From Heliophilum fasciatum (GTDB lineage: Bacteria > Bacillota > Desulfitobacteriia > Heliobacteriales > Heliobacteriaceae), in the NCBI RefSeq assembly GCF_004341395.1, contig NZ_SLXT01000012.1, forward strand, positions 1-64,000: a stretch of 64,000 nucleotides of DNA. The letters are read 5' to 3'. The position numbers and the translations under genes are program-made. This document shows, piece after piece, positions 1-64,000 of this stretch; positions within the stretch are counted from its first letter, which is position 1; every line of letters begins with the position of its first letter. Under the pieces are notes generated by a model. The model was not told where the DNA came from and did not search any database. It was given only the letters and a program-made list of their open reading frames with translations.

Positions 1-345
1 AAGTACACCGTAAACGGTATGGAAAAATCGATGGACGTCGCTCCGTATATCAAAAACAGCCGCACCTATATGCCGGTCCGCTATGTAGCCGAAGCCCTCG
101 GTGTGAGCAGCGACAACATCATCTGGGATGCCGATTCGCAAAGTGTGACCTTGATTAAAGGCTCCACGATTGCCCAAATGACCATCGGTTCGCCGCAGAT
201 GAAAGTCAACGGCACGACCATCTATATGGACGCTGCGCCGGAAATCACGTCGGATCGCACCATGCTGCCACTGCGCTTCATCGCCCAAGCCCTGGGCGCT
301 TCGGTACATTGGGATGATGCAACCCAAACGGCTACTTTGAAGTAA
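1..345 (+). CDS. Copper amine oxidase-like stalk-domain protein, C-terminal part
   Basis: The reading frame is open from base 1, so the gene begins upstream of the window and only its last 114 codons are seen. The visible part is one complete copper-amine-oxidase N-terminal-like domain (PF07833 type). It shows the paired signature RTYMPVRYVAEALGV and RTMLPLRFIAQALGA, each followed by a W-D strand (IIWDADSQSVTL, VHWDDATQTATL). In Clostridia these domains are extracellular stalk or wall-associated modules and are not enzymes. The gene at 517 ends in the same domain type, so the two may be paralogues. A strong terminator follows directly. The upstream domains cannot be judged. Confidence 0.85.
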   Translation, partial: KYTVNGMEKSMDVAPYIKNSRTYMPVRYVAEALGVSSDNIIWDADSQSVTLIKGSTIAQMTIGSPQMKVNGTTIYMDAAPEITSDRTMLPLRFIAQALGASVHWDDATQTATLK

Positions 346-385
346 CCGTAACTGAAGTAACTGAAACTAAAATATCCCCTTCTCC

Positions 386-421
386 AGAGGTTCCGGTTTA
401 ATGCCGGGGCCTCTTTTTTTT
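386..421 (+). terminator. Rho-independent terminator
   Basis: An 11-bp stem (386-396 with 404-414, two G-U pairs) encloses a 7-nt loop and runs into eight T residues. It ends the stalk-domain gene that stops at 345. Confidence 0.9.
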
Positions 422-516
422 AAGATCCGATCTTTTTCGCCATTCCTTCGATGGGGGGAACAAGCAGGATTTTTCGCCCATAGATAGAAAACAATAACCA
501 TTCAAAAGGAAAAAGA

Positions 517-1491
517 ATGGAGAATGAGATGATGAGAAAAGAAGTAACTCCCCCAATGACGTGGCGTACCGTGACCAAAGCCGGCGCAACGGTCCTCGCC
601 ATCGCCTGCGTAGCTGTGGGCTCGCTAGTCACACCTGCCACGGCCCAGGCTGATGTCTATACTGTCGGCACCGGCATCGCTGCATGCAACTTTGCTGCCG
701 GTGGTGTACAAGTGGAATTTCCCGACCGTACATACGACAAGCCCCTACGATTGGAGCTACGCACCCCTGAAGCCAGCCGGCTGAAACCGCTCGATACCTT
801 TTACGTTGTGCGAGCGACCGACGTCAGCTTGACAACACGTGGGACTACTCCCGTTACTTCTTTAGCCCAGCCCATGCGCATCGCCTATACGTTTAATACC
901 ATTGACCACAAACGCGCCAGCCGTATGAATACCGATTTGCCGATTACCCGTTTTCGAGTGGGCTATTGGAATGAAGCTCAAGGAACATGGCAGCAGTTGC
1001 CGTCAAAGATCTTCTGGAACGGCAATGAGGGCATCGTCGAAGCAGAATCTACGCTGGGAACTGGTCTTTATAGTTTGATCTGGACGTATGAAGCGGAGCC
1101 CCTTTTGAGCAACCTAGCCGATGATGAGATCCGCCTCATGGTCAATTATCAACAAGTGAAGTCGGCCGTGGCACCCTATTTGAAGGACGGACGGACGATG
1201 GTACCGCTGCGCATCATTGGGCAAGAACTGGGTGCTCAAGTGAGTTGGGATACTAAAGAATCGCGGATTGAATTGGTGAAAGGCAAAGACACATTAAAAT
1301 TATGGGTTGGCCAACCGAAGGTGCTAAAAAACGATGAGCCTTTAGCCACCAATGCATTGAGTGACACCGTTGTTCCGGAGATTACGCAAGGAAGCACGTT
1401 TGTTCCTTTGCGCCTTGTGGCTGATGCCTTGGGTGCTACTGTCAACTGGGAAGGCAAGACGCGTACGGTCTATATCGGAACAAAGCAATAA
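517..1491 (+). CDS. Secreted protein with C-terminal copper amine oxidase-like stalk domain
   Basis: 324 residues. The N-terminus is basic, followed by a hydrophobic stretch (ATVLAIACVAVGSLV) and an Ala-rich cleavage site (ATAQA), which reads as a Sec signal peptide. Residues about 45-200 are a beta-rich region I do not recognise. Residues about 205-324 form a PF07833-type domain with RTMVPLRIIGQELGA and STFVPLRLVADALGA. The ATG at 517 has AAAAGGA just upstream. ATG 529 is an alternative, with GGAG six bases ahead. It is probably exported and wall-bound. It sits 30 bp ahead of a lipoprotein gene in the same direction, so the two are likely co-transcribed. Confidence 0.85.
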   Translation: MENEMMRKEVTPPMTWRTVTKAGATVLAIACVAVGSLVTPATAQADVYTVGTGIAACNFAAGGVQVEFPDRTYDKPLRLELRTPEASRLKPLDTFYVVRATDVSLTTRGTTPVTSLAQPMRIAYTFNTIDHKRASRMNTDLPITRFRVGYWNEAQGTWQQLPSKIFWNGNEGIVEAESTLGTGLYSLIWTYEAEPLLSNLADDEIRLMVNYQQVKSAVAPYLKDGRTMVPLRIIGQELGAQVSWDTKESRIELVKGKDTLKLWVGQPKVLKNDEPLATNALSDTVVPEITQGSTFVPLRLVADALGATVNWEGKTRTVYIGTKQ

Positions 1492-1521
1492 AGCATAAAG
1501 CAGGAGAAAGGATCGGCAGCA

Positions 1522-2082
1522 TTGAATAGATATTATAAGACAACAACCATGATCGCAGTAAGTATCATGCTCATCAGTAGCCTTGTCGGTTGCAGTTCGG
1601 CAAAACAGCAACCGGCGCAAGATCCGTCAATGAAAGAAATCGGCTCGGTAACCATCCCGAGGACGGAGCAAGAACAATTAAGCGAGAATAATCCAAACGT
1701 AGGTGGCGCTGTTCCCGGTAACGCAATTCTCAACGTCCAGGAAATTCGTGAACGACAGCAGATGTACCCAGTGGGCCCTTACGAGGTGACGCTTAGCAGT
1801 TACGATGCAAATACCATGACGACCAATCTCGAACTGCGCAACAATACCGATAAGGCCTTGTCCAAGGTTGTTTTGCGTGTCCGTAGTACAGCTGGGCAAC
1901 CGGTATTCAAGACCAAAGAAACAACCGTGGCGATCAGTAGCAACGGTCAAGAAGCGCAGCTCGGCTCCCTTGCCTCCAAGCGTGGGCGCATTCTGCAAGT
2001 TGTCGGTGTCCCCAAAGAATCACTTTTGCTGACTGCGTCCGAAGGTCAAAGCCCCCAACTGCAGATTTTCCCTCAGCCCTAA
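1522..2082 (+). CDS. Putative lipoprotein of unknown function
   Basis: 186 residues from a TTG start preceded by an AGGAGAAAGGA-type site. The N-terminus has a short basic segment, a hydrophobic core (MIAVSIMLISSL) and the lipobox LVGC, which predicts a lipid-anchored Cys at residue 24. The mature part has a low-complexity linker and then a region about residues 85-180 rich in beta strands (YEVTLSSYDANTMTTNLEL). That segment resembles small Ig-like domains that compare protein moieties outside the cell, though no family is recognised. It lies between a stalk-domain protein and a membrane-anchored coiled-coil protein, so an envelope role is likely. Confidence 0.75.
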   Translation: MNRYYKTTTMIAVSIMLISSLVGCSSAKQQPAQDPSMKEIGSVTIPRTEQEQLSENNPNVGGAVPGNAILNVQEIRERQQMYPVGPYEVTLSSYDANTMTTNLELRNNTDKALSKVVLRVRSTAGQPVFKTKETTVAISSNGQEAQLGSLASKRGRILQVVGVPKESLLLTASEGQSPQLQIFPQP

Positions 2083-2110
2083 CCAAAGTTAACCAAAGAC
2101 GATTCACCCC

Positions 2111-2150
2111 AAGGCTCTCTCTGCGCACTCATCGCGAGCAGAGCCTTTTT
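2111..2150 (+). terminator. Rho-independent terminator
   Basis: The arms AAGGCTCT (2111-2118) and AGAGCCTT (2140-2147) pair perfectly. The second arm ends in a run of five T residues. It sits between the lipoprotein gene and the gene at 2178. Confidence 0.7.
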
Positions 2151-2177
2151 GCCATTACAAACCGGGAGGAAACGATT

Positions 2178-2942
2178 GTGCGGTCTAAATGGAAAAAGGC
2201 GCTCATCGTAACCGGCAGCAGTTTGCTGGTGGTTGCCGGCACGACGGTCACAATTATCTGGACACAATTTACCGAGATGGAGCGCCAATTTCTTTTCTCC
2301 GGCGATCCACAACGAGTAATTGTGGATCAATTGATCCAGGAAGCGATGAATGATCGAGACTTGCAGTTGGCGCCGGAACTCAAAGAGCGACTGGCCCAGG
2401 GGCAAACCGAGGGAGGGAGAGGAAGCGCACTTCCCAAATTAACCGAACCCCTGCCGCGTAGGACCGTAACTGGCATGGTGGGCACCATCAACAATACCGG
2501 CGGCAGCTTGACTACTTATCTGGGGAGTGATGACCGAAGCAGTCAAAGCCAAGGTGGTAACAGTGCCGCTGATGGAGCCATTGTGCAGGACCCCCAAGAG
2601 CAAATCCGCCAAAAATACAATGCCCAATTGCTCAGCTTACAGCAAGAAGGTGAACAAAATATCGATCAGATGCTGGGTAACGCCAAAAGTGAGTACGTCG
2701 CGGCCCGGTCACGGGGCTCGAAGATCGAAGCATTACAGATTGTTCGTCGGACCTACCAAGATGCCAAGCAAATGCAAAGCAGCTACCAACAGCGGTTTGA
2801 AGGGATCATTACGAATTTAGAAAAGGAACTTCAAGCCCAAGGATTATCGACGGAGATGGTACAAGACGCCCGCATCTATTATCAACAGCGTGTCCAAGAA
2901 CAACAAGTTGCCGTATACAACAAATACATAAAGAAGCGCTAA
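2178..2942 (+). CDS. Membrane-anchored coiled-coil protein of unknown function
   Basis: 254 residues from a GTG with a good site (GGGAGGA, seven bases upstream). Residues about 7-28 are one hydrophobic helix (ALIVTGSSLLVVAGTTVTII), probably an uncleaved anchor. Residues about 30-140 are a Gly/Ser/Thr-rich linker. Residues about 140-254 are strongly charged and Gln-rich with heptad character (QLLSLQQEGEQNIDQMLGNA, LEKELQAQGLSTEMVQDARI), suggesting an extracytoplasmic coiled coil. No family is recognised. It follows two envelope proteins and precedes the S-layer gene, which supports a structural or assembly role outside the membrane. Confidence 0.7.
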   Translation: MRSKWKKALIVTGSSLLVVAGTTVTIIWTQFTEMERQFLFSGDPQRVIVDQLIQEAMNDRDLQLAPELKERLAQGQTEGGRGSALPKLTEPLPRRTVTGMVGTINNTGGSLTTYLGSDDRSSQSQGGNSAADGAIVQDPQEQIRQKYNAQLLSLQQEGEQNIDQMLGNAKSEYVAARSRGSKIEALQIVRRTYQDAKQMQSSYQQRFEGIITNLEKELQAQGLSTEMVQDARIYYQQRVQEQQVAVYNKYIKKR

Positions 2943-2995
2943 TCCCAAATTAAAGAAGCGTTACTAGCTCAGAGGTCCTGTTGGTCAGAGAACGC

Positions 2996-3025
2996 TTGCT
3001 GATCAAGGCATAATCGTTATATAAT
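2996..3025 (+). promoter_or_regulatory. Sigma-70-type promoter of the S-layer gene
   Basis: TTGCTG (2996-3001) and a perfect TATAAT (3020-3025) are separated by 18 bp. Transcription would start near 3032 and give a leader of about 300 nt. Confidence 0.6.
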
Positions 3026-3050
3026 TGTACGTGAATATCTTTATTTTTCT

Positions 3051-3094
3051 TTCTGTAAGGTTTTTAATGGTATATCATAAATAACCTTACAGAA
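3051..3094 (+). repeat. Inverted repeat at the 5' end of the S-layer mRNA leader
   Basis: TTCTGTAAGGTT (3051-3062) and AACCTTACAGAA (3083-3094) are perfect 12-bp complements around a 20-nt A+T-rich loop. There is no T-tract, so it does not look like a terminator. It would form a hairpin about 20 nt from the predicted transcript end. Roles as a mRNA-stabilising 5' hairpin or an operator are both possible. Confidence 0.6.
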
Positions 3095-3336
3095 GCGTGT
3101 TTTCACGAAGGAACCGACGCCACTAATGAACCGACACCACAAACAATGATCCGTAGATGGAATTGACGAACAAATCTACCGATGAATGGCTTAATCGTGA
3201 ACGGAGGTGGCGGAACTTCAGCGAAAACGTCCCGTTGTCCTTGTTAAGGTAAAGGTAAATCTCAAAAGTAGACTCAGCTTCCTAATTAAGAGCTTCAAGC
3301 TAAATATCAATCAGAAAGGTGGCTTTCACAATTACG

Positions 3337-6048
<2,712 letters not shown>

Positions 6049-6096
6049 CCCTAAAGAAACGGTTTTGCTTCAAAAGTTGTAGTATTTCAGACTGCG

Positions 6097-6142
6097 AAGG
6101 ACCTCTTCAGACTGCATCAAGCGTCTGAAGAGGTCCTTTTTT
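6097..6142 (+). terminator. Strong Rho-independent terminator of the S-layer gene
   Basis: A perfect 16-bp stem (6097-6112 with 6123-6138) with a 10-nt loop is followed by TTTTTT. Confidence 0.95.
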
Positions 6143-6312
6143 GATGACTACGTATGAGTAAAAAAGCCGACATGACTCCTCATCGATAAACAACGTCAAG
6201 AATGTGATTGAATGATAATTCGCTTTCCGATGGAAGCCGATTAACAGAACACGTAAACTCGTCTAAATTAGTAGTAAGTGACACTCGATAAAAGGATTCT
6301 TGTTACAATCGA

Positions 6313-6341
6313 TTGCATTTTTCCATCATAATTGCTATATT
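6313..6341 (+). promoter_or_regulatory. Promoter of the polysaccharide locus
   Basis: TTGCAT (6313-6318) and TATATT (6336-6341) are exactly 17 bp apart. The start near 6348 leaves a short leader with AGAAGG before ATG 6372. The 170 bp before it show nothing else recognisable. Confidence 0.6.
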
Positions 6342-6371
6342 AAAACAAAGTTGAAAAGAAGGTGTTAGCAA

Positions 6372-8963
6372 ATGGAAAAGGCGGGAAATGGGAACCGCAT
6401 TGTCTTACTTCTCCTCAGTGTGTTCCTATTAGGACTGGTCTTGGTAGCCCCGTTTTTTCGGGGCCTTTTTTATGAATCCGAAATGGGTATTCATCATTAT
6501 GCGGTGGCCGTTTTGACGATCGCCTTTGGTACAATGTACTGGACGAGAAAAGATTGGCCCTCGCAGCCACATAATATCATTCAGTCACCTTATTTTATAT
6601 CGATAGGAATTTTGGCAGTGCTTTATGGCGAAGCCGTTTTTTTTGCCGTAAACCCAAGGGAAGCACTGTTTACTTGGTTACGTCAGCTCGATGTTTTAAG
6701 CGTTTTTGTGATGATGTACATAGTAACATGGGCCTGGCGGGAGCGAATCGTTCGTTGGATAACCAAGACGTATGTTGAGATCGTCATGATTGGCATGGTA
6801 ATCACAGGTGTTACCATGGCCGTCGTGGGGATATTGCTGGCACAAGGGTTTTTGACGTTACCTGGTGGTATGCTGGCCGATCGGATCAGTTCGACGCTCC
6901 AGTATCCTAATACGTTAGGCGCTTATTTAACGGTTACGCTGTGGCTGGCGATTCATCTGGCTGCTCACGAACGGCGCTTAACTTGGGCGGCTACCTATAC
7001 GAGCGCGGCTTTTATTCTGATGAGCACGATCCTCGGTAGCCAGAGCCGGGGGCTGTTAGTGGTACTCCCGGTATTACTGGTTCTCTTCTTGCTTGGACAA
7101 CGGGAACGGTTACAAGCGGCAAGTATTTTCGGACTTGTATTTTTGATGGCAGCTGGGTTATATGCGCAGACCGTAGGGGCACAAGCGCAGGCGACTCCAT
7201 CCAATATGCGCGCTTTGTTCATCACCATTGGCGGTATCATCGCCTCTGGGGCGATTTGGGGGGGCATACGCTATCTCGCTCGCCAGCGCCATCGTTTGCG
7301 CGGTATTTCAAAAAATTGGATCATTGCCGCAACGCTAGGTGTAGTTATGCTTGGTGTTGGCGGATGGTGGGGCTGGAACAATGGAACTGCGGAGAACGCT
7401 GTCACTGCCCCGGCAAGTATCACGACCACTACCCCGGCAAGTATCACGACCACTACCCCAGCAAGTATCACGGCCAGCAACTCAGCAGATATGGCGACAA
7501 CCACGCCAGCAGATATTGCGTCCCCCACCTCATCGGAAGCCTTGGCGGAAGAAACGGTAGCCAGCAGCACAACCGGAGGCGCTTTTGCGCGATTGGCTTC
7601 TATGAGTGCAGGGGACCAAAACATTCGGGAACGATTTGTATTTTATCGTGATGCAGCAACGATGGCTATGGAGCGCCCCTTGCTGGGATGGGGCGGCGGG
7701 GGATGGAAAAGCGCCTATCGAGCCTATCAATCCTATCTATATAATACGACGGAGACGCACAACCACTTTGCGCAAGTGTGGGTAGAAACAGGAACGCTGG
7801 GGCTGCTTGCTTTTGTCTTTCCTTTTGTGGCGATTGGCGTTGGCTTTGTTGGCTTATGGAAAAAAAGAGTGCTGTTGCCTGAAGCGGCCCAGGCATGGAC
7901 AATTGGTGTAGCAGCGCTTGGCCTGGGAATCCATTCGTTTATGGATTTTAACCTTTCCTTAACGAGTGTTTTGTTGCTGTTATGGACGTTACTTGCCCTA
8001 TTAGGGGCTTTGGAAAATCGTTTAGGTGTGGGCGTGGGCGCACTGTGGTCAGGCGCTACCAAAAAACTTGATCCATTGGCACCACCGCCGATGCTTCGGC
8101 CTGTGCTTATCTCCTTGATGGTTTTGGCTATACCGTTGGCCGGGTTTACGTTCACACTACGGTATGGAGATGCAAAATTAGCCGAATACAATGAAGCTAT
8201 GCAACAAGGTGACGGTGAGCGGGCCATGGCAGCATTGGAAGCGGCGGCTAAAGTGGATACGTGGCGTGCGGAGTTCTCGGCAAAGCAGATCAAGATGTAC
8301 ATCGGTAGCATCGCCAACAACCCCGATCCCCGTGCGCAACAGTATATTGTAGCGGAGATGCTTAAATTAGCCAATAAGGCTATAGATTTGGACTCATATA
8401 ATGGCGAGCATTATTTTCAATTGGCGCAAGTCTATACCATCACCGGGCAATACGATCAAGCCTTTGCGGCTGCTGAAAAAGCATTGAAATTACGCCCTTG
8501 GGTCGTCACGACCTATGAACAACTGGCGGAATCTTATATTAATGTAGAATTAAAAAAACGTCTGCAAGCAGGAGCAAGCGAGTCGGAGCAACCTGTACAT
8601 ACCGTAGAAAAGATGTCCCGTGTGCTGGAAATCGTGCACGAGGTGGAAGGGAAGAAGGCCACTCTTCCTGAAAACCTAAAAACCTTGTGGCGGCATAGTC
8701 CGGATATGGTGGTAACGCCGCGATTAGCTTTAACTGCAGGTCAAGCCGCGTTATTTCAAGGTGACTTAGCACAGGCAAAACGATATATGGAAACGGCGTT
8801 GAACGGTGCCGACAGTCAATTGCAGCCTTTGGTTAAAGCATGGTTGGGAATGGTTTTGGTCAAACAGGGGAATGCAACTGGAAACCAACTGCTTCAAGAA
8901 GCAAAGCAGGGTGGGTCGATCGTCGAGCAGGAGCTACAACGGATCGAGAAACTAAAACTGTGA
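6372..8963 (+). CDS. O-antigen ligase / polymerase-like membrane protein with C-terminal TPR domain
   Basis: 863 residues. Residues about 10-580 hold many hydrophobic helices typical of the Wzy/WaaL (PF04932) superfamily, with the family's SRGLLVVLP segment near 225 and the loop RPLLGWGGGGW...ETHNHFAQVWVETG near 434-470. Residues about 595-863 are soluble and helical with TPR-like repeats (YNGEHYFQLAQVYTITGQYD). The family joins or polymerises lipid-linked glycans outside the membrane. The loop at about 345-388 is a tandem Thr/Ala/Ser expansion. It opens the polysaccharide locus behind its own promoter. Whether it acts as a ligase, a polymerase or a protein O-oligosaccharyltransferase cannot be told. 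Confidence 0.85.
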   Translation: MEKAGNGNRIVLLLLSVFLLGLVLVAPFFRGLFYESEMGIHHYAVAVLTIAFGTMYWTRKDWPSQPHNIIQSPYFISIGILAVLYGEAVFFAVNPREALFTWLRQLDVLSVFVMMYIVTWAWRERIVRWITKTYVEIVMIGMVITGVTMAVVGILLAQGFLTLPGGMLADRISSTLQYPNTLGAYLTVTLWLAIHLAAHERRLTWAATYTSAAFILMSTILGSQSRGLLVVLPVLLVLFLLGQRERLQAASIFGLVFLMAAGLYAQTVGAQAQATPSNMRALFITIGGIIASGAIWGGIRYLARQRHRLRGISKNWIIAATLGVVMLGVGGWWGWNNGTAENAVTAPASITTTTPASITTTTPASITASNSADMATTTPADIASPTSSEALAEETVASSTTGGAFARLASMSAGDQNIRERFVFYRDAATMAMERPLLGWGGGGWKSAYRAYQSYLYNTTETHNHFAQVWVETGTLGLLAFVFPFVAIGVGFVGLWKKRVLLPEAAQAWTIGVAALGLGIHSFMDFNLSLTSVLLLLWTLLALLGALENRLGVGVGALWSGATKKLDPLAPPPMLRPVLISLMVLAIPLAGFTFTLRYGDAKLAEYNEAMQQGDGERAMAALEAAAKVDTWRAEFSAKQIKMYIGSIANNPDPRAQQYIVAEMLKLANKAIDLDSYNGEHYFQLAQVYTITGQYDQAFAAAEKALKLRPWVVTTYEQLAESYINVELKKRLQAGASESEQPVHTVEKMSRVLEIVHEVEGKKATLPENLKTLWRHSPDMVVTPRLALTAGQAALFQGDLAQAKRYMETALNGADSQLQPLVKAWLGMVLVKQGNATGNQLLQEAKQGGSIVEQELQRIEKLKL
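7410..7529 (+). repeat. 24-bp in-frame tandem repeat inside the ligase-like gene
   Basis: The first two 24-bp units (7410-7433, 7434-7457) are identical; the next three (to 7529) diverge progressively. They encode an 8-residue PASITTTT-type unit in a predicted extracytoplasmic loop. Confidence 0.9.
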
Positions 8964-9003
8964 GTTTTAAATGCTTGCTAGAGGATGAATGGGTGGGAGT
9001 TAC

Positions 9004-10251
9004 ATGTGGTCAATACTTCAACCAAGAAAAAGTGCATTCTTATTGATCGTTGCTGACCTCGTAGCTGCCAGTTTGTTCTTATGGCTCGGTACGCAACTTT
9101 TATTTCCTGAGCGTTGGATTCCGGAGAACTTTGAATCGATGCTTGGGACTTTACCTTGGATTTATATTGCCGTCGTCTGTGCGGCGTTGTTAATGGACCT
9201 TTACCATATGGAAGGGTCCTTTTCCCGTTACAATGTATTTATCTCGGCGATGATAGCCTCGGGATTGACCGTGATCGTAACCGGGGGGGCCAGTTTTTTT
9301 CTTCGGTACTTTGCTTTTCCGCGCAGTGTTTTGTTGTTCTTAGGGGCTACTTTGGCCGTTTATTTTTATCTATCGAGGTATGTTGTCGGGGAGTGGCATC
9401 GCCGCAGTGTGCACTCGATTAAGATCATCACCCAGAAGGACGTAGAGCAAGGACTGCTGCGCGTAACAGAGCGTGAACCGGTGGACATGATTGTGATTCA
9501 GGATTTTACGGATTTAAACTTACGCAAACTGGCGATTGTGGAAGCGGTAAAAGAAGCGGCTACCTTGCGGGTGGAGATCACACCGACCGATATTCTTTTG
9601 CATGGGGGCCAGTTGATTTCCCGAGATGGACGGATTTATATCGAGATTACACCCCGGACGGGGCAACTGCAGTTTATCGATGTAGCGAAGCGCGGATTTG
9701 ATCTGTTGTTGGCTACGCTGGCCCTATTGCTTGCGCTTCCGCTCATGGCGATCATCGCATGCCTGATCGGCTGGGAATCGGGGCGACCGGTTATGTACAT
9801 ACAAGAACGTGTAACGCTGCAAGGCAAGCCCTTTCGGATTTATAAGTTTCGGACGATGATTCAAGATGCAGAGAAACAAACAGGGCCGACGTTGAGTAGT
9901 TTCGGAGATCCACGGGTAACTCGGATTGGCGCCTTTCTGCGGCGCTGGCGATTGGATGAGTTACCCCAGCTTTTCAATGTGCTTAAAGGAGAGATGAGCC
10001 TCGTTGGGCCCCGACCGGAACGACCGGTCTTTGTGCGAGAGTTTGAAGAGGAGATTCCTGAGTATCACCTTCGGCATTTAATCCCACCGGGGATTACGGG
10101 GATGGCGCAGATCTATGGCCGCTATTCGTCTTCTGTGGAGGAGAAGTTGATCTATGACTTGTATTATTCCAAAAGGCGGGGGCCGCTCAGTGATCTGATC
10201 TTGTTGATCAAAACCATTAAAGTGGTCATGCAAAGGGAGAAGGCGGGATGA
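9004..10251 (+). CDS. Undecaprenyl-phosphate sugar phosphotransferase (initiating glycosyltransferase)
   Basis: About 415 residues. N-terminal membrane helices ([17 protein letters not shown] and following) precede a cytoplasmic region, a further helix ([20 protein letters not shown]) and the bacterial sugar transferase domain (PF02397) at about residues 215-415. Diagnostic motifs are [35 protein letters not shown] and [11 protein letters not shown]. The family moves a sugar phosphate from a nucleotide sugar to undecaprenyl phosphate, the first committed step in lipid-linked glycan synthesis. ATG 9004 has GGGTGGGAG just upstream; ATG 8989 in frame is possible. The stop overlaps the next start by ATGA, so translation is coupled. 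Confidence 0.92.
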
Positions 10252-11576
10252 CAAAAGCGAACTTTGACTTAAAATCCTGTAAGCATGAACTTTTAAATCA
10301 AGGGGGTATTTCAGCAACCAGTACCCTCAAAGTGATACAAGTGATCACGCTCTCGGAAACCGGTGGAGCACAACGGGTTGTATTCGAGCTCTTGAAAGGA
10401 TTGGAACATTTATCTCAGTCTGCGGAAGCACCGGTAAGATATGATTTATCCTTGGCCTGCTTCCCGGGAGGACGACTGATTGAGCACCTACAAACCGAAT
10501 CTCCTGGAGTTCGGATCTATCCATTGAATAATATGAGACGAAATATTGACTTCCGATATGATTTAAAAACCTTTTGGGAGTTGTATCAACTCTTTCGCCG
10601 TGAGTCTCCGGATATCGTTCATTGCCACAGTTCGAAAGCGGGTTTGCTTGGTCGTTTGGCTGCCAAATTAGCGGGAGTTTCATGTATTCTTTTCACTGTA
10701 CATGGATGGAGCTTTTATGGTACTGCTGGCTGGAAACGCCGGATCTTTGTTGAATTAGAAAAAATCATGGCGTTAATTACGGATAAGATAGTCTGTGTCT
10801 CCCATAAAGATTATCAGGAAGGCTTTAAAGCGGGTGTTTTTATTGACCCTCAAAAGGAAAAAAAAGAACACTCTCAGTCAAGAATCAGCGTGATCCACAA
10901 TGGTATACCAGGGGAAGTAAATCGGGAGCCAAGAGAGAATAAAGAACGGGAATGGTCCGCTTTGTTCCGGGTCATTACAGTAGGAAGACTGGCGGAGCAA
11001 AAAGATCCATGGTTGTTTTTGGATGCCGTCGAAATGTGGAAGGAAAGAACGAAAGAGATCCCGGTCGAGTTTACCTGGGTTGGTGACGGACCGCTCGCCG
11101 TGACCATTCAGGAAGAGATCGAGAGGAGGGATCTTGGTAATATGGTGGCTTTACTGGGTGATCGGGAAGACGTGGATTATCTGCTTTCACAGGCCGATGT
11201 CTTTTTACTTACCTCGAAATGGGAAGGCTTACCGATTGTTATCCTAGAAGCGATGCGCGCAGCGGTTCCCGTGGTTACCGTAGACGTTGGCGGTGTGAAA
11301 GAACAGATTATTGACGGGGACACAGGCATTATCGTGCCCAATAGAAACCCTGAAGATATAGTAACTTCATTAGAACGAATGGCCCAAGATGAGATGTGGA
11401 GACGGAAGTTGGGTAACAACGCACGCAGGAGATTTCTTGCCAATTTCACTGTTGAGAAAATGATCAAGACCTATGAGAGATGCTATATATCAGGTATGTT
11501 GGTGCGTAATAGCAAGGCAATGATTGCTGAGCGCTATCCGATGTCATCCTCGGGCAATGAGGAATCATTGCGATGA
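10248..11576 (+). CDS. Glycosyltransferase family 4 protein
   Basis: 442 residues with the two-Rossmann GT-B layout. The N-terminal half has SETGGAQRVVFELLKGL and the HCHSSKAGLLGRLAAKLAG segment. The C-terminal half has VITVGRLAEQKDPWLFLDAV and the nucleotide-sugar site TSKWEGLPIVILEAMRA, with the E-x7-E pair of the GT4 family. It should transfer a sugar from a nucleotide donor to the growing lipid-linked glycan at the cytoplasmic face. It overlaps the neighbours on both sides by ATGA, so three genes are translationally coupled. Donor and linkage are not predictable. Confidence 0.92.
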   Translation: MTKANFDLKSCKHELLNQGGISATSTLKVIQVITLSETGGAQRVVFELLKGLEHLSQSAEAPVRYDLSLACFPGGRLIEHLQTESPGVRIYPLNNMRRNIDFRYDLKTFWELYQLFRRESPDIVHCHSSKAGLLGRLAAKLAGVSCILFTVHGWSFYGTAGWKRRIFVELEKIMALITDKIVCVSHKDYQEGFKAGVFIDPQKEKKEHSQSRISVIHNGIPGEVNREPRENKEREWSALFRVITVGRLAEQKDPWLFLDAVEMWKERTKEIPVEFTWVGDGPLAVTIQEEIERRDLGNMVALLGDREDVDYLLSQADVFLLTSKWEGLPIVILEAMRAAVPVVTVDVGGVKEQIIDGDTGIIVPNRNPEDIVTSLERMAQDEMWRRKLGNNARRRFLANFTVEKMIKTYERCYISGMLVRNSKAMIAERYPMSSSGNEESLR

Positions 11577-12547
11577 CAGCAGGTAACGAGGCTTTGGTCA
11601 ATATTCTTTTATCGACGTATAATGGTACAAAATATCTTGTGCCCCAATTAGACAGTTTAATCGCGCAGGATTATGCAGCGATACATATTACTGCCCGTGA
11701 TGACGGTTCTACGGATCAATCGTGTAAACTGCTTGAAGATTATTCTTTGAAATTAAAGATGCAACCGATGGTTGGCAGAAAACGCAGCTTGCAACTGATC
11801 AAAGGGGAAAATATCGGTGCTGCTCAAAGTTTTATGCAATTAATTCATGATGCTTTACCGGATGCCGGATATTATGCATTTTGTGATCAAGATGATGTCT
11901 GGTTACCGGACAAGATGTCCGTAGCGATTCGGGTCATTCAAGAAAGAGAAAGGCAAAATGCTGATTGCCCGATCATGTATTGCTCCAGGGTTACTTTGGC
12001 TGATGAAGATCTACATTATCTAGGTGAGTCAAAAATTCCCCAGCGAGGACCTGCTTTTGCTAATGCATTGTTGGAGAATATTGCATACGGATGCACGGTT
12101 GTATTTAATCAGGCTGCAAAAAAGCGGATTGTTGATCAGCGACCTACTTTTTTTCTATGGCATGATTGGTGGCTTTATTTAGTTGTTTCTGCCTTTGGAC
12201 AAGTGATCTATGATCCGGTGTCGCGGATCTTCTATCGTCAACATGGCGCGAACTCGGTAGGAAGCGAAGCAAATCCATGGACGAACTGGAGGCGCCGTAT
12301 CCGACAATTTTTACATAGAATGGGCCGGCGAGGGCAAAAAAATGAGGTTATCCGACAAGTTGAAGAATTTTATCAACTACATTACGCTGATCTGATAGAA
12401 AAAAATGCGGGAGAGATCAGTTTTTTATTACAAAGTCGTTGCAGTCTTGCCCAACGTCTGCGGTATGCTTATAACGGCACTGCTTTTCGGCAAGATCGAT
12501 TCGATGATGGATTATTTAGGTTGTTGTTGTTTCTGAATTTAATTTAG
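11573..12547 (+). CDS. Glycosyltransferase family 2 (rhamnosyltransferase-like)
   Basis: 324 residues with a GT-A fold N-terminus: NILLSTYNGTKYLVPQLDSL, ARDDGSTDQS and the DxD-type metal site FCDQDDVWLPDK near residue 105. The order of motifs and the C-terminal region (FFLWHDWWLYLVVSAFG, RIFYRQHGANSVG) match the subgroup often annotated as rhamnosyltransferases in O-antigen loci. The dTDP-rhamnose genes start 45 bp downstream, so a rhamnose donor is a reasonable inference. It overlaps the preceding gene by ATGA. Confidence 0.88.
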   Translation: MTAGNEALVNILLSTYNGTKYLVPQLDSLIAQDYAAIHITARDDGSTDQSCKLLEDYSLKLKMQPMVGRKRSLQLIKGENIGAAQSFMQLIHDALPDAGYYAFCDQDDVWLPDKMSVAIRVIQERERQNADCPIMYCSRVTLADEDLHYLGESKIPQRGPAFANALLENIAYGCTVVFNQAAKKRIVDQRPTFFLWHDWWLYLVVSAFGQVIYDPVSRIFYRQHGANSVGSEANPWTNWRRRIRQFLHRMGRRGQKNEVIRQVEEFYQLHYADLIEKNAGEISFLLQSRCSLAQRLRYAYNGTAFRQDRFDDGLFRLLLFLNLI

Positions 12548-12591
12548 ACAAAATAAGTCCCCATGGGATTGAACAGAAAAGAGGAGCAAAC

Positions 12592-13683
12592 ATGCCAGGC
12601 ATGCTTAAAGCAGGGATCACCATTTTTGTAACCGGTGGGGCAGGGTTTATTGGATCGAACTTTTTGAACATCATGGTTCCCCGTTATCCGGAGATTCACT
12701 TTGTTAATGTCGACAAGTTAACTTACGCGGCCAACTTGGAAAACCTTAAAATGATCGAAGCGTTGCCGAACTACACTTTTGAACAGTGCGATCTTGTAGA
12801 CGCCGTTACAGTTAAAGCGTTGTTTGAACGCTATCAGCCCAACTGCATCGTTCACTTTGCAGCGGAAAGTCATGTGGATCGAAGTATTTTGGGCCCGGCG
12901 GCGTTCATGCAAACCAACATCATCGGTACCTTTCATCTCTTAGAAAATTGCCGAGCCTTCTGGGGGCAAAATACCGACGTGCTCTTTCATCATGTCAGTA
13001 CGGATGAGGTCTATGGAACGCTTACTGATCAAGGATACTTTACCGAAGAAACCCGCTATGATCCGAGCAGTCCTTATTCGGCATCTAAGGCAAGCAGTGA
13101 TTTATTGGTGCGTGCGTACCACCGAACCTATGGGTTACCGATAAAGATTACCAACTGCTCAAATAACTACGGGCCACTTCAATTTCCTGAGAAGCTGATT
13201 CCGTTGATGATTCTCAATGCGCTAGAAGAGAAACCGCTTCCTGTATATGGCCAAGGAACAAATGTGCGTGATTGGCTTTATGTGGCCGATCATTGTGAGG
13301 CGATCTGGGCCGTGATGGAACGCGGACGGGTTGGTGAGACCTATAACATTGGTGGTAATAGTGAGAAGAAAAATATTGACGTAGTTCGGCAGATCTGTTC
13401 GTTAATTGCAGAAGAGACAGGGAAGGATGCTGGCGATCTATGTCGGCTCATTACCCATGTAACGGATCGCCCAGGGCATGATTTTCGTTATGCTATCGAT
13501 GCTACCAAAATTAAGAGTGAACTAGGGTGGTTTCCAAAGGAAGACTTTGCATCGGGGCTTCGTAAAACAGTTCGTTGGTACATTGAGAATTTGGATTGGG
13601 TCGATCGAGTGCGTTCAGGTGCTTATACCGAATGGATGCAGCAGAATTATAATAATCGGATGGCGAGAATGTATAAAGTCTAA
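12592..13683 (+). CDS. rfbB: dTDP-glucose 4,6-dehydratase
   Basis: 363 residues, the usual length. The NAD site is TGGAGFIGSN near residue 15, followed by the family-typical VDKLTYAANLENL. The active site shows HVSTDEVYG and the YSASKAS (YxxxK) motif near 161, then NCSNNYGP and the substrate-binding YGQGTNVRDWLYV. It converts dTDP-glucose to dTDP-4-keto-6-deoxyglucose, step two of dTDP-L-rhamnose synthesis. ATG 12592 has GAGGAG nine bases upstream. rfbA and rfbC follow immediately; rfbD lies at 22756. Confidence 0.97.
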   Translation: MPGMLKAGITIFVTGGAGFIGSNFLNIMVPRYPEIHFVNVDKLTYAANLENLKMIEALPNYTFEQCDLVDAVTVKALFERYQPNCIVHFAAESHVDRSILGPAAFMQTNIIGTFHLLENCRAFWGQNTDVLFHHVSTDEVYGTLTDQGYFTEETRYDPSSPYSASKASSDLLVRAYHRTYGLPIKITNCSNNYGPLQFPEKLIPLMILNALEEKPLPVYGQGTNVRDWLYVADHCEAIWAVMERGRVGETYNIGGNSEKKNIDVVRQICSLIAEETGKDAGDLCRLITHVTDRPGHDFRYAIDATKIKSELGWFPKEDFASGLRKTVRWYIENLDWVDRVRSGAYTEWMQQNYNNRMARMYKV

Positions 13684-13737
13684 GTCTATAAAGAATGCGT
13701 GAAGTGAATATATAAAAGTTAGTAGAAGGAGATACAT

Positions 13738-14619
13738 ATGATTCGCAAAGGTATTATTCTTGCCGGTGGCTCAGGAACCCGCCTTTACCCGCTCACGCAG
13801 GCTGTAAGCAAGCAACTTATGCCGGTTTATGACAAGCCCATGATTTATTACCCTTTATCTACTTTATTGTTAGCTGGAATCACCGATATATTAGTGATCA
13901 CAACTCCACAGGATCAGTATCAGTTTCAAACCTTACTAGGCGATGGCAGCCAGTGGGGAATATCGATTCAGTATGCTGTGCAACCCAGTCCTGATGGCCT
14001 GGCCCAGGCCTTTATCATTGGGCGTTCGTTCATTGGGAATGAGGGATGTGCCTTAATCTTAGGCGACAATATATTTTATGGACATGGTTTGACAGAGTAT
14101 CTTCGCCGGGCTAGCCAGCAAGAAGAAGGGGCTACTGTATTTGGCTATTGGGTTAAAAATCCGGAGCAATATGGGGTGGCTGGGTTTAATCGAGCCGGAA
14201 AGGTCACATCCATTGAAGAAAAGCCAGCGGTACCGAAATCGAATTATGCTGTTACAGGATTGTATTTTTATGATAATCAAGTCGTTGATATGGCAACAGA
14301 AATACAACCGTCGGCTCGGGGGGAACTAGAGATCACGGATATCAACCGTTTGTACCTTGAAAAAGGACAACTTCGATTAGAAAAACTAGGGCGTGGATTT
14401 GCCTGGCTGGATACTGGAACCCATGAGTCGTTGCTGCAGGCCTCAAGCTATATTGCAACGATTGAAGAACGGCAGGGGTTAAAAATCTGCTGCCCAGAAG
14501 AGATTGCTTACTCCCAAGGATTAATTAATGCCGAAAAGTTAGAAGCGTTGGCAGCCATGATGAAGAAAAATGCCTATGGACAGTACTTAAGTCGCTTGAT
14601 TCAGGGGGAGAAAAGCTAA
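13738..14619 (+). CDS. rfbA: Glucose-1-phosphate thymidylyltransferase
   Basis: 293 residues, full length. The nucleotidyl-transfer signature [11 protein letters not shown] is at residues 10-20. Other family motifs are [49 protein letters not shown] and [14 protein letters not shown]. It makes dTDP-glucose from dTTP and glucose-1-phosphate, the first step to dTDP-L-rhamnose, and is normally feedback-inhibited by that product. AGAAGGAGAT lies just before the ATG. Its stop overlaps the rfbC start (TAATG). Confidence 0.97.
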
Positions 14620-15257
14620 TGAAAATTATTGAGACTCTGTTGCCGGGAGTACTTATCTTTGAGCCTCGAGTATTTGGAGATCATCGAGGCTTTTTTTTAG
14701 AAACTTGGAATGCGGAACGATATCATAATGCGGGTATCTTGCAGCAATTTGTTCAGGATAACCTTTCTTTCTCCAGTTATGGTGTATTACGGGGGCTGCA
14801 TTATCAAAAACCGAACATGCAAGGAAAATTGGTCTACGTATTGCAAGGTGAGGTCTTTGATGTCGCTGTTGATATACGCAAAGGATCAAGAACCTTCGGC
14901 CAATGGGTAGGTGTTACTCTATCGTCGGAGAATAAACGGCAATTCTATGTTCCCGAAGGGTTTGCTCATGGTTTTTGCGTAACCAGTGAGACCGCACTCT
15001 TTGCCTATAAGTGCACTGATTTTTACTTGCCCACCGCTGAACATGGAATACGCTGGGATGATCCGGATATCGGCATCGATTGGCCAATCGAGAATCCTAT
15101 ATTATCAGAAAAGGATCAAAAAGCGTTGTTGTTACGGGATTTAGCGGAGGAAGATTTGCCAGAGTTGTGCGTAGCCAAGCGCGATGTAGATATCGACGCT
15201 GGGATTTCGTTGAAAAAGCAACAGCCTTCATCTCCGGTACAACCGGAGGTGTTACCA
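14619..15257 (+). CDS. rfbC: dTDP-4-dehydrorhamnose 3,5-epimerase
   Basis: 213 residues (the stop codon runs to 15260 and overlaps the next ATG). A cupin-fold epimerase with the catalytic-His segment VLRGLHYQKP, the dyad region VFDVAVDIRKGSRTFGQWVG and FYVPEGFAHGFCV. It epimerises C3 and C5 of dTDP-4-keto-6-deoxyglucose, the third rhamnose step. The C-terminal 25 residues (KRDVDIDAGISLKKQQPSSP) extend beyond the usual end. Translational coupling to the ABC permease suggests that rhamnose supply and export are one operon. Confidence 0.96.
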
Positions 15258-16087
15258 TGAACCCTCATCAAGCTCATCCGACTTCGCCGTTAGCGATGTT
15301 CAAAAGTCTCTGGCTTAATCGACATCTTATCAGTCAGATGACTCGGCGGGAAGTGATAGGTCGCTATCGTGGTTCGATCATGGGGCTGGCTTGGTCATTT
15401 TTTAATCCGGTACTAATGCTTTTCGTCTACACCTTTGTTTTTTCCGGTGTATTCAAGTCTCGCTGGGGCGTAGGTGGGGAAGAGAGCAAAGCTGACTTTG
15501 CTATTATCCTCTTTGTAGGGATGATTGTGCACGGTCTTTTTGCTGAATGTCTCAATCGTGCGCCTTCGCTGATTTTATCTAATGTCAATTATGTTAAAAA
15601 GGTAGTCTTTCCGTTAGAAATTTTACCGTGGATAGCAATGGGCTCGGCGTTATTTCATAACTTGGTGAGTTTAGTTGTATTATTACTGGCGCAGCTTTTG
15701 ATCAGTCATTCTTTGACTTGGACGAGTCTGCTGTTTCCAGTTGTGCTGGTTCCACTGATCTTGGCCAGCATGGGATTTGCATGGCTTCTGGCTGCGCTGG
15801 GGGTATATGTGCGTGATATCGGTCAGATCACGGGTATTTTCACTGCGGTACTCATGTTTATGTCACCCGTTTTCTACCCGGTATCAGCATTACCGGAGGC
15901 ATATCAAAGCTTCTTGCTTCTCAACCCATTGACACTCATTATTGAGGAAAGCCGCAAGGTCTTAATCTTTGGTAGCATGCCCGATTGGCCCGCATTGGGC
16001 ATCGCATGGCTTGCCGGACTTGTCATTGCCGCAGGTGGTTTCTGGTGGTTTCAGAAAACACGCAGGGGGTTCGCGGATGTACTCTGA
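15257..16087 (+). CDS. wzm: ABC-2 type polysaccharide export permease (Wzm-like)
   Basis: 276 residues with six predicted membrane helices and the ABC-2 permease pattern typical of O-antigen or teichoic-acid exporters: MTRREVIGRYRGSIMGLAWS near the N-terminus and SPVFYPVSALP before the last helices, ending LLLNPLTLIIEESRKVL. The start at 15257 overlaps the rfbC stop by ATGA and has GGAGGTG upstream; an in-frame ATG at 15080 would bury half of rfbC. It pairs with the ATPase gene that follows. It would flip or export the undecaprenyl-linked glycan. Confidence 0.93.
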   Translation: MNPHQAHPTSPLAMFKSLWLNRHLISQMTRREVIGRYRGSIMGLAWSFFNPVLMLFVYTFVFSGVFKSRWGVGGEESKADFAIILFVGMIVHGLFAECLNRAPSLILSNVNYVKKVVFPLEILPWIAMGSALFHNLVSLVVLLLAQLLISHSLTWTSLLFPVVLVPLILASMGFAWLLAALGVYVRDIGQITGIFTAVLMFMSPVFYPVSALPEAYQSFLLLNPLTLIIEESRKVLIFGSMPDWPALGIAWLAGLVIAAGGFWWFQKTRRGFADVL

Positions 16088-17411
16088 TGATATTGCTATT
16101 CGAGTAAATAACCTTTCTAAGTGTTATCATATCTATGAGCGACCCCAGGACCGATTGAAGCAATCGCTCTACCCTCGCTTTCAACAACTTATGGGCAGGC
16201 AACCATCAACATACTTTCGTGAGTTCTGGGCGTTACGTGATGTATCTTTCGAGATAAAAAAAGGGGAGACTGTTGGGATCATCGGACGTAATGGTTCGGG
16301 CAAATCAACCCTTTTACAAATCATCTGTGGCACTCTTACCCCAACCGGAGGCACGGTGGACACTAGGGGTCGCATTGCTGCGTTGCTGGAACTTGGCTCG
16401 GGTTTTAACCCAGAGTTTACAGGACGTGAGAATGTATACATGAACGGATCCATTCTTGGGTTGAGTAGAGAGGAAATGGATGCCCGCTTTGATGATATTG
16501 CTGCTTTTGCCGATATTGGTGAGTTTATTGATCAGCCGGTAAAGACATATTCGAGCGGGATGTACGTGCGGTTGGCGTTTGCAGTTGCAGTTGCCGTTGA
16601 ACCTCAAATTATGGTTGTTGACGAAGCCCTTTCTGTTGGGGATATACGGTTTCAAAACAAGTGCCTGCGTCGACTAGATGAAATTAAGGCGTCTGGTTGT
16701 TCAATTCTTTTTGTGTCGCATAGTTCTACAATGATCGAATCATTTTGTGATAGTGTAGTGTGGCTTGAACAAGGGGAAATAAGAGATTCAGGTCGACCTA
16801 ATGAGGTTGTTAGACGATATGTGGACTACATGGCACACGGTGTGAATGACAGTGGTAATAAGTCTGTGTTCGATATTGGTATAGAAACTGAACAAAGTTC
16901 TAATGGATGGGAATGGATACGCATTACGGATCAAAATAATGTTCGTGCTCTAGATGATTATGCGTTTAAGCGCATCCGAGTTAAGGTTGGGGAGGAACCA
17001 AATGCATCCCGACTTCCTTGTGAGCCAACTGTGATTGAGATTGAGTGCGAATTTCTTGCATTAAAACCAATTGAGTTCCCGCTTTTTGCTGTTGGCATCT
17101 TTAATGAACTAAATGAACCGGTAATTCATTGCAATTCTAATAATCTTGGAACTCGGATGATACCCATTGTGGATGGTCAGTTGGTGACTTGCCATTTTAA
17201 GGCAACCATTCCGGGGCTACGTCCGGGAAAGTATTTGCTTGCTATCGGGATGGATGAAGGTTTGCTTGGGGCGCATCAACTGCTTTGCCATGTTTATGAT
17301 GCCTGGGTTTTTCAAGTACTATCGCCACGTAGCGGACGAATACAAGGTGGATATGTGCAAGTCCAAGATGCGACCATTAACTTGCAAATTATGAAGGGAG
17401 ACAGACAGTAA
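16077..17411 (+). CDS. wzt: ABC transporter ATPase with Wzt-type carbohydrate-binding C-terminus
   Basis: 444 residues. The nucleotide-binding domain (about 1-250) has Walker A GRNGSGKST, signature YSSGMYVRLAFAVAV, Walker B IMVVDEALSVGD and the switch His in ILFVSHSS. Residues about 280-444 form a separate beta-rich region like the Wzt C-terminal domain that reads a modification on the glycan end (LLAIGMDEGLLGAHQLLCHV). In Wzt-dependent systems chain-end modification is recognised before export. The following two genes encode methyltransferase fusions that could make such a cap. ATG 16077 overlaps the permease by 11 bp. Confidence 0.93.
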   Translation: MYSDDIAIRVNNLSKCYHIYERPQDRLKQSLYPRFQQLMGRQPSTYFREFWALRDVSFEIKKGETVGIIGRNGSGKSTLLQIICGTLTPTGGTVDTRGRIAALLELGSGFNPEFTGRENVYMNGSILGLSREEMDARFDDIAAFADIGEFIDQPVKTYSSGMYVRLAFAVAVAVEPQIMVVDEALSVGDIRFQNKCLRRLDEIKASGCSILFVSHSSTMIESFCDSVVWLEQGEIRDSGRPNEVVRRYVDYMAHGVNDSGNKSVFDIGIETEQSSNGWEWIRITDQNNVRALDDYAFKRIRVKVGEEPNASRLPCEPTVIEIECEFLALKPIEFPLFAVGIFNELNEPVIHCNSNNLGTRMIPIVDGQLVTCHFKATIPGLRPGKYLLAIGMDEGLLGAHQLLCHVYDAWVFQVLSPRSGRIQGGYVQVQDATINLQIMKGDRQ

Positions 17412-17414
17412 CAA

Positions 17415-18884
17415 ATGAATCTTCATCTTCCCGTTAACTATGTTTCGCAAGGTGAGTGCACTCATTATCTGGATCTTCCGGGGAATCTGTCTTATCAACC
17501 GCATGTTTATGAACTACTTGGATTCCTGGCAGAGCGTGCTGGGGTTCGCTATATCATTGATATCGGGTGTGGATCAGCAACTAAGCTTACCGCTTATGCC
17601 GATAAGTTTGAAATAATATGTATTGATTGTGCCGACGCGTTGAATTTGGCACGTAGTCAGGTGCCGGGGGCGACCTTTATTGAGTGGGATTTGGAACAAG
17701 GAATCCCCGATACAATCAATGATTTTCTGAGCAGTGCTGTTGTTGTATGTGCAGATGTTATTGAACACTTAAAAAATCCTATTCCACTCACCCGCGCATT
17801 GGCAACACTATCTAGGATATGTCCCTATATTCTAATTTCCACGCCTGATCGTGTGCGTGCCCGCGGCATACTCGATAGTGGTCCACCCGCGAATCCTTCT
17901 CATATTCGAGAGTGGAGTTTTGATGAATTCGGACGATTTTTGCGTAATTCTGGTTTCCATGCTAGTTTTTTTGCAGGTCATACCATTAACACTGACTTTC
18001 ACGGTGCAAAGACGACTACACTTGTAATATCTGGTGCCCAAGCTGGGAGGCCAATAAGTGGAGCAAGGGCCAGTGTGGCAGCGATAACCCATGTTTTCAA
18101 TGAACAAGATATTTTGTCGGAAGTAATCCAGCATCTTCATGCAAATGGAGTTGAAGTTCATATATTTGATAACTGGTCTAATGACGGAAGTTTTGAACTC
18201 GCTAATTCTCTTAAGGAGCAGGGGCTATGTAAAAACGTACAGCGGTTTCCTATAAACCCTACATCAGATTACGAATGGCATAGCCAGTTACAGTATACTT
18301 CTGAGTATGCGGCTTCACTCGATGTTGAATGGATAATGCATCATGATGCAGATGAGTTGCGTTATTCACCGTGGCCCCAAGTAACCCTTTCGGAAGCATT
18401 TGCTCATATCGATTCACAAGGTTATAACGCTGTTGATTTTACAGTTATTGATTTTCGTTTTCTTCGTTCATCACCTCAGGTAGCGCCTCCGTATCAAAGC
18501 TCCTTAAATTGGTTTGAGTTTGGCCGAAGACCAGGACATCTCAAACAGATTAAAGCTTGGAAGAATTATCGACTTCCGGTTGATCTGGCATCCTCTGGTG
18601 GACATGACGCTGTGTTTGAAGGGCGACGGATATATCCATTGAAATTTTTGATGAAACATTATCCACTTCGATCAAAATTACAGGCCGAAAAAAAAGTATT
18701 CAAGGATCGGTTACCACGAATGGAGCGGGAACAACGCGAAAGAGGTTGGCATATTCAATATACTCAATTTGAGGGGACTAATGAAATTCGAGGGTGGGAA
18801 CGGCATACACTTTTGCCTTGGCATTCGACTTTCTTTGATTCAGAGTTTTTGGTTGAACGATTAAGTGGGGTTGGTTTAGTTTGA
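17415..18884 (+). CDS. Bifunctional methyltransferase - glycosyltransferase family 2 fusion
   Basis: 489 residues. Residues about 35-165 are a class I SAM methyltransferase: motif I YIIDIGCGSATKL, motif II IICIDCADALNLA, and VVVCADVIEHLKNPIPL. Residues about 205-420 are a GT2-type domain: VAAITHVFNEQDILSEVI, HIFDNWSNDGS and a DxD-like site MHHDADELRYSPW. The C-terminus is basic and ends LLPWHSTFFDSEFL. It begins three bases after the ATPase stop. A capping role (transfer and methylation at the chain end) before Wzt-mediated export is an inference from context. Confidence 0.85.
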   Translation: MNLHLPVNYVSQGECTHYLDLPGNLSYQPHVYELLGFLAERAGVRYIIDIGCGSATKLTAYADKFEIICIDCADALNLARSQVPGATFIEWDLEQGIPDTINDFLSSAVVVCADVIEHLKNPIPLTRALATLSRICPYILISTPDRVRARGILDSGPPANPSHIREWSFDEFGRFLRNSGFHASFFAGHTINTDFHGAKTTTLVISGAQAGRPISGARASVAAITHVFNEQDILSEVIQHLHANGVEVHIFDNWSNDGSFELANSLKEQGLCKNVQRFPINPTSDYEWHSQLQYTSEYAASLDVEWIMHHDADELRYSPWPQVTLSEAFAHIDSQGYNAVDFTVIDFRFLRSSPQVAPPYQSSLNWFEFGRRPGHLKQIKAWKNYRLPVDLASSGGHDAVFEGRRIYPLKFLMKHYPLRSKLQAEKKVFKDRLPRMEREQRERGWHIQYTQFEGTNEIRGWERHTLLPWHSTFFDSEFLVERLSGVGLV

Positions 18885-18951
18885 TGTAATGTAGTACTCA
18901 TTAAAAAAATAATAATCTCCGATGTGCGAATTATGAGGTGACATTAGGTAG

Positions 18952-21900
18952 ATGAAATACATTTGGGATCATGAGTATAATCTTTTTCGGTGTGAAGAAA
19001 TAGACGATTTTAGCTATTCTGATGGTGCGGAAGTTGAGCAACGGATTTTTCGGATCATTCAACAAGTGAGTGATCGTAGTACTTTCTCAACGGAACTACT
19101 AGAGCATATTACAGACTGGCCATCCGAATATCATCTTAGCCGAGCACGGCACTGTTTGATTAGACCACTTGGAATCAAGCCGGGTGATAAGGTATTAGAA
19201 CTAGGTTGTGGTTGTGGGGCGATTACACGTTACCTGGGTGAGATCGGGGCAGAAGTTACTGCTGTTGAGGGCAGTATTATGCGTGCTCGTATAGCGGCAG
19301 AACGTTGCCGGGATCTTAATAATGTTAAGGTTTTCGTAGATGATTTATTGCGCTATGAAAGCGAAAAAAAGTTTGATTGGATTTTATTAATTGGTGTTCT
19401 GGAGTATGCGCCGGTTTTTGTAAAAGCAGATGAACCAGCGCAGCATTATCTTCATTGTGTTTCACGATTATTATCCTGTAATGGCAAACTAGTGATTGCC
19501 ATAGAAAATAAGCTCGGTCTCAAATATTTTAATAACTGTGCCGAAGACCACCTGGGGGTTCCTTTTTATGGTTTGCAGGATCTTTATAATGACTCCACAC
19601 CTCGGACATATGGTCGCATCGAGTTAATTCAACAGCTTACTTCCGCTGGTTTTAGCAATTATTACTTTCATTACCCTTTTCCCGATTATAAACTTCCTGC
19701 GGTTATTTTCTCTGAAGACGCATTGAAAAACGAACGATTTGAGGTAATCGATTTATTAGCGAAAGTAAATTCCCGTGATTATTCCGGCTCGTCTTACCGT
19801 TTGTTTGATGAATCTCTGGTATTTAATTCATTGTATGAAAACGGGCTAATTGAAGATTTCTCCAACTCGTTTCTGGTAGTTGCTTCTCAAAATGATATCT
19901 TACTTCATAATTCGGACAAGATAGCAATGACCTTTGCTACAAACAGAATACCCGAGTTTACAGTATCTACGAGTTTCTTACATTCTGAGAATGCTATTAA
20001 TGTCCTTAAGGAGCCACTTCAAACAGGATTGCGGCGCAATCGAAAGTCTCAAGACGGTTATAACCTTCAAAACGTACTTTCCATGACGGCTTATCAGCCA
20101 GGATATCAAATATTATGGAGGTTATTGGCTGTACGAGCAGCTGGGGGGAGTATAGAGGACATCGTAACAGAGTTATATCCATGGATTAGTTATTTAATGC
20201 AATGTGCAAAAGATATAAAATATGGTGAATTCGCCGCAATCCAAAACGATACAAAAAAAGAAAAGTATAATTTGGCGGAATTTGTTGTTCCAGGTAACTA
20301 TATAGACTGTACTCCTTTTAATCTCCTCAAAACTCGAGAGGGAGCCATTATATTTATTGATGATGAGTGGCAAGCTGAATGCGAAGTACCACTCGGTTGG
20401 ATTGTTACAAGGGGAGTACTTCATTCTCTGGGTGTAGGACTTGCAAGCAGAGATTCGATAAAAAGTATTACTGAAGTCGTCCGGGCACTTGGTAATGTGT
20501 TTTATTTGTCCGTTACAGATGAAGAAGTCATATCCTGGATCAATATGGAAAAACGCTTTTTATCGTTGGTTACCGGTCAGGAACACTTAAAATTCTCAAT
20601 ATCCGAAAAGAATACCACTTCCGGCTTGGTTTCTTTAAATTATGCATTAATAGAGCGTGACAAAGAGTTAGCAGTGGTAAAACAGGAAGTGGAAGAGCGA
20701 AACAGTCAGATTTCAAGATTAGAACAAAAAGTTATGGAACAATCTAATCAAATAGTAACTCTGATGCAGACTGTTACCGAACAGGACAATCATCTGACGA
20801 CATTGTCACAAAAAGAAGCTAATTGTAGTAGTCAAGTAGTAATTCTTAACGAGTTATTGGTCGAAAGGGATAATCAGGTTTTATTGCTGGAGAAATCAAT
20901 AAATGAAAGCGATAAATTGATAAGCGAAATATACGCATCGAAATCATGGATATTAACAAAGCCGCTTAGAAATGCTTTGAGAATATTTAACGGGAAGTTT
21001 ATCAAAGAATCTAATTGTGATATTTTCAAGAAGATGGTTAAGATTAAAAGGTTGTTAAGGACGTCGAAAGAACTGTTAGCGAGGGGAGCGTTCGAGGAAG
21101 TATGGAGAAGAATCAAAATAAAATTACATTTCTCAAAAGAATCAGGTCAAATTCAAATCCCGAGAATAAATAAGAAACTTGAAGATGGTATCGTAATACT
21201 AGCTACAAAGCACACGCTATTTGTTGCCATGTTAATTAAAAAGTCTTTTTCGGAATTTGGGTTCAATGATATAGTTATTCTGGACAATGAACCGGATCAT
21301 TATGAAGATAAGATTCATATAGTTATATGTCCGCAAATGTTTTCAAAAATGCCACTGCAATACATAACCTTTCAGATGGAGCAATCAGTAAGTTCCCGGT
21401 GGTTTACTAAAGATTATTTTAATAGATTAGAAAATTCAATGGCTATTATGGATTATTCGTTGGCTAATATTAAATTTCTGCAACAAAACGAATTATCCTA
21501 TCGACAGATTTTTTACACACCCATTTCTAGTATAAATGATTTATCGGAATTAATGTTAACGAGAGGACATGAAAGTAAATCTCCAACAGGAGAGGCGGAA
21601 TATGATGTTGTCTTCTATGGTGATGTAAATTGTCCTAGACGAATTAAGTTTCTGGAAGAAATAAAAAAGAATTTCAAATTATTGATTATTTCTGAAGTAT
21701 TTGGAGAAGATTTGTATAGACAGTTAAAGAAAGCTCGAATCGTTTTAAACATTCACTATTATCAAAATGCTTTGTTGGAGACAACACGAATATACGAATG
21801 CCTTTCTTTAGGTCTAGATGTTATCTCTGAAGAAAGCTCTGATATCGAAGAACATACGAATTTGAGGGAATTCGTTACTTTTACACCCATTGATGATACA

Positions 21901-22734
21901 AAAGCCATGATAGATGCTATAAGGCAAGCTTTAGTCTCGAAAAAGAAGAAGGTCAGCAAGCTTCCAGTGGATATTAATCATTTTTCTTTTTATTTTGGAA
22001 GAATGCTTGTAGCGATGGACTTAATGCCTATTGAAAAGATTCTTGACTTACTTCCCTTAGGAAATTTAAATCATACGATTGCCTTATCCCTTCCGGAAAC
22101 ATATTTGAGGAGAGAGCATTTTAGTCGTCTATATCCTCAAATACCGATATTTCATGGTTTGCGGCATTATCACGGTTGGATTGGTTGCGCCTTAAGTTAT
22201 AAATTTTTGTGTCATCAGGCGAAGCGTAGTAATCTTAAATATCTTTCCGTTTGTGAAGACGATGTTCAAATGAGTAATAATTTTATTGAGAAATGGGATG
22301 TTGTTCAACGGTTTTTATTTAACGAATTGGGAACTGATAACTGGGATATCTTCTGTGGAGTTATTGCTGATGTTTCAGACGATGTGAATGTTGTAGATGT
22401 AGTAGACTATGAAGGCATACGATTTGTTACGATCGATAAAATGACTAGCATGGTTTTTAATATATATGGAAAAAATGCGATTGAGGCAATTTCAAATTGG
22501 GATTCAGATAATAGAGATGTGCAAAGCAATACTATAGATCGCTATCTTGAGAATAGAGTTAAACTTAAGGTGGTAACAACAATCCCTTTTATTGTTGGGC
22601 ATGAACCAGACTTGAATTCGACCTTATGGAATTTTAAGAATAATGTGTATGACGATATGATCTCTAAAAGTCAAACGAAGCTTATGAAAAAAACGGAGGC
22701 ATTTCTGGAACTAAAAAATTTACACAATGATTAA
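18952..22734 (+). CDS. Giant multidomain methyltransferase / coiled coil / glycosyltransferase (GT25-like C-terminus)
   Basis: 1260 residues. Residues about 75-170 are a SAM methyltransferase (VLELGCGCGAITRYLGE, TAVEGS, DWILLIGVLEYAP). About 170-550 is not recognised. About 565-664 is a Glu/Gln-rich coiled coil (VKQEVEERNSQISRLEQKV) ending in SKSWILTKPLRNALRIF, a motif often seen between coiled coils and glycosyltransferases. About 745-1000 resembles a CgeB/GT-B-type half (YQNALLETTRIYECLSLGLD). About 1040-1230 resembles family-25 glycosyltransferases (LPETYLRREHFSRLYPQIPI, GWIGCALSYKFL, CEDDVQM). The gene is clearly more A+T-rich than rfbBAC, which suggests separate acquisition. WbdD-like chain-length control is conceivable but unproven. 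Confidence 0.8.
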   Translation: MKYIWDHEYNLFRCEEIDDFSYSDGAEVEQRIFRIIQQVSDRSTFSTELLEHITDWPSEYHLSRARHCLIRPLGIKPGDKVLELGCGCGAITRYLGEIGAEVTAVEGSIMRARIAAERCRDLNNVKVFVDDLLRYESEKKFDWILLIGVLEYAPVFVKADEPAQHYLHCVSRLLSCNGKLVIAIENKLGLKYFNNCAEDHLGVPFYGLQDLYNDSTPRTYGRIELIQQLTSAGFSNYYFHYPFPDYKLPAVIFSEDALKNERFEVIDLLAKVNSRDYSGSSYRLFDESLVFNSLYENGLIEDFSNSFLVVASQNDILLHNSDKIAMTFATNRIPEFTVSTSFLHSENAINVLKEPLQTGLRRNRKSQDGYNLQNVLSMTAYQPGYQILWRLLAVRAAGGSIEDIVTELYPWISYLMQCAKDIKYGEFAAIQNDTKKEKYNLAEFVVPGNYIDCTPFNLLKTREGAIIFIDDEWQAECEVPLGWIVTRGVLHSLGVGLASRDSIKSITEVVRALGNVFYLSVTDEEVISWINMEKRFLSLVTGQEHLKFSISEKNTTSGLVSLNYALIERDKELAVVKQEVEERNSQISRLEQKVMEQSNQIVTLMQTVTEQDNHLTTLSQKEANCSSQVVILNELLVERDNQVLLLEKSINESDKLISEIYASKSWILTKPLRNALRIFNGKFIKESNCDIFKKMVKIKRLLRTSKELLARGAFEEVWRRIKIKLHFSKESGQIQIPRINKKLEDGIVILATKHTLFVAMLIKKSFSEFGFNDIVILDNEPDHYEDKIHIVICPQMFSKMPLQYITFQMEQSVSSRWFTKDYFNRLENSMAIMDYSLANIKFLQQNELSYRQIFYTPISSINDLSELMLTRGHESKSPTGEAEYDVVFYGDVNCPRRIKFLEEIKKNFKLLIISEVFGEDLYRQLKKARIVLNIHYYQNALLETTRIYECLSLGLDVISEESSDIEEHTNLREFVTFTPIDDTKAMIDAIRQALVSKKKKVSKLPVDINHFSFYFGRMLVAMDLMPIEKILDLLPLGNLNHTIALSLPETYLRREHFSRLYPQIPIFHGLRHYHGWIGCALSYKFLCHQAKRSNLKYLSVCEDDVQMSNNFIEKWDVVQRFLFNELGTDNWDIFCGVIADVSDDVNVVDVVDYEGIRFVTIDKMTSMVFNIYGKNAIEAISNWDSDNRDVQSNTIDRYLENRVKLKVVTTIPFIVGHEPDLNSTLWNFKNNVYDDMISKSQTKLMKKTEAFLELKNLHND

Positions 22735-22755
22735 TAAAAGAAGGGTGAAATATTC

Positions 22756-23664
22756 TTGGCACAAAAAGGTCCTGTGTTAATCACTGGTATCCAGGGGCAA
22801 GTTGGCTATGAAATAAGCAAAAGGCTTGTTACTAGCGAGCATGTTTTTGGTTTTAACCGGTTGGAATTGGATCTAACACGTCCGGAACAGATAAAGAAGA
22901 AAGTTAATGAAGTCCATCCCCATTGGCTCATTAACCTTGCAGCATACACTGCTGTTGATAAGGCGGAAATTGAACAAGAATGTGCTTTTGCCGTCAATGC
23001 TTATGGTCCCGAGGCTTTAGCATATGCATTAATGGAACAGAGGACCGGATGGCTCTTCCAGGTGTCCACTGATTTCATCTTTGATGGTTTACGAGGGATT
23101 CCATACCAGACAACCGACGCAGCAAATCCTACAGGTGTTTATGGTGCTTCAAAAGCTGAAGGAGAGTCGCGTGTCAGGGGCATCCTACCAAATCGGCATA
23201 TTATTTTACGCACGGCTTGGGTCTATAGTGCGCACTGCAATAATTTCGTGAAAACGATGCTACGTCTGATGGCAGAACGCGACGAGGTCCGGGTTGTAGC
23301 TGATCAGATTGGTACACCGACATGGGCAGGTTCCTTGGCAGAAGCGATTATTCACATGATATCGGTTATTGATGCTCATCCGCAACCAGAATTGTTGGCG
23401 GGAACTTATCATTTTACTGATGCCGGTACGGCATCATGGTATGACTTTGCAGTGGCTATCGCAGAAGAAGCGATGAACCTTGGCTTTCCAATTCGGGCCA
23501 AAATTACGCCAATTCGGACTAGAGATTACCCCACACAAGCCCGCAGGCCACATTATTCTGTCTTAGATAAAACGAAGACGTGGGATTGTTTCGGATTACT
23601 ACCCGTTCATTGGCGTGAAAATTTGCGTAGGATGCTTGAATCTTGCATAGCCAGGATGGAATAG
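22756..23664 (+). CDS. rfbD: dTDP-4-dehydrorhamnose reductase
   Basis: 302 residues from a TTG behind AAGGGTGA. NADPH-site variant GIQGQVGYEIS, then NLAAYTAVDKAE, VSTDFIFDGLRG, the catalytic YGASKAEGE (YxxxK) and RTAWVYS. It reduces dTDP-4-keto-rhamnose to dTDP-L-rhamnose, completing the pathway started by rfbA, rfbB and rfbC. Those genes end at 15260, so the four-gene set is split by the exporter and the two fusion genes. Confidence 0.96.
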   Translation: MAQKGPVLITGIQGQVGYEISKRLVTSEHVFGFNRLELDLTRPEQIKKKVNEVHPHWLINLAAYTAVDKAEIEQECAFAVNAYGPEALAYALMEQRTGWLFQVSTDFIFDGLRGIPYQTTDAANPTGVYGASKAEGESRVRGILPNRHIILRTAWVYSAHCNNFVKTMLRLMAERDEVRVVADQIGTPTWAGSLAEAIIHMISVIDAHPQPELLAGTYHFTDAGTASWYDFAVAIAEEAMNLGFPIRAKITPIRTRDYPTQARRPHYSVLDKTKTWDCFGLLPVHWRENLRRMLESCIARME

Positions 23665-23905
23665 CGCGATTTTCCATTTAGCGTTGATTTTACTGCAAAA
23701 CTCATGGTGAATATGAAGGGGAATGCGTCAAAAAGCCCGCGCCTAAGGTGGACATGACTGAGGGAAGGGCCCGTACAAAGAAATCCGCTATTACCGCATT
23801 TCGGATCGAATACCAAAAAGTCATGCAATGCTCAGCGGGGCACACCCCTCGGCAGCGGTGTTCTTTGTAAATTTGTAATTATCTCTTGGAGGTATTGCTT
23901 GGGAA
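23665..23905. other. Intergenic region without recognisable gene
   Basis: About 240 bp that are more G+C-rich than the genes on both sides. No terminator or promoter stands out. GGAGG at 23888-23892 serves the next gene. The change in composition suggests a junction or a decayed insertion, but no coding match is recognisable. Confidence 0.4.
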
Positions 23906-24880
23906 GTGAGAAACTTAAGAAAATCTTCTGTGCGAATCGCGGTCGTTATACCTTGTTACCGTGTGAAAAAGAATATATTGGGTGTAATTAACAATATTGA
24001 TGCAACGGTATGGAGGATCTATGTAGTAGATGATAAATGCCCCGAAGAATCTGGCCGCTATGTGGAAGCCAATTGCAAGGATCCACGGGTAACCGTATTG
24101 CGACATGAAGTTAATCAGGGTGTCGGTGGAGCTGTCATAACAGGCTATCAGTATTCAATAAACGATGGCGCAGATGTAATCGTTAAGCTTGATGGGGATG
24201 GGCAGATGGATCCCGCGCTTATCCCTTATATAGTAAAACCCATTCTTACAGGAGAGGCGGATTATACAAAGGGTAATCGTTTCTTTAACTTAGAGAAAAT
24301 ATTGATTATGCCTAAATTGCGTCTGTTTGGCAATGCAATGTTATCTTTATTGACAAAACTTTCTTCAGGCTATTGGAATTTATTTGATCCCACTAATGGT
24401 TACACGGCTATTCATTCTGAAATTCTTAAAATTCTACCGTTAGGCAAAGTAAGTCGTCGATACTTTTTTGAAACTGATATGCTTTTCCGCTTGAATACTA
24501 TACGAGCAGTAGTAGTTGACGTTCCTATGGATGCAAAGTATGGCGATGAAAATAGCAACCTTAAAATTAGTAAAATTTTGGGCGAGTTTCTTGTGAAGCA
24601 TATGTTGAACCTAATTAAACGTATCTTCTACAATTATTATCTTCGCGATATGTCTTTGGCATCACTTGAACTTCCTTTAGGCATAACTCTTTTTTTAGGT
24701 GGGATAAGCTTTGGCGGCTGGCATTGGTGGAAAGCTATAGGGCAGGGGATTACTACACCATTAGGAACAATTATGATTTCAGTTCTATCTATTTTAATTG
24801 GACTTCAATTTTTGCTTTCATTTATTGCTTATGATATCTCTATTGTTCCTCGAAGATCATTACATAAAACCAGATTTTAA
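23906..24880 (+). CDS. Glycosyltransferase family 2 (polyprenyl-phosphate glycosyltransferase-like)
   Basis: 324 residues. A GT-A domain at about 8-230 shows VVIPCYRVKKNILGVI, VDDKCPEESG and the metal site KLDGDGQMDP. Two C-terminal hydrophobic segments (LASLELPLGITLFLGGISF; TIMISVLSILIGLQFLLSFI) match the GtrB/DPM1-like layout. Such enzymes charge undecaprenyl phosphate with one sugar for later use outside the membrane. The large membrane glycosyltransferase at 25804 is the type of protein that would use that donor. GTG 23906 lies 13 bases after GGAGG. Confidence 0.88.
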   Translation: MRNLRKSSVRIAVVIPCYRVKKNILGVINNIDATVWRIYVVDDKCPEESGRYVEANCKDPRVTVLRHEVNQGVGGAVITGYQYSINDGADVIVKLDGDGQMDPALIPYIVKPILTGEADYTKGNRFFNLEKILIMPKLRLFGNAMLSLLTKLSSGYWNLFDPTNGYTAIHSEILKILPLGKVSRRYFFETDMLFRLNTIRAVVVDVPMDAKYGDENSNLKISKILGEFLVKHMLNLIKRIFYNYYLRDMSLASLELPLGITLFLGGISFGGWHWWKAIGQGITTPLGTIMISVLSILIGLQFLLSFIAYDISIVPRRSLHKTRF

Positions 24881-24932
24881 TTTATTTAAAATGAAATTAT
24901 TGCATTTTTAGGGAATAGGAGATTGATTTTCT

Positions 24933-25790
24933 ATGCAATGTTGTGTATGTAAGAATGAAATGCAAGTAGGTCTTGAACCTTGGCATTGGCAATGCAATGT
25001 TTGTAGATATGAAGCTACCAGTTTTGAACCAGCGATAAATCAGAAGATCATGCATACTAAAATTAATGAAATAGAAAGAGAAGATGGATTAAAAGAATTA
25101 CGTGAACAAAATTTTCGCATACTTATAGAGTTGATAAATCAACATCTACCAAGTGGTGGTAAGAGAAGATTGCTGGATGTTGGCGCAGCGCATGGCTGGT
25201 TCGTAAAAATGGCAATGACGCAATTTGATGCAGTTGGAATCGAACCTGACAAAGGTGTCTGTAGAAAAACGAAAGAATCTGGAGTTCCCATCATTGAAGG
25301 ATATTTTCCTGAGGTGTTAAATAAAAATGACCGTTTTGATGTTATAGTTTTTAATGATGTTTTTGAACATTTATCTGATGTAAGTGGGATTTTAAGGGCT
25401 TGTAAAGACCATTTAACAAATACAGGCATTCTGGTAATTAATCTTCCATCTAACGAAGGTTTTTTCTATAAATTATCAAAATTCTTCAAGAGAGCAGGCT
25501 TCTCAAGCTTTTTTGAACGAATGTGGCAAAAAGGATTACCATCACCCCATTTGCACTATTTTAATACCGGAAACATTATTTCATTAGTCGAACAACATAG
25601 TTTTAGACAAGTTAATGTGAATAGCCTTCCGGCTATTCACATTAAGGGATTGTATAATCGCATAAAATTTACTGGACAAAAAAATAATCTACTTGTTTTT
25701 TTGATTTGGATAGCGGTGGTTATTGCTATGCCATTCATAACAATGTTTAAGAGTGATAACACCGTTGTGCTCTTTAAGATTGATTCTTAG
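24933..25790 (+). CDS. Class I SAM-dependent methyltransferase with N-terminal CxxC pair
   Basis: 285 residues. The N-terminus has CCVCKNEM...CNVCRYEA, a likely zinc ribbon. The methyltransferase core at about 60-190 shows RLLDVGAAHGWFVKMA, GIEPDKGVC, FDVIVFNDVFEHLSD and LVINLPSNEGFFYKLSKFF. A hydrophobic C-terminal helix (LLVFLIWIAVVIAMPFI) suggests membrane attachment. The layout resembles methyltransferases of O-antigen loci that act on sugars. It is A+T-rich like its neighbours. Its stop lies at the ribosome-binding site of the next gene, so the two are probably co-transcribed. Confidence 0.85.
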   Translation: MQCCVCKNEMQVGLEPWHWQCNVCRYEATSFEPAINQKIMHTKINEIEREDGLKELREQNFRILIELINQHLPSGGKRRLLDVGAAHGWFVKMAMTQFDAVGIEPDKGVCRKTKESGVPIIEGYFPEVLNKNDRFDVIVFNDVFEHLSDVSGILRACKDHLTNTGILVINLPSNEGFFYKLSKFFKRAGFSSFFERMWQKGLPSPHLHYFNTGNIISLVEQHSFRQVNVNSLPAIHIKGLYNRIKFTGQKNNLLVFLIWIAVVIAMPFITMFKSDNTVVLFKIDS

Positions 25791-25803
25791 GAGGCAGAGA
25801 GCA

Positions 25804-28272
25804 ATGGGCACAATACTAAGCTCACTCGTAACAATAATGATTTGGCTTTCGCTTATAACAGGTGCCGCGTTAACATGCATAGGGTTAGGGCATATGGAAT
25901 GGCCTAAGGTTCTACCTTTCGATAGTAAGAAAGCATTATTCGAGTATTTGATGTTTATATTCATTTCCTTCCTGGTAATATTAATAGGTATGAAGTATAG
26001 CCGTAAAAGTCCAATTGTTGTTGGCCTCCTTTTATGTATATTATTGGCAATATTAGGTGGAGCTTTTTTTCCATTAATAGTAACCTTGTGGTTTTCGGTT
26101 GCTTCAGTACTATTAGGAAAAATCATAAATTCTAGCATTCAGATGAACGATTGTGACGATAATTGGGCTCAGAATTTTTTGGTAGGTGCCGGCACCTATG
26201 GAACTGCGATAGGTTTACTCGCACACTTTCCAGTTAATTATCCTGGCCTTTATGGAGTTGCGCTGGTTTTGCCATTGATTATTGAGTGGCGTCTATGTAA
26301 AAAAATGCTTGTATCGTCACAAAAATGGTTTTTTGAGAACTGTTCGCCCGAGAGAAATATAAAATGGCTCGAAATAGGTATCGTAGTGACGGCTTCAATT
26401 CATTTTGTAATTGCACTAATGCCAGAATTTGTACACGATGCATTAGCAATGCATTTATTTATTCCTGGTCATTTGGCGCTACGGCATCAATGGGCGTTTG
26501 ATGCTAGCAATTATTCTTTTGCTGTAATGCCAATGCTAGGGGACTGGATCTTTGCATTAGGATATTTGCTCGCTGGCGAAACAGCATCACGATTGTTTAA
26601 TGTAGGATTCATCTTTTTTTTGGGGTGGTTGGTTCGAGAATATGTAATCTGGGCTGGTGGTACCAGTTTAGGGGCAAGATGGGCCGTTCTCATTTTCTTT
26701 TCAACCCCTCTTACGTTTACCCTAAGCAGCAGCCTTTTTATTGAGTCGATTTGGTCATCTTTCATTGCAGCGGGTATATTGTGTATACTGCGTATAACTT
26801 TTCAAGATGAGCGGAGTAAAACTGAATTAATAACAGGTGGACTGATGCTTGGTTTTGCAGTTGCCGCTAAATCTGTAACCTTTATGATATTGCCCGTACT
26901 GGTGCTACTTTTAATATATAAGGTTCGTACATTAATCTCAAAATCTCAAATTGGTTCGGTGGCAATCGGACTATCACTTTTTACTTTAGTAGGTGTAATA
27001 CCGTATCTGACAGCTTGGCATCTTACGTCGAATCCCGTGTTTCCTTTTTACAATGAATTATTCAAATCAACGTACTTTCCTGTGGAAAATTTTAATAATG
27101 CGAGATTTAACTCTGGAGTTTCATGGGATTTACTATATCAAATCACGTTTAATTCAGGCAAATATCTGGAATCCACCGCAGGGGCGGCAGGCTTTCAATG
27201 GCTACTTTTATTTATGCCTATAACAATTGTTGTTTTCTTTTCGAATAACTACAAAAGCATGGCAATTCTTGCTGTTGGTATTTTTTCGTTTTTTATGACT
27301 TTTTCTTTTCAAAGTTATTTACGATATATATATCCCCAGTTAGCTTTATTCGCGGTTTTGATTAGTACTTTCGAAACTTCCTTTTTGAACAAAAAAAGAA
27401 AGTTGGCTAAGGTTTTTACCTGTTTTGCCATATTCGCAGTCTTTCTTAATTTATTGTTTTTTCCGTCTGGAACATGGGCGTATAGGGATTTTTATTTCGA
27501 ATCGATATTTAGTGAGTCTTATCGCAAAGACTATTTAACTAAACATGCTCCTGTACGACGTGCTGTGGAGACAGTCAATGCATTAAATGTGCATCGTCTT
27601 CCTGTCGCAGTTTTTGGAGAACCGTTAATGGCAGGATTATCGTCAGACGCATTATATGTAAATTGGTATAACTATTCTTGGAAAGATAAAATATCAAAAG
27701 TAAAAAATGAGCAAGATTTAGGAAAATTGTTTCAAGAGAAAGGGATTGATTTTTTTATCATTGATTTATCTAAGCCTCTTATATCAAAAGAGCAGTGCGT
27801 CTTGTTTGAACAAGCAGCAGTGAAGATAGCTCAATTTGAGTCGATAGGTGTTTATCGACTTCAAAATAAGTATAGATTCCAAAAGGAAGTACTGGAGAAC
27901 CCGGGTCTAGATGGAAAAACAGGATGGACACTCGTGAGCAATGCAGTCTACGATGATATCTCTAAAATTATGATTGTTAACGTTTCTGGCCCGGCCATAC
28001 AAAATGTAAATGTAACTGGTGGTTCACGATATTTGAACAAGATTGTTGCACGTAGACACAAAGAAGCTACTGAAGGACGTGTTCAAGTAAATTGGAAAGA
28101 TGCCGATGGCAATTTTATCGATGCCAATATTCAGGTCTTTGAATGTACGTCTGATTGGAAAGAGTATGATATGGTGGTGACGGCACCGAAAAATGCGGTG
28201 GTTGCTGAAATTTATGCTTCGGGGCATACTGCTATACCTATGGAGGTCAAATCAGTATCGTTTAAGGAGTGA
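25804..28272 (+). CDS. Large polytopic membrane glycosyltransferase-like protein
   Basis: 822 residues. Residues about 1-600 hold roughly a dozen or more hydrophobic helices in the style of GT-C enzymes that take a sugar from a polyprenyl-phosphate donor, with an early luminal loop MPEFVHDALAMHLFIPGHLA carrying acidic and His residues. Residues about 610-822 are a soluble extracytoplasmic tail with a beta-sandwich-like end (ENPGLDGKTGWTLVSN). No exact family is claimed. ATG 25804 has AGGAGG nine bases upstream; an earlier in-frame ATG (25753) lies inside the previous gene. It is the last gene of the polysaccharide locus. Confidence 0.75.
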   Translation: MGTILSSLVTIMIWLSLITGAALTCIGLGHMEWPKVLPFDSKKALFEYLMFIFISFLVILIGMKYSRKSPIVVGLLLCILLAILGGAFFPLIVTLWFSVASVLLGKIINSSIQMNDCDDNWAQNFLVGAGTYGTAIGLLAHFPVNYPGLYGVALVLPLIIEWRLCKKMLVSSQKWFFENCSPERNIKWLEIGIVVTASIHFVIALMPEFVHDALAMHLFIPGHLALRHQWAFDASNYSFAVMPMLGDWIFALGYLLAGETASRLFNVGFIFFLGWLVREYVIWAGGTSLGARWAVLIFFSTPLTFTLSSSLFIESIWSSFIAAGILCILRITFQDERSKTELITGGLMLGFAVAAKSVTFMILPVLVLLLIYKVRTLISKSQIGSVAIGLSLFTLVGVIPYLTAWHLTSNPVFPFYNELFKSTYFPVENFNNARFNSGVSWDLLYQITFNSGKYLESTAGAAGFQWLLLFMPITIVVFFSNNYKSMAILAVGIFSFFMTFSFQSYLRYIYPQLALFAVLISTFETSFLNKKRKLAKVFTCFAIFAVFLNLLFFPSGTWAYRDFYFESIFSESYRKDYLTKHAPVRRAVETVNALNVHRLPVAVFGEPLMAGLSSDALYVNWYNYSWKDKISKVKNEQDLGKLFQEKGIDFFIIDLSKPLISKEQCVLFEQAAVKIAQFESIGVYRLQNKYRFQKEVLENPGLDGKTGWTLVSNAVYDDISKIMIVNVSGPAIQNVNVTGGSRYLNKIVARRHKEATEGRVQVNWKDADGNFIDANIQVFECTSDWKEYDMVVTAPKNAVVAEIYASGHTAIPMEVKSVSFKE

Positions 28273-28461
28273 AAAAAATATTTCAAAGTTCGCAATACAA
28301 AATAGCTAAAAATCGCTAGTAGAGTCTGTCTAAAAACTTCCGCATGGGGTCGATTCATAAAACTCAGCATTCGATGGCATTTTCCCCTACTTTAAAGATG
28401 GTTTAACTTCACATGTAGAATCTAATGAAGAAAAGATCGATTCGAAAACGAGGTTTTTTCC
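28273..28461. other. Intergenic: probable left flank of a decayed insertion sequence
   Basis: About 190 bp with no gene. It ends at the first recognisable codons of an IS1182-like relic. The motif GAGTCTGTCTAAAAACTTC near 28322 resembles an insertion-sequence end, but no matching right end was found. Confidence 0.35.
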
Positions 28462-29230
28462 ATGTTTCGATATGAAGCTACCCCCCCGAGGGGTAGCTTT
28501 TATAATCATGACGGCCATGGGATACACGTTGATTCCGAATGATTTCGTATTTCGTCTTTTTCATGAAATCGCTCCGATCTTAATTCAACCGTATGACTTT
28601 ATCGGCAGAGACAGCCTCGACAATGGGCGCTCCTGCCATGCCGCCTTACGGATGACCTGGCCTGTTTATTGCGCAAATGTTGAATGAAACCGAAGTGCTC
28701 AACTGTGTCAATCCCGAAATCAAATATGCACTGGCTCTGCCCTCGATGATCCCAACATCGATCATGCCCACTTCAGCGTCCATCGGCAACGACTGATCGA
28801 TAATGGTCTTGATCGGGTTTACTTAGACGGTTCACCCGATTGCTGTATTAGCGCGACATCTTGACTGGCAAGGACACTGGCACACGGACACGACCCACGC
28901 CATCGTCCCGATCAGTGTGCCCACCACCATCGAACTGAACCGTCAGGCGATTCGACTCATCGGAAGTACTGCAAGCGCACCGTTTTTGTTCATCATGCCT
29001 TTGAAACCTTATTGGAAGTAACCCCCATGATCAGACCGATATGTACCGAGAGCAAATGCGCCTTCGTGGTCGGATTGAAGCCAAGCAGACGAACTCTTTC
29101 GCCATTATGGCCTGCATCGTGTTCGCTATTGGGGACCAACGCAACCTCGCCTTTACCACATGCATGAAAGCGTTGGGGGCGAACTTGAGTCGTCACCCTG
29201 TAGAGACGATTCATGAAGTAGCGGGCCAAG
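28462..29230 (+). pseudogene. Decayed IS1182-like transposase
   Basis: No single frame is open, but pieces in different frames recall IS1182-family transposases in the right order: TLIPNDFVFRLFHEIAPIL and GRDSLD near the start, DDPNIDHAHFSVHRQRL (about 28740-28795), DTTHAIVPISVPTTIELNRQ (about 28885-28950), MYREQMRLRGRIEAK (29041-29085) and then, in another frame, ELFRHYGLHRVRYWGP (about 29090-29140). At least three frameshifts and several stops separate them. A run of seven C near 28481-28487 is one likely site. The element is non-functional and marks the edge of the polysaccharide locus. Confidence 0.65.
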
Positions 29231-29478
29231 CAGCAAATCCCGACATCGACCGCCTAACAGACCGTACTTCATGCCGATGGACGACGATCACGGGGCGCCG
29301 TAGGTGGGGCGTACCCCCTTATCCTTGAACGACGGCGATCGGTATGAGATCCTGCGAGCGCTGGTGATGGTAGGCTGTAACCCCAGGCATCTCTACTTTT
29401 TTTAGAAAGCTATAAGAAACGATGAATAAGGGGTCTGCACTATAGAATTATGGGGGAGACCATTATCAGTGGAGTAAA

Positions 29479-29778
29479 ATGACTTTAAATTTAGGTTTAA
29501 TGGAAAGATCTACAATCCTTAGCTCCCCTCGTTCTATTGGAAACCCAATTCAGGAGTTGATCCGTATATTTGGATTCGGTCTAAAGAATAAAACAGTCAA
29601 GGAATTGCGTAAGAATCAATGCCTAACTGCAAAAGAATTGGCACAACGCCTAAAGTTGGATACCATCGATATTCTCCGAATTGAAGATACTAAACTTAAA
29701 GACATTCCCGAGCCGTTGAAATCAAAAATCACCCCGATATTACGAGGTGATGATTCGGATAAAATGCCCTGGTTGTAA
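29479..29778 (+). CDS. Small XRE-like helix-turn-helix protein
   Basis: 99 residues. Residues about 45-90 read as a helix-turn-helix (VKELRKNQCLTAKELAQRLK, LDTIDILRIEDTKLKDI) like the Xre/Cro fold, followed by KSKITPILRGDDSDKMPWL. The N-terminal 40 residues show nothing recognisable. GGAG lies four bases before the ATG. It stands alone between two insertion-sequence remains, so its present role is unclear. DNA binding is inferred from the fold only. Confidence 0.65.
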   Translation: MTLNLGLMERSTILSSPRSIGNPIQELIRIFGFGLKNKTVKELRKNQCLTAKELAQRLKLDTIDILRIEDTKLKDIPEPLKSKITPILRGDDSDKMPWL

Positions 29779-29863
29779 ACAACCGCCCCGGTTAGAATCA
29801 ACTGTGAACTGCTCCCCGTTAATCGGACACGAATAAAAACACCCTATGTAGAATTTCAAGTGA

Positions 29864-30722
29864 TTACGCAAGCTGGCATCGTTTTTCATACGGTGTAAGC
29901 TCTGTATTTAATTGGATGCGATCGTAGTTATAAAATTGAATATAATCAGCGATCATCCTCCGAGCATCTGCATACGTCAAAGGCTTACTTCGGTAGATGC
30001 ACTCCGATTTAAGAGTTCCAAAAAACGTCTCTGCACAAGCATTATCCAAGCAATTACCACGTCTTGACATGGACGGAGTAATTCCGTATTCTTTGGTTAG
30101 GTTAAAATATGCCGTGGAAGTATATTGAAACCCTTGGTCGCTGTGGAGTGCAAGTCCACGAGCGACCTCTTCTTTTTTTTACGGCCATTTGAACGGTCTT
30201 GGTTACCAGATTCACTGTTTGTTCAGTTCCGGTCTCGAAGTGAACAATGAACCCATCATAGAGATCCTTGACCATCGAAAGGTATAGGACACCTTGTCCC
30301 GTATGAATGTATGATATATCGGTTACCCACTTCTGATTGGGCTGGCTGGCCTGAAAATCACGATTCAATAGATTCCCGTATCTATGAACTTCTTGACTAT
30401 ATTTTTTGTATTTCCGGCGGCGTCGAACTTCGGACAACAGGTTATATTGGTTCATGATACGTAAGAGTGCTTTATGATTAACAAGGAGCCCATGCTTACG
30501 TAGAAGCCAGATACGGACACGACGATACCCATAGGTTTTTTTGCTCTTTTCCTGGCAAATCGTGATCTTTTCAACGAGTACCATATCTTTATTTTCCTGA
30601 TCCTTTTTTCTCAGCCATGAGTAGTACCCACTTCTTGATACATCAAAAAATGAACACATTAACGTAATCGGATATTTGTCTTTAAAACGATAAATTACCC
30701 GGTATTTCACCGCTGCTTTCAC
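29864..30722 (-). pseudogene. IS3-family transposase OrfB, frameshifted
   Basis: Two pieces make one normal-length (about 285 residue) OrfB. The 5' piece (30722 down to about 30170) has the HTH_21-like start FFDVSRSGYYSWLRKK and the first catalytic Asp in WVTDISYIHTGQGVLYLSM. The 3' piece has, in another frame, HSDQGFQYTS (second Asp), SRRGNCLDNACAETFFGTLK (catalytic Glu) and ends EKRCQLA. The frames part at an A8 tract (30173-30180 on the plus strand as T8). One base removed would restore the frame. The start overlaps orfA and has its own GGAAGGAGGTG. Without slippage the enzyme lacks two of its three catalytic acids. Confidence 0.88.
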
Positions 30723-31033
30723 CTCCTTCCAAGCTCGAAGCGAAAAGCCCGTAGCAATTCATTTTCCATTTTAAGCCGTTTAATCACTTGTTCATTGTGC
30801 TCGGGATCGATTGGGGCATCTTTTCGCGGACGCCCCTTCTTTAATGGCTTAATTCCGGCCTCAACACGACGCATCTTTCTTCGTTGTCGTAGAAGTAGTT
30901 CTTTGACAGCCTTTTTGTTGCGGAATCCCAATTCCACACATATTTCCATATGTGTTTTCCCATCCATCTTCATTTGCACAGCTTTTTGGATTGTCGCTTC
31001 GTCAAAATGTTTAGCACCTTTTTGGCCGGCCAT
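30719..31033 (-). CDS. IS3-family transposase OrfA (HTH protein)
   Basis: About 104 residues from ATG 31033; GTG 31045 in frame gives 108. It has the HTH-type segment AVQMKMDGKTHMEICVELGF and a C-terminal leucine-heptad region (EHNEQVIKRLKMENELLRA), as expected of IS150-type OrfA, which binds the element ends and joins OrfB. Its AGGAGGTG site lies inside a perfect 15-bp hairpin (31043-31084), which should limit its translation from through-transcription. The gene is intact although orfB is not. Confidence 0.88.
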   Translation of the reverse strand: MAGQKGAKHFDEATIQKAVQMKMDGKTHMEICVELGFRNKKAVKELLLRQRRKMRRVEAGIKPLKKGRPRKDAPIDPEHNEQVIKRLKMENELLRAFRFELGRR

Positions 31034-31042
31034 AAATGAAAG

Positions 31043-31084
31043 CACCTCCTATGATAGCTTTTTAAAAATCTATCATAGGAGGTG
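31043..31084 (-). promoter_or_regulatory. Hairpin covering the OrfA ribosome-binding site
   Basis: Arms 31043-31057 and 31070-31084 are perfect 15-bp complements. The AGGAGGTG site that serves OrfA lies in the arm nearer the gene. A transcript entering from outside the element would fold and hide the site. Confidence 0.65.
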
Positions 31085-31150
31085 TTTTTGTTTCACTGTC
31101 CGATAAACGGGGTTCACATCACTGTTGCCCCCCAGTTGGAGGCAGCTTTT

Positions 31151-31195
31151 AAAAATACAGCCCTCGGACTCCAATAGTGGAAGTCGCAAGGGCTG
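31151..31195 (-). terminator. Probable terminator of the RND operon
   Basis: On the minus strand, CAGCCCT (31195-31189) and AGGGCTG (31164-31158) close an imperfect hairpin that also pairs internally at GACT/AGTC. It is followed by TATTTTTA. It lies about 150 bp after the permease stop. The rest of 31196-31348 shows nothing. Confidence 0.55.
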
Positions 31196-31348
31196 CTCCG
31201 TATGACCAAAGTATGCCAGAAACTTCGATATCCAATGTAACCGCCGTTTAGCGAACGATGCGTAGGGTGTTTGAGAGGTTGAGAGGATCCAATCCTACTT
31301 GACTTATATGATTAGCTTTCTCGATATCGAAAAGAATTTGAGACTCCA

Positions 31349-34300
31349 CTACGCCGACTTCTTCCTCATCATCAAATAATACAGCATCGGAATGATAAAT
31401 AACGTCAAAAACGTCGATGCAATCGTCCCGAAGATCAGCGATATTGCTAACCCTTGAAAGATCGGATCAAAGAGAATCACAAAAGCCCCCACCACAACGG
31501 CCGCTGCCGTCAGCACGATCGGCTGGGCACGGACGATGCCTGCTTCCACGACGGCTGGCCCGGGATCAACGCCTTCCTTCGTCCGCTGGTGCGCAAATTC
31601 CACAAGCAAGATGGAGTTCCGGACGATAATACCAGCTAAAGCGATGGCGCCGATAAACGAAGTGGCCGTGAAGAAAGAGCCGAGAAGCCAGTGACCGGGG
31701 ATGATACCAATCAGCGTCAGGGGAATCGGCGACATGATCAGTGCCGGCACGGAGAAGGATTGGAACCAGCCGACGATTAGGAGATACATAACCACCAGAC
31801 CGATGAGAAAGGCGGCACCGAGGTCACGGAAGACTTCGTAGGTGATCTGCCATTCACCATCCCATTTTAGCGAAGAAACATGGGTCAGCCAGGGTTGGGC
31901 CGTAAGGTTCTGCTCCAAAGGCTGGCCTTTTTCATTTTCGATCTGACCGATAGCATCCCACATGTCGATCATGCTGTAGACAGGTCCTTCGATTTTACCG
32001 GCCACATCGGCCATGACATAGGTAACGGGTTGCAAGTTTTTACGATGGAGCGACTTTTCGCGAGTTTTTTCCTCCACAGTGACCAGTTCAGACAGCGGGA
32101 CCATGGCACCGCTGGCACTGGGTAGGCGAATCTCTTGCAGCGCCGTCAGTGAACGCTGCGGCAGGGGATAGCGGAGAATAATCGGCACCGGCTCCAAGTC
32201 GGTGGTGGAGCGCAGGAGGCCGACGGTAGTGCCGCTGACGGCGGTTTGCAGTGTGCCGGTGATGTCCGCTTCGCTGATGCCGTGCAGATGGGCTTTGTCT
32301 TTGACCTTATAGGTGAGCTCTTTTTGGTCGTCTTCGACGTTCCAGTCTACATCGACGACACCGGGTGTTTGCTCAAAGATAGCTTTGACTTTGGCGGCTA
32401 CGGCGCGCTGAGATTCCGGCGTGGGGCCGTAGACTTCGGCCAGTAGCGGCGCCATTACCGGCGGTCCCGGCGGAATTTCGACAAGTTTGGCGTTGGCGTT
32501 AAAGGCTTGGGCGATGCGGTGCACTTCCGGGCGGATGCGCTTGGCGATATCGTGAGATTGCGCTTGCCGGTCTTTTTTGCCGATGAAGTTAACCTGAATG
32601 TCAGCTACGTTGCCGCCTTGCCGCAGGTAGTAGTGGCGGACGAGGCCGTTAAAGTTAAAGGGAGCACCGGTGCCGGCGTAGATCTGGTAGTTGGTGACTT
32701 CGTTGACCGTGCCCAGATAAGCGCCGATGGCTTGCGCGGCTTGTAAGGTGTTTTCCAGGGTGGTTCCTTCCGGGGTATCAATGATGATCTGTAGTTCGCT
32801 TTTGTTGTCAAAGGGAAGCATTTTCATGCCAACGTCTTTGGTGTAGACGAGGGCCATGGAAGCGATCAGAAGCACGGCGACACCGGCGAAAAAGCCCCAG
32901 CGCACCGACGGCCGGTAGAGCAGCTTTTCCATCACCCGGGTGTAGAGGCCGGCCGGACCGGAAGTATGTTTTTCTGGGTGGTGGGTGGTTGTATTTTCAG
33001 GGGGGTGGGCAGTTGAAACAGATGTCACAACAGGTGACGTGGTCCCAGGTTCATGCAGCGGTGTCATGTTTCCATTAGGCGTTTTCTGGGGGTTAAGGGA
33101 GGCGGTTTCTGGTTGGGCAACATTCAGAAAGGCGTTGGAATTGTGGGAGACTGTGTGACTCAGTTCGCCGTGAGTGGATTCACCGTGGTCATGCTCACTC
33201 TGTGTTGGGCCACCGTGCCCCTGTTTATCTTCGTGCTTCAAGAAGCGATAGGCAAACCAGGGAGTCACAATAAACGCAACGAGCAGGGAGAAAAACATGG
33301 CTACCGACGCGTTGATCGGAATCGGTGACATATAGGGCCCCATCATGCCGCCGACAAAAGCCATGGGCATGAGCACGGCGATGACCGTCAAGGTGGCCAG
33401 AATCGTCGGGTTGCCCACTTCATCGACAGCGCGGATGGCCGCATCGGCTGGCGAGAGGCCGGGGAATTTGCTTCGCATAGCGAACCAGCGGTGGATGTTT
33501 TCAACGACGACGATGGCGTCATCGACGAGGATGCCGATGGCAAAGATCAAGGCAAACAGCGTGACGCGGTTTAATGTATAGCCAAAAGATTGGGAGATGG
33601 CCAGGGCGATGGCCAAGGTGACGGGAACGGCGACGCCGATAACGAGGGACTCCCGCAGGCCGAGAAAAACGCCGATCAGGAGCACGACGGAGGCGGTGGC
33701 CAAGAGCAAGTGCTCGATCAACTCTGTCGCTTTTTCCGATGCCGTTTCGCCATAGTTGCGGGTGACCGTCATTTCCATGTCGCCGGTGATCACTTTGCCT
33801 TTGAGGTCTTCGACTTTTTTCAAAGCTGCTTCGGCGATGGTGGATGCGTTGGTGCCTTTTTGCTTGGCTACGGCAATGGTCACGGCGGGATAGATGCCGT
33901 CTTTTTGGCCCATCAAGACGTAGTTATCGACGTCGCCGGGGCCGTCGGTGATGGTGGCGATGTCGCGGAGAAAGACGGGTAAGCCGCTTTGGGTGCTGAT
34001 GACGAGGTTGCCTACATCGGAAGCGGTGGTAAAGACGCGGCCGGCGCGCAGCATGTATTCGTAGTTGTTTTGCTGCAGCGGGCCGGCGTCGGCGGCAAAG
34101 TTGGCCGATTGCAGGATTTGGCTAAGTTGACCGAGGGAAAGTTTGTAGGCTGCCAGGTGTTCCGGTCGGACGAGGACGCGCAGTTGGCGTGGTGAAGCGC
34201 CGTAAAGCTGTACGTCGGACACGTTGGGGACGGTGCGGATTTCGTCTTCCAAGACAGCAGCGACGCGCCGCAGGTCGTAGTCGCTGTGGGTTTTGCTCCA

Positions 34301-34936
34301 TAGGGTTAAGTTTAAGATCGACACATCGTCGACGGATTTGGGTTTGACCAGCGGTTGGGATACGCCAGGGGGCATCAGGTCCATGTTTGACATGACTTTG
34401 TTGTACAGTTGGACCATGGCATCTTCCGACTTAAAACCTACTTGAAAGCGGGCTGTGACGAGCGCGCGGCCGGGCATGGACGTGGAGTAAACATATTCGA
34501 CGCCTTTGATCTCGTAGAGCTTTTGTTCCAGCGGTTTGGTGACCCGCTCTTCGACTTCGGCTGCGCCGGCTGTTGGATAAGCGACGTGGACGTCGATCAT
34601 CGGTACGACGATCTGCGGTTCTTCTTCCCGTGGCGTCGTCAGTACGGCGAAAAGACCGAGCAGCAAAGAGGCGACGACGATGATCGGTGTTAATTTGGAG
34701 CGAAGGAAGAAAGCGGCGATTTTGCCGGAGAAGCCGATTGTCCGTGTGGAGTAGTTGATGTGGTTGGCATCATGGCTGGGATCTCCCGGGTCATCGTAAC
34801 GGGTGGTGGCCTGAACAGGGCGGAGCGCTTCTGGGTTATTGGCGGACGCTTCTAGGTTATCAACGGATGCCCCTAGGCTATTGGCGGAGCCCCCTGAGAG
34901 AGTGGAAACGACTTGATGATCTTGTGGTGTGCTCAT
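31349..34936 (-). CDS. RND-type efflux transporter permease subunit with His-rich central loop
   Basis: 1195 residues, longer than the usual 1020-1060. It has the RND pattern of twelve helices and two large extracytoplasmic loops. TM4 carries GILVDDAIVVVENIHRWF with the proton-relay Asp pair. The second half ends GIIVRNSILLVEFAHQR and IFGTIASTFLTLFIIPMLYY. The extra length is an N-terminal Ser/Asn-rich extension of about 70 residues and a loop of about 95 residues between the two halves containing about a dozen His. It is co-translated with the adaptor (4-bp overlap). No outer-membrane channel gene is adjacent. Substrate is unknown; the operator and loop suggest a metal or a sulfur/aldehyde-type stress. 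Confidence 0.92.
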   Translation of the reverse strand: MSTPQDHQVVSTLSGGSANSLGASVDNLEASANNPEALRPVQATTRYDDPGDPSHDANHINYSTRTIGFSGKIAAFFLRSKLTPIIVVASLLLGLFAVLTTPREEEPQIVVPMIDVHVAYPTAGAAEVEERVTKPLEQKLYEIKGVEYVYSTSMPGRALVTARFQVGFKSEDAMVQLYNKVMSNMDLMPPGVSQPLVKPKSVDDVSILNLTLWSKTHSDYDLRRVAAVLEDEIRTVPNVSDVQLYGASPRQLRVLVRPEHLAAYKLSLGQLSQILQSANFAADAGPLQQNNYEYMLRAGRVFTTASDVGNLVISTQSGLPVFLRDIATITDGPGDVDNYVLMGQKDGIYPAVTIAVAKQKGTNASTIAEAALKKVEDLKGKVITGDMEMTVTRNYGETASEKATELIEHLLLATASVVLLIGVFLGLRESLVIGVAVPVTLAIALAISQSFGYTLNRVTLFALIFAIGILVDDAIVVVENIHRWFAMRSKFPGLSPADAAIRAVDEVGNPTILATLTVIAVLMPMAFVGGMMGPYMSPIPINASVAMFFSLLVAFIVTPWFAYRFLKHEDKQGHGGPTQSEHDHGESTHGELSHTVSHNSNAFLNVAQPETASLNPQKTPNGNMTPLHEPGTTSPVVTSVSTAHPPENTTTHHPEKHTSGPAGLYTRVMEKLLYRPSVRWGFFAGVAVLLIASMALVYTKDVGMKMLPFDNKSELQIIIDTPEGTTLENTLQAAQAIGAYLGTVNEVTNYQIYAGTGAPFNFNGLVRHYYLRQGGNVADIQVNFIGKKDRQAQSHDIAKRIRPEVHRIAQAFNANAKLVEIPPGPPVMAPLLAEVYGPTPESQRAVAAKVKAIFEQTPGVVDVDWNVEDDQKELTYKVKDKAHLHGISEADITGTLQTAVSGTTVGLLRSTTDLEPVPIILRYPLPQRSLTALQEIRLPSASGAMVPLSELVTVEEKTREKSLHRKNLQPVTYVMADVAGKIEGPVYSMIDMWDAIGQIENEKGQPLEQNLTAQPWLTHVSSLKWDGEWQITYEVFRDLGAAFLIGLVVMYLLIVGWFQSFSVPALIMSPIPLTLIGIIPGHWLLGSFFTATSFIGAIALAGIIVRNSILLVEFAHQRTKEGVDPGPAVVEAGIVRAQPIVLTAAAVVVGAFVILFDPIFQGLAISLIFGTIASTFLTLFIIPMLYYLMMRKKSA

Positions 34937-36135
34937 TCTTGGACCACCACCTTTTGTCCGTCTGTGAGAGTGGCCTGCCCTTCGGTGATGATCTGTTCGC
35001 CCGGTTGTAGGCCGGCGATGACGTCATAACGGTCACCGACCGGTTCGCCGAGGCGCAGGAGGCGCAGGCGCGCCCGCGGTTCGGCTTGGTTGTCGATGAC
35101 GTAGACGCCGGTAAATTGCGACCATTTCACGACGGCGGAGGCGGGAATGGTCAGTTTGCTGGTGTTTTCGCCGGAGAAAGTGACGATGCCAAACATGCCG
35201 GGCTGGACTGGTTTATCGCCAGGCAAGGCGATTTTGACGAGGGCCGTGCGGCTGGCTGGATCGACGGTCGGTTGCACATCCAGGATGGTGCCGGTGAGGT
35301 TTTTGGCGATGGACTCGATGGTCACATCGACAGATTGCCCTTTTTGTAGTCGTGGGGCAAGCCGTTCGTCGACTTGGATGTGCAGGGCTAAAGGGGTTTT
35401 TTCCAGCGTCAGTAAGGGGGCACCAGGGGCGGCCATCGTGCCGGTGTCGATATGTTTTTTCGATACGACGGCGTTAAAAGGAGCGGTCAGTTGGGTGTAG
35501 CCGAGTTGGACATCAAGCTGGGTGACGCCGGCCGTGGCGCTTTGGATGGCAGCCTGCGCTTGTTGGACGACGGCTTTGGCTTGTTCCACTTGGGCTAGGG
35601 CGCTGTCGAGGGCCGTTTTGTCGCGGTCGCGATCGGCGGCGGTGACGGCGCCGCTGTTAAAAAGGGCTTGAGTGCGCGTCCAGGTGATCTGGGCGTTGTT
35701 GAGTTGTGCTTGTGCGCTGGCAAGGGCAGCTTGGGCGTTGGCCTGAGTGGCAACGGCGCTGTCAATTTGGCTGGAAGCGGCGGAGCGATTGGCGCTGATG
35801 TCACGGTTGTCGAGGCTGATCAGGGAGTCGCCCTGGCTTACCCGGTCACCTTCGCGGACGGAGACGGCTTGCACTTGGGCGAGCAGTTTGGACGTAAGCT
35901 GAATCGTTTCACTTCCTTTGACTACGCCATCAAAACGTAAGGATGCGGCTTGATTGGCCGGTTGGACGGCCAGCGTGCGAACGGTAGCGGCCGGGAGTTG
36001 ATCCGCCTTCGCTGCGCCGATTCCGGGTTCCACTTTGCTGTGCAAAGCACCGCTGAGCCAGAGAAGGAGGGCGCCGAGGGGGAGGATGATCAAGGCGCTT
36101 TTTTTGATAAGCGGTAGGCGGTTCACGGCAATCAC
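34933..36135 (-). CDS. RND efflux periplasmic adaptor (membrane fusion protein)
   Basis: 400 residues. A membrane anchor (SALIILPLGALLLWLSGAL) leads to the HlyD/AcrA layout: a lipoyl-like half (GDRVSQGDSLISLDNRD), a long Ala/Gln-rich alpha-helical hairpin (about 110-205, ATQANAQAALASAQAQLNNA), the returning lipoyl half (YTQLTAPFNAVVSKKHIDTG), a beta-barrel and a C-terminal domain ending LTDGQKVVVQE. It connects the permease to the outside or to an outer channel. It is first in the operon, 28 bases downstream of a strong promoter -10. Its stop overlaps the permease start. Confidence 0.93.
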   Translation of the reverse strand: MIAVNRLPLIKKSALIILPLGALLLWLSGALHSKVEPGIGAAKADQLPAATVRTLAVQPANQAASLRFDGVVKGSETIQLTSKLLAQVQAVSVREGDRVSQGDSLISLDNRDISANRSAASSQIDSAVATQANAQAALASAQAQLNNAQITWTRTQALFNSGAVTAADRDRDKTALDSALAQVEQAKAVVQQAQAAIQSATAGVTQLDVQLGYTQLTAPFNAVVSKKHIDTGTMAAPGAPLLTLEKTPLALHIQVDERLAPRLQKGQSVDVTIESIAKNLTGTILDVQPTVDPASRTALVKIALPGDKPVQPGMFGIVTFSGENTSKLTIPASAVVKWSQFTGVYVIDNQAEPRARLRLLRLGEPVGDRYDVIAGLQPGEQIITEGQATLTDGQKVVVQE

Positions 36136-36162
36136 CTTTCCTTTTTAAGGTTTTATGACTTG

Positions 36163-36191
36163 ATTTTACCCCCTAGGGGTATCTAGGTCAA
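36163..36191 (-). promoter_or_regulatory. Promoter of the RND operon with a CsoR-type palindrome in its spacer
   Basis: On the minus strand TTGACC (36191-36186) and TAAAAT (36168-36163) are exactly 17 bp apart. The spacer holds the palindrome CCCCTAGGGG (36170-36179) within TACCCCCTAGGGGTA (36167-36181). A-tract/C-tract palindromes of this shape are recognised by the CsoR/CstR/FrmR/RcnR repressor family. A second GGGGTAT half-site lies at about 36204. No csoR-like gene is in the window. Confidence 0.7.
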
Positions 36192-36348
36192 CGCTTTTTT
36201 TACGGGGTATACTTTGCGTAGGGCAGGAAGATGATGCCCGGTTTCCGGCGCGATAGGGTGCGATGACAGGGCGGGCGATTGATGGGCGATAAGGTGGGCA
36301 GTATAGCCTGTGTTTGGTGGACGATGGAACTGCCGATAACGAAGCTCC

Positions 36349-36377
36349 TTGTTTTGATTCACAATTATCGCTATAAT
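36349..36377 (+). promoter_or_regulatory. Promoter of the second glycan operon
   Basis: TTGTTT (36349-36354) and a perfect TATAAT (36372-36377) are 17 bp apart. The transcript would start near 36384, just before the GGGGGAG of the gene at 36409. It is divergent from the RND promoter. Confidence 0.7.
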
Positions 36378-36408
36378 AGACGTGATTATGAAGGATGGGG
36401 GAGAAGCG

Positions 36409-37797
36409 ATGTCCAGGCCGATCCGTGTATTGCACATCATTGGCGGAGGGGAAATCGGTGGCGCCGAGATTCACATCCTGGACTTAGCTCGCCATCTGGA
36501 CCCTGCTGAAGTGGAACTGCACTTGTGTTGTTTGTTTCCGGAGCCGCTGTTGCAGCGTGCCCGGTTATTAGGGATTCCGGCGACGGCGGTGCCGATGCGA
36601 AGCAAGGTCGATGTGACCAGTTGGTGGCATGTGCTGCAGACGGTCATGCGCATTCAGCCGGATTTGGTACATACCCATGGGGTACGGGCGAATCTGCTGG
36701 GGCGGTTGGCGGCAAAAGTGGCCGGTGTACCCTGTACGGTAACGACGGTGCACAGTGTATTGGAATTTGACTATCCTGATGCGGCGACGCGGTGGTTTAA
36801 CACGTGGTCGGAACGGATTACGGCGCCGCTGACGGATCGTTTTATTGTTGTGGCGGAGTTTTTGAAAGCGTACTTGGTCAAGCAGGGGATTGCCCCGGCA
36901 AAGATCACCGTGATTCATAACGGTATCGATGAAGCAAAGTTTTTGCCGCGCTTTTGGGCGGAAAAAAATGCACTGGCTCTGGGAACCGATAACAAGGGAG
37001 CGGCGCCGACCGCAGCCCTGCCCATGACGATGGAACGGACGAAGATCACCGAATCGCCCGCGGAAGGGGAACTGACCGAAGTGGCGGGGCTTCTGGAGAC
37101 GGCTGAACTGGCTGAGGCTGCATCATTGCCGGAAGCATCGGAAATGACCCAGGAAGAGTGGCGTTTTTTGCGGCGTCGTGGCGTCCGCCAGATGCTCGGT
37201 ATCGATGACCAGGTGCCGGTTGTCGGTATGGTCGGTCGTTTTCATACGGTCAAAGGACATTCGATCTTAGTCACTGCGGCGCGGGAGATTTTGAAAATCG
37301 ATCGGCGCGTCGTTTTTTTGCTGATCGGCGACGGGAACTTGCGTCCGGAAATTCAGGCGCAGGTGGAACTGGACGGCATGACGGATAACTTTGTTTTCAC
37401 GGGGTTTCGGGAAGATGTGGCTGATTTGTACTGGGCCATGGACATCCTGGCATTGCCGTCCCTGTCGGAAGGTCTGTGCTTGACTTTGATGGAAGGGATG
37501 CTTTGTGCTTGCCCGCCGGTCGCGACCGGTGTGGGCGGCAATCCGGAGATTGTAAGTCACGAGAAAAACGGCTTGATTGTGCCGTCGGGGGATGCGCTGG
37601 GACTGGCGGCGGCGCTGTTACGATTGATTCAAAATCCGCAGGAAGCGTTGCGGCTGGGTCAATGTGCGCGCAAGACGATTTTGGAACGTTTTGCTGTGCG
37701 GCGTACGGCGGAACGAACGGCGGCGCTGTACCGTCAATTGGCGCAGGGCAAGCGAAACAACGCAAGTGATGCAGAGATGGAAGGCAACAGCGAATGA
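36409..37797 (+). CDS. Glycosyltransferase family 4 protein with an internal low-complexity insert
   Basis: About 462 residues. GT-B fold with the N-terminal IGGGEIGGAEIHILDLARHL and HTHGVRANLLGRLAAKVAGV, and the donor site PSLSEGLCLTLMEGMLCACP with the E-x7-type pair in the C-terminal half. Between the two halves, about residues 180-250, is an Ala/Glu/Thr-rich insert (AEGELTEVAGLLETAELAEA) unusual for the family. ATG 36409 has GGGGGAG; GTG 36382 would precede the predicted transcription start. The next gene, murJ, begins 17 bp on. The acceptor is probably a lipid-linked envelope precursor. Confidence 0.9.
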   Translation: MSRPIRVLHIIGGGEIGGAEIHILDLARHLDPAEVELHLCCLFPEPLLQRARLLGIPATAVPMRSKVDVTSWWHVLQTVMRIQPDLVHTHGVRANLLGRLAAKVAGVPCTVTTVHSVLEFDYPDAATRWFNTWSERITAPLTDRFIVVAEFLKAYLVKQGIAPAKITVIHNGIDEAKFLPRFWAEKNALALGTDNKGAAPTAALPMTMERTKITESPAEGELTEVAGLLETAELAEAASLPEASEMTQEEWRFLRRRGVRQMLGIDDQVPVVGMVGRFHTVKGHSILVTAAREILKIDRRVVFLLIGDGNLRPEIQAQVELDGMTDNFVFTGFREDVADLYWAMDILALPSLSEGLCLTLMEGMLCACPPVATGVGGNPEIVSHEKNGLIVPSGDALGLAAALLRLIQNPQEALRLGQCARKTILERFAVRRTAERTAALYRQLAQGKRNNASDAEMEGNSE

Positions 37798-37830
37798 CGA
37801 GAGGCAACTGCGAATGACGAAGGGCAATCG
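37783..37830 (+). repeat. 20-bp tandem duplication at the GT4/murJ junction
   Basis: GCGAATGACGAGAGGCAACT and GCGAATGACGAAGGGCAATC are adjacent near-copies (from about 37790). The first copy holds the GT4 stop as ATGA, with an ATG that opens only an eight-codon frame. The second copy holds the murJ start. Confidence 0.7.
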
Positions 37831-39394
37831 AATTGCCAAAGCGGCAGCACTGATCATGATCGTGACTTTGGCGGGACGCTTTCTGGGCTTTATCCGGGAG
37901 ATGTTGACAGCGCGGCATTTTCCGGTGGAGTTAGTGGACTCCTATGTAGTCGCCTATACGTTGCCGAATATTTTTGGCATCACCATGACTGGCGCGTTTA
38001 TGGCGGCTTTTATTCCTACGTTTACCCAGTTGATGGAGCAAGGGGACCGTGAACGGGCGTGGCGTTTGGCGCTGACCGTGTTTAATGCGGTAGTCTTGCT
38101 TTTTGCTGTGCTTGTCGGGCTGGGCATGGTTTTTGCACCGACGGTGGTGGACTGGATCGCGCCGGGGTTTGCCAATGAGCGGTCGCCGGAAACGGTGCAT
38201 CTGACGGTTGAACTGATGCGCATCATGTTCCCGACGTTGCTGTTTGCGTCGGTTGGGGGCATCACGATGGGTGTCTTGAATTCGTTGGACCACTTTTTGA
38301 TGCCGTCGCTCGGTCCTTTGGCGGCGTCGCTGACGGTGGTGGCGGCGATTCTTTTTGTGTCGCCGTCCATGGGCATCTATGCGCTGGCGGCAGGGACGCT
38401 GGTGGGGCTTTTTTTGCAGACGGCGGTGCAGATACCGGCGATGATCAAAAAGGGTTTTCGTTACCGCTGGCTACTTGATCTAAATGATCCGCTGGTGCGG
38501 CAAGTGGGTGTACTGGTCATTCCTGTGCTGATCGGTGTGGGCATTGGGCAAGTCAATATTTTAATTGATCGCAACTTGGCTTCCGGCTTGCCGGCGGGCA
38601 GTGTGTCGATGCTTAATTTTGCCAATCAGGTCTATCAACTGCCGATGGGGATCATCGTGCAGGCCATTTCGGTGCCGATTTTTCCGGCTTTTTCGGCGTT
38701 GGCGGCGCAGAAGGATATGCCGGGGCTGCACCGGACGGTGGGGCGGGGTACCAATTACTACTCGCTGTTGTTGATTCCGATGACGGCGGGGTTGATGGTT
38801 CTGGCGGTGCCGACAACGCGGATTATTTTTGAACGGGGCGCGTTTACGCCGGAAAATACGGTGGGTACGGCGGTTGCGCTTTTTTGGTATGCTTTGGGGT
38901 TGCTGCCGGCGGGGATGCGCGATTTGTATACGCGGGTTTTTTATGCGCTGCAGGATACTAAAACGCCGGTTAAAATCGGGGCGCTTTGTGTGGGCGTACA
39001 TATTGCCCTGAACTTGGCGTTGATCGATTCGATGGGGCACGGCGGGCTGGCTTTGGCGACGTCGCTTTCGGCGCTGCTGAACATGGTGATTCTGGGATGG
39101 ATTTTATATCGCCGTACGGGCGGTTGGAATGTGGGTTCGCAGTTGATCATTGGTGCGAAGGCGTTGGTGGCGTCGCTGGTGATGGCGGCTGTGGTCTGGG
39201 AAGTCAATCAGTATTTGCAGCTTTGGCTGGGGGCGCGCCGGGGGATTTTGGAACTGTTGTCGCTGTCGGGGTCGATTGCGACGGGGGTAGTGGTGTATGG
39301 GGTGATGATCTGGCTGTTGCGCATTGATGAAGTGGGCTTGCTGCTGGATATGGTGAAAGCGAAATGGCGCGCTCGGTTTGGTGGGGCGGCGTAG
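37814..39394 (+). CDS. murJ: Lipid II flippase / murein biosynthesis integral membrane protein
   Basis: 526 residues with about 14 hydrophobic helices. The MurJ/MviN signature is clear: KAAALIMIVTLAGRFLGFIREMLTARHFP at the N-terminus (positions 13-41), then VAYTLPNIFGITMTGAFMAA, and LASGLPAGSVSMLNFANQVY and QLPMGIIVQAISVPIFPAFS in the middle. It flips undecaprenyl-linked precursors across the membrane; in a glycan operon it may serve peptidoglycan or another lipid-linked product. I chose ATG 37814; an earlier in-frame ATG lies inside the GT4 gene. The stop codon is inside the first unit of a 36-bp tandem repeat. Confidence 0.93.
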   Translation: MTKGNRIAKAAALIMIVTLAGRFLGFIREMLTARHFPVELVDSYVVAYTLPNIFGITMTGAFMAAFIPTFTQLMEQGDRERAWRLALTVFNAVVLLFAVLVGLGMVFAPTVVDWIAPGFANERSPETVHLTVELMRIMFPTLLFASVGGITMGVLNSLDHFLMPSLGPLAASLTVVAAILFVSPSMGIYALAAGTLVGLFLQTAVQIPAMIKKGFRYRWLLDLNDPLVRQVGVLVIPVLIGVGIGQVNILIDRNLASGLPAGSVSMLNFANQVYQLPMGIIVQAISVPIFPAFSALAAQKDMPGLHRTVGRGTNYYSLLLIPMTAGLMVLAVPTTRIIFERGAFTPENTVGTAVALFWYALGLLPAGMRDLYTRVFYALQDTKTPVKIGALCVGVHIALNLALIDSMGHGGLALATSLSALLNMVILGWILYRRTGGWNVGSQLIIGAKALVASLVMAAVVWEVNQYLQLWLGARRGILELLSLSGSIATGVVVYGVMIWLLRIDEVGLLLDMVKAKWRARFGGAA

Positions 39395-39606
39395 TGCTAC
39401 GGTGTGCCTGTTTTGGGCGGGGCGGCGTAGTGCTACGGTGTGCCTGTTTTGGGCGGGGCGGCGTAGTGCTACGGTGTGCCTGTTTTGGGCGGGGCGGCGT
39501 AGTGCTACGGTGTGCCTGTTTTGGGCGGGGCGGCGTAGTGCTACGGTGTGCCTGTTTTGGGCGGGGCGGCGTAGTGCTACGGTGTACTCGGTTTGGTGGG
39601 GCGAAT
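39367..39606. repeat. 36-bp G-rich tandem repeat array
   Basis: Five identical 36-bp units (39391-39570) start with GTAGTGCTACGGTGTGCCTG and continue TTTTGGGCGGGGCGGC. They are flanked by diverged copies on both sides, each carrying CTCGGTTTGGTGGGGCG. The plus strand contains repeated GGG and GGGG runs. It fills the space between the murJ stop (39394) and the next gene (39636). There are no spacers, so it is not CRISPR. Confidence 0.95.
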
Positions 39607-39635
39607 TGGTGTGACATCATGGTAAGGGGATAGTT

Positions 39636-41129
39636 ATGGCCAATGAGCGATGGTCGCGGCGGCAGTTTTTACGTCGCAGTGCGGCGGTGTTGGGTTTGAC
39701 TGGTGCGGCGCTTGGCGGCTTGGTCTGGGCGCAGCCCGGGCGGGCTGGTTTGCCGATGGGGGGCTTGGCGGTGCCGAGGCCGACGCGGCGGCGCATGGCG
39801 ATTCCGGGATGGGCCGGTGCGTGGGCTGAGGTGCGCAAGTTCCCTTTTCCCTATAAAGCGATGGTGGCGATCACTTCGGATATTGACGGTACGTCTCTGG
39901 AGGAGTTTGAGCGTATTCATCGCTTTTTGAATACGCGGGAGATGACCGAGAAGGGGCCGGGACTGGGTCTGGATATTGGTGACTCTTTTTGGATGTTTGT
40001 CGACACGGATTGGGATGGGGCCATCGATGTGGAGGGTCATCCGCTGCGGGAGCAGATGGCTTATTGGCGTTCACCGACGGATCGGCGGCCTTTTCAAGCG
40101 GCGGCGATTGCTAAGTATATTCGCTGTGGTTGGATTGATTCGATCCACTCCTGGGGTGATTTTAATAAGCAACAGCCTGATGCGCCGGGGGCGGCAACGT
40201 TTCGCCGGGAAATGGCGGAAGCGGCTGTGGCGGAACTGACGCGGGAAAAGCTGCATGTGCAGGTCTGGATCGATCACGGCAACAAGGCTAATGTGCAGTC
40301 TTTTGCGGGGTCTAGTTCTTGGCTCCAGGCGTATCAAGCGGGTGACCGGCCGGGATTGCCTTATTATCATACGGATTTGACGATTCCTTATGGGATTCGC
40401 TTTGGCTGGGGTGCGACGGCTAGTGCCTGGGAGTATGAACCGGGCGGTGAGTCGCTACTGCGTCCGCTGACGCTGCGTGATGGCCGGCGGATCTGGAATT
40501 TTACTCGCTATTCCTGCAATGGGCCGCGCTGGCAGCAGGATTTTCGTTTTATCTGGAATCCTTATTTTTTGCATGAGCAGTTACGGGCGGAAAATCGCCG
40601 CCGCTGGAAGGCGGAGGGATGGTACTGTGCGGTGGCGCAGCATCTGGGCGGGCCGAATGAGCTTTATTTTCCGTTTCTTGATGAGGCGGTGGCGGCGCTG
40701 CGGGAATTGGCTGAGGAGCAAGCGGCCGGGGAGATTTTGGTGGCGCGGACGTCGCGGTTGTTGAATTATAATCTGGCGGAGCAGTTTGTGGTGTTTGAGG
40801 TGCGGGAGCGGGGGCCGGGGCAACTGTGGGCGCAAGATCAAGCGCAGACGCAGGCGCAGAGACGGGACCAAGCAGTCACCACGCCGGGGCGCTACGTGCT
40901 GAATATTTTGCGTATTGATGATCCTCATTTGGGCACCTTTGTACCGGCGATCGATGCGGTGCGGGGCATGACTTTTTATGTACCTGACCCGGCGCACTTT
41001 GATCTGGCGATTGGCGGACAGCTTGTGCCGGCCGAGGAGATTATGCGCAATCAGGCTGACCATACGGGGCGACCGAGTATTGGTGTGCGCTGGTTTGAAC
41101 CGGATCTGTACGATTATACGCGCCGGTAG
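39636..41129 (+). CDS. Tat-exported polysaccharide-deacetylase-like protein
   Basis: 497 residues. The N-terminus is a twin-arginine signal (WSRRQFLRRSAAVLGLTGAA with the SRRQFLR motif). The following domain begins FPYKAMVAITSDIDG near residue 75, with SIHSWGDFNK near 175 and VQVWIDHGNKANVQ near 210. These D-D and H-containing segments resemble the NodB/carbohydrate-esterase-4 barrel, but the full metal triad cannot be confirmed. About residues 390-410 are a Gln-rich insert (AQDQAQTQAQRRDQA). GGGGA lies before the ATG. Place in the murJ operon suggests modification of an exported glycan. Tat export would fit cytoplasmic cofactor loading. Confidence 0.7.
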   Translation: MANERWSRRQFLRRSAAVLGLTGAALGGLVWAQPGRAGLPMGGLAVPRPTRRRMAIPGWAGAWAEVRKFPFPYKAMVAITSDIDGTSLEEFERIHRFLNTREMTEKGPGLGLDIGDSFWMFVDTDWDGAIDVEGHPLREQMAYWRSPTDRRPFQAAAIAKYIRCGWIDSIHSWGDFNKQQPDAPGAATFRREMAEAAVAELTREKLHVQVWIDHGNKANVQSFAGSSSWLQAYQAGDRPGLPYYHTDLTIPYGIRFGWGATASAWEYEPGGESLLRPLTLRDGRRIWNFTRYSCNGPRWQQDFRFIWNPYFLHEQLRAENRRRWKAEGWYCAVAQHLGGPNELYFPFLDEAVAALRELAEEQAAGEILVARTSRLLNYNLAEQFVVFEVRERGPGQLWAQDQAQTQAQRRDQAVTTPGRYVLNILRIDDPHLGTFVPAIDAVRGMTFYVPDPAHFDLAIGGQLVPAEEIMRNQADHTGRPSIGVRWFEPDLYDYTRR

Positions 41130-41226
41130 CTGGGGAATCTTGATGGAACAGATGAATTCGGATAGAACGGACGGAATGAACGGTACGGATGGCATCGGGT
41201 GAATCGGGGTGAGGGGGACGGTAGGG

Positions 41227-42078
41227 TTGGAACGTTTACCGGGTAAATATTTGATCATTATTCCGGCGTATAATGAGGCAGAAAATATCAGCTCCGTGTT
41301 GACGGAGCTACGGGCTGTGGTGCCTTGGGCCGATGTGGTCGTCATTGATGATGGATCGCGGGACGCTACGGCTGCCTTGGCGCGCCGGCACGGGGCGACG
41401 GTGATTACCCATCCGGTCAATTTACGCTATGGGGCGGCGCTGCAGACGGGCTTTAAGTATGCCCGTCGGCATGGTTATGATTTTGTTATTCAGTTTGACG
41501 GTGACGGGCAGCATGACCCGGCCAATATTGCTGTGATGGCGGAGGCGATGGCCACCACTGGTGCTGATATTGTCATTGGTTCGCGCTTTTTGAATGATCA
41601 AAAGCATACGAACTGGAAGCGCGGTCTGGGGATCAAAATGTTTTCGCTGATGATTCGGGCGCTGACGGGCCAACAAGTCAATGATCCCACGTCGGGGCTG
41701 CAACTGCTTAACCGGCGTGTCTACCAGTTTTACTCTTACGCCAATCAGTTTCCTGTCGATTTTCCTGATGCTAACGTGCTGGTCTTGATGATCTTGGCCG
41801 GCTTTAAGGTGACTGAGCGAGTGGCGTCGATCCGGGAGCGTTTGCATGGCGAGAGCATGCACAGCGGGTTCAAGGTCGTCAAGTATTTGGTGATCATGAT
41901 CTACAGCATTTTTATTGCGATTGTCAAAGGGCGGGCCTACCGGGGGAGTTTGGGCTTCGATGGGCCGACTTTGCCGGCATCGGTGGAACAAGTATCGGCG
42001 TCGACAACGGCCATGTCGAATGTACCGGCTACGCCATCGGGAGCGATGGCACCGGCGAAAGGGGGGGGCCAACGATGA
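41227..42078 (+). CDS. Glycosyltransferase family 2 (GtrB/DPM1-like)
   Basis: About 283 residues. LIIIPAYNEAENISSVLTEL, VVVIDDGSRDATAALA and the metal site FDGDGQHDPANI identify a GT-A enzyme of the dolichol-phosphate-mannose-synthase-like group. NDPTSGLQLLNRRVYQFYS and a C-terminal hydrophobic segment (YLVIMIYSIFIAIVKG) follow. I prefer TTG 41227, which has GAGGGGG at the right distance; GTG 41209 in frame is the alternative. The stop overlaps the DUF2304 gene by ATGA. Such pairs are common in Bacillota surface-glycan loci. Confidence 0.88.
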   Translation: MERLPGKYLIIIPAYNEAENISSVLTELRAVVPWADVVVIDDGSRDATAALARRHGATVITHPVNLRYGAALQTGFKYARRHGYDFVIQFDGDGQHDPANIAVMAEAMATTGADIVIGSRFLNDQKHTNWKRGLGIKMFSLMIRALTGQQVNDPTSGLQLLNRRVYQFYSYANQFPVDFPDANVLVLMILAGFKVTERVASIRERLHGESMHSGFKVVKYLVIMIYSIFIAIVKGRAYRGSLGFDGPTLPASVEQVSASTTAMSNVPATPSGAMAPAKGGGQR

Positions 42079-42443
42079 GCATCAAGCTGTTGTGGTTTGT
42101 GCGGATCGTAGGACTGGCCTTTGCCGCGTATGTGATTCAGCGCGTCAAGCAGAACCGGCTCAGTGAAAAGGAGTCGCTGTATTGGGTGACTGGTACACTG
42201 GGCATCGTGTTTCTGGCTTTTTGGCCGGGGTTAGTCGATCAGGTGGCGGCTTGGGTCGGTGTGGTGTACCAGCCGGCGCTGCTGTTTTTTATCGGGATTT
42301 TGTTTTGCTTGGTGTTACTTTTCCGGCAGGCCGGCCATATCTCGCAACTCAAGGAAAGTAACAAGGAACTGGCGCAGATGGTGGCGATCTTGGAGGCTGA
42401 GCAGCGCCGGGCGGGGTCGGGATTGGAACATAAGGAAGAATAA
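42075..42443 (+). CDS. DUF2304-family small membrane protein
   Basis: 122 residues with three hydrophobic segments (LLWFVRIVGLAFAAYVI; LYWVTGTLGIVFLAFWPGLV; ALLFFIGILFCLVLLF) and a C-terminal helix (LKESNKELAQMVAILEAEQ). The length, layout and coupling to a GT2 gene match DUF2304 proteins, which accompany polyprenyl-phosphate glycosyltransferases; their exact role is unknown. It overlaps the GT2 stop by ATGA and is followed by a strong hairpin terminator. Confidence 0.85.
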   Translation: MSIKLLWFVRIVGLAFAAYVIQRVKQNRLSEKESLYWVTGTLGIVFLAFWPGLVDQVAAWVGVVYQPALLFFIGILFCLVLLFRQAGHISQLKESNKELAQMVAILEAEQRRAGSGLEHKEE

Positions 42444-42451
42444 GGGGCACG

Positions 42452-42496
42452 AAAAATCCCCCTGATGAGGCGGCAAGCCTAGTCAGGGGGATTTTT
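42452..42496. terminator. Bidirectional terminator, cassette copy 1
   Basis: A perfect 14-bp stem AAAAATCCCCCTGA / TCAGGGGGATTTTT gives A-runs and T-runs on both sides. It ends the DUF2304 gene on the plus strand and would end the Rpn remnant on the minus strand. The same hairpin recurs at 43741 and 44943. Confidence 0.9.
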
Positions 42497-42568
42497 GATT
42501 ACAGGGGATGTGAAAATAAGCAAGAGGTACAGTAAAAATTATCCGCGAATGTCATGGTGGCTACCTGC

Positions 42569-42680
42569 TCATTGCGGGAGATGGGCAGCGCGGATCGCCA
42601 GTTCGGCTTCATTGAGCACGTTGCTGTGCATTAAGGGAAGAAAGATCAGTTTCAGGATATCTTGCTCGTCCAAAGTGATG
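42569..42680 (-). pseudogene. Rpn-family nuclease remnant (copy 1)
   Basis: The minus-strand end (AHLPQ and stop at 42569) is joined directly to a central stretch matching 44163-44260 of the intact copy. That in turn is joined near 42680 to the intact copy's upstream sequence (TTCTTTATTGTACCATG). Two internal deletions thus removed most of the gene. Confidence 0.8.
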
Positions 42681-42771
42681 TTCTTTATTGTACCATGTTC
42701 GCGGGCAGGTGTAGCGGTAATAAAGAGATTCGCTCCCGGATAAAATGGTCGTTTTCAGCAGATCGCAAACG

Positions 42772-42801
42772 TTGTGATTTGAATGAAATATATGGTAAAA
42801 T
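42772..42801 (+). promoter_or_regulatory. Promoter of the MntA/HepT pair
   Basis: TTGTGA (42772-42777) and TAAAAT (42796-42801) are 18 bp apart, about 60 bp before the GTG start at 42865. Confidence 0.55.
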
Positions 42802-42864
42802 ATAGCGGGGCCTTATCCTTTGAATCGATAAATCGCCGCCGTGAAGTGAAAGGAGCGCATTCAT

Positions 42865-43323
42865 GTGTCGCTGCCTGAAAGCATACCCATGCTGAACATT
42901 GATGATCGTTTAGAAGCGATAAAGAGGTACTTTGCGGAGCAACCGATTGTTTTTGCTGCTTATCTTTTTGGATCCTATGGCACTGAGTATCAGACGCCGC
43001 AAAGCGATGTGGATATTGCAGTGCTTGTGGATAATGAGACGGTCAATGATATCGATAAACAATTGGAATTGGAATGCCGGATCAGCGATATATTGGGTAC
43101 GGATGACGTTGATGTGCTTTTCCTCAACCAAGCATCGTTGCTCATGCAGTATAAAGTGCTACGTACGGGACGGTTATTGTACGAACGTGAAGGTGACCTA
43201 CTCAGTGATTTTATCGAATATGTGTTAATCCGGTACCTGGACTATCAGATCGATTATTCGGCTTTTTGCCGTGAATATGATAAGGCGCTTCCGGAGGTGG
43301 ATTCTCGTGGTCGAGGGCGATAA
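42865..43323 (+). CDS. mntA: MntA-like nucleotidyltransferase antitoxin
   Basis: 152 residues. The minimal-nucleotidyltransferase motif GSYGTEYQTPQSDVDIAV (about residues 35-52) gives the GS...DxD active site. ILGTDDVDVLFLNQAS supplies the third acidic position. In type VII MntA/HepT systems this protein AMPylates the HEPN toxin and so neutralises it. The start is GTG 42865 with AGGAG nine bases upstream; an overlapping ATG two bases earlier leads to an early stop. Its 3' end overlaps the HepT start by 17 bp, the usual coupled layout. Confidence 0.9.
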   Translation: MSLPESIPMLNIDDRLEAIKRYFAEQPIVFAAYLFGSYGTEYQTPQSDVDIAVLVDNETVNDIDKQLELECRISDILGTDDVDVLFLNQASLLMQYKVLRTGRLLYEREGDLLSDFIEYVLIRYLDYQIDYSAFCREYDKALPEVDSRGRGR

Positions 43324-43732
43324 ATTACGTACGAAGCTCAACTATATTCAAAAAAACGTGGAAGAACTCGAAATCATTAAACACTTTTCTTACCAAGAGT
43401 TTCTTGAAAAACCCTTCTGCTTTGCCGCTTCGTTGCGCTATCTCCAGGTAGCGATTGAAGCCATGACTGATGTGGTGATGCACATTATCGCCAGAGAGCG
43501 AATTGGACTGCCGCAGCATCATGGTCACGCAGTTGAACTGCTGGTTCAGAAGGGGATATTCTCCTCGGAGTTTGGCCTTACCCTGCGCAAAATGATTCGA
43601 TTTCGTAATCGCATTGTGCATATCTATGACGAGGTTGACGAACGCTCGATTTATGAAGTGATTCAATCGCACTTGCAAGAATTTCATGAGTTTGTCGATA
43701 TTGTATCCCGTGAATATCTTAGAGAAGTATGA
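43307..43732 (+). CDS. hepT: HepT-like HEPN-domain ribonuclease toxin
   Basis: 141 residues. An all-helical HEPN/DUF86 protein with the catalytic RNRIVHIY (R-x4-H-x-Y) near residue 99, the ribonuclease and AMPylation-target motif of HepT toxins. GTG 43307 has GGAGG nine bases upstream; an earlier in-frame ATG (43271) lacks a site. It overlaps mntA. The last six codons and following bases (TTAGAGAAGTATGAACGA) recur at 44924, which shows that a second copy of this gene was once present. Confidence 0.9.
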   Translation: MVEGDKLRTKLNYIQKNVEELEIIKHFSYQEFLEKPFCFAASLRYLQVAIEAMTDVVMHIIARERIGLPQHHGHAVELLVQKGIFSSEFGLTLRKMIRFRNRIVHIYDEVDERSIYEVIQSHLQEFHEFVDIVSREYLREV

Positions 43733-43740
43733 ACGAATGA

Positions 43741-43785
43741 CGAATCCCCCTGATGAGGCGGCAAGCCTGGCCAGGGGGATTTTCG
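43741..43785. terminator. Bidirectional terminator, cassette copy 2
   Basis: Same hairpin as copy 1 (AATCCCCCTG / CAGGGGGATT). It lies between the convergent hepT and Rpn genes. The 75 bp that follow (to 43860) match the stretch after the other two hairpins. Confidence 0.85.
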
Positions 43786-43860
43786 ATTACATATAGGGGA
43801 TGTGAAAATAAGCAAGTGGTACGGTAAAAATTATCAGCCAATGTAATGGAGGCTACCTGC

Positions 43861-44724
43861 TCATTGTGGGAGATGGGCAGAAGCGATTTTTTGAATTTTA
43901 TCGATGGGGATACCGGTAATTTCAGCAATCAGTTCCGGGGATACTCCCTTTTTTAAAGCGGTGATAGCGACTAGTTCTTTGCCTTCCTCACGGCCTTCCT
44001 CGCGGCCTTCCTCACGGAGCCATTTTTCAATATCAGTCATTCTGAGCACCTCCAATAACATCTTTTTGACGCTTTCCGGCAGGATCTTGTCGGTGATGGC
44101 AATGATACTCGCTACACATAACACCTGCAGTGATCCTTGAACTTCTTTGGCAAGATGGGCGGCGCGGATTGCCAGTTCAGATTCATTGAGCGCGTCGCTG
44201 TGCATTAAGGGAAGAAAGATTAGTTTCAGGATATCTTGCTCGTCCAAAGGGACCTTATCCCGGATTTTATGTTCCAGTTGTTCCAACTCGGTGTCACCGT
44301 TGAAGGAGCGCATGAACACATTGTCGACGCGGTATGTCAAGGAGGCCATTTCCAAGCAAGCCGGTGCGGATTGGACATGGCCGGCATAAATCACGGCAGT
44401 GCGCACGGGTTTGCCATGGCGTTCAACGATCCGCGCGCCGTAGAGGGCGATGCGCCGGAGCAGATCCGGTGGCTTGTTCACTTGAAATTCTAAATGCAGG
44501 AGACTGTCGTCTTCCAAAAGAAAGACAAAATCAATTCGCTGTTCTTTAGCTTCGACCGTCGGCAATACGGTCGGCATGGCACGAACCACGCGGGCGGTGT
44601 GCAGCCCAAAGAGGTCAAGTGTTTTGTCAGCAAATGTCTCGGCCATGAATTTCATGACGATGTCTTTGTTTTGATAGCTGATCGCGGTTGATTGCAAAGA
44701 ATCATTGAAGTCGGATTCTGTCAT
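43861..44724 (-). CDS. Rpn-family recombination-promoting nuclease / putative transposase (PD-(D/E)XK)
   Basis: 287 residues, apparently intact. Features of the Rpn family are FMAETFADKTLDLFGL near the N-terminus, the PD-(D/E)XK-like core RIDFVFLLEDDSLLHLEFQ near residues 62-81, then IALYGARIVERHGKPV and AVIYAGH. The C-terminal part has a repeated acidic motif (EEGREEGREEGKE) and ends KIASAHLPQ. Related RpnA proteins are DNA nucleases that raise recombination. Two decayed paralogues flank it. Its minus orientation converges on hepT. Confidence 0.85.
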   Translation of the reverse strand: MTESDFNDSLQSTAISYQNKDIVMKFMAETFADKTLDLFGLHTARVVRAMPTVLPTVEAKEQRIDFVFLLEDDSLLHLEFQVNKPPDLLRRIALYGARIVERHGKPVRTAVIYAGHVQSAPACLEMASLTYRVDNVFMRSFNGDTELEQLEHKIRDKVPLDEQDILKLIFLPLMHSDALNESELAIRAAHLAKEVQGSLQVLCVASIIAITDKILPESVKKMLLEVLRMTDIEKWLREEGREEGREEGKELVAITALKKGVSPELIAEITGIPIDKIQKIASAHLPQ

Positions 44725-45064
44725 CGATTCTCGTCACTTCCTTTCTTTATTGTACCATGTTCGCGGGCAGGTGTAGCGGTAATAAAGAGATTCGATTTTT
44801 TCAAGCAATTTCCTTTTTTGTATTGTAGTATTTGTTAATTTTCTTAGCAGGGTTGAACCAGAACAAAGTACTACAACTTATTTTCAATCGGGCTTGCGAT
44901 TGTGGAATACCGGATAAAATGGTCGTTAGAGAAGTATGAACGAAAAATCCCCCTGATGAGGCGGCAAGCCTGGTCAGGGGGATTTTCGATTACACATAGG
45001 GGATGTGAAAATAAGCAAGAGGTATAAGTAGAAGTTATCAGCGAGGGTAATGGTGGCTACCTGC
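44725..45064. other. Upstream region of Rpn copy 2, then scar of a lost MntA/HepT copy and the copy 3 hairpin
   Basis: About 340 bp with no gene. It holds the Rpn upstream tail, a near-perfect inverted repeat (TTGTAGTATTTGTT near 44823 and AACAAAGTACTACAA near 44863), CCGGATAAAATGGTCGT (as at 42736) fused to TTAGAGAAGTATGAACGA (as at the end of hepT), and the third hairpin. Confidence 0.75.
44943..44986. terminator. Bidirectional terminator, cassette copy 3
   Basis: Same hairpin as copies 1 and 2: AAAATCCCCCTGA / TCAGGGGGATTTT. Confidence 0.85.
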
Positions 45065-45418
45065 TCATTGTGGGAGATGGGCAGAAGCCATTTTTTTGAT
45101 TTTATCGATGGGGATGCCGGTAATTTCGGCAACCAGTTCCGGTGATATCCCCTCTTTCAAGGCGGCGATAGCGACCATTTCCTTACCTTCTCTAAGGCCT
45201 TCTTTAAAGCCTTCAATAAAGCCTTTTTTAAAGCTCTCTTTAAAGCCCTCTAAACGATCTACTTCACGGCCTTCCCCACGCAGCAATTTTTCAATATCGG
45301 TCATTCTTCGCACCTCCAGTAACATTTTTTTGACGCTTTCCGGAAGGATATTGTTGATGCTTTCCGACAGGATCTTGTCTGTGATGGCAATGATGCTGGC
45401 TACACATAACACCTACAG
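45065..45418 (-). pseudogene. Rpn-family nuclease, 5'-truncated (copy 3)
   Basis: Only the C-terminal 115 codons remain, matching the intact copy from VLCVASIIAITDKIL to ASAHLPQ. The match stops abruptly near 45418, so the PD-(D/E)XK core is missing. A Glu/Lys/Phe-rich repeat (GFKESFKKGFIEGFKEGLRE) replaces the EEGREEGRE stretch. A frame remains open, but the nuclease part is lost. Confidence 0.8.
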
Positions 45419-45436
45419 CCGGCTCCATTTTTGCAT

Positions 45437-45814
45437 TTAAAACCGCTGCGGCAGCGACACCAGATAACAACCGACGACGATGATCACCGTGCCGAGCCAG
45501 CGCGTCCAGGGAATCGTCTCCTGAAACAACGTCCAAGCCAGAAAAACCCCCAATACCAAGGACAGGCTTTGCAGCGGATAAGCTAAGCTGAAATCAACAC
45601 GGGAAAGGATGGCGAACCACAGGCCGGTGGCGATGACATAAAGAACGAGGCCACCCATAATCCAAGGAGAAAAACACAAAGCAAGCAAATTCGACAATTG
45701 GAAGCCGCCCAGTTTCTGCAAGCCGATCTTCCAGAGCGCTTGCCCCGAGAGCAGAAGAATAATGTTCGTACCGATTAAGAGGAGCGCTTCGGGGCTTAAT
45801 GTGGACTTAGGCAT
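45437..45814 (-). CDS. Small EamA/DMT-type membrane protein (four helices)
   Basis: 125 residues with four hydrophobic helices (LLIGTNIILLLSGQALWKIG; WIMGGLVLYVIATGLWFAIL; YPLQSLSLVLGVFLAWTLF; WLGTVIIVVGCYLVSL). The pattern matches half-size DMT proteins such as the ArnE/ArnF-type undecaprenyl-phosphate-sugar flippase subunits. It lies next to an O-antigen ligase in the same direction. A flippase role for a polyprenyl-phosphate sugar is plausible but is inferred from context only. Confidence 0.75.
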   Translation of the reverse strand: MPKSTLSPEALLLIGTNIILLLSGQALWKIGLQKLGGFQLSNLLALCFSPWIMGGLVLYVIATGLWFAILSRVDFSLAYPLQSLSLVLGVFLAWTLFQETIPWTRWLGTVIIVVGCYLVSLPQRF

Positions 45815-45856
45815 GAGGCCACTTCCTTATAGGCAGATTACCGAGGACTCCTAGGA

Positions 45857-47863
45857 CTACTCTTCACCCCGCCGTCGCAGCGCACCGAGTAAAGCGACGC
45901 AAAACCAAAATGAAATCACCATCATCGGCACTTCAAAAACGTTCTCTACAGCATTATGCAAGGCCACGCCGATAATACCGCAAGCCACACCGGCCGCCAG
46001 AGGGCGATAGCGACGAGCCGTATGCAAGGCCGAGCCAATGCTAAACCGTATCGTGGCCAAAATCAAGCCTAGCAAGGAAAATAAACCCACAAGACCGGTT
46101 TCCGCAGCCGTTTTCAGGTAATAGTTATCGGTGTAGAGCGTTTTATGCGAAAAATAAATCGCATTGCGCTCGGCAGCAGCACCGCCAAACTGGCCAAGAC
46201 CGATCCCCGTCATCGGGTGTTGCTGCACTTTTTCCAGCGCCAAGTTCCAACGATCGATTCGCCCGCCCTTGGCCGAACTGGCAAAATAACTGGGGCTCAG
46301 CAAATAGCTCACGCGATCCGCCACCGACGGCGCAGCGGCCGGCAAGAGCAACGCACCGATCAACAAAATGGCGATAATCCGCCGGTCCTGCAGCAAACTA
46401 AAGAGTACAATGGCGATCCCCAACCCCAGCCAGGCACCACGAGAAAAAGTAACGACCATGCAAGCGGCCATGACCCCGGCGCAAGCGAGAAAAAACCAAC
46501 GCTGCCACCGGTGGCTTTGGTACGTCAGCCCCAGAGCGATAGGCGTTGTCAACACCAGCAAGCTGCCAAGCACGTTCGGGCTTTGAACGATAGAAAAAGC
46601 CCGCGTCGTGATACTTTCCGCTTTGTCGACCCAGTTTTCCGGCATCGGTACTTTGATGATGTACTGGTAAACACCGAAGGCGGCAATGCCGGTAGCGATC
46701 AACGCAAAAAAGATCAAAAAACGGCGGCTTTGGGCAGGGCGCTCCAAGAGCTGAATGGCCAGATAAAACCAAAATGTATGCTGAATGACAACGCGCAAAC
46801 CTTCGAAGGGCACCGAGATCCGCGGATAGGTATGATCGATAAGAAAAAGCGTGATCATGATGATATTAAAAGCCGTCAGCGCCACAAAAAGCGGGTGGCC
46901 GCGCCAGCGAAAATCGCGCCGTGTCAGCCAGTGGGCGCCAATGGCAGCAATCATCAAAACAAAAAGGCCTTTGTCCCAAATGGCAGCAACGCTGGCCGGC
47001 AACTGAAGCCGCAAAAACCAGTCAATGGGGCTAAAAGCGGCGATGCCAATCAGGCCCAGGGCTGGGCGAAAAATCAGCAACTGCAGCGCCACCAGGGCCA
47101 GCAAAAGCGCGACAGTAGCGACATCACCGTACCGGGAGGCCAGGAAACCAAGGCCAGCACCGAGGCCGAACAGGAGCAGGAACATGAGCTTTTCAGCGAC
47201 TGGACTCAAAGCCGGTGCCACGGGATAAGGGGAAGTGACGGCCCCGGGAGCCCTAGCAGCCCCGACAGTTCCGGTAGTCCCGACGCCCCCAGCGGCCCCA
47301 GCAGCTACTTCCGAATCGTGATCACGAAACAAAGCCGCAACGCCGCGGGCGATCCAAGATTGGGCCGCCACTTCCGCTACAGTACTTGTACAGGTGCGGA
47401 ACGTATAAAGAGCAGCAATGATAAGCAATGGCAACAGCACCGTACTCAGGTTCCAAGGCGCATGGCCGGTAGTAATCAAAGGGATTTTCGCGTGAAGCCA
47501 ACCGATAACCAGCGCGACACCGGCCCGGCTGATACCGGCCAACTGCCACCCTTCCGGTACGGCCAGATGGCGCACAATATTGCCGACCAGTGACGTATCG
47601 GCGGTCGGCAAAAACAGATCGAGCCAACGCCGGCGCAGTAGAACCAAGGGCGCCGTGATCAGGCGCCAAAGACGTAAAAATTGCGAATCCGTAGCGAGGC
47701 GCTCCATTCGCCCATAGGGATCATCACCGACGAAACGGCCGGTAACGCTTTGGCGAGCCAGGGCGATGAACCGTTCCAGGCCCCGATGAATCCAACTGCG
47801 CTGCCAGACCAGGTCGATTTTTTTCAAAAGAAAAACAAGAAGTTGCATAAGTCGACCGATCAA
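45857..47863 (-). CDS. O-antigen ligase family membrane protein
   Basis: 668 residues. An N-terminal region of about 130 residues precedes some twelve or more hydrophobic helices. The Wzy_C/WaaL family signatures are VTFSRGAWLGLGIAIVLFSL and HPMTGIGLGQFGG, then TDNYYLKTAAETGLVGLFSL. A loop around residues 195-220 is Gly/Ala-rich (AAGAAGGVGTTGTVGAARAP). It is divergent from the glycosyltransferase at 47965. It is the second ligase-like protein of the window, which suggests two separate glycans. Confidence 0.88.
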   Translation of the reverse strand: MIGRLMQLLVFLLKKIDLVWQRSWIHRGLERFIALARQSVTGRFVGDDPYGRMERLATDSQFLRLWRLITAPLVLLRRRWLDLFLPTADTSLVGNIVRHLAVPEGWQLAGISRAGVALVIGWLHAKIPLITTGHAPWNLSTVLLPLLIIAALYTFRTCTSTVAEVAAQSWIARGVAALFRDHDSEVAAGAAGGVGTTGTVGAARAPGAVTSPYPVAPALSPVAEKLMFLLLFGLGAGLGFLASRYGDVATVALLLALVALQLLIFRPALGLIGIAAFSPIDWFLRLQLPASVAAIWDKGLFVLMIAAIGAHWLTRRDFRWRGHPLFVALTAFNIIMITLFLIDHTYPRISVPFEGLRVVIQHTFWFYLAIQLLERPAQSRRFLIFFALIATGIAAFGVYQYIIKVPMPENWVDKAESITTRAFSIVQSPNVLGSLLVLTTPIALGLTYQSHRWQRWFFLACAGVMAACMVVTFSRGAWLGLGIAIVLFSLLQDRRIIAILLIGALLLPAAAPSVADRVSYLLSPSYFASSAKGGRIDRWNLALEKVQQHPMTGIGLGQFGGAAAERNAIYFSHKTLYTDNYYLKTAAETGLVGLFSLLGLILATIRFSIGSALHTARRYRPLAAGVACGIIGVALHNAVENVFEVPMMVISFWFCVALLGALRRRGEE

Positions 47864-47964
47864 GCTGTTGACAAGGACTTGGCGAAACGTTTCAATGGTA
47901 TTCAGGGGGTTTTCACCTCGTTGCCTATGAAGTGGGGACCTTTTGAAGTGGGGAGGACAAATGG

Positions 47965-49233
47965 TTGGATATTGTATGTATAGGAGCGGCAGAGTGGCAC
48001 GGCATCTGGGCGCGGGCGCAACAGTTGATGGTACGCCTGGCCGATCAGGGGCATCGCGTGCTTTATGTCGATCCGCCGATCACCTATTTGGCAGGATTAA
48101 AAAATAAAGCCCTTTGGGAAGCGCGACAAGCAGCACTAAAGGCCGCACGGGAAGGGACACGGGAAGGGACGGAAGGGACGGAAGGGACGGAAGGGACACT
48201 AAAAGCATCACCGCAAGGACTCACGGAACTACGGCCCGGTGCGATTTGGGGATTGCAGCCACCGATCTTTTGGCCTTTTCACAGCATGTATCGACCCGTC
48301 AACCGCAGCAACCAAAAACGGCTGGCCCGTGCGCTGGATCAAGCGCTGCGTACCTTAAAATGGCAGCGGCCGGTGCTGTGGACTTATCTACCGGGCTCTT
48401 GCGATTTGCTGGGCGGCGACCGCTGGTCCCAAGTGATCTATGACTGTGTCGATGATCACGCGGCCTTTCAAGGGCTCATCGACCCAGTCGTCATGCAAGC
48501 CATGGAAGATGAATTGGCGAAGCGCGCCGATGTGGTCTTTGCTTCGGCCCAGGCGCTGGCGCGCAAGATGGAGCGAGTCCGCCCCGATGTGACGCTCGTC
48601 GCCAATGCAGCCGACGTAGAACACTTTCGACAGGCTGCCACTGACGCGGAGCACGCCCAAGCTGCCCGTGGTGATGCCGATGAAAAAAACAGCCACAAAC
48701 TCCCGGGGGACATGCCTGCGCCAGGAAAACCGGTCATTGGCTTTATCGGTGGCATCGGCAGTTGGATCGATACAGAATTATTGGCAGCCCTAGCCCGTGC
48801 CGTACCGGAGGCGAATTTGGTGTTGATCGGTCCCGTCGAAACGGACGTACGAGCACTGCAGGCGCTGCCGAACGTACAACTCCTCGGTAAAAAGCCTTAC
48901 GCCCAATTGCCGCAGTACCTGCGTTATTTTGACGTTTGCCTGTCGCCCTTTCGGATGAACGAGTTGACAGCCGCCGTCAATCCCGTCAAGATCTATGAGT
49001 ACCTGGCTGCCGGGAAGCCCGTCGTCTCAACGGCACTGCCTGAGGTCCTGCCCTTTGCACCGGTCGTCCAAGTGGCCCACGATCACCATGACTTCATTGC
49101 CATGGTGCAGGCGTCCCTGCGTGCAGCGCCAACCGCAGGAAGAGCGGAGCGGCAAGCACTGGCAGAGACCCATTCCTGGGATGCCCGGCTGGCCGTGATG
49201 ATGGAGCGAATCAAGGCGACGGTAAAATCTTGA
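47965..49233 (+). CDS. Glycosyltransferase (GT-B fold, TuaH-like)
   Basis: 422 residues from a TTG with GGGAGG eight bases upstream. The start MDIVCIGAAEWHGIWARAQQ and RVLYVDPPITYL, then YDCVDDHAAF, GFIGGIGSWIDTELLAALAR and YEYLAAGKPVVST, match glycosyltransferases annotated TuaH-like in Bacillota. Residues about 62-78 are a Thr/Glu/Gly repeat encoded by a 9-bp tandem repeat (48151-48198). It overlaps the DUF4330 gene tail-to-tail by 23 bp. The acceptor is unknown. Confidence 0.85.
   Translation: MDIVCIGAAEWHGIWARAQQLMVRLADQGHRVLYVDPPITYLAGLKNKALWEARQAALKAAREGTREGTEGTEGTEGTLKASPQGLTELRPGAIWGLQPPIFWPFHSMYRPVNRSNQKRLARALDQALRTLKWQRPVLWTYLPGSCDLLGGDRWSQVIYDCVDDHAAFQGLIDPVVMQAMEDELAKRADVVFASAQALARKMERVRPDVTLVANAADVEHFRQAATDAEHAQAARGDADEKNSHKLPGDMPAPGKPVIGFIGGIGSWIDTELLAALARAVPEANLVLIGPVETDVRALQALPNVQLLGKKPYAQLPQYLRYFDVCLSPFRMNELTAAVNPVKIYEYLAAGKPVVSTALPEVLPFAPVVQVAHDHHDFIAMVQASLRAAPTAGRAERQALAETHSWDARLAVMMERIKATVKS
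48151..48198 (+). repeat. 9-bp tandem repeat GAAGGGACG
   Basis: About five units of GAAGGGACG/A in frame in the glycosyltransferase gene, encoding EGT repeats. Confidence 0.85.
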
Positions 49234-49699
49234 CGCTGTCCACAATCCCTTGCAGGTTCATCGTTTGCGTTTTGTACCAGTATTCTTTCCCAGCTTTGAT
49301 CTCCTGATTGCCCACCTTCAGATCGGCCGTGGCCGATTTGGAGGTGCCGCGGATCACAACATACACATCCTTATAATGGGGATCATCGGAGACCACCGTT
49401 TCCCCCTGCGCGTTCGTCTGGGACGTGCGCGAGGGAACGACACGAATCGATTCGACACGGGCGTCCTCGACAAACACGCCGCCGGCCACCAGTTTTTCAT
49501 TCGTGTTCAGACCAGCCACCAGTTCGGGGTGAACTTTTTTGAAAAAGCCTTCGAACTGCACTTCCGTAGTTGTGGTGCTCACGATGTTTTTGGTTTTGGT
49601 GGCGAGACCAAAGACGAGAGCGACGATGGCGACAAGGACAACCAAGTCGAGAGGGTTGATCAGGCCGAACCAGCGGCCCCGGTCATCGACGAGTTTCAT
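49211..49699 (-). CDS. DUF4330-family membrane-anchored protein
   Basis: About 162 residues. VDDRGRWFGLINPLDLVVLV leads into a single helix (LVVLVAIVALVFGLAT), followed by an extracytoplasmic beta-rich domain (VQFEGFFKKVHPELVAGL, DVYVVIRGTS, EIKAGKEYWYKTQTMNLQG). The pattern is that of DUF4330, a family of unknown function in Clostridia. ATG 49699 has AGGAGG about 13 bases upstream; an ATG 42 bp earlier is possible but overlaps that site. It stands between two genes of the opposite strand. Confidence 0.8.
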   Translation of the reverse strand: MKLVDDRGRWFGLINPLDLVVLVAIVALVFGLATKTKNIVSTTTTEVQFEGFFKKVHPELVAGLNTNEKLVAGGVFVEDARVESIRVVPSRTSQTNAQGETVVSDDPHYKDVYVVIRGTSKSATADLKVGNQEIKAGKEYWYKTQTMNLQGIVDSVKILPSP

Positions 49700-49860
49700 G
49701 GGAGCTACATTCCTCCTATTAGTTATTGAATTAGCTATCATTCGACATCAGGAGGCATCTTCCTTGTTTGTGCCAAGAAGAACCACTCAAAAGACACAAA
49801 CCACCGCATAAGCACAAAGCTCAAAAAATAAACTATGGAATCAAAGGAGGCCCATGGCAC

Positions 49861-50301
49861 ATGCGGCAAAATGTAGATCTATCGGTAACGGACATTCAGG
49901 GTATTCTACCCCATAGACCACCGTTTTTATTGCTTGATCGCGTGACGGAATTAGAAGTCGGTCGTTCGGCCGTTGGTTGGAAAAATGTCACGATCAATGA
50001 ACCTTTTTTTCAAGGGCACTTTCCCGGTTATCCGGTGATGCCCGGCGTGTTGATCTTAGAAGCATTGGCCCAAACCGGCGCTGTGGCCCTGCTCAAGATG
50101 CCGGAGTTCGCCGGCCGCATCGCCTTGTTCGCCGGAATGGACGACGTGCGTTTTCGCCGACAAGTAGTACCCGGCGATGTGCTGCGTTTGGAAGCAGAAT
50201 TGACGGCATTGAAACGCGGCATCGGCAAAGCCAAAGGTATAGCCACCGTCGACGGTCAGATGGTCTGCGAGGCACTGCTGACATTCGCTGTAAAATCATA
50301 A
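49861..50301 (+). CDS. fabZ: 3-hydroxyacyl-[acyl-carrier-protein] dehydratase
   Basis: 146 residues, normal for FabZ. The hotdog-fold signatures are [14 protein letters not shown] and the catalytic His/Glu pair in [20 protein letters not shown], then [15 protein letters not shown]. It dehydrates 3-hydroxyacyl-ACP in fatty-acid elongation. ATG 49861 has AAAGGAGG ten bases upstream. It stands apart from other fab genes and from any lpx genes. The stop codon sits at the edge of a 16-bp tandem repeat (50300-50331). Confidence 0.95.
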
Positions 50302-50427
50302 GGTTTCATCAAATCAAGGTTTCATCAAATCAATCAAGATCCTTCGTAAAATCAGAGCTTTCATGAAATCCCCCGCCTTACATTCCCCTCAGTATGGTCG
50401 GAACAAAAGGATTCTATGCGTGGTATC

Positions 50428-50456
50428 TTGTCTTATGGAAGGCCTTGGGGTAGAAT
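50428..50456 (+). promoter_or_regulatory. Promoter of the tagO/wecA gene
   Basis: TTGTCT (50428-50433) and TAGAAT (50451-50456) are 17 bp apart. The rest of the 50302-50557 gap has only the 16-bp repeat. Confidence 0.6.
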
Positions 50457-50557
50457 GATGGTTAAGGCGCCCTGCTTTACCGTAAATACAGCTTGGTTAG
50501 CAACAAAGTGGTAGCCCTTACGTAAAAAAGTTCGTGGGAGAAAGGCAGGCGACCTAT

Positions 50558-51649
50558 GTGTCGATGGCCTTAGTGGCATTTGCCGCTTTTGTGCTAGCAC
50601 TCGTCCTTACACCAGCTGTGCGCTGGTTTGCATTTCGCATTGGCGCCGTCGATGTGCCAACGGGGCGAAAAGTGCACTCCCGGGTGATGCCGCGTCTAGG
50701 AGGACTGGCGATCTGGGCGGGATTTACCATCGTGGCTTGTGCCTTGGGTTGGTGGAAACCGGAGCTTTGGCGTCCGGAAATGACCGGACTGCTGATTGGG
50801 AGTTTCATCATCGTCTTGACCGGTGTTCTAGATGATCGCTTTGATTTGTCGCCCAAGATCAAGCTCATCGGGCAAGTGGCAGCAGCCGGTGCGGTCATTC
50901 CCTTCGGACTATCCGTCGATTTTGTGACAAACCCCTTTATTAACCCCGACGTCTTGGAATTAGGTTGGTTAAAGATTCCGATTACGATCTTCTGGATTAT
51001 CGGTGTGACCAATGCCGTCAATTTAATTGACGGACTCGATGGTCTGGCTGCCGGAATCTCGGCCATTGCCGCTCTGACCCTCGCCGTTGTGTCCTGGACC
51101 CAAGGTCAAATCCTCGTAGCATACCTGGCGTTAGCCATTGGTGCCGCCGCCGTAGGCTTCTTAAAGCATAACTTTCATCCGGCGACCATCTTTATGGGCG
51201 ACACCGGCGCTATGTTTCTGGGATTCGTTTTGGCCTGCTTGTCCATCATGGGCCTAGCCAAAGTAGCTACAGTGATTTCCGTTTTTGTTCCTATTTTAAT
51301 CGTCGGTATCCCGATCTTAGACACAGGGTTTGCGATTTTCCGTCGTTACCAAAAAGGACAACCGATTTTTCAAGCCGATAAAGGACACTTGCACCATCGC
51401 TTGCTGGAACTGGGTTTTTCCCATCCCCAGACCGTGTTAATCATCTACGGTATCAATGCCGTTCTCGGTATTACAGCAGTGATTCTCACCAGTGTCTCGA
51501 CGGCGCAAAGTGTTTTTGTGTTGATTTTCGTCGCTAGCTTGATTCTTGTGTTGGCGGACCGGTTGGGTATAGTGGGACGTTCGACTGCGGTAACGGAAGT
51601 GGCCGTAAGTCGGATCGCCATCAAGCAAGAGCAACCGGAAGAGCGCTGA
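50558..51649 (+). CDS. tagO: Undecaprenyl-phosphate N-acetylglucosaminyl-1-phosphate transferase (TagO/WecA type)
   Basis: About 363 residues with roughly ten membrane helices. Family motifs are VPTGRKVHSRVMPRLGGLAI, the DD motif VLDDRFDLSPKIKLIGQ, the catalytic NAVNLIDGLDGLAAG, HNFHPATIFMGDTGAMFLGF and the substrate loop DKGHLHHRLLELGFS. It links GlcNAc-1-P (or a related sugar) to undecaprenyl phosphate and starts wall teichoic acid or secondary wall-polymer synthesis. Such polymers anchor SLH proteins. The start could be GTG 50534, GTG 50558 or ATG 50564; I prefer 50558. The symbol wecA is equally valid. Confidence 0.92.
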   Translation: MSMALVAFAAFVLALVLTPAVRWFAFRIGAVDVPTGRKVHSRVMPRLGGLAIWAGFTIVACALGWWKPELWRPEMTGLLIGSFIIVLTGVLDDRFDLSPKIKLIGQVAAAGAVIPFGLSVDFVTNPFINPDVLELGWLKIPITIFWIIGVTNAVNLIDGLDGLAAGISAIAALTLAVVSWTQGQILVAYLALAIGAAAVGFLKHNFHPATIFMGDTGAMFLGFVLACLSIMGLAKVATVISVFVPILIVGIPILDTGFAIFRRYQKGQPIFQADKGHLHHRLLELGFSHPQTVLIIYGINAVLGITAVILTSVSTAQSVFVLIFVASLILVLADRLGIVGRSTAVTEVAVSRIAIKQEQPEER

Positions 51650-51674
51650 AAAGGGTCGTTGATTTGATGCAGAC

Positions 51675-51709
51675 AAGCCAGTGGTGAAGTTTTCCACCAG
51701 TGGCTTTTG
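51675..51709 (+). terminator. Rho-independent terminator
   Basis: AAGCCAGTGGTG (51675-51686) pairs with CACCAGTGGCTT (51695-51706) with one mismatch, followed by TTTT. It ends the tagO gene. Confidence 0.8.
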
Positions 51710-51746
51710 TCATGTATATGAGTGGAATGTACAATGGGGTGACAGA

Positions 51747-52553
51747 ATGAAATCTTCATCAAAAAGGCAAAGCCCAGGTCTCTTGCCGGAAGAGATCGAA
51801 GTGCTTTTGGCCCCGACGTCAGAGAAACGAACAACATCTACAACATCACCAACACCTGAACCAAAACGCCCGCGCTGGGTCGGTTGGATCAAAGGTGCTG
51901 GTCTAATGGCAGCTGGATTTCTAGTGGGGCAAGTGGTGCTGGCTTTTGCAGCCACACCGGGAACCAGTGATGATCCGTTAGTAGCACGAAGCTATCTTTT
52001 TAAGGCGATGCGGGCGAATAATGCCGATCTACATAACCAGATCGTGGCCCTCAATGCTCGCGTAGAAGCGTTACAAGTGGCCGTTGCCCGTGCCGGACAA
52101 ACGATCCAATTACCGCCCATGCCAGCAGGCTATCAAAGCACCACATGGACAGCCGAAACGGCCAAACTCGGTGGCGGCCTGGAGGCCTTCGCCACAAGTG
52201 CCCCCGTCACCACGGTAACAACCGGAGCGGCCGGGGCAACTTCATCCGGAACAACCCCCACGACCGCTTCAACCGTTGCGTCGCGGGGCGCAGTTGCAAC
52301 AACGTCCGCCACAACGGCTACAACACCGGCCACAGGGACTGCGAAGACCGGTACCATCACACCAACCGGCGGTGCCAATGTGCGCTATGGCCCGGGTACC
52401 GATTATACATTACTGACCAAATTGCCCTATCGCACCAGCGTGGTGATTCTGGAAAAAGTCAACGGTGCCGACGGCGGGCAGCCTTGGTATAAAGTACGCC
52501 TTGCCAACGGGCAAGAAGGTTACGTGCGTCAAGATCTACTGGCCATGCCGTAA
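51747..52553 (+). CDS. Membrane-anchored protein with C-terminal bacterial SH3 domain
   Basis: 268 residues. A Ser/Pro-rich cytoplasmic N-terminus (about 1-45) precedes one helix (GAGLMAAGFLVGQVVLAFAA). After it come a short coiled segment (LHNQIVALNARVEALQVAV), a Thr/Ala-rich linker (about 150-200) and an SH3b domain (about 203-268: GGANVRYGPGTDYTLLTKLP, WYKVRLANGQEGYVRQDLL). SH3b domains bind peptidoglycan or surface ligands. ATG 51747 has GGGGTGA upstream. An upstream in-frame ATG lies in the terminator. Confidence 0.82.
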   Translation: MKSSSKRQSPGLLPEEIEVLLAPTSEKRTTSTTSPTPEPKRPRWVGWIKGAGLMAAGFLVGQVVLAFAATPGTSDDPLVARSYLFKAMRANNADLHNQIVALNARVEALQVAVARAGQTIQLPPMPAGYQSTTWTAETAKLGGGLEAFATSAPVTTVTTGAAGATSSGTTPTTASTVASRGAVATTSATTATTPATGTAKTGTITPTGGANVRYGPGTDYTLLTKLPYRTSVVILEKVNGADGGQPWYKVRLANGQEGYVRQDLLAMP

Positions 52554-52634
52554 CTGCGCGGCGTCGCCGCGTGACATAGTCGCATACCCTAACCGGAAAA
52601 CAAAAGCAAAAGTAAAAAATCGAGGTGGCAAACT

Positions 52635-53564
52635 TTGCACGTATTGGTCACCGGCGGAGCCGGCTTTATCGGTTCCCATGTCGTAGATACCTTAATCCAG
52701 CGAGGTCACACCGTGACAGTACTGGACGATTTGTCGACCGGCAAACGGCAAAATGTTCATCCCCAAGCCCGGTTGATCATTGGTGACGTCTGTCAAACCG
52801 ATTGGCAAGCGCCCTTGACCGAGCAGGATAACCCCCCGGAAGCGGTCATTCACCTGGCTGCCCAAGTCGACGTGCAAACATCGCTGCGTGATCCCGGGCG
52901 CGATGCCCAAGTCAACATTATCGGTACCCTGCAAATGCTGGAATTTTGCCGCCGTCAAGGTATCCAACGCCTGGTGCTGGCCTCATCCGCTGCCGTCTAT
53001 GGCGAGCCGCAAAGGTTGCCCATCGATGAAGAACATCCCGTGGCACCGATGAATTTTTACGGGATCAGCAAGCACACCCCCGAGCACTACCTGGCCGTCT
53101 ATCGACAATTGCACGGGATCGAAGGCATCGCATTACGCTTTGCCAACGTCTTTGGCCCGCGGCAAGATGCGACAGGCGAAGGCGGCGTGGTGGCGATTTT
53201 TGCCGATCATTTACGGCGACACCAAGCCCCGGTGATTTTCGGCGACGGGGAGCAAACACGGGATTTTGTGTTTGTCGGTGATGTGGCCGCCGCCGTCATT
53301 CAAGCGATGGAAGCGCCGGCATCGCAGCTTCGTCACCATATTTACAACGTCAGTACCGGCGTGCCCTTGACAGTTAATCAACTATACCAGACCATGCAGG
53401 ACATCCAGGGTAGCAAGCTACCGGTTAACTATGGACCGGCGCGGCCCGGCGATATTCAACATAGTTATCTTGATTCGACACGAATCTACAACGATCTTGA
53501 CTGGCGTCCCCGCATCACCTTGGCCGATGGCCTGGCCTTAACGCTCGCTGCCTCAGTCGAATGA
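52635..53564 (+). CDS. NAD-dependent sugar epimerase/dehydratase (UDP-glucose 4-epimerase-like)
   Basis: 309 residues from a TTG with GAGGTGG upstream. It is an extended short-chain dehydrogenase: TGGAGFIGSHVVDTLIQRG, the family-typical LDDLSTGKRQNV, the catalytic FYGISKHTPEHYL (YxxxK), RFANVFGPRQ and GDGEQTRDFVFVGDVA. The closest role is UDP-glucose/UDP-GlcNAc 4-epimerase, but substrate choice within this family is not readable from motifs. It supplies a nucleotide sugar for the nearby glycosyltransferases. Confidence 0.88.
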   Translation: MHVLVTGGAGFIGSHVVDTLIQRGHTVTVLDDLSTGKRQNVHPQARLIIGDVCQTDWQAPLTEQDNPPEAVIHLAAQVDVQTSLRDPGRDAQVNIIGTLQMLEFCRRQGIQRLVLASSAAVYGEPQRLPIDEEHPVAPMNFYGISKHTPEHYLAVYRQLHGIEGIALRFANVFGPRQDATGEGGVVAIFADHLRRHQAPVIFGDGEQTRDFVFVGDVAAAVIQAMEAPASQLRHHIYNVSTGVPLTVNQLYQTMQDIQGSKLPVNYGPARPGDIQHSYLDSTRIYNDLDWRPRITLADGLALTLAASVE

Positions 53565-53829
53565 GGTGACCGCTACTGCCCTGGCCCTTAAGGGAGCGTC
53601 AGTTTTTGTCCTAAAAAAAATCGGATCTCTTGCCGCGCTTCGACTTTCTTCTGAGGACAGCCTTGCCGCCGCAATGTTATGCTTTTAGTAACGATTCGGC
53701 ATGTAACGATAAAAGGCGACCCAATAATCGGTCAGCAATTGATGCCCAATCGGCCAACAATCGATGCCCGATAATCGGTCAGCCATCGATACTGCCTTTA
53801 CGTAGCATAACAGTAGCGGAGGTGCCGGC
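53565..53829. other. Intergenic region with short repeats
   Basis: No gene. A weak hairpin (about 53567-53608) pairs TGAC, GCT and CCCT segments and ends in TTTTT, so it may end the epimerase gene. At 53724-53793 about three degenerate copies of AATCGGTCAGCAATTGATGCCC follow each other. GGAGGTG at 53819-53825 belongs to the next gene. Confidence 0.5.
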
Positions 53830-54027
53830 TTGGTAGGGAGTACAGTATTGTCGAAGCAAGGGGAGTTTCAACTGCCGCAAGAATGGTTAAATGACGGACA
53901 ATGTGCGGCAGTACGCATGGAAATTGACAGCCTCGGGCAATTAGTGATTCGCCCCATTACACACCTGCGGCTCGTCACACCTGTGGAGATGGGAACGATG
54001 GATGCATACGTAGCCGGACAAGCCTAG
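53830..54027 (+). CDS. Small AbrB-like protein
   Basis: 65 residues from a TTG seven bases after GGAGG. The stretch VLSKQGEFQLPQEWLNDGQ followed by VRMEIDSLGQLVIRP recalls the swapped-hairpin AbrB/SpoVT DNA-binding fold, in which a beta-hairpin, a short helix and a second hairpin alternate. The match is by pattern only. It precedes a strong terminator, so it is monocistronic. Regulatory DNA binding is a possibility, not a firm call. Confidence 0.55.
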   Translation: MVGSTVLSKQGEFQLPQEWLNDGQCAAVRMEIDSLGQLVIRPITHLRLVTPVEMGTMDAYVAGQA

Positions 54028-54039
54028 CCATGTCGGGCA

Positions 54040-54070
54040 AGCCTCCCCTTGATGTGGGAGGCTTTTTTTT
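54040..54070 (+). terminator. Rho-independent terminator
   Basis: AGCCTCCC (54040-54047) and GGGAGGCT (54056-54063) pair perfectly and lead into a run of eight T residues. Confidence 0.95.
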
Positions 54071-54155
54071 GCAGGAAAAACGGGTTCGTTTGTCGAAAGA
54101 AGGAGCCCGGGTTATGTACGCAGATCATCCTGGTTAGTGCAGAAGGGAGGCCGGC

Positions 54156-55337
54156 GTGCTGGACGCAACCGCGTTGGATAAAATTGTCCAAGGGACACTG
54201 GAAACGATCGAACAATCGAAAGAAAAAATTTTTTCGATTACCGAAGATGCACGCCTTGAAGTCTCCAGTGTACAAAAAGATCTCCAAGCCATCCAAAAGG
54301 AAACACTAGAGGTAATTGAAAACGTTGACGCTCTGGAACGGCAAGAACGCAGTGCCCGCGTGCGACTGATGGAAGTCAGTCGAGACTTATATCGTTTTAG
54401 CGAACAAGACATTCGCCAGGCCTACGAACAAGCGCAGGCGCTCCAGGTAAGTTTGGCCGTGTATCGTGAACGGGAACTCCAACTGCGTACACGACGAGAC
54501 ACACTGGAACGGCGGCTACGTACCCTCCAAAGCATGGTAGAACGGGCAGAAGCGTTGATTGGACAGATTGGCGTGATCTTGGACTTTTTAGGAAACAACT
54601 TGCAAATCGTCGGTGCAAAACTGGAAGAAGCCCAGCAACAAGAGCAATTGGCGCTGCAGATCGTTCTTGCCCAGGAAAAAGAACGGCGGCGCGTGGCCCG
54701 AGAAATTCACGACGGACCGGCTCAGACCATGGCCGGTATGGTGATGCAAGCGGAACTGTGCGAAAAACTGCTCATCCAAAGCCCGGAGCGGGCCCGGCAA
54801 GAACTAGGTGAACTCAAAAACACAGTCCGTCTTACCCTGAAAGATGTCCGCAAAATCATCTATGATCTGCGGCCGATGGCCTTGGAAGACAGCAGTTTAT
54901 ACGATGCGCTGCGCCGCTATACCGCAGATTTTCAAGAGAAAACCAACCTGCAGATCACGTTGCGCTTTCGTGGAGAAGAACAAGCGCTCGGCACAGCCTA
55001 TAAAGTCGCTTTGTTTCGCATGGTACAAGAAGCCCTCAGCAATGTACATAAGCATGCGCGAGCAACCACTGTAACCGTACAAATGGAAATGCTTCCGCAA
55101 GGCGTAGCCGTTTCGGTGACCGATGACGGATGCGGATTTATTTACGAAGAAATGCAAGGGATGTCGGCCGATCATTTTGGCATTGCCGGCATGCAGGAGC
55201 GCGTAGCCCTGCTGAAGGGAACCCTGAATATACGCACCGGTACCGGCAAAGGAACAACCTTGTTGATCCGGATCCCGCTGAACATGGAGGTGGCAGACGA
55301 TGAAACAAAGCGGCACCGTTCGCATTCTGATCGCTGA
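54156..55337 (+). CDS. degS: DegS-like sensor histidine kinase
   Basis: 393 residues, close to B. subtilis DegS (385). There are no membrane helices, so it is cytoplasmic. An N-terminal coiled-coil sensor part (about 1-170; QSKEKIFSITEDARLEVSSV) precedes the HisKA_3 box EKERRRVAREIHDGPAQTM with the phosphorylated His near residue 185. A HATPase domain follows (EALSNVHKHARATTV; VTDDGCGF; GIAGMQERVALLKG). It phosphorylates the response regulator encoded next, with which it overlaps by 38 bp. GTG 54156 follows AGAAGGGAGG. In Bacillus the pair controls competence, motility and secreted enzymes. Confidence 0.93.
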   Translation: MLDATALDKIVQGTLETIEQSKEKIFSITEDARLEVSSVQKDLQAIQKETLEVIENVDALERQERSARVRLMEVSRDLYRFSEQDIRQAYEQAQALQVSLAVYRERELQLRTRRDTLERRLRTLQSMVERAEALIGQIGVILDFLGNNLQIVGAKLEEAQQQEQLALQIVLAQEKERRRVAREIHDGPAQTMAGMVMQAELCEKLLIQSPERARQELGELKNTVRLTLKDVRKIIYDLRPMALEDSSLYDALRRYTADFQEKTNLQITLRFRGEEQALGTAYKVALFRMVQEALSNVHKHARATTVTVQMEMLPQGVAVSVTDDGCGFIYEEMQGMSADHFGIAGMQERVALLKGTLNIRTGTGKGTTLLIRIPLNMEVADDETKRHRSHSDR

Positions 55338-55962
55338 TGATCATCCGATTGTGCGCCAAGGATTGCGCAAGATCTTAGAATTAGAGCTACGTTTCGAAGT
55401 GATTGACGAAGTGGGTGACGGGCAAAGCGCCATCCGCCAGAGCCGTAGCTTGCAGCCGGACGTAATTTTAATGGATATTAACATGCCCGGGGCCAGTGGT
55501 ATCGAAGCATGCCAAGTAATCAAACGAGAACATCCGCAGATCGGCATCATCATTCTCACCGCCCATGACGACGAGGGCGATATCCTGCGGGCCGTGGAAG
55601 CGAAGGTCGATGGCTTTTTGCTGAAAGATGTCGATCCGGACCGTTTGAGCAGTGCGATTCTTTGTGTGGCTCAGGGCGGTTCCGTCCTCGATCCGGATAT
55701 TATCAACAAAGCTGCCGGTTACGGCCGCCAGCGTCATGGACATGGACAGGACCACCGTGGTGACGATTTGACGGAACGGGAAAAGGACGTGCTTTCCCTG
55801 ATCGGCCGCGGTGCGTCCAACCAAGCGATTGCGCAGACACTTTTCATCAGCGAAAAAACAGTAAAAAATCACATCACCAGTATCTTTCGCAAAATCCAAG
55901 TCAAAGACCGTACGCAAGCAGCGCTTTTTGCAATCAAACATCGCTTTGTCGACATTCAGTGA
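55300..55962 (+). CDS. degU: DegU-like response regulator (NarL/FixJ family)
   Basis: 220 residues. A receiver domain with the phospho-acceptor region VILMDINMPGASGIEA, the switch residue stretch IIILTAHDDEGDI and the Lys in GFLLKDVDPDRL precedes a LuxR-type helix-turn-helix (LTEREKDVLSLIGRGASNQA, ISEKTVKNHITSIFRK). It partners DegS. ATG 55300 has GGAGGTGG upstream, inside degS. A strong terminator follows. Confidence 0.94.
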   Translation: MKQSGTVRILIADDHPIVRQGLRKILELELRFEVIDEVGDGQSAIRQSRSLQPDVILMDINMPGASGIEACQVIKREHPQIGIIILTAHDDEGDILRAVEAKVDGFLLKDVDPDRLSSAILCVAQGGSVLDPDIINKAAGYGRQRHGHGQDHRGDDLTEREKDVLSLIGRGASNQAIAQTLFISEKTVKNHITSIFRKIQVKDRTQAALFAIKHRFVDIQ

Positions 55963-55991
55963 CAAAACAATTTCTTTTTTTACGAAGGAAG

Positions 55992-56046
55992 AAATCACCT
56001 TTTTGGCGAAACATCTACCATCCATTGCCAAAAGGGTGATTTTTTT
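55992..56046 (+). terminator. Rho-independent terminator after degU
   Basis: A 16-bp stem (55992-56007 with 56027-56042, one G-U pair) runs into T residues. It separates degSU from comFA and argues that comFA starts at 56072. Confidence 0.9.
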
Positions 56047-56071
56047 GCTTTGCTTACGAGGAGTGCTGTAC

Positions 56072-58402
56072 TTGGCCCGCGGCGGCCACAAGGAATGGCT
56101 CGGTATCACCCATGATCCTACGCTGGACAGCGCTGTGCTGGCCCACGAAGGCTACACCGAATTAAACGTAATCACGCCGATATTGCCCATCGGTATCCTT
56201 TTATATATCTGGAAAAAATTATGGCATGAAGACGCCGGCGGTTTTGACGGCCGATCGCGGTACTGGCTTACCGAAGGGCGCTGGCCAAGTCACGCAACGC
56301 AGGGGTGTAACGGGCAACCCAACCGTCAACGTAACCGTCAACCCAATCAGCAGAGAAGCTGGTGGACTGGTCCTCTGGATTGGGCAACGAAGCAATCGGC
56401 GTGGTGGAAGCAAAAAAGCCGCAGTTTTCTGGATGATCTGCAGGCATCATGGAATAACCGCCTGCCGGACCGGCGGGATGATCAACGGGATGATCACCGG
56501 CATGATCCAGCCATAAAACCGTGGCTAAGCCAAGTTATCGCCCTCTTACGCAAGGTTGATGCTCCCGCTGCCGGTGATCGGCAGCCCTATCCTGTACACA
56601 TCTACCGCATCAATCGCGAGCAAGGGGTACCCTTTACGGTGGAGCAAGCTCGGCAAGTAGCAATGGCAATGGAAGGCCGGTTGCTGTTTATGAATGAAGT
56701 AGAAAAAGCAGTAGCTGAATGTGTACAGGGTGCCCCATCCAATGGACTTCCCCTGGAAGATATTTTGCAGGTCTTAGCGTTGCTTGGCGTTATCCAAGTG
56801 TTTGCTTCGGTGGAGTTGAAGGCCCCGGGGCAGGGGCAGTGCATGCGCTGCGGTGAAACGGAAAACGTCTTGCTTAGTTCCTGTGTGCGTTGCGGCCGTA
56901 GCCACTGCATGGCCTGTGAAGCCTGTGCAGCTATGGGCGAAGCACGGCTGTGCCGTCCGCTGTACGGAATGGCCGGCGATGAGCAATGGCTGGAACGATG
57001 GGACCATGATGTGGAGCCACGGCTACGCCTGATTTGTCGGCCAAGCCGAACAGATAAGCAACGGGCGGCAGCGCCGGGATATTCGCCGAATGAACCACCG
57101 CCCGGTATGCACTGGCCCCAGTTGACCTTCAAGTTGACACCGGCCCAAGCAGCAGCCAGCCAGCGCGTCGAAGCGACGTTGATGCACCGAACCATGGCAA
57201 CACCAGGTGCCGTTGGCAGAGTCACAAGCGAAGCCACCCCCATCCATGACATCGCCGCCACCGATACGCGCGAGGAGCCCGGCAGCCCCCAGGGCGTTCT
57301 GGTCTGGGCCGCCTGTGGTGCTGGCAAAACCGAAGTTGTCTTTGGCAGCATCGCCCAAGTCCTGCGCGCCGGCGGACGGGTGCTTTTTGCCATTCCGCGC
57401 CGCGATGTGGTGCTGGAACTGGAGCCGCGCATTCAACAAGCCTTTCCCGGTGCCAGCGTCGGCGCACTTTACGGCGGAAGCTCAGAAAAATACATCCGGC
57501 GCCAGATCGTCATCGCCACCACGCACCAAGCGATTCGCTGTTTTCACAGCTTTGACTTGGTTGTTTTAGATGAAGCCGACGCCTTTCCCTACCAAGGCAG
57601 TGCGATGCTCCACCAAGCGGTCTTGCGTGCACGGAAACGACAAGGCCGTTCGGTCTATATGACGGCCACACCCGATATAGTATTAAAAGAAGCCGTTGCT
57701 GCCCGGCAATTGGCGCTGGTGACCATTCCCGCCCGCCATCATGGCCGACCGCTGCCCGAGCCGGAGATTTTACTGGAGAAGAAATGGAACTGGCAAAAGG
57801 ATCAATTGATTTTCCCCGAAAAACTCCTGCACTTTTTGCATCGCAGCGTGGAAGGCGACGTAGCGCAGGTCTTTCTTTTTGTTCCTTCCGTTTTTTTAGC
57901 GCAGCGCGTCGGGACATCCCTGCAAGTTGCGACCCGCTTACCTCCCTTTAACGATTTTAAAGGGATCTGGGTCGAGTACAGCCATTCCCGCGATCCGGAA
58001 CGAGAAAGCAAACGACAGCGGTTCAGCCGCCAGGCCTTTCCGATCTTTGTGACGACGGCGATCATGGAGCGCGGGATCACCGTTCCGCGAGCCAACGTCG
58101 TTGTTCTCTTTGCGGAAAATGAACGAATTTTCGATGAACGGGCATTGATCCAGATGGCAGGACGAGCCGGGCGCTCCAGCGAACGCCCCGACGGTACCGT
58201 ATGGTTTGTCGGCACTCGCAAGACATCGGCGATGCAAGAAGCATTAACCAGCATCCGCTGGCTTAATGAAGAGGCCCGAAAAAAAGGATTTTTGGCCTCC
58301 TCCATCACTCAGCAACCGGCAGAAACAACACAAAAGGAGGATAACGTATGGGCGCATGGGATAGTGGATGGACGATTGCCCGGTCTCCGCGAGCACTGGT
58401 AG
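56072..58402 (+). CDS. comFA: ComFA-like late-competence helicase with long N-terminal extension
   Basis: 776 residues from TTG 56072, which follows GAGGAG and the degU terminator. A zinc-finger segment at about 255-295 has CMRCGETENVLLSSCVRC and CEACAAMGEARLC. The DEAD-like helicase core follows: Walker A AACGAGKTE near 413, DEAD in VVLDEADAFPY near 500, and the C-terminal IQMAGRAGRSSERPDG near 693. ComFA drives uptake of single-stranded DNA through the competence channel. It is much longer than B. subtilis ComFA (463 residues); the first 250 residues are poorly conserved and Gln/Arg-rich. comFB is absent here. Confidence 0.88.
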   Translation: MARGGHKEWLGITHDPTLDSAVLAHEGYTELNVITPILPIGILLYIWKKLWHEDAGGFDGRSRYWLTEGRWPSHATQGCNGQPNRQRNRQPNQQRSWWTGPLDWATKQSAWWKQKSRSFLDDLQASWNNRLPDRRDDQRDDHRHDPAIKPWLSQVIALLRKVDAPAAGDRQPYPVHIYRINREQGVPFTVEQARQVAMAMEGRLLFMNEVEKAVAECVQGAPSNGLPLEDILQVLALLGVIQVFASVELKAPGQGQCMRCGETENVLLSSCVRCGRSHCMACEACAAMGEARLCRPLYGMAGDEQWLERWDHDVEPRLRLICRPSRTDKQRAAAPGYSPNEPPPGMHWPQLTFKLTPAQAAASQRVEATLMHRTMATPGAVGRVTSEATPIHDIAATDTREEPGSPQGVLVWAACGAGKTEVVFGSIAQVLRAGGRVLFAIPRRDVVLELEPRIQQAFPGASVGALYGGSSEKYIRRQIVIATTHQAIRCFHSFDLVVLDEADAFPYQGSAMLHQAVLRARKRQGRSVYMTATPDIVLKEAVAARQLALVTIPARHHGRPLPEPEILLEKKWNWQKDQLIFPEKLLHFLHRSVEGDVAQVFLFVPSVFLAQRVGTSLQVATRLPPFNDFKGIWVEYSHSRDPERESKRQRFSRQAFPIFVTTAIMERGITVPRANVVVLFAENERIFDERALIQMAGRAGRSSERPDGTVWFVGTRKTSAMQEALTSIRWLNEEARKKGFLASSITQQPAETTQKEDNVWAHGIVDGRLPGLREHW

Positions 58403-59376
58403 ATGTACAAAGTGTCAATCCCAAACGAGCAACCCCCATCTGGAAAACCGCCTGGGCGCAGGTGTTTCGTTCCGCGGCGGACACGGTCTTTCCGACGGCG
58501 CAGGAATGCTCCTTTTGCCAGCAGCCGCTCAACGGGGATACACGGACAGGCTTATGCCGGCACTGCCTGACCGATCTGGATCTGGAGCGCCAGGGGCTAA
58601 ACCAGTGCATGACATGCGGCAAATACATCGATGCGGAAGCAACCACCGTGCCTAACAATGCGCCCAATATCGCATCCAATGTAGCACCTAACAATGCACC
58701 CAATATCGCATCCAATGTAGCACCTAACAATGCACCCAATATCGCATCCAATGTTGCACCTAACAATGCACCCAACATCACACCTAACAATGCGTCCACC
58801 ACAGCGATCAACGGTAATGAATGCAGCGACTGTCTCCGCCAAAAGCCGCTCTTTGCGGCGGCCTGGAACATCGGTCCCTATCGCGGGCTCCTGCGCCAGA
58901 GTCTGCACGATCTGAAATACCAAGGACAACGGGCCAAAGCAGAACCGCTGGGCCGCTTGATGGCAACCATCTTATGGCGCAACGTACCGAATGCCACCTG
59001 GACCCAGCCGTGGGGCGACTGGCAACAAGCCCATTTGATCCCGATCCCCGTACATCCACAAAAATTACAAACGCGCAATTACAATCAAGCCCTCTTGCTG
59101 GCCCAAGCCATCAGCGCCGAGACGGGGCTGCTCGTCAATGATCGGCTGGGGCGGCGCAGCGACACCGAAGCGCAGGCCCATCTGACGCGGCAGCAACGTA
59201 TGGAAAACCTGCGTGGCCAATTCTACGTTCTTCCCGGCGCATCGGCGCCAACAGCGATTATCGTCGATGATATATACACAACCGGAGCGACCGTAGCCGA
59301 AGCCACCCGCGTTTTGCGGCAGGCCGGCTATGTACGTGTAGTGGTTCTTACGGCAGCGGCCGGTATCGGTTATTAA
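58348..59376 (+). CDS. comFC: ComFC/ComF phosphoribosyltransferase-like competence protein
   Basis: 342 residues, versus about 240 usually. Zinc-binding cysteines are in CSFCQQPL, CRHCLTDL, CMTCGKYI and CSDCLRQKPLF. The last two are separated by a 36-bp in-frame repeat (about residues 100-150). The phosphoribosyltransferase-like core has YNQALLLAQAISAETGL, the DLTRQQRMENLRGQF-like segment, and the PRPP loop AIIVDDIYTTGATVAEA. It is needed for DNA uptake with ComFA. ATG 58348 has AAAGGAGG and lies inside comFA, which it overlaps by 55 bp. Confidence 0.9.
   Translation: MGAWDSGWTIARSPRALVDVQSVNPKRATPIWKTAWAQVFRSAADTVFPTAQECSFCQQPLNGDTRTGLCRHCLTDLDLERQGLNQCMTCGKYIDAEATTVPNNAPNIASNVAPNNAPNIASNVAPNNAPNIASNVAPNNAPNITPNNASTTAINGNECSDCLRQKPLFAAAWNIGPYRGLLRQSLHDLKYQGQRAKAEPLGRLMATILWRNVPNATWTQPWGDWQQAHLIPIPVHPQKLQTRNYNQALLLAQAISAETGLLVNDRLGRRSDTEAQAHLTRQQRMENLRGQFYVLPGASAPTAIIVDDIYTTGATVAEATRVLRQAGYVRVVVLTAAAGIGY
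58651..58800 (+). repeat. 36-bp in-frame tandem repeat in comFC
   Basis: Three full 36-bp units (58651-58686, 58687-58722, 58723-58758) and partial ones follow, encoding a 12-residue PNNAPNIASNVA-type unit. The unit differs from the 36-bp array at 39391. Confidence 0.95.
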
Positions 59377-59449
59377 GCATCGTGAGCGCTATATGTGTTC
59401 ATGGCAAGACGTGATACGTCATAAAAGAGGAAAATACATCAGGAAGCTA

Positions 59450-59479
59450 TTGTTTCTACTTGAAAATTAGAGCTATAAT
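59450..59479 (+). promoter_or_regulatory. Promoter before the first YvyF-like gene
   Basis: TTGTTT (59450-59455) and a perfect TATAAT (59474-59479) are 18 bp apart. A transcription start near 59486 fits GTG 59517 as the first codon. Confidence 0.6.
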
Positions 59480-59516
59480 GAAAACAAATTATGCATCCAA
59501 AAAGGGGACATCAAAG

Positions 59517-59933
59517 GTGAGTTTGCGAAACTGTGTTCGCTGTGGCCGGCTCTATGCTCCGCAGCGCCAAGAAAAAATCTGCCCGATCTGCTTTCGTGAA
59601 GAAGAAAGTCGCTATGAAGATGTCGTCGAGTATCTGCGTGACCATCCCGGAGCTTCCCATGCGGAAGTTGCTCATGCAGTCGGCGTCGAGGAACAGACGA
59701 TCTATCGCTTTATCGAAGAAGGTCGCCTGGAAGTAGGCGGAGCAAGCTACGCACTCCACCGTTGCCAGCGTTGTGGTTGCACGCTCCAAGCCGGGCGTCA
59801 TTGTGCGGCTTGTCAAGAGGAGTTGGCCCGCGAACTGCGTGGTGCCGTGCAAGCATTGAGCCTTAGGACGGAAAATCGCATCGCCACCGAAGATACCAAG
59901 AACAAAGTCTTTTCCCGTAGTATCCGCAAATAA
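59517..59933 (+). CDS. yvyF: Flagellar operon protein, YvyF family (TIGR03826), copy 1
   Basis: About 138 residues. It has a CxxC...CxxC start (NCVRCGRLYAPQRQEKICPI), an HTH-like middle (GASHAEVAHAVGVEEQTIYR) and a second zinc ribbon (HRCQRCGCTLQAGRHCAACQ), the layout of TIGR03826. GTG 59517 aligns with the second copy's start and lies after the predicted promoter; longer in-frame ATGs lie in or before it. The role is unknown; it precedes flgM in Bacillota. The second copy at 60076 is clearly homologous. Confidence 0.85.
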   Translation: MSLRNCVRCGRLYAPQRQEKICPICFREEESRYEDVVEYLRDHPGASHAEVAHAVGVEEQTIYRFIEEGRLEVGGASYALHRCQRCGCTLQAGRHCAACQEELARELRGAVQALSLRTENRIATEDTKNKVFSRSIRK

Positions 59934-59979
59934 ACAGCGACCTTACGCATGAAGGCCCCGAAACAGAACCGGTTCAATT

Positions 59980-60011
59980 TTGCCCCTCCTGCACAGAGGG
60001 GTTGTTTTTTC
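59980..60011 (+). terminator. Probable terminator between the two YvyF copies
   Basis: CCCCTC (59983-59988) and GAGGGG (59996-60001) form a short stem followed by TTGTTTTTTC. Confidence 0.65.
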
Positions 60012-60075
60012 TTCAAGAAATCGGAGCCATCTATGGGAATCAAATATTCGACAATTGGGAACGTGAGGCGTCAAC

Positions 60076-60507
60076 ATGAAAAACTGTATTCGCTGTGGCC
60101 GGCTATACATCCCGAAAGACAGAGAAAAACACTGCCCCATTTGCATCCGTGAATTAGAAAGCCACTATGACGATGTGCGCGAATATTTGCGTGATTTTCC
60201 GGGGGCATCGCTCGACGAAGTTTCCGCGGCCACCGGTGTGGATGAAGCCACGATTGCTCGCTTTATCGATGAAGGCCGGATCGAAATCCTGAGCTATCAA
60301 TCGAAATCCGGTAAGCGATGCCAGCGTTGTGATATCCCGATTAAAGCCGGCCGGTATTGCAGCAGATGCCAGGAAGAACTGGCGCAGGAACTGCGTGGTG
60401 CGGCTAAATCCCTAAGTCTTGCCGAAGCTCTTCGACCGAACAGTGGGGCTAAAAGTCATGCAAATAAGAACAAGGTCTTTTCAAACGATCTTAACAAAAG
60501 AAAGTAA
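60076..60507 (+). CDS. Flagellar operon protein, YvyF family (TIGR03826), copy 2
   Basis: 143 residues. The same plan as copy 1: NCIRCGRLYIPKDREKHCPI, HTH-like GASLDEVSAATGVDEATIAR and zinc ribbon KRCQRCDIPIKAGRYCSRCQ, with the shared tail AQELRGAAKSLSLAEA. About half of the residues are identical by eye, so the duplication is not recent. It is the copy next to flgM. ATG 60076 has GTGAGG upstream. Confidence 0.87.
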   Translation: MKNCIRCGRLYIPKDREKHCPICIRELESHYDDVREYLRDFPGASLDEVSAATGVDEATIARFIDEGRIEILSYQSKSGKRCQRCDIPIKAGRYCSRCQEELAQELRGAAKSLSLAEALRPNSGAKSHANKNKVFSNDLNKRK

Positions 60508-60575
60508 TTATTGGCCGAAAGTAATCATCAAAAGAAAAATTTTCTTTGCCCGCCCGAACCGAGGAGCTATTTCGC

Positions 60576-60603
60576 TAAAGTTTTGGCGTGCTGTTCACGA
60601 TAA
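60576..60603 (+). promoter_or_regulatory. Sigma-28 (SigD/FliA)-type promoter of flgM
   Basis: TAAAGTTT (60576-60583) and CACGATAA (60596-60603) are 12 bp apart. The flagellar sigma consensus is TAAAGTTT, 11 bp, GCCGATAA, so one arm is perfect and the other matches six of eight. It lies about 57 bp before the flgM start. Confidence 0.7.
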
Positions 60604-60659
60604 TGATCGAAAGAGCTCATAAACTCCAAAGGTAAGGGAAGGCAAAGGAGTTGAACACG

Positions 60660-60963
60660 ATGAGAATTCCAGCCGGGATCAGTCAGTTATTGCAAATTTA
60701 CTCCACTGACCGTACCAATAAACCCAAAGATGCACCCCCCCCTGTCGACATCAGGGGCATCGAAGCGCGACTCCTTTGCAGTTTCCGATGAGGCGCGAGA
60801 GTTACACCAAGCGCTCCGGGCGGTGCATCAATCGCCCGATCCGCGCATGGAGCGCATCGCAGCGTTACGAGAAAAGATTGCCAATGGCACCTACCGGATT
60901 TCCGCCGAAGACATCGCTGACAAAATGATCGAGCACAACCTCGCCGACCGCAAAGAAATATGA
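60660..60963 (+). pseudogene. flgM: FlgM anti-sigma-28 factor, frameshifted at a poly-C tract
   Basis: ATG 60660 has AAAGGAG nine bases upstream and opens MRIPAGISQLLQIYSTDRTN, a plausible FlgM start. The frame then enters a C8 tract (60734-60741) and ends early. The C-terminal FlgM signature lies one frame over: SFAVSDEARELHQALRAV, RIAALREKIANGTYRISAED, IADKMIEHNL. One C fewer restores a 101-residue protein. FlgM binds and inhibits sigma-28 until the hook is finished. Options are reversible phase variation, a fixed mutation or a sequencing error. If translation started at ATG 60730 in the C-terminal frame, 77 residues would remain, including the sigma-binding part. Confidence 0.85.
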
Positions 60964-60979
60964 AAAAAGGTGAGACGGG

Positions 60980-61528
60980 ATGCCGATGAGAACACAGGTC
61001 CCCTCAGCAACGTCCGATCTCGCGGACGCTACCTGGGAGGACCTTTTTGAGCGATTGAACCAATCGCTCAGTATGCATGCTGACCTGCTGCAGGCCATGG
61101 TGCACCTTGCCGAACTCCAAGAAAAAGCACTTTTTCGCGCCAGCTTGGAGGAGATCAAAAAGATCACCGCCGCCCAAGAAATCCTTGTGGCGCGGGCCGG
61201 TAAAGTGGAAGAACAGCGCCAACGATACACGGCCCATCTCGTACGGTTTCCGCGCTTTGCCGACTGTCAAACGCTCGCGCAGATCGTGGCCGTCGCACCG
61301 CCGGATAGAAAAACGGCATTGGAAACGTGCATGGGCCAATTGCAGCAACAAACCAAGATCCTAAGAGAAAAAACAGCACGCAATGAAGAAATGCTCCAGC
61401 AAACGCTGAAGTTTTTCCAGCATTTTATGAATACCATGTGCGCGGCCACCGAAGCACCGACAGCGGGCTACGGGCGTGGGGGAGATATGTCCGGTGAGCA
61501 GCGGGCATTTTTCAGCAAACGCATCTAA
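60980..61528 (+). CDS. flgN: FlgN-family flagellar chaperone
   Basis: 182 residues, nearly all helical. LFERLNQSLSMHADLLQAMV and LAELQEKALFRASLEEIKKI are typical of the FlgN antiparallel coil, with a long middle helix (AQEILVARAGKVEEQRQRYT). It would hold the hook-filament junction proteins FlgK and FlgL before export. AAAGGTGAG lies before the ATG. It follows flgM by 16 bp and precedes flgK by 50 bp, the standard order. Confidence 0.88.
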   Translation: MPMRTQVPSATSDLADATWEDLFERLNQSLSMHADLLQAMVHLAELQEKALFRASLEEIKKITAAQEILVARAGKVEEQRQRYTAHLVRFPRFADCQTLAQIVAVAPPDRKTALETCMGQLQQQTKILREKTARNEEMLQQTLKFFQHFMNTMCAATEAPTAGYGRGGDMSGEQRAFFSKRI

Positions 61529-61578
61529 CCGGCGATCGGATCGTCACCGCATGACCAAGTCAGCAAGGGGGAGCAGGC

Positions 61579-63090
61579 ATGGTATCGACGTTTTTTGGCT
61601 TGGAAATTGCCCGCCGCGGCGTATTGACCGGTAAAATGGGCTTAGATGTGACCAGCCACAACGTTGCCAATGCGAATACGGAAGGATACTCACGGCAAAC
61701 AGCCAACATCAGTGCGACGCCGTCCGTCTATGTACCGGGCATGAAACCGGCTTCCTGGCCCGGACAGATCGGCACCGGCGCGGAAGTGGCGGAGATCAAA
61801 CGCTATCGCGACGACTTTCTCGATCGCCAGTACCGGAACGAAAATGCCCGACTCGGCGAATGGCAAAGCCGTGCCGATACAACCCAGCGCATTCAGATGC
61901 TGCTCAATGAAACCGGTGAAACGGGCCTTTCCAAAGTGATCGACCAGTTCTGGGAGTCAATGCAGGATCTGACGGCCAACCCCAACCAATCCGGTGCCCG
62001 CAGTGTCGTGGTGCAGCGCGGGAAAGCCCTGGTCGAAACGTTCAACCACTTGGACCGTCAGCTCACGCAGTTACAAGATAGTATCAACGATGACATTATC
62101 GGTAAAGTTCGTGACATCAATAACTATGCCGATCAAATCGTTACCCTCAACGGCCAGATTATGCGCATTGAAGCCAAACAAGGTGAACATGCCAACGATC
62201 TGCGAGACAAACGGGATCTCTTGCTCGACAAGCTGTCGAAGATTGTGGGGATCGAAGTGACCGAAGATACAACCGGCATGATCAACGTGTCGATCGGTAA
62301 CTTTGACCTTGTGACTGCGCTGGAACGGGATAGTTTTATTTTGGATCCTGAGCCCATCAACTTGACGGACCCGTATAGCACGCTGAACATCCGCTGGGCC
62401 AGTTCCTCTGGTATTGTGGAAATTACCGGCGGTGAGCTTTATGGTTTACTGGAATCGCGGAACCCAACCGGCGTCGTCGTTGACACCCGCAATCGACTGA
62501 ATAACATGGTGAAGGTGTTTAGTGCGGAATTCAACCGCATTCATGAACAAGGTGTTACACTCGATCAGATCAACAAGGGGACGGCCAATGCGGCGTCGGG
62601 GATCAAATTTTTTGTTCAGACCAATAGTGCTGGGGCACTGATTGATCCCTTGGACATTGCCAATATCAAGATTAACCCCCTGCTGGATGATCCGGCGCAG
62701 ATTGCAGCCGGACGTCCAGAAACGTATGATCAGATCCCGGCCGCTACCACGACCTTTGAAGGTGACGGACGCAACGCTTTGAAACTCTCCCAGTTAAAAT
62801 ATGCGAAACTCGACTTTACTCCGGCTTCGACCATGGATGGCTTTTACAACACCTTAATCGGTGATCTGGGTGTTGCGGGGCAGCAGAATACGCGTATGAA
62901 GGATAATCAGACTACATTAACCAACACGATCAAAAATCAACGGAACTCCATATCTTCCGTATCGCTCGATGAAGAGATGACCAACATGATTCGCTTTCAG
63001 CAAGCCTTCAACGCGGCTTCGCGCATGGTGTCGGCGATGGATGAGATGCTGGACAAGTTGATCAACGGCATGGGTGTGGTTGGACGGTAA
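61579..63090 (+). CDS. flgK: Flagellar hook-associated protein 1
   Basis: 503 residues. The N-terminus has the flagellar rod/hook signature LEIARRGVLTGKMGLDVTSH, NVANANTEGYSRQ. The C-terminus closes with SVSLDEEMTNMIRFQQAFNA and a coil ending DKLINGMGVVGR. Both ends form the coiled coil that packs in the filament axis. FlgK joins hook to filament. ATG 61579 has GGGGGAGCAGG upstream. The middle domain is the usual variable part. Confidence 0.96.
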   Translation: MVSTFFGLEIARRGVLTGKMGLDVTSHNVANANTEGYSRQTANISATPSVYVPGMKPASWPGQIGTGAEVAEIKRYRDDFLDRQYRNENARLGEWQSRADTTQRIQMLLNETGETGLSKVIDQFWESMQDLTANPNQSGARSVVVQRGKALVETFNHLDRQLTQLQDSINDDIIGKVRDINNYADQIVTLNGQIMRIEAKQGEHANDLRDKRDLLLDKLSKIVGIEVTEDTTGMINVSIGNFDLVTALERDSFILDPEPINLTDPYSTLNIRWASSSGIVEITGGELYGLLESRNPTGVVVDTRNRLNNMVKVFSAEFNRIHEQGVTLDQINKGTANAASGIKFFVQTNSAGALIDPLDIANIKINPLLDDPAQIAAGRPETYDQIPAATTTFEGDGRNALKLSQLKYAKLDFTPASTMDGFYNTLIGDLGVAGQQNTRMKDNQTTLTNTIKNQRNSISSVSLDEEMTNMIRFQQAFNAASRMVSAMDEMLDKLINGMGVVGR

Positions 63091-63155
63091 CTGAATTTTC
63101 CCGAGTGAAGCAGCGCAGCCAAGGAGGAACATCATCTCGGAAAGGGGTGAAACCG

Positions 63156-64000
63156 TTGCGCATCACACAATCGATGATCTCCAATAACTTCATGAATAAT
63201 TTGAACTCGATCAACCAGCAGATGGAGAAAACGCAGTATCAATTGGGCTCTGGTCAGCTCTATCGCTTACCGGAGGACGGACCGACGGAAACTGTGAAGG
63301 CGATGGTCTACAGTTCCACACTTACCCAAGTGAACAAGTATATTGACAACATCCGGGAAGCGCGGATTTGGTTAGATAACAGCGATGCGGCCCTGAACGA
63401 AGTCAACAACGTGATGCAACGGATTAATGAATTGTTTGTGGAAGCGAACACCGATACGCTGGGGATCAAGGAACGGCAAGCCATCGCCAAAGAAATCAAC
63501 GAGCTGACGCAACATATCAGTTCGGTGGCCAATACAAGTGTAGCCGGACGGAGTATTTTTGCCGGCACCAAAACAGAAGTAACGCCGAGCCAGCAAGATC
63601 CCGTAACAGGGGAGTGGCGTTGGCTCGGCAACAGCAACCCCATCAATGTGGAATTTGATGCCAATGTGACCGTCCAAATCAACACGATCGGGCAAAAGCT
63701 CTTTGCCACACCGGTCGGGGCCAGCGGCAAAGACTTGATGAACTTCCTGCAGGACATGACGGCGAAGCTGGAAAAGGGCGAGCGCGTCGCAGGCAATACA
63801 GAACTTGGTCAATTCATGGATGTGCTCTTGCAGGAACGAGCCGCGATCGGGGGCCGCGTCAATCGCGTGGACTTTACCGAAAACCGCCTGCAAGACTTTG
63901 AGATCAGCGTCAAGGATCTGCTCTCCAAGACGGCCAATGCCGATATGGCCGAAGTGTACACGCAGATGAGCATGCAGCAAAATATCTATCGGGCAGCGCT
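63156..64000 (+). CDS. flgL: Flagellar hook-associated protein 3, N-terminal part
   Basis: At least 281 residues, cut by the window end. LRITQSMISNNFMNNLNSIN at the start and YQLGSGQLYRLPEDGP match the FlgL N-terminus, with the flagellin-like coil continuing IRQARIWLDNSDAALNEVNN-type heptads (the local sequence is IREARIWLDNSDAALNEVNN). The start is TTG 63156 with AAAGGGGTGA just upstream. It is the junction protein between FlgK and flagellin. The frame is open at base 64000. Confidence 0.94.
   Translation, partial: MRITQSMISNNFMNNLNSINQQMEKTQYQLGSGQLYRLPEDGPTETVKAMVYSSTLTQVNKYIDNIREARIWLDNSDAALNEVNNVMQRINELFVEANTDTLGIKERQAIAKEINELTQHISSVANTSVAGRSIFAGTKTEVTPSQQDPVTGEWRWLGNSNPINVEFDANVTVQINTIGQKLFATPVGASGKDLMNFLQDMTAKLEKGERVAGNTELGQFMDVLLQERAAIGGRVNRVDFTENRLQDFEISVKDLLSKTANADMAEVYTQMSMQQNIYRAA

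Follow-up and report, generated by a model that had tools for sequence, protein, structure and literature searches.

Organisation of the flgM locus

Heliophilum fasciatum is a photosynthetic soil bacterium. The stretch of DNA analysed here (the window; 64,000 nucleotides, positions 1 to 64,000 of contig NZ_SLXT01000012.1) contains towards its end a flgM-flgN-flgK-flgL neighbourhood on the forward strand, in which FlgN was identified by Pfam and FlgK and FlgL by NCBIfam, with the following features:

60576..60603, + strand: sigma-28-like promoter, TAAA (60576)-N16-CACGATAA (60596-60603); weak evidence alone
60644..60650, + strand: Shine-Dalgarno sequence AAAGGAG, 9 nt 5' of the ATG (from sequence)
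60660..60791, + strand: 5' part of flgM, 43 aa, comprising 25 native residues followed by prolines and out-of-frame residues
60730..60963, + strand: 3' part of flgM in another frame, with the internal ATG 60730 (from the reading frames)
60735..60742, + strand: C8 tract at the break (from sequence and the tract listing)
60769..60933, + strand: FlgM domain PF04316, complete (profile match)
60980..61528, + strand: flgN, intact (PF05130, E 3e-17)
61579..63090, + strand: flgK, intact (TIGR02492)
63159..63998, + strand: flgL, continuing beyond the window end (TIGR02550)

The original prediction, made from the sequence of the window, described flgM as a gene with a well-placed start, a ribosome-binding site and a normal N-terminus but with its sigma-binding half one frame over, and each of these elements was recovered. 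With AAAGGAG ahead of it, the ATG at 60660 opens a frame that runs to a stop at 60791, and the 43-aa product begins MRIPAGISQLLQIYSTDRTNK, which can be aligned with the N-termini of FlgM proteins of the family (MKISSNQIQNILKMYGVDRVEK and similar). The profile search matched all 55 of the 55 positions of PF04316 (69 bits, E 1.2e-18), placing the gene in the FlgM family by its conserved domain, and this match sits in a frame other than that of ATG 60660, in line with the predicted loss of the anti-sigma-28 domain. The +1 frame change coincides with a run of eight C residues, as had been claimed, although the run lies at 60735-60742 and not, one base off, at 60734-60741. In this assembly no single open frame leads from the N-terminus through the sigma-binding half; with one C fewer both halves fall into one frame, bearing out the proposal that seven C would restore the gene. 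The sigma-28-type promoter that had been noted is also present, but it carries little weight because such matches are common in the window (16 of comparable quality, against 9.75 expected from mononucleotide shuffles).

FlgM in related genomes

FlgM was found in 58 of the 61 genomes searched (the present genome included), and an alignment query returned 12 loci and named the family. The comparison of the tract across relatives, which the original prediction had called for, gave a single frame holding both N-terminus and domain in all 29 relatives read, but there was no tract to compare: none of the 29, six other genomes of the family among them, carries a C-tract at this site. The species and genus are represented in the comparison set by one genome, and Heliorestis acidaminivorans and Heliobacterium mobile belong to the family. 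With the C-terminal half of FlgM alone as query, a protein scan across public genomes returned no match.

Interruption of mutS by an insertion sequence

MutS1 (TIGR01070) is encoded by a sole gene in this genome, and that gene was found only as two pieces (C32:25813-27008 and C47:1-1689), each of which runs into insertion-sequence sequence. Model positions 2-351 come from the right edge of C32, positions 348-839 from the left edge of C47. The genome contains the right end of the element (AGACAGACTC) at 16 places and its left end (GAGTCCGTC) at 16 places, contig edges in nearly every case. TCTTA stands on both flanks of the element in mutS, an apparent 5-bp target duplication, and the MutS frame is continuous across it (NARDLL-SLADSLALLP); the insertion spans two contigs and is deduced from their edges, not read through. 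Both halves of mutS are otherwise open, which suggests that the insertion is recent. The gene for MutL is whole (643 aa); mutS, ending in insertion sequence on both pieces, is the inactivated member of the pair by which a mutator lineage may be recognised. In seven of the eight other family genomes mutS lies in a single frame. A frame change away from any homopolymer divides mutS in one relative as well, probably Heliorestis convoluta (C1:640358-643047).

Homopolymer tracts across the genome

All 79 distinct C/G tracts of at least 7 were examined in the genome, a single draft assembly of 3.14 Mb (3,142,229 bp) in 73 contigs, with sequence read in segments surrounding the tracts and at several named loci. 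Tracts of 8 or more number only 14, against about 60 by a rough estimate from base composition, so the flgM C8 is unusual and does not come from an enriched class; the 14 are spread over unrelated genes and intergenic sites, with no concentration in flagellar or surface genes. Three of the 79 clearly break genes: flgM, an esterase gene (C8 at C6:25695-25702) and a hybrid histidine kinase gene (C7 at C16:39083-39089). Pfam places Esterase in the second half of the esterase gene and confirms the split of the kinase gene, with HisKA on one side of the break and HATPase plus receiver on the other. All three tracts exceed by one C the length that would keep the frame. These counts of broken genes are lower bounds, in the control genomes too, because automatic frameshift detection missed flgM and, at first settings, the esterase. 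Of the remaining tracts, about 40 are coding and lie in one continuous frame, five of them of length 8.

Two of the seven coding tracts of 8 are therefore broken in Heliophilum fasciatum, against not one among the 29 or more coding C8/G8 tracts of five mutS-intact heliobacterial relatives (2/7 vs 0/29, Fisher p ~0.03, on a small sample of genomes that differ in G+C). No A/T tract was found to break a gene clearly by error in the ~450 kb sampled (overlaps included).

Several other flagged frame changes were set aside: those at a sucC/sucD-like pair and at a small gene preceding accD were taken for normal gene overlaps or starts, as were those in the control genomes except for one case, and that at window position 30173 is likely to belong to an IS transposase. 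Where a glycosyltransferase gene meets the gene that follows it, a G8 tract (42061-42068) can act as the ribosome-binding site of the latter, and a change in its length would alter the glycosyltransferase C-terminus.

Origin of the flgM frame break

On balance, the break probably represents a real one-base insertion in flgM, produced by slippage in the C tract and arisen or persisting through lost mismatch repair. An insertion sequence would have cut mutS in two, leaving a lineage deprived of mismatch repair, and replication slippage would then have added one C to the flgM tract; from the C8 allele the ribosome would yield a 43-aa peptide devoid of the sigma-28-binding part, FlgM function would be lost or strongly reduced, and the sigma-D-dependent late flagellar genes would lose their brake. 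This supposes that the cells really carry eight C and that the loss of mutS came first. In Vibrio, single-base indels become 334- to 473-fold more frequent once mutS is deleted; most of them fall in homopolymers, and the effect grows with homopolymer length (PMC5854121). Heliophilum fasciatum would resemble such mutators in having single-base indels at the longest homopolymers of its genome together with an inactivated mutS; unlike theirs, which is measured, its mutator state would follow from the insertion-sequence-split gene. Against slippage, the three breaks share a direction, which fits systematic error equally well; the set of relatives compared is small and its genomes differ in G+C; and the mutS insertion is known from contig edges. 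In addition, FlgM is among the proteins reported from another assembly of the species (3,141,306 bp, 75 contigs; PMC9147875), which could reflect an intact gene or just the 3' frame. That published assembly and the present one are different files, and the length of the flgM tract is known from the present one.

The caution about sequencing error in the original prediction was fair. An error of sequencing or assembly, in which flgM is intact in the cells and the tract has been read with one C in excess, is the main rival to mutator slippage, though we regard it as rather unlikely. It would suit a single draft assembly in 73 contigs, three broken tracts that are all one base too long, and the FlgM reported from the other assembly (PMC9147875). 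Random miscalling, however, should have struck more of the ~40 coding C/G tracts of at least 7 that read through, and the five of length 8 among these indicate that such tracts are not always miscalled. No A/T tract in the sample clearly breaks a gene by error, and an independent biological cause exists in the disruption of mutS; three events in one direction nevertheless leave miscalling some probability. The proposal that the tract is an evolved contingency locus, switching FlgM and hence the late flagellar genes, was not supported as a selected switch and appears improbable. Homopolymer switches do operate elsewhere in flgR/flgS, flhA and fliP (PMC3930126, PMC3928116), and the site would be reversible in a mutS-defective background, but long poly-C tracts are scarce here (14 runs of at least 8 C or G in 3.14 Mb) and fall in unrelated genes and intergenic sites; the tract is not conserved in the relatives read, and surface or motility genes show no enrichment of long tracts. 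For a bacterium with working repair, C8 is moreover a short tract to serve as a contingency locus, and most relatives keep mutS, so that slippage is no habit of the family. With mutS split, mutator slippage is a simpler cause than an evolved switch, and it leaves the flgM site physically reversible: reversion of the tract by slippage in a mutS-defective cell is physically plausible and needs no such switch.

Two further explanations would leave the cells with some FlgM, and both seem very unlikely. One is translational recoding, in which +1 slippage of a proline tRNA on CCC CCC CCU would make full-length FlgM, the frame break then being tolerated or having a regulatory role; the required shift is indeed +1, these are the zero-frame codons, and CCC-C is documented as +1-prone, with E. 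coli showing up to ~1% beside the start codon (PMC4519876), so that slippage at a low level may occur. The motif, however, occurs in no relative read and has no conserved stimulator, and natural rates deep inside a gene would yield very little FlgM. The other would make the mutation nearly silent by initiation at the internal ATG 60730, which the original prediction had named as a possible source of the C-terminal half and which does open a 77-aa frame containing the entire PF04316 domain; no Shine-Dalgarno sequence was found at a usable distance upstream, and the product would be deprived of the N-terminal part. In other bacteria the N-terminal part of FlgM serves export. Taken together, the earlier account of the flgM break is partly supported.

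Expected consequences for flagellar control

In B. subtilis and Salmonella, FlgM keeps sigma-D inactive until the hook is complete. With the FlgM domain out of frame, unrestrained expression of the late flagellar genes would be expected from the sequence. The fla/che operon, FliA included, looks intact in the ORF map, which leaves no evident assembly defect for FlgM loss to relieve, and the idea that flgM was lost as a suppressor of a broken flagellar gene was therefore dropped. In swrA or efp mutants of B. subtilis, Phag expression, which depends on sigma-D, recovers in part when flgM is lost (PMC6613710); those flgM mutants were engineered, whereas the Heliophilum flgM is a natural allele with no obvious assembly defect to suppress.

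The flagellar homopolymer frameshift switches of C. jejuni (flgR/flgS), C. coli (flhA) and H. pylori (fliP) offer a further comparison (PMC3930126, PMC3928116), and in C. jejuni homopolymer switching has been linked to absent mismatch repair (PMC3928116, PMC3930126). What they share with flgM is a flagellar gene disrupted by a one-base length change within a coding homopolymer. Those switches, however, have been shown to revert and to vary between colonies, while the Heliophilum flgM is known from one sequence; and the target here is an anti-sigma factor, whose loss should raise late gene expression and not stop it.

Cells of Heliophilum fasciatum form motile bundles and spreading colonies, ascribed to flagellar intertwining (PMC9147875). 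That bundle swimming, the hallmark of the type strain, stems in part from FlgM loss by slippage in a mutS-disrupted lineage, with the tract accidentally toggling FlgM in culture, is a speculative suggestion to which we attach little credence. If the slippage account is true, the sequenced strain of a photosynthetic genus would be a mutator with altered flagellar control, and any trait deduced from its genome, be it motility or an apparent pseudogene, would have to be verified in other stocks. More generally, a mutS insertion can make ordinary short tracts unstable in the absence of any evolved switch, and a candidate phase-variable tract should be judged alongside the mismatch-repair state of its genome.

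Other features near flgM

The flgM Shine-Dalgarno region (60642-60653) is predicted to form a 12-bp helix with the gene's own coding sequence (60768-60779); a helix of this length was reached in 3 of 2000 shuffles (MFE z -2.0) and was not seen among the six family relatives checked. Two tandem YvyF-like genes (TIGR03826; 59460-59933 and 60076-60507), both scoring under the curated cut-off, lie 5' of flgM, and in a ComF-like gene (58348-59376) NNAPNIASNVAP-type repeats form an in-frame array ahead of the phosphoribosyltransferase part.
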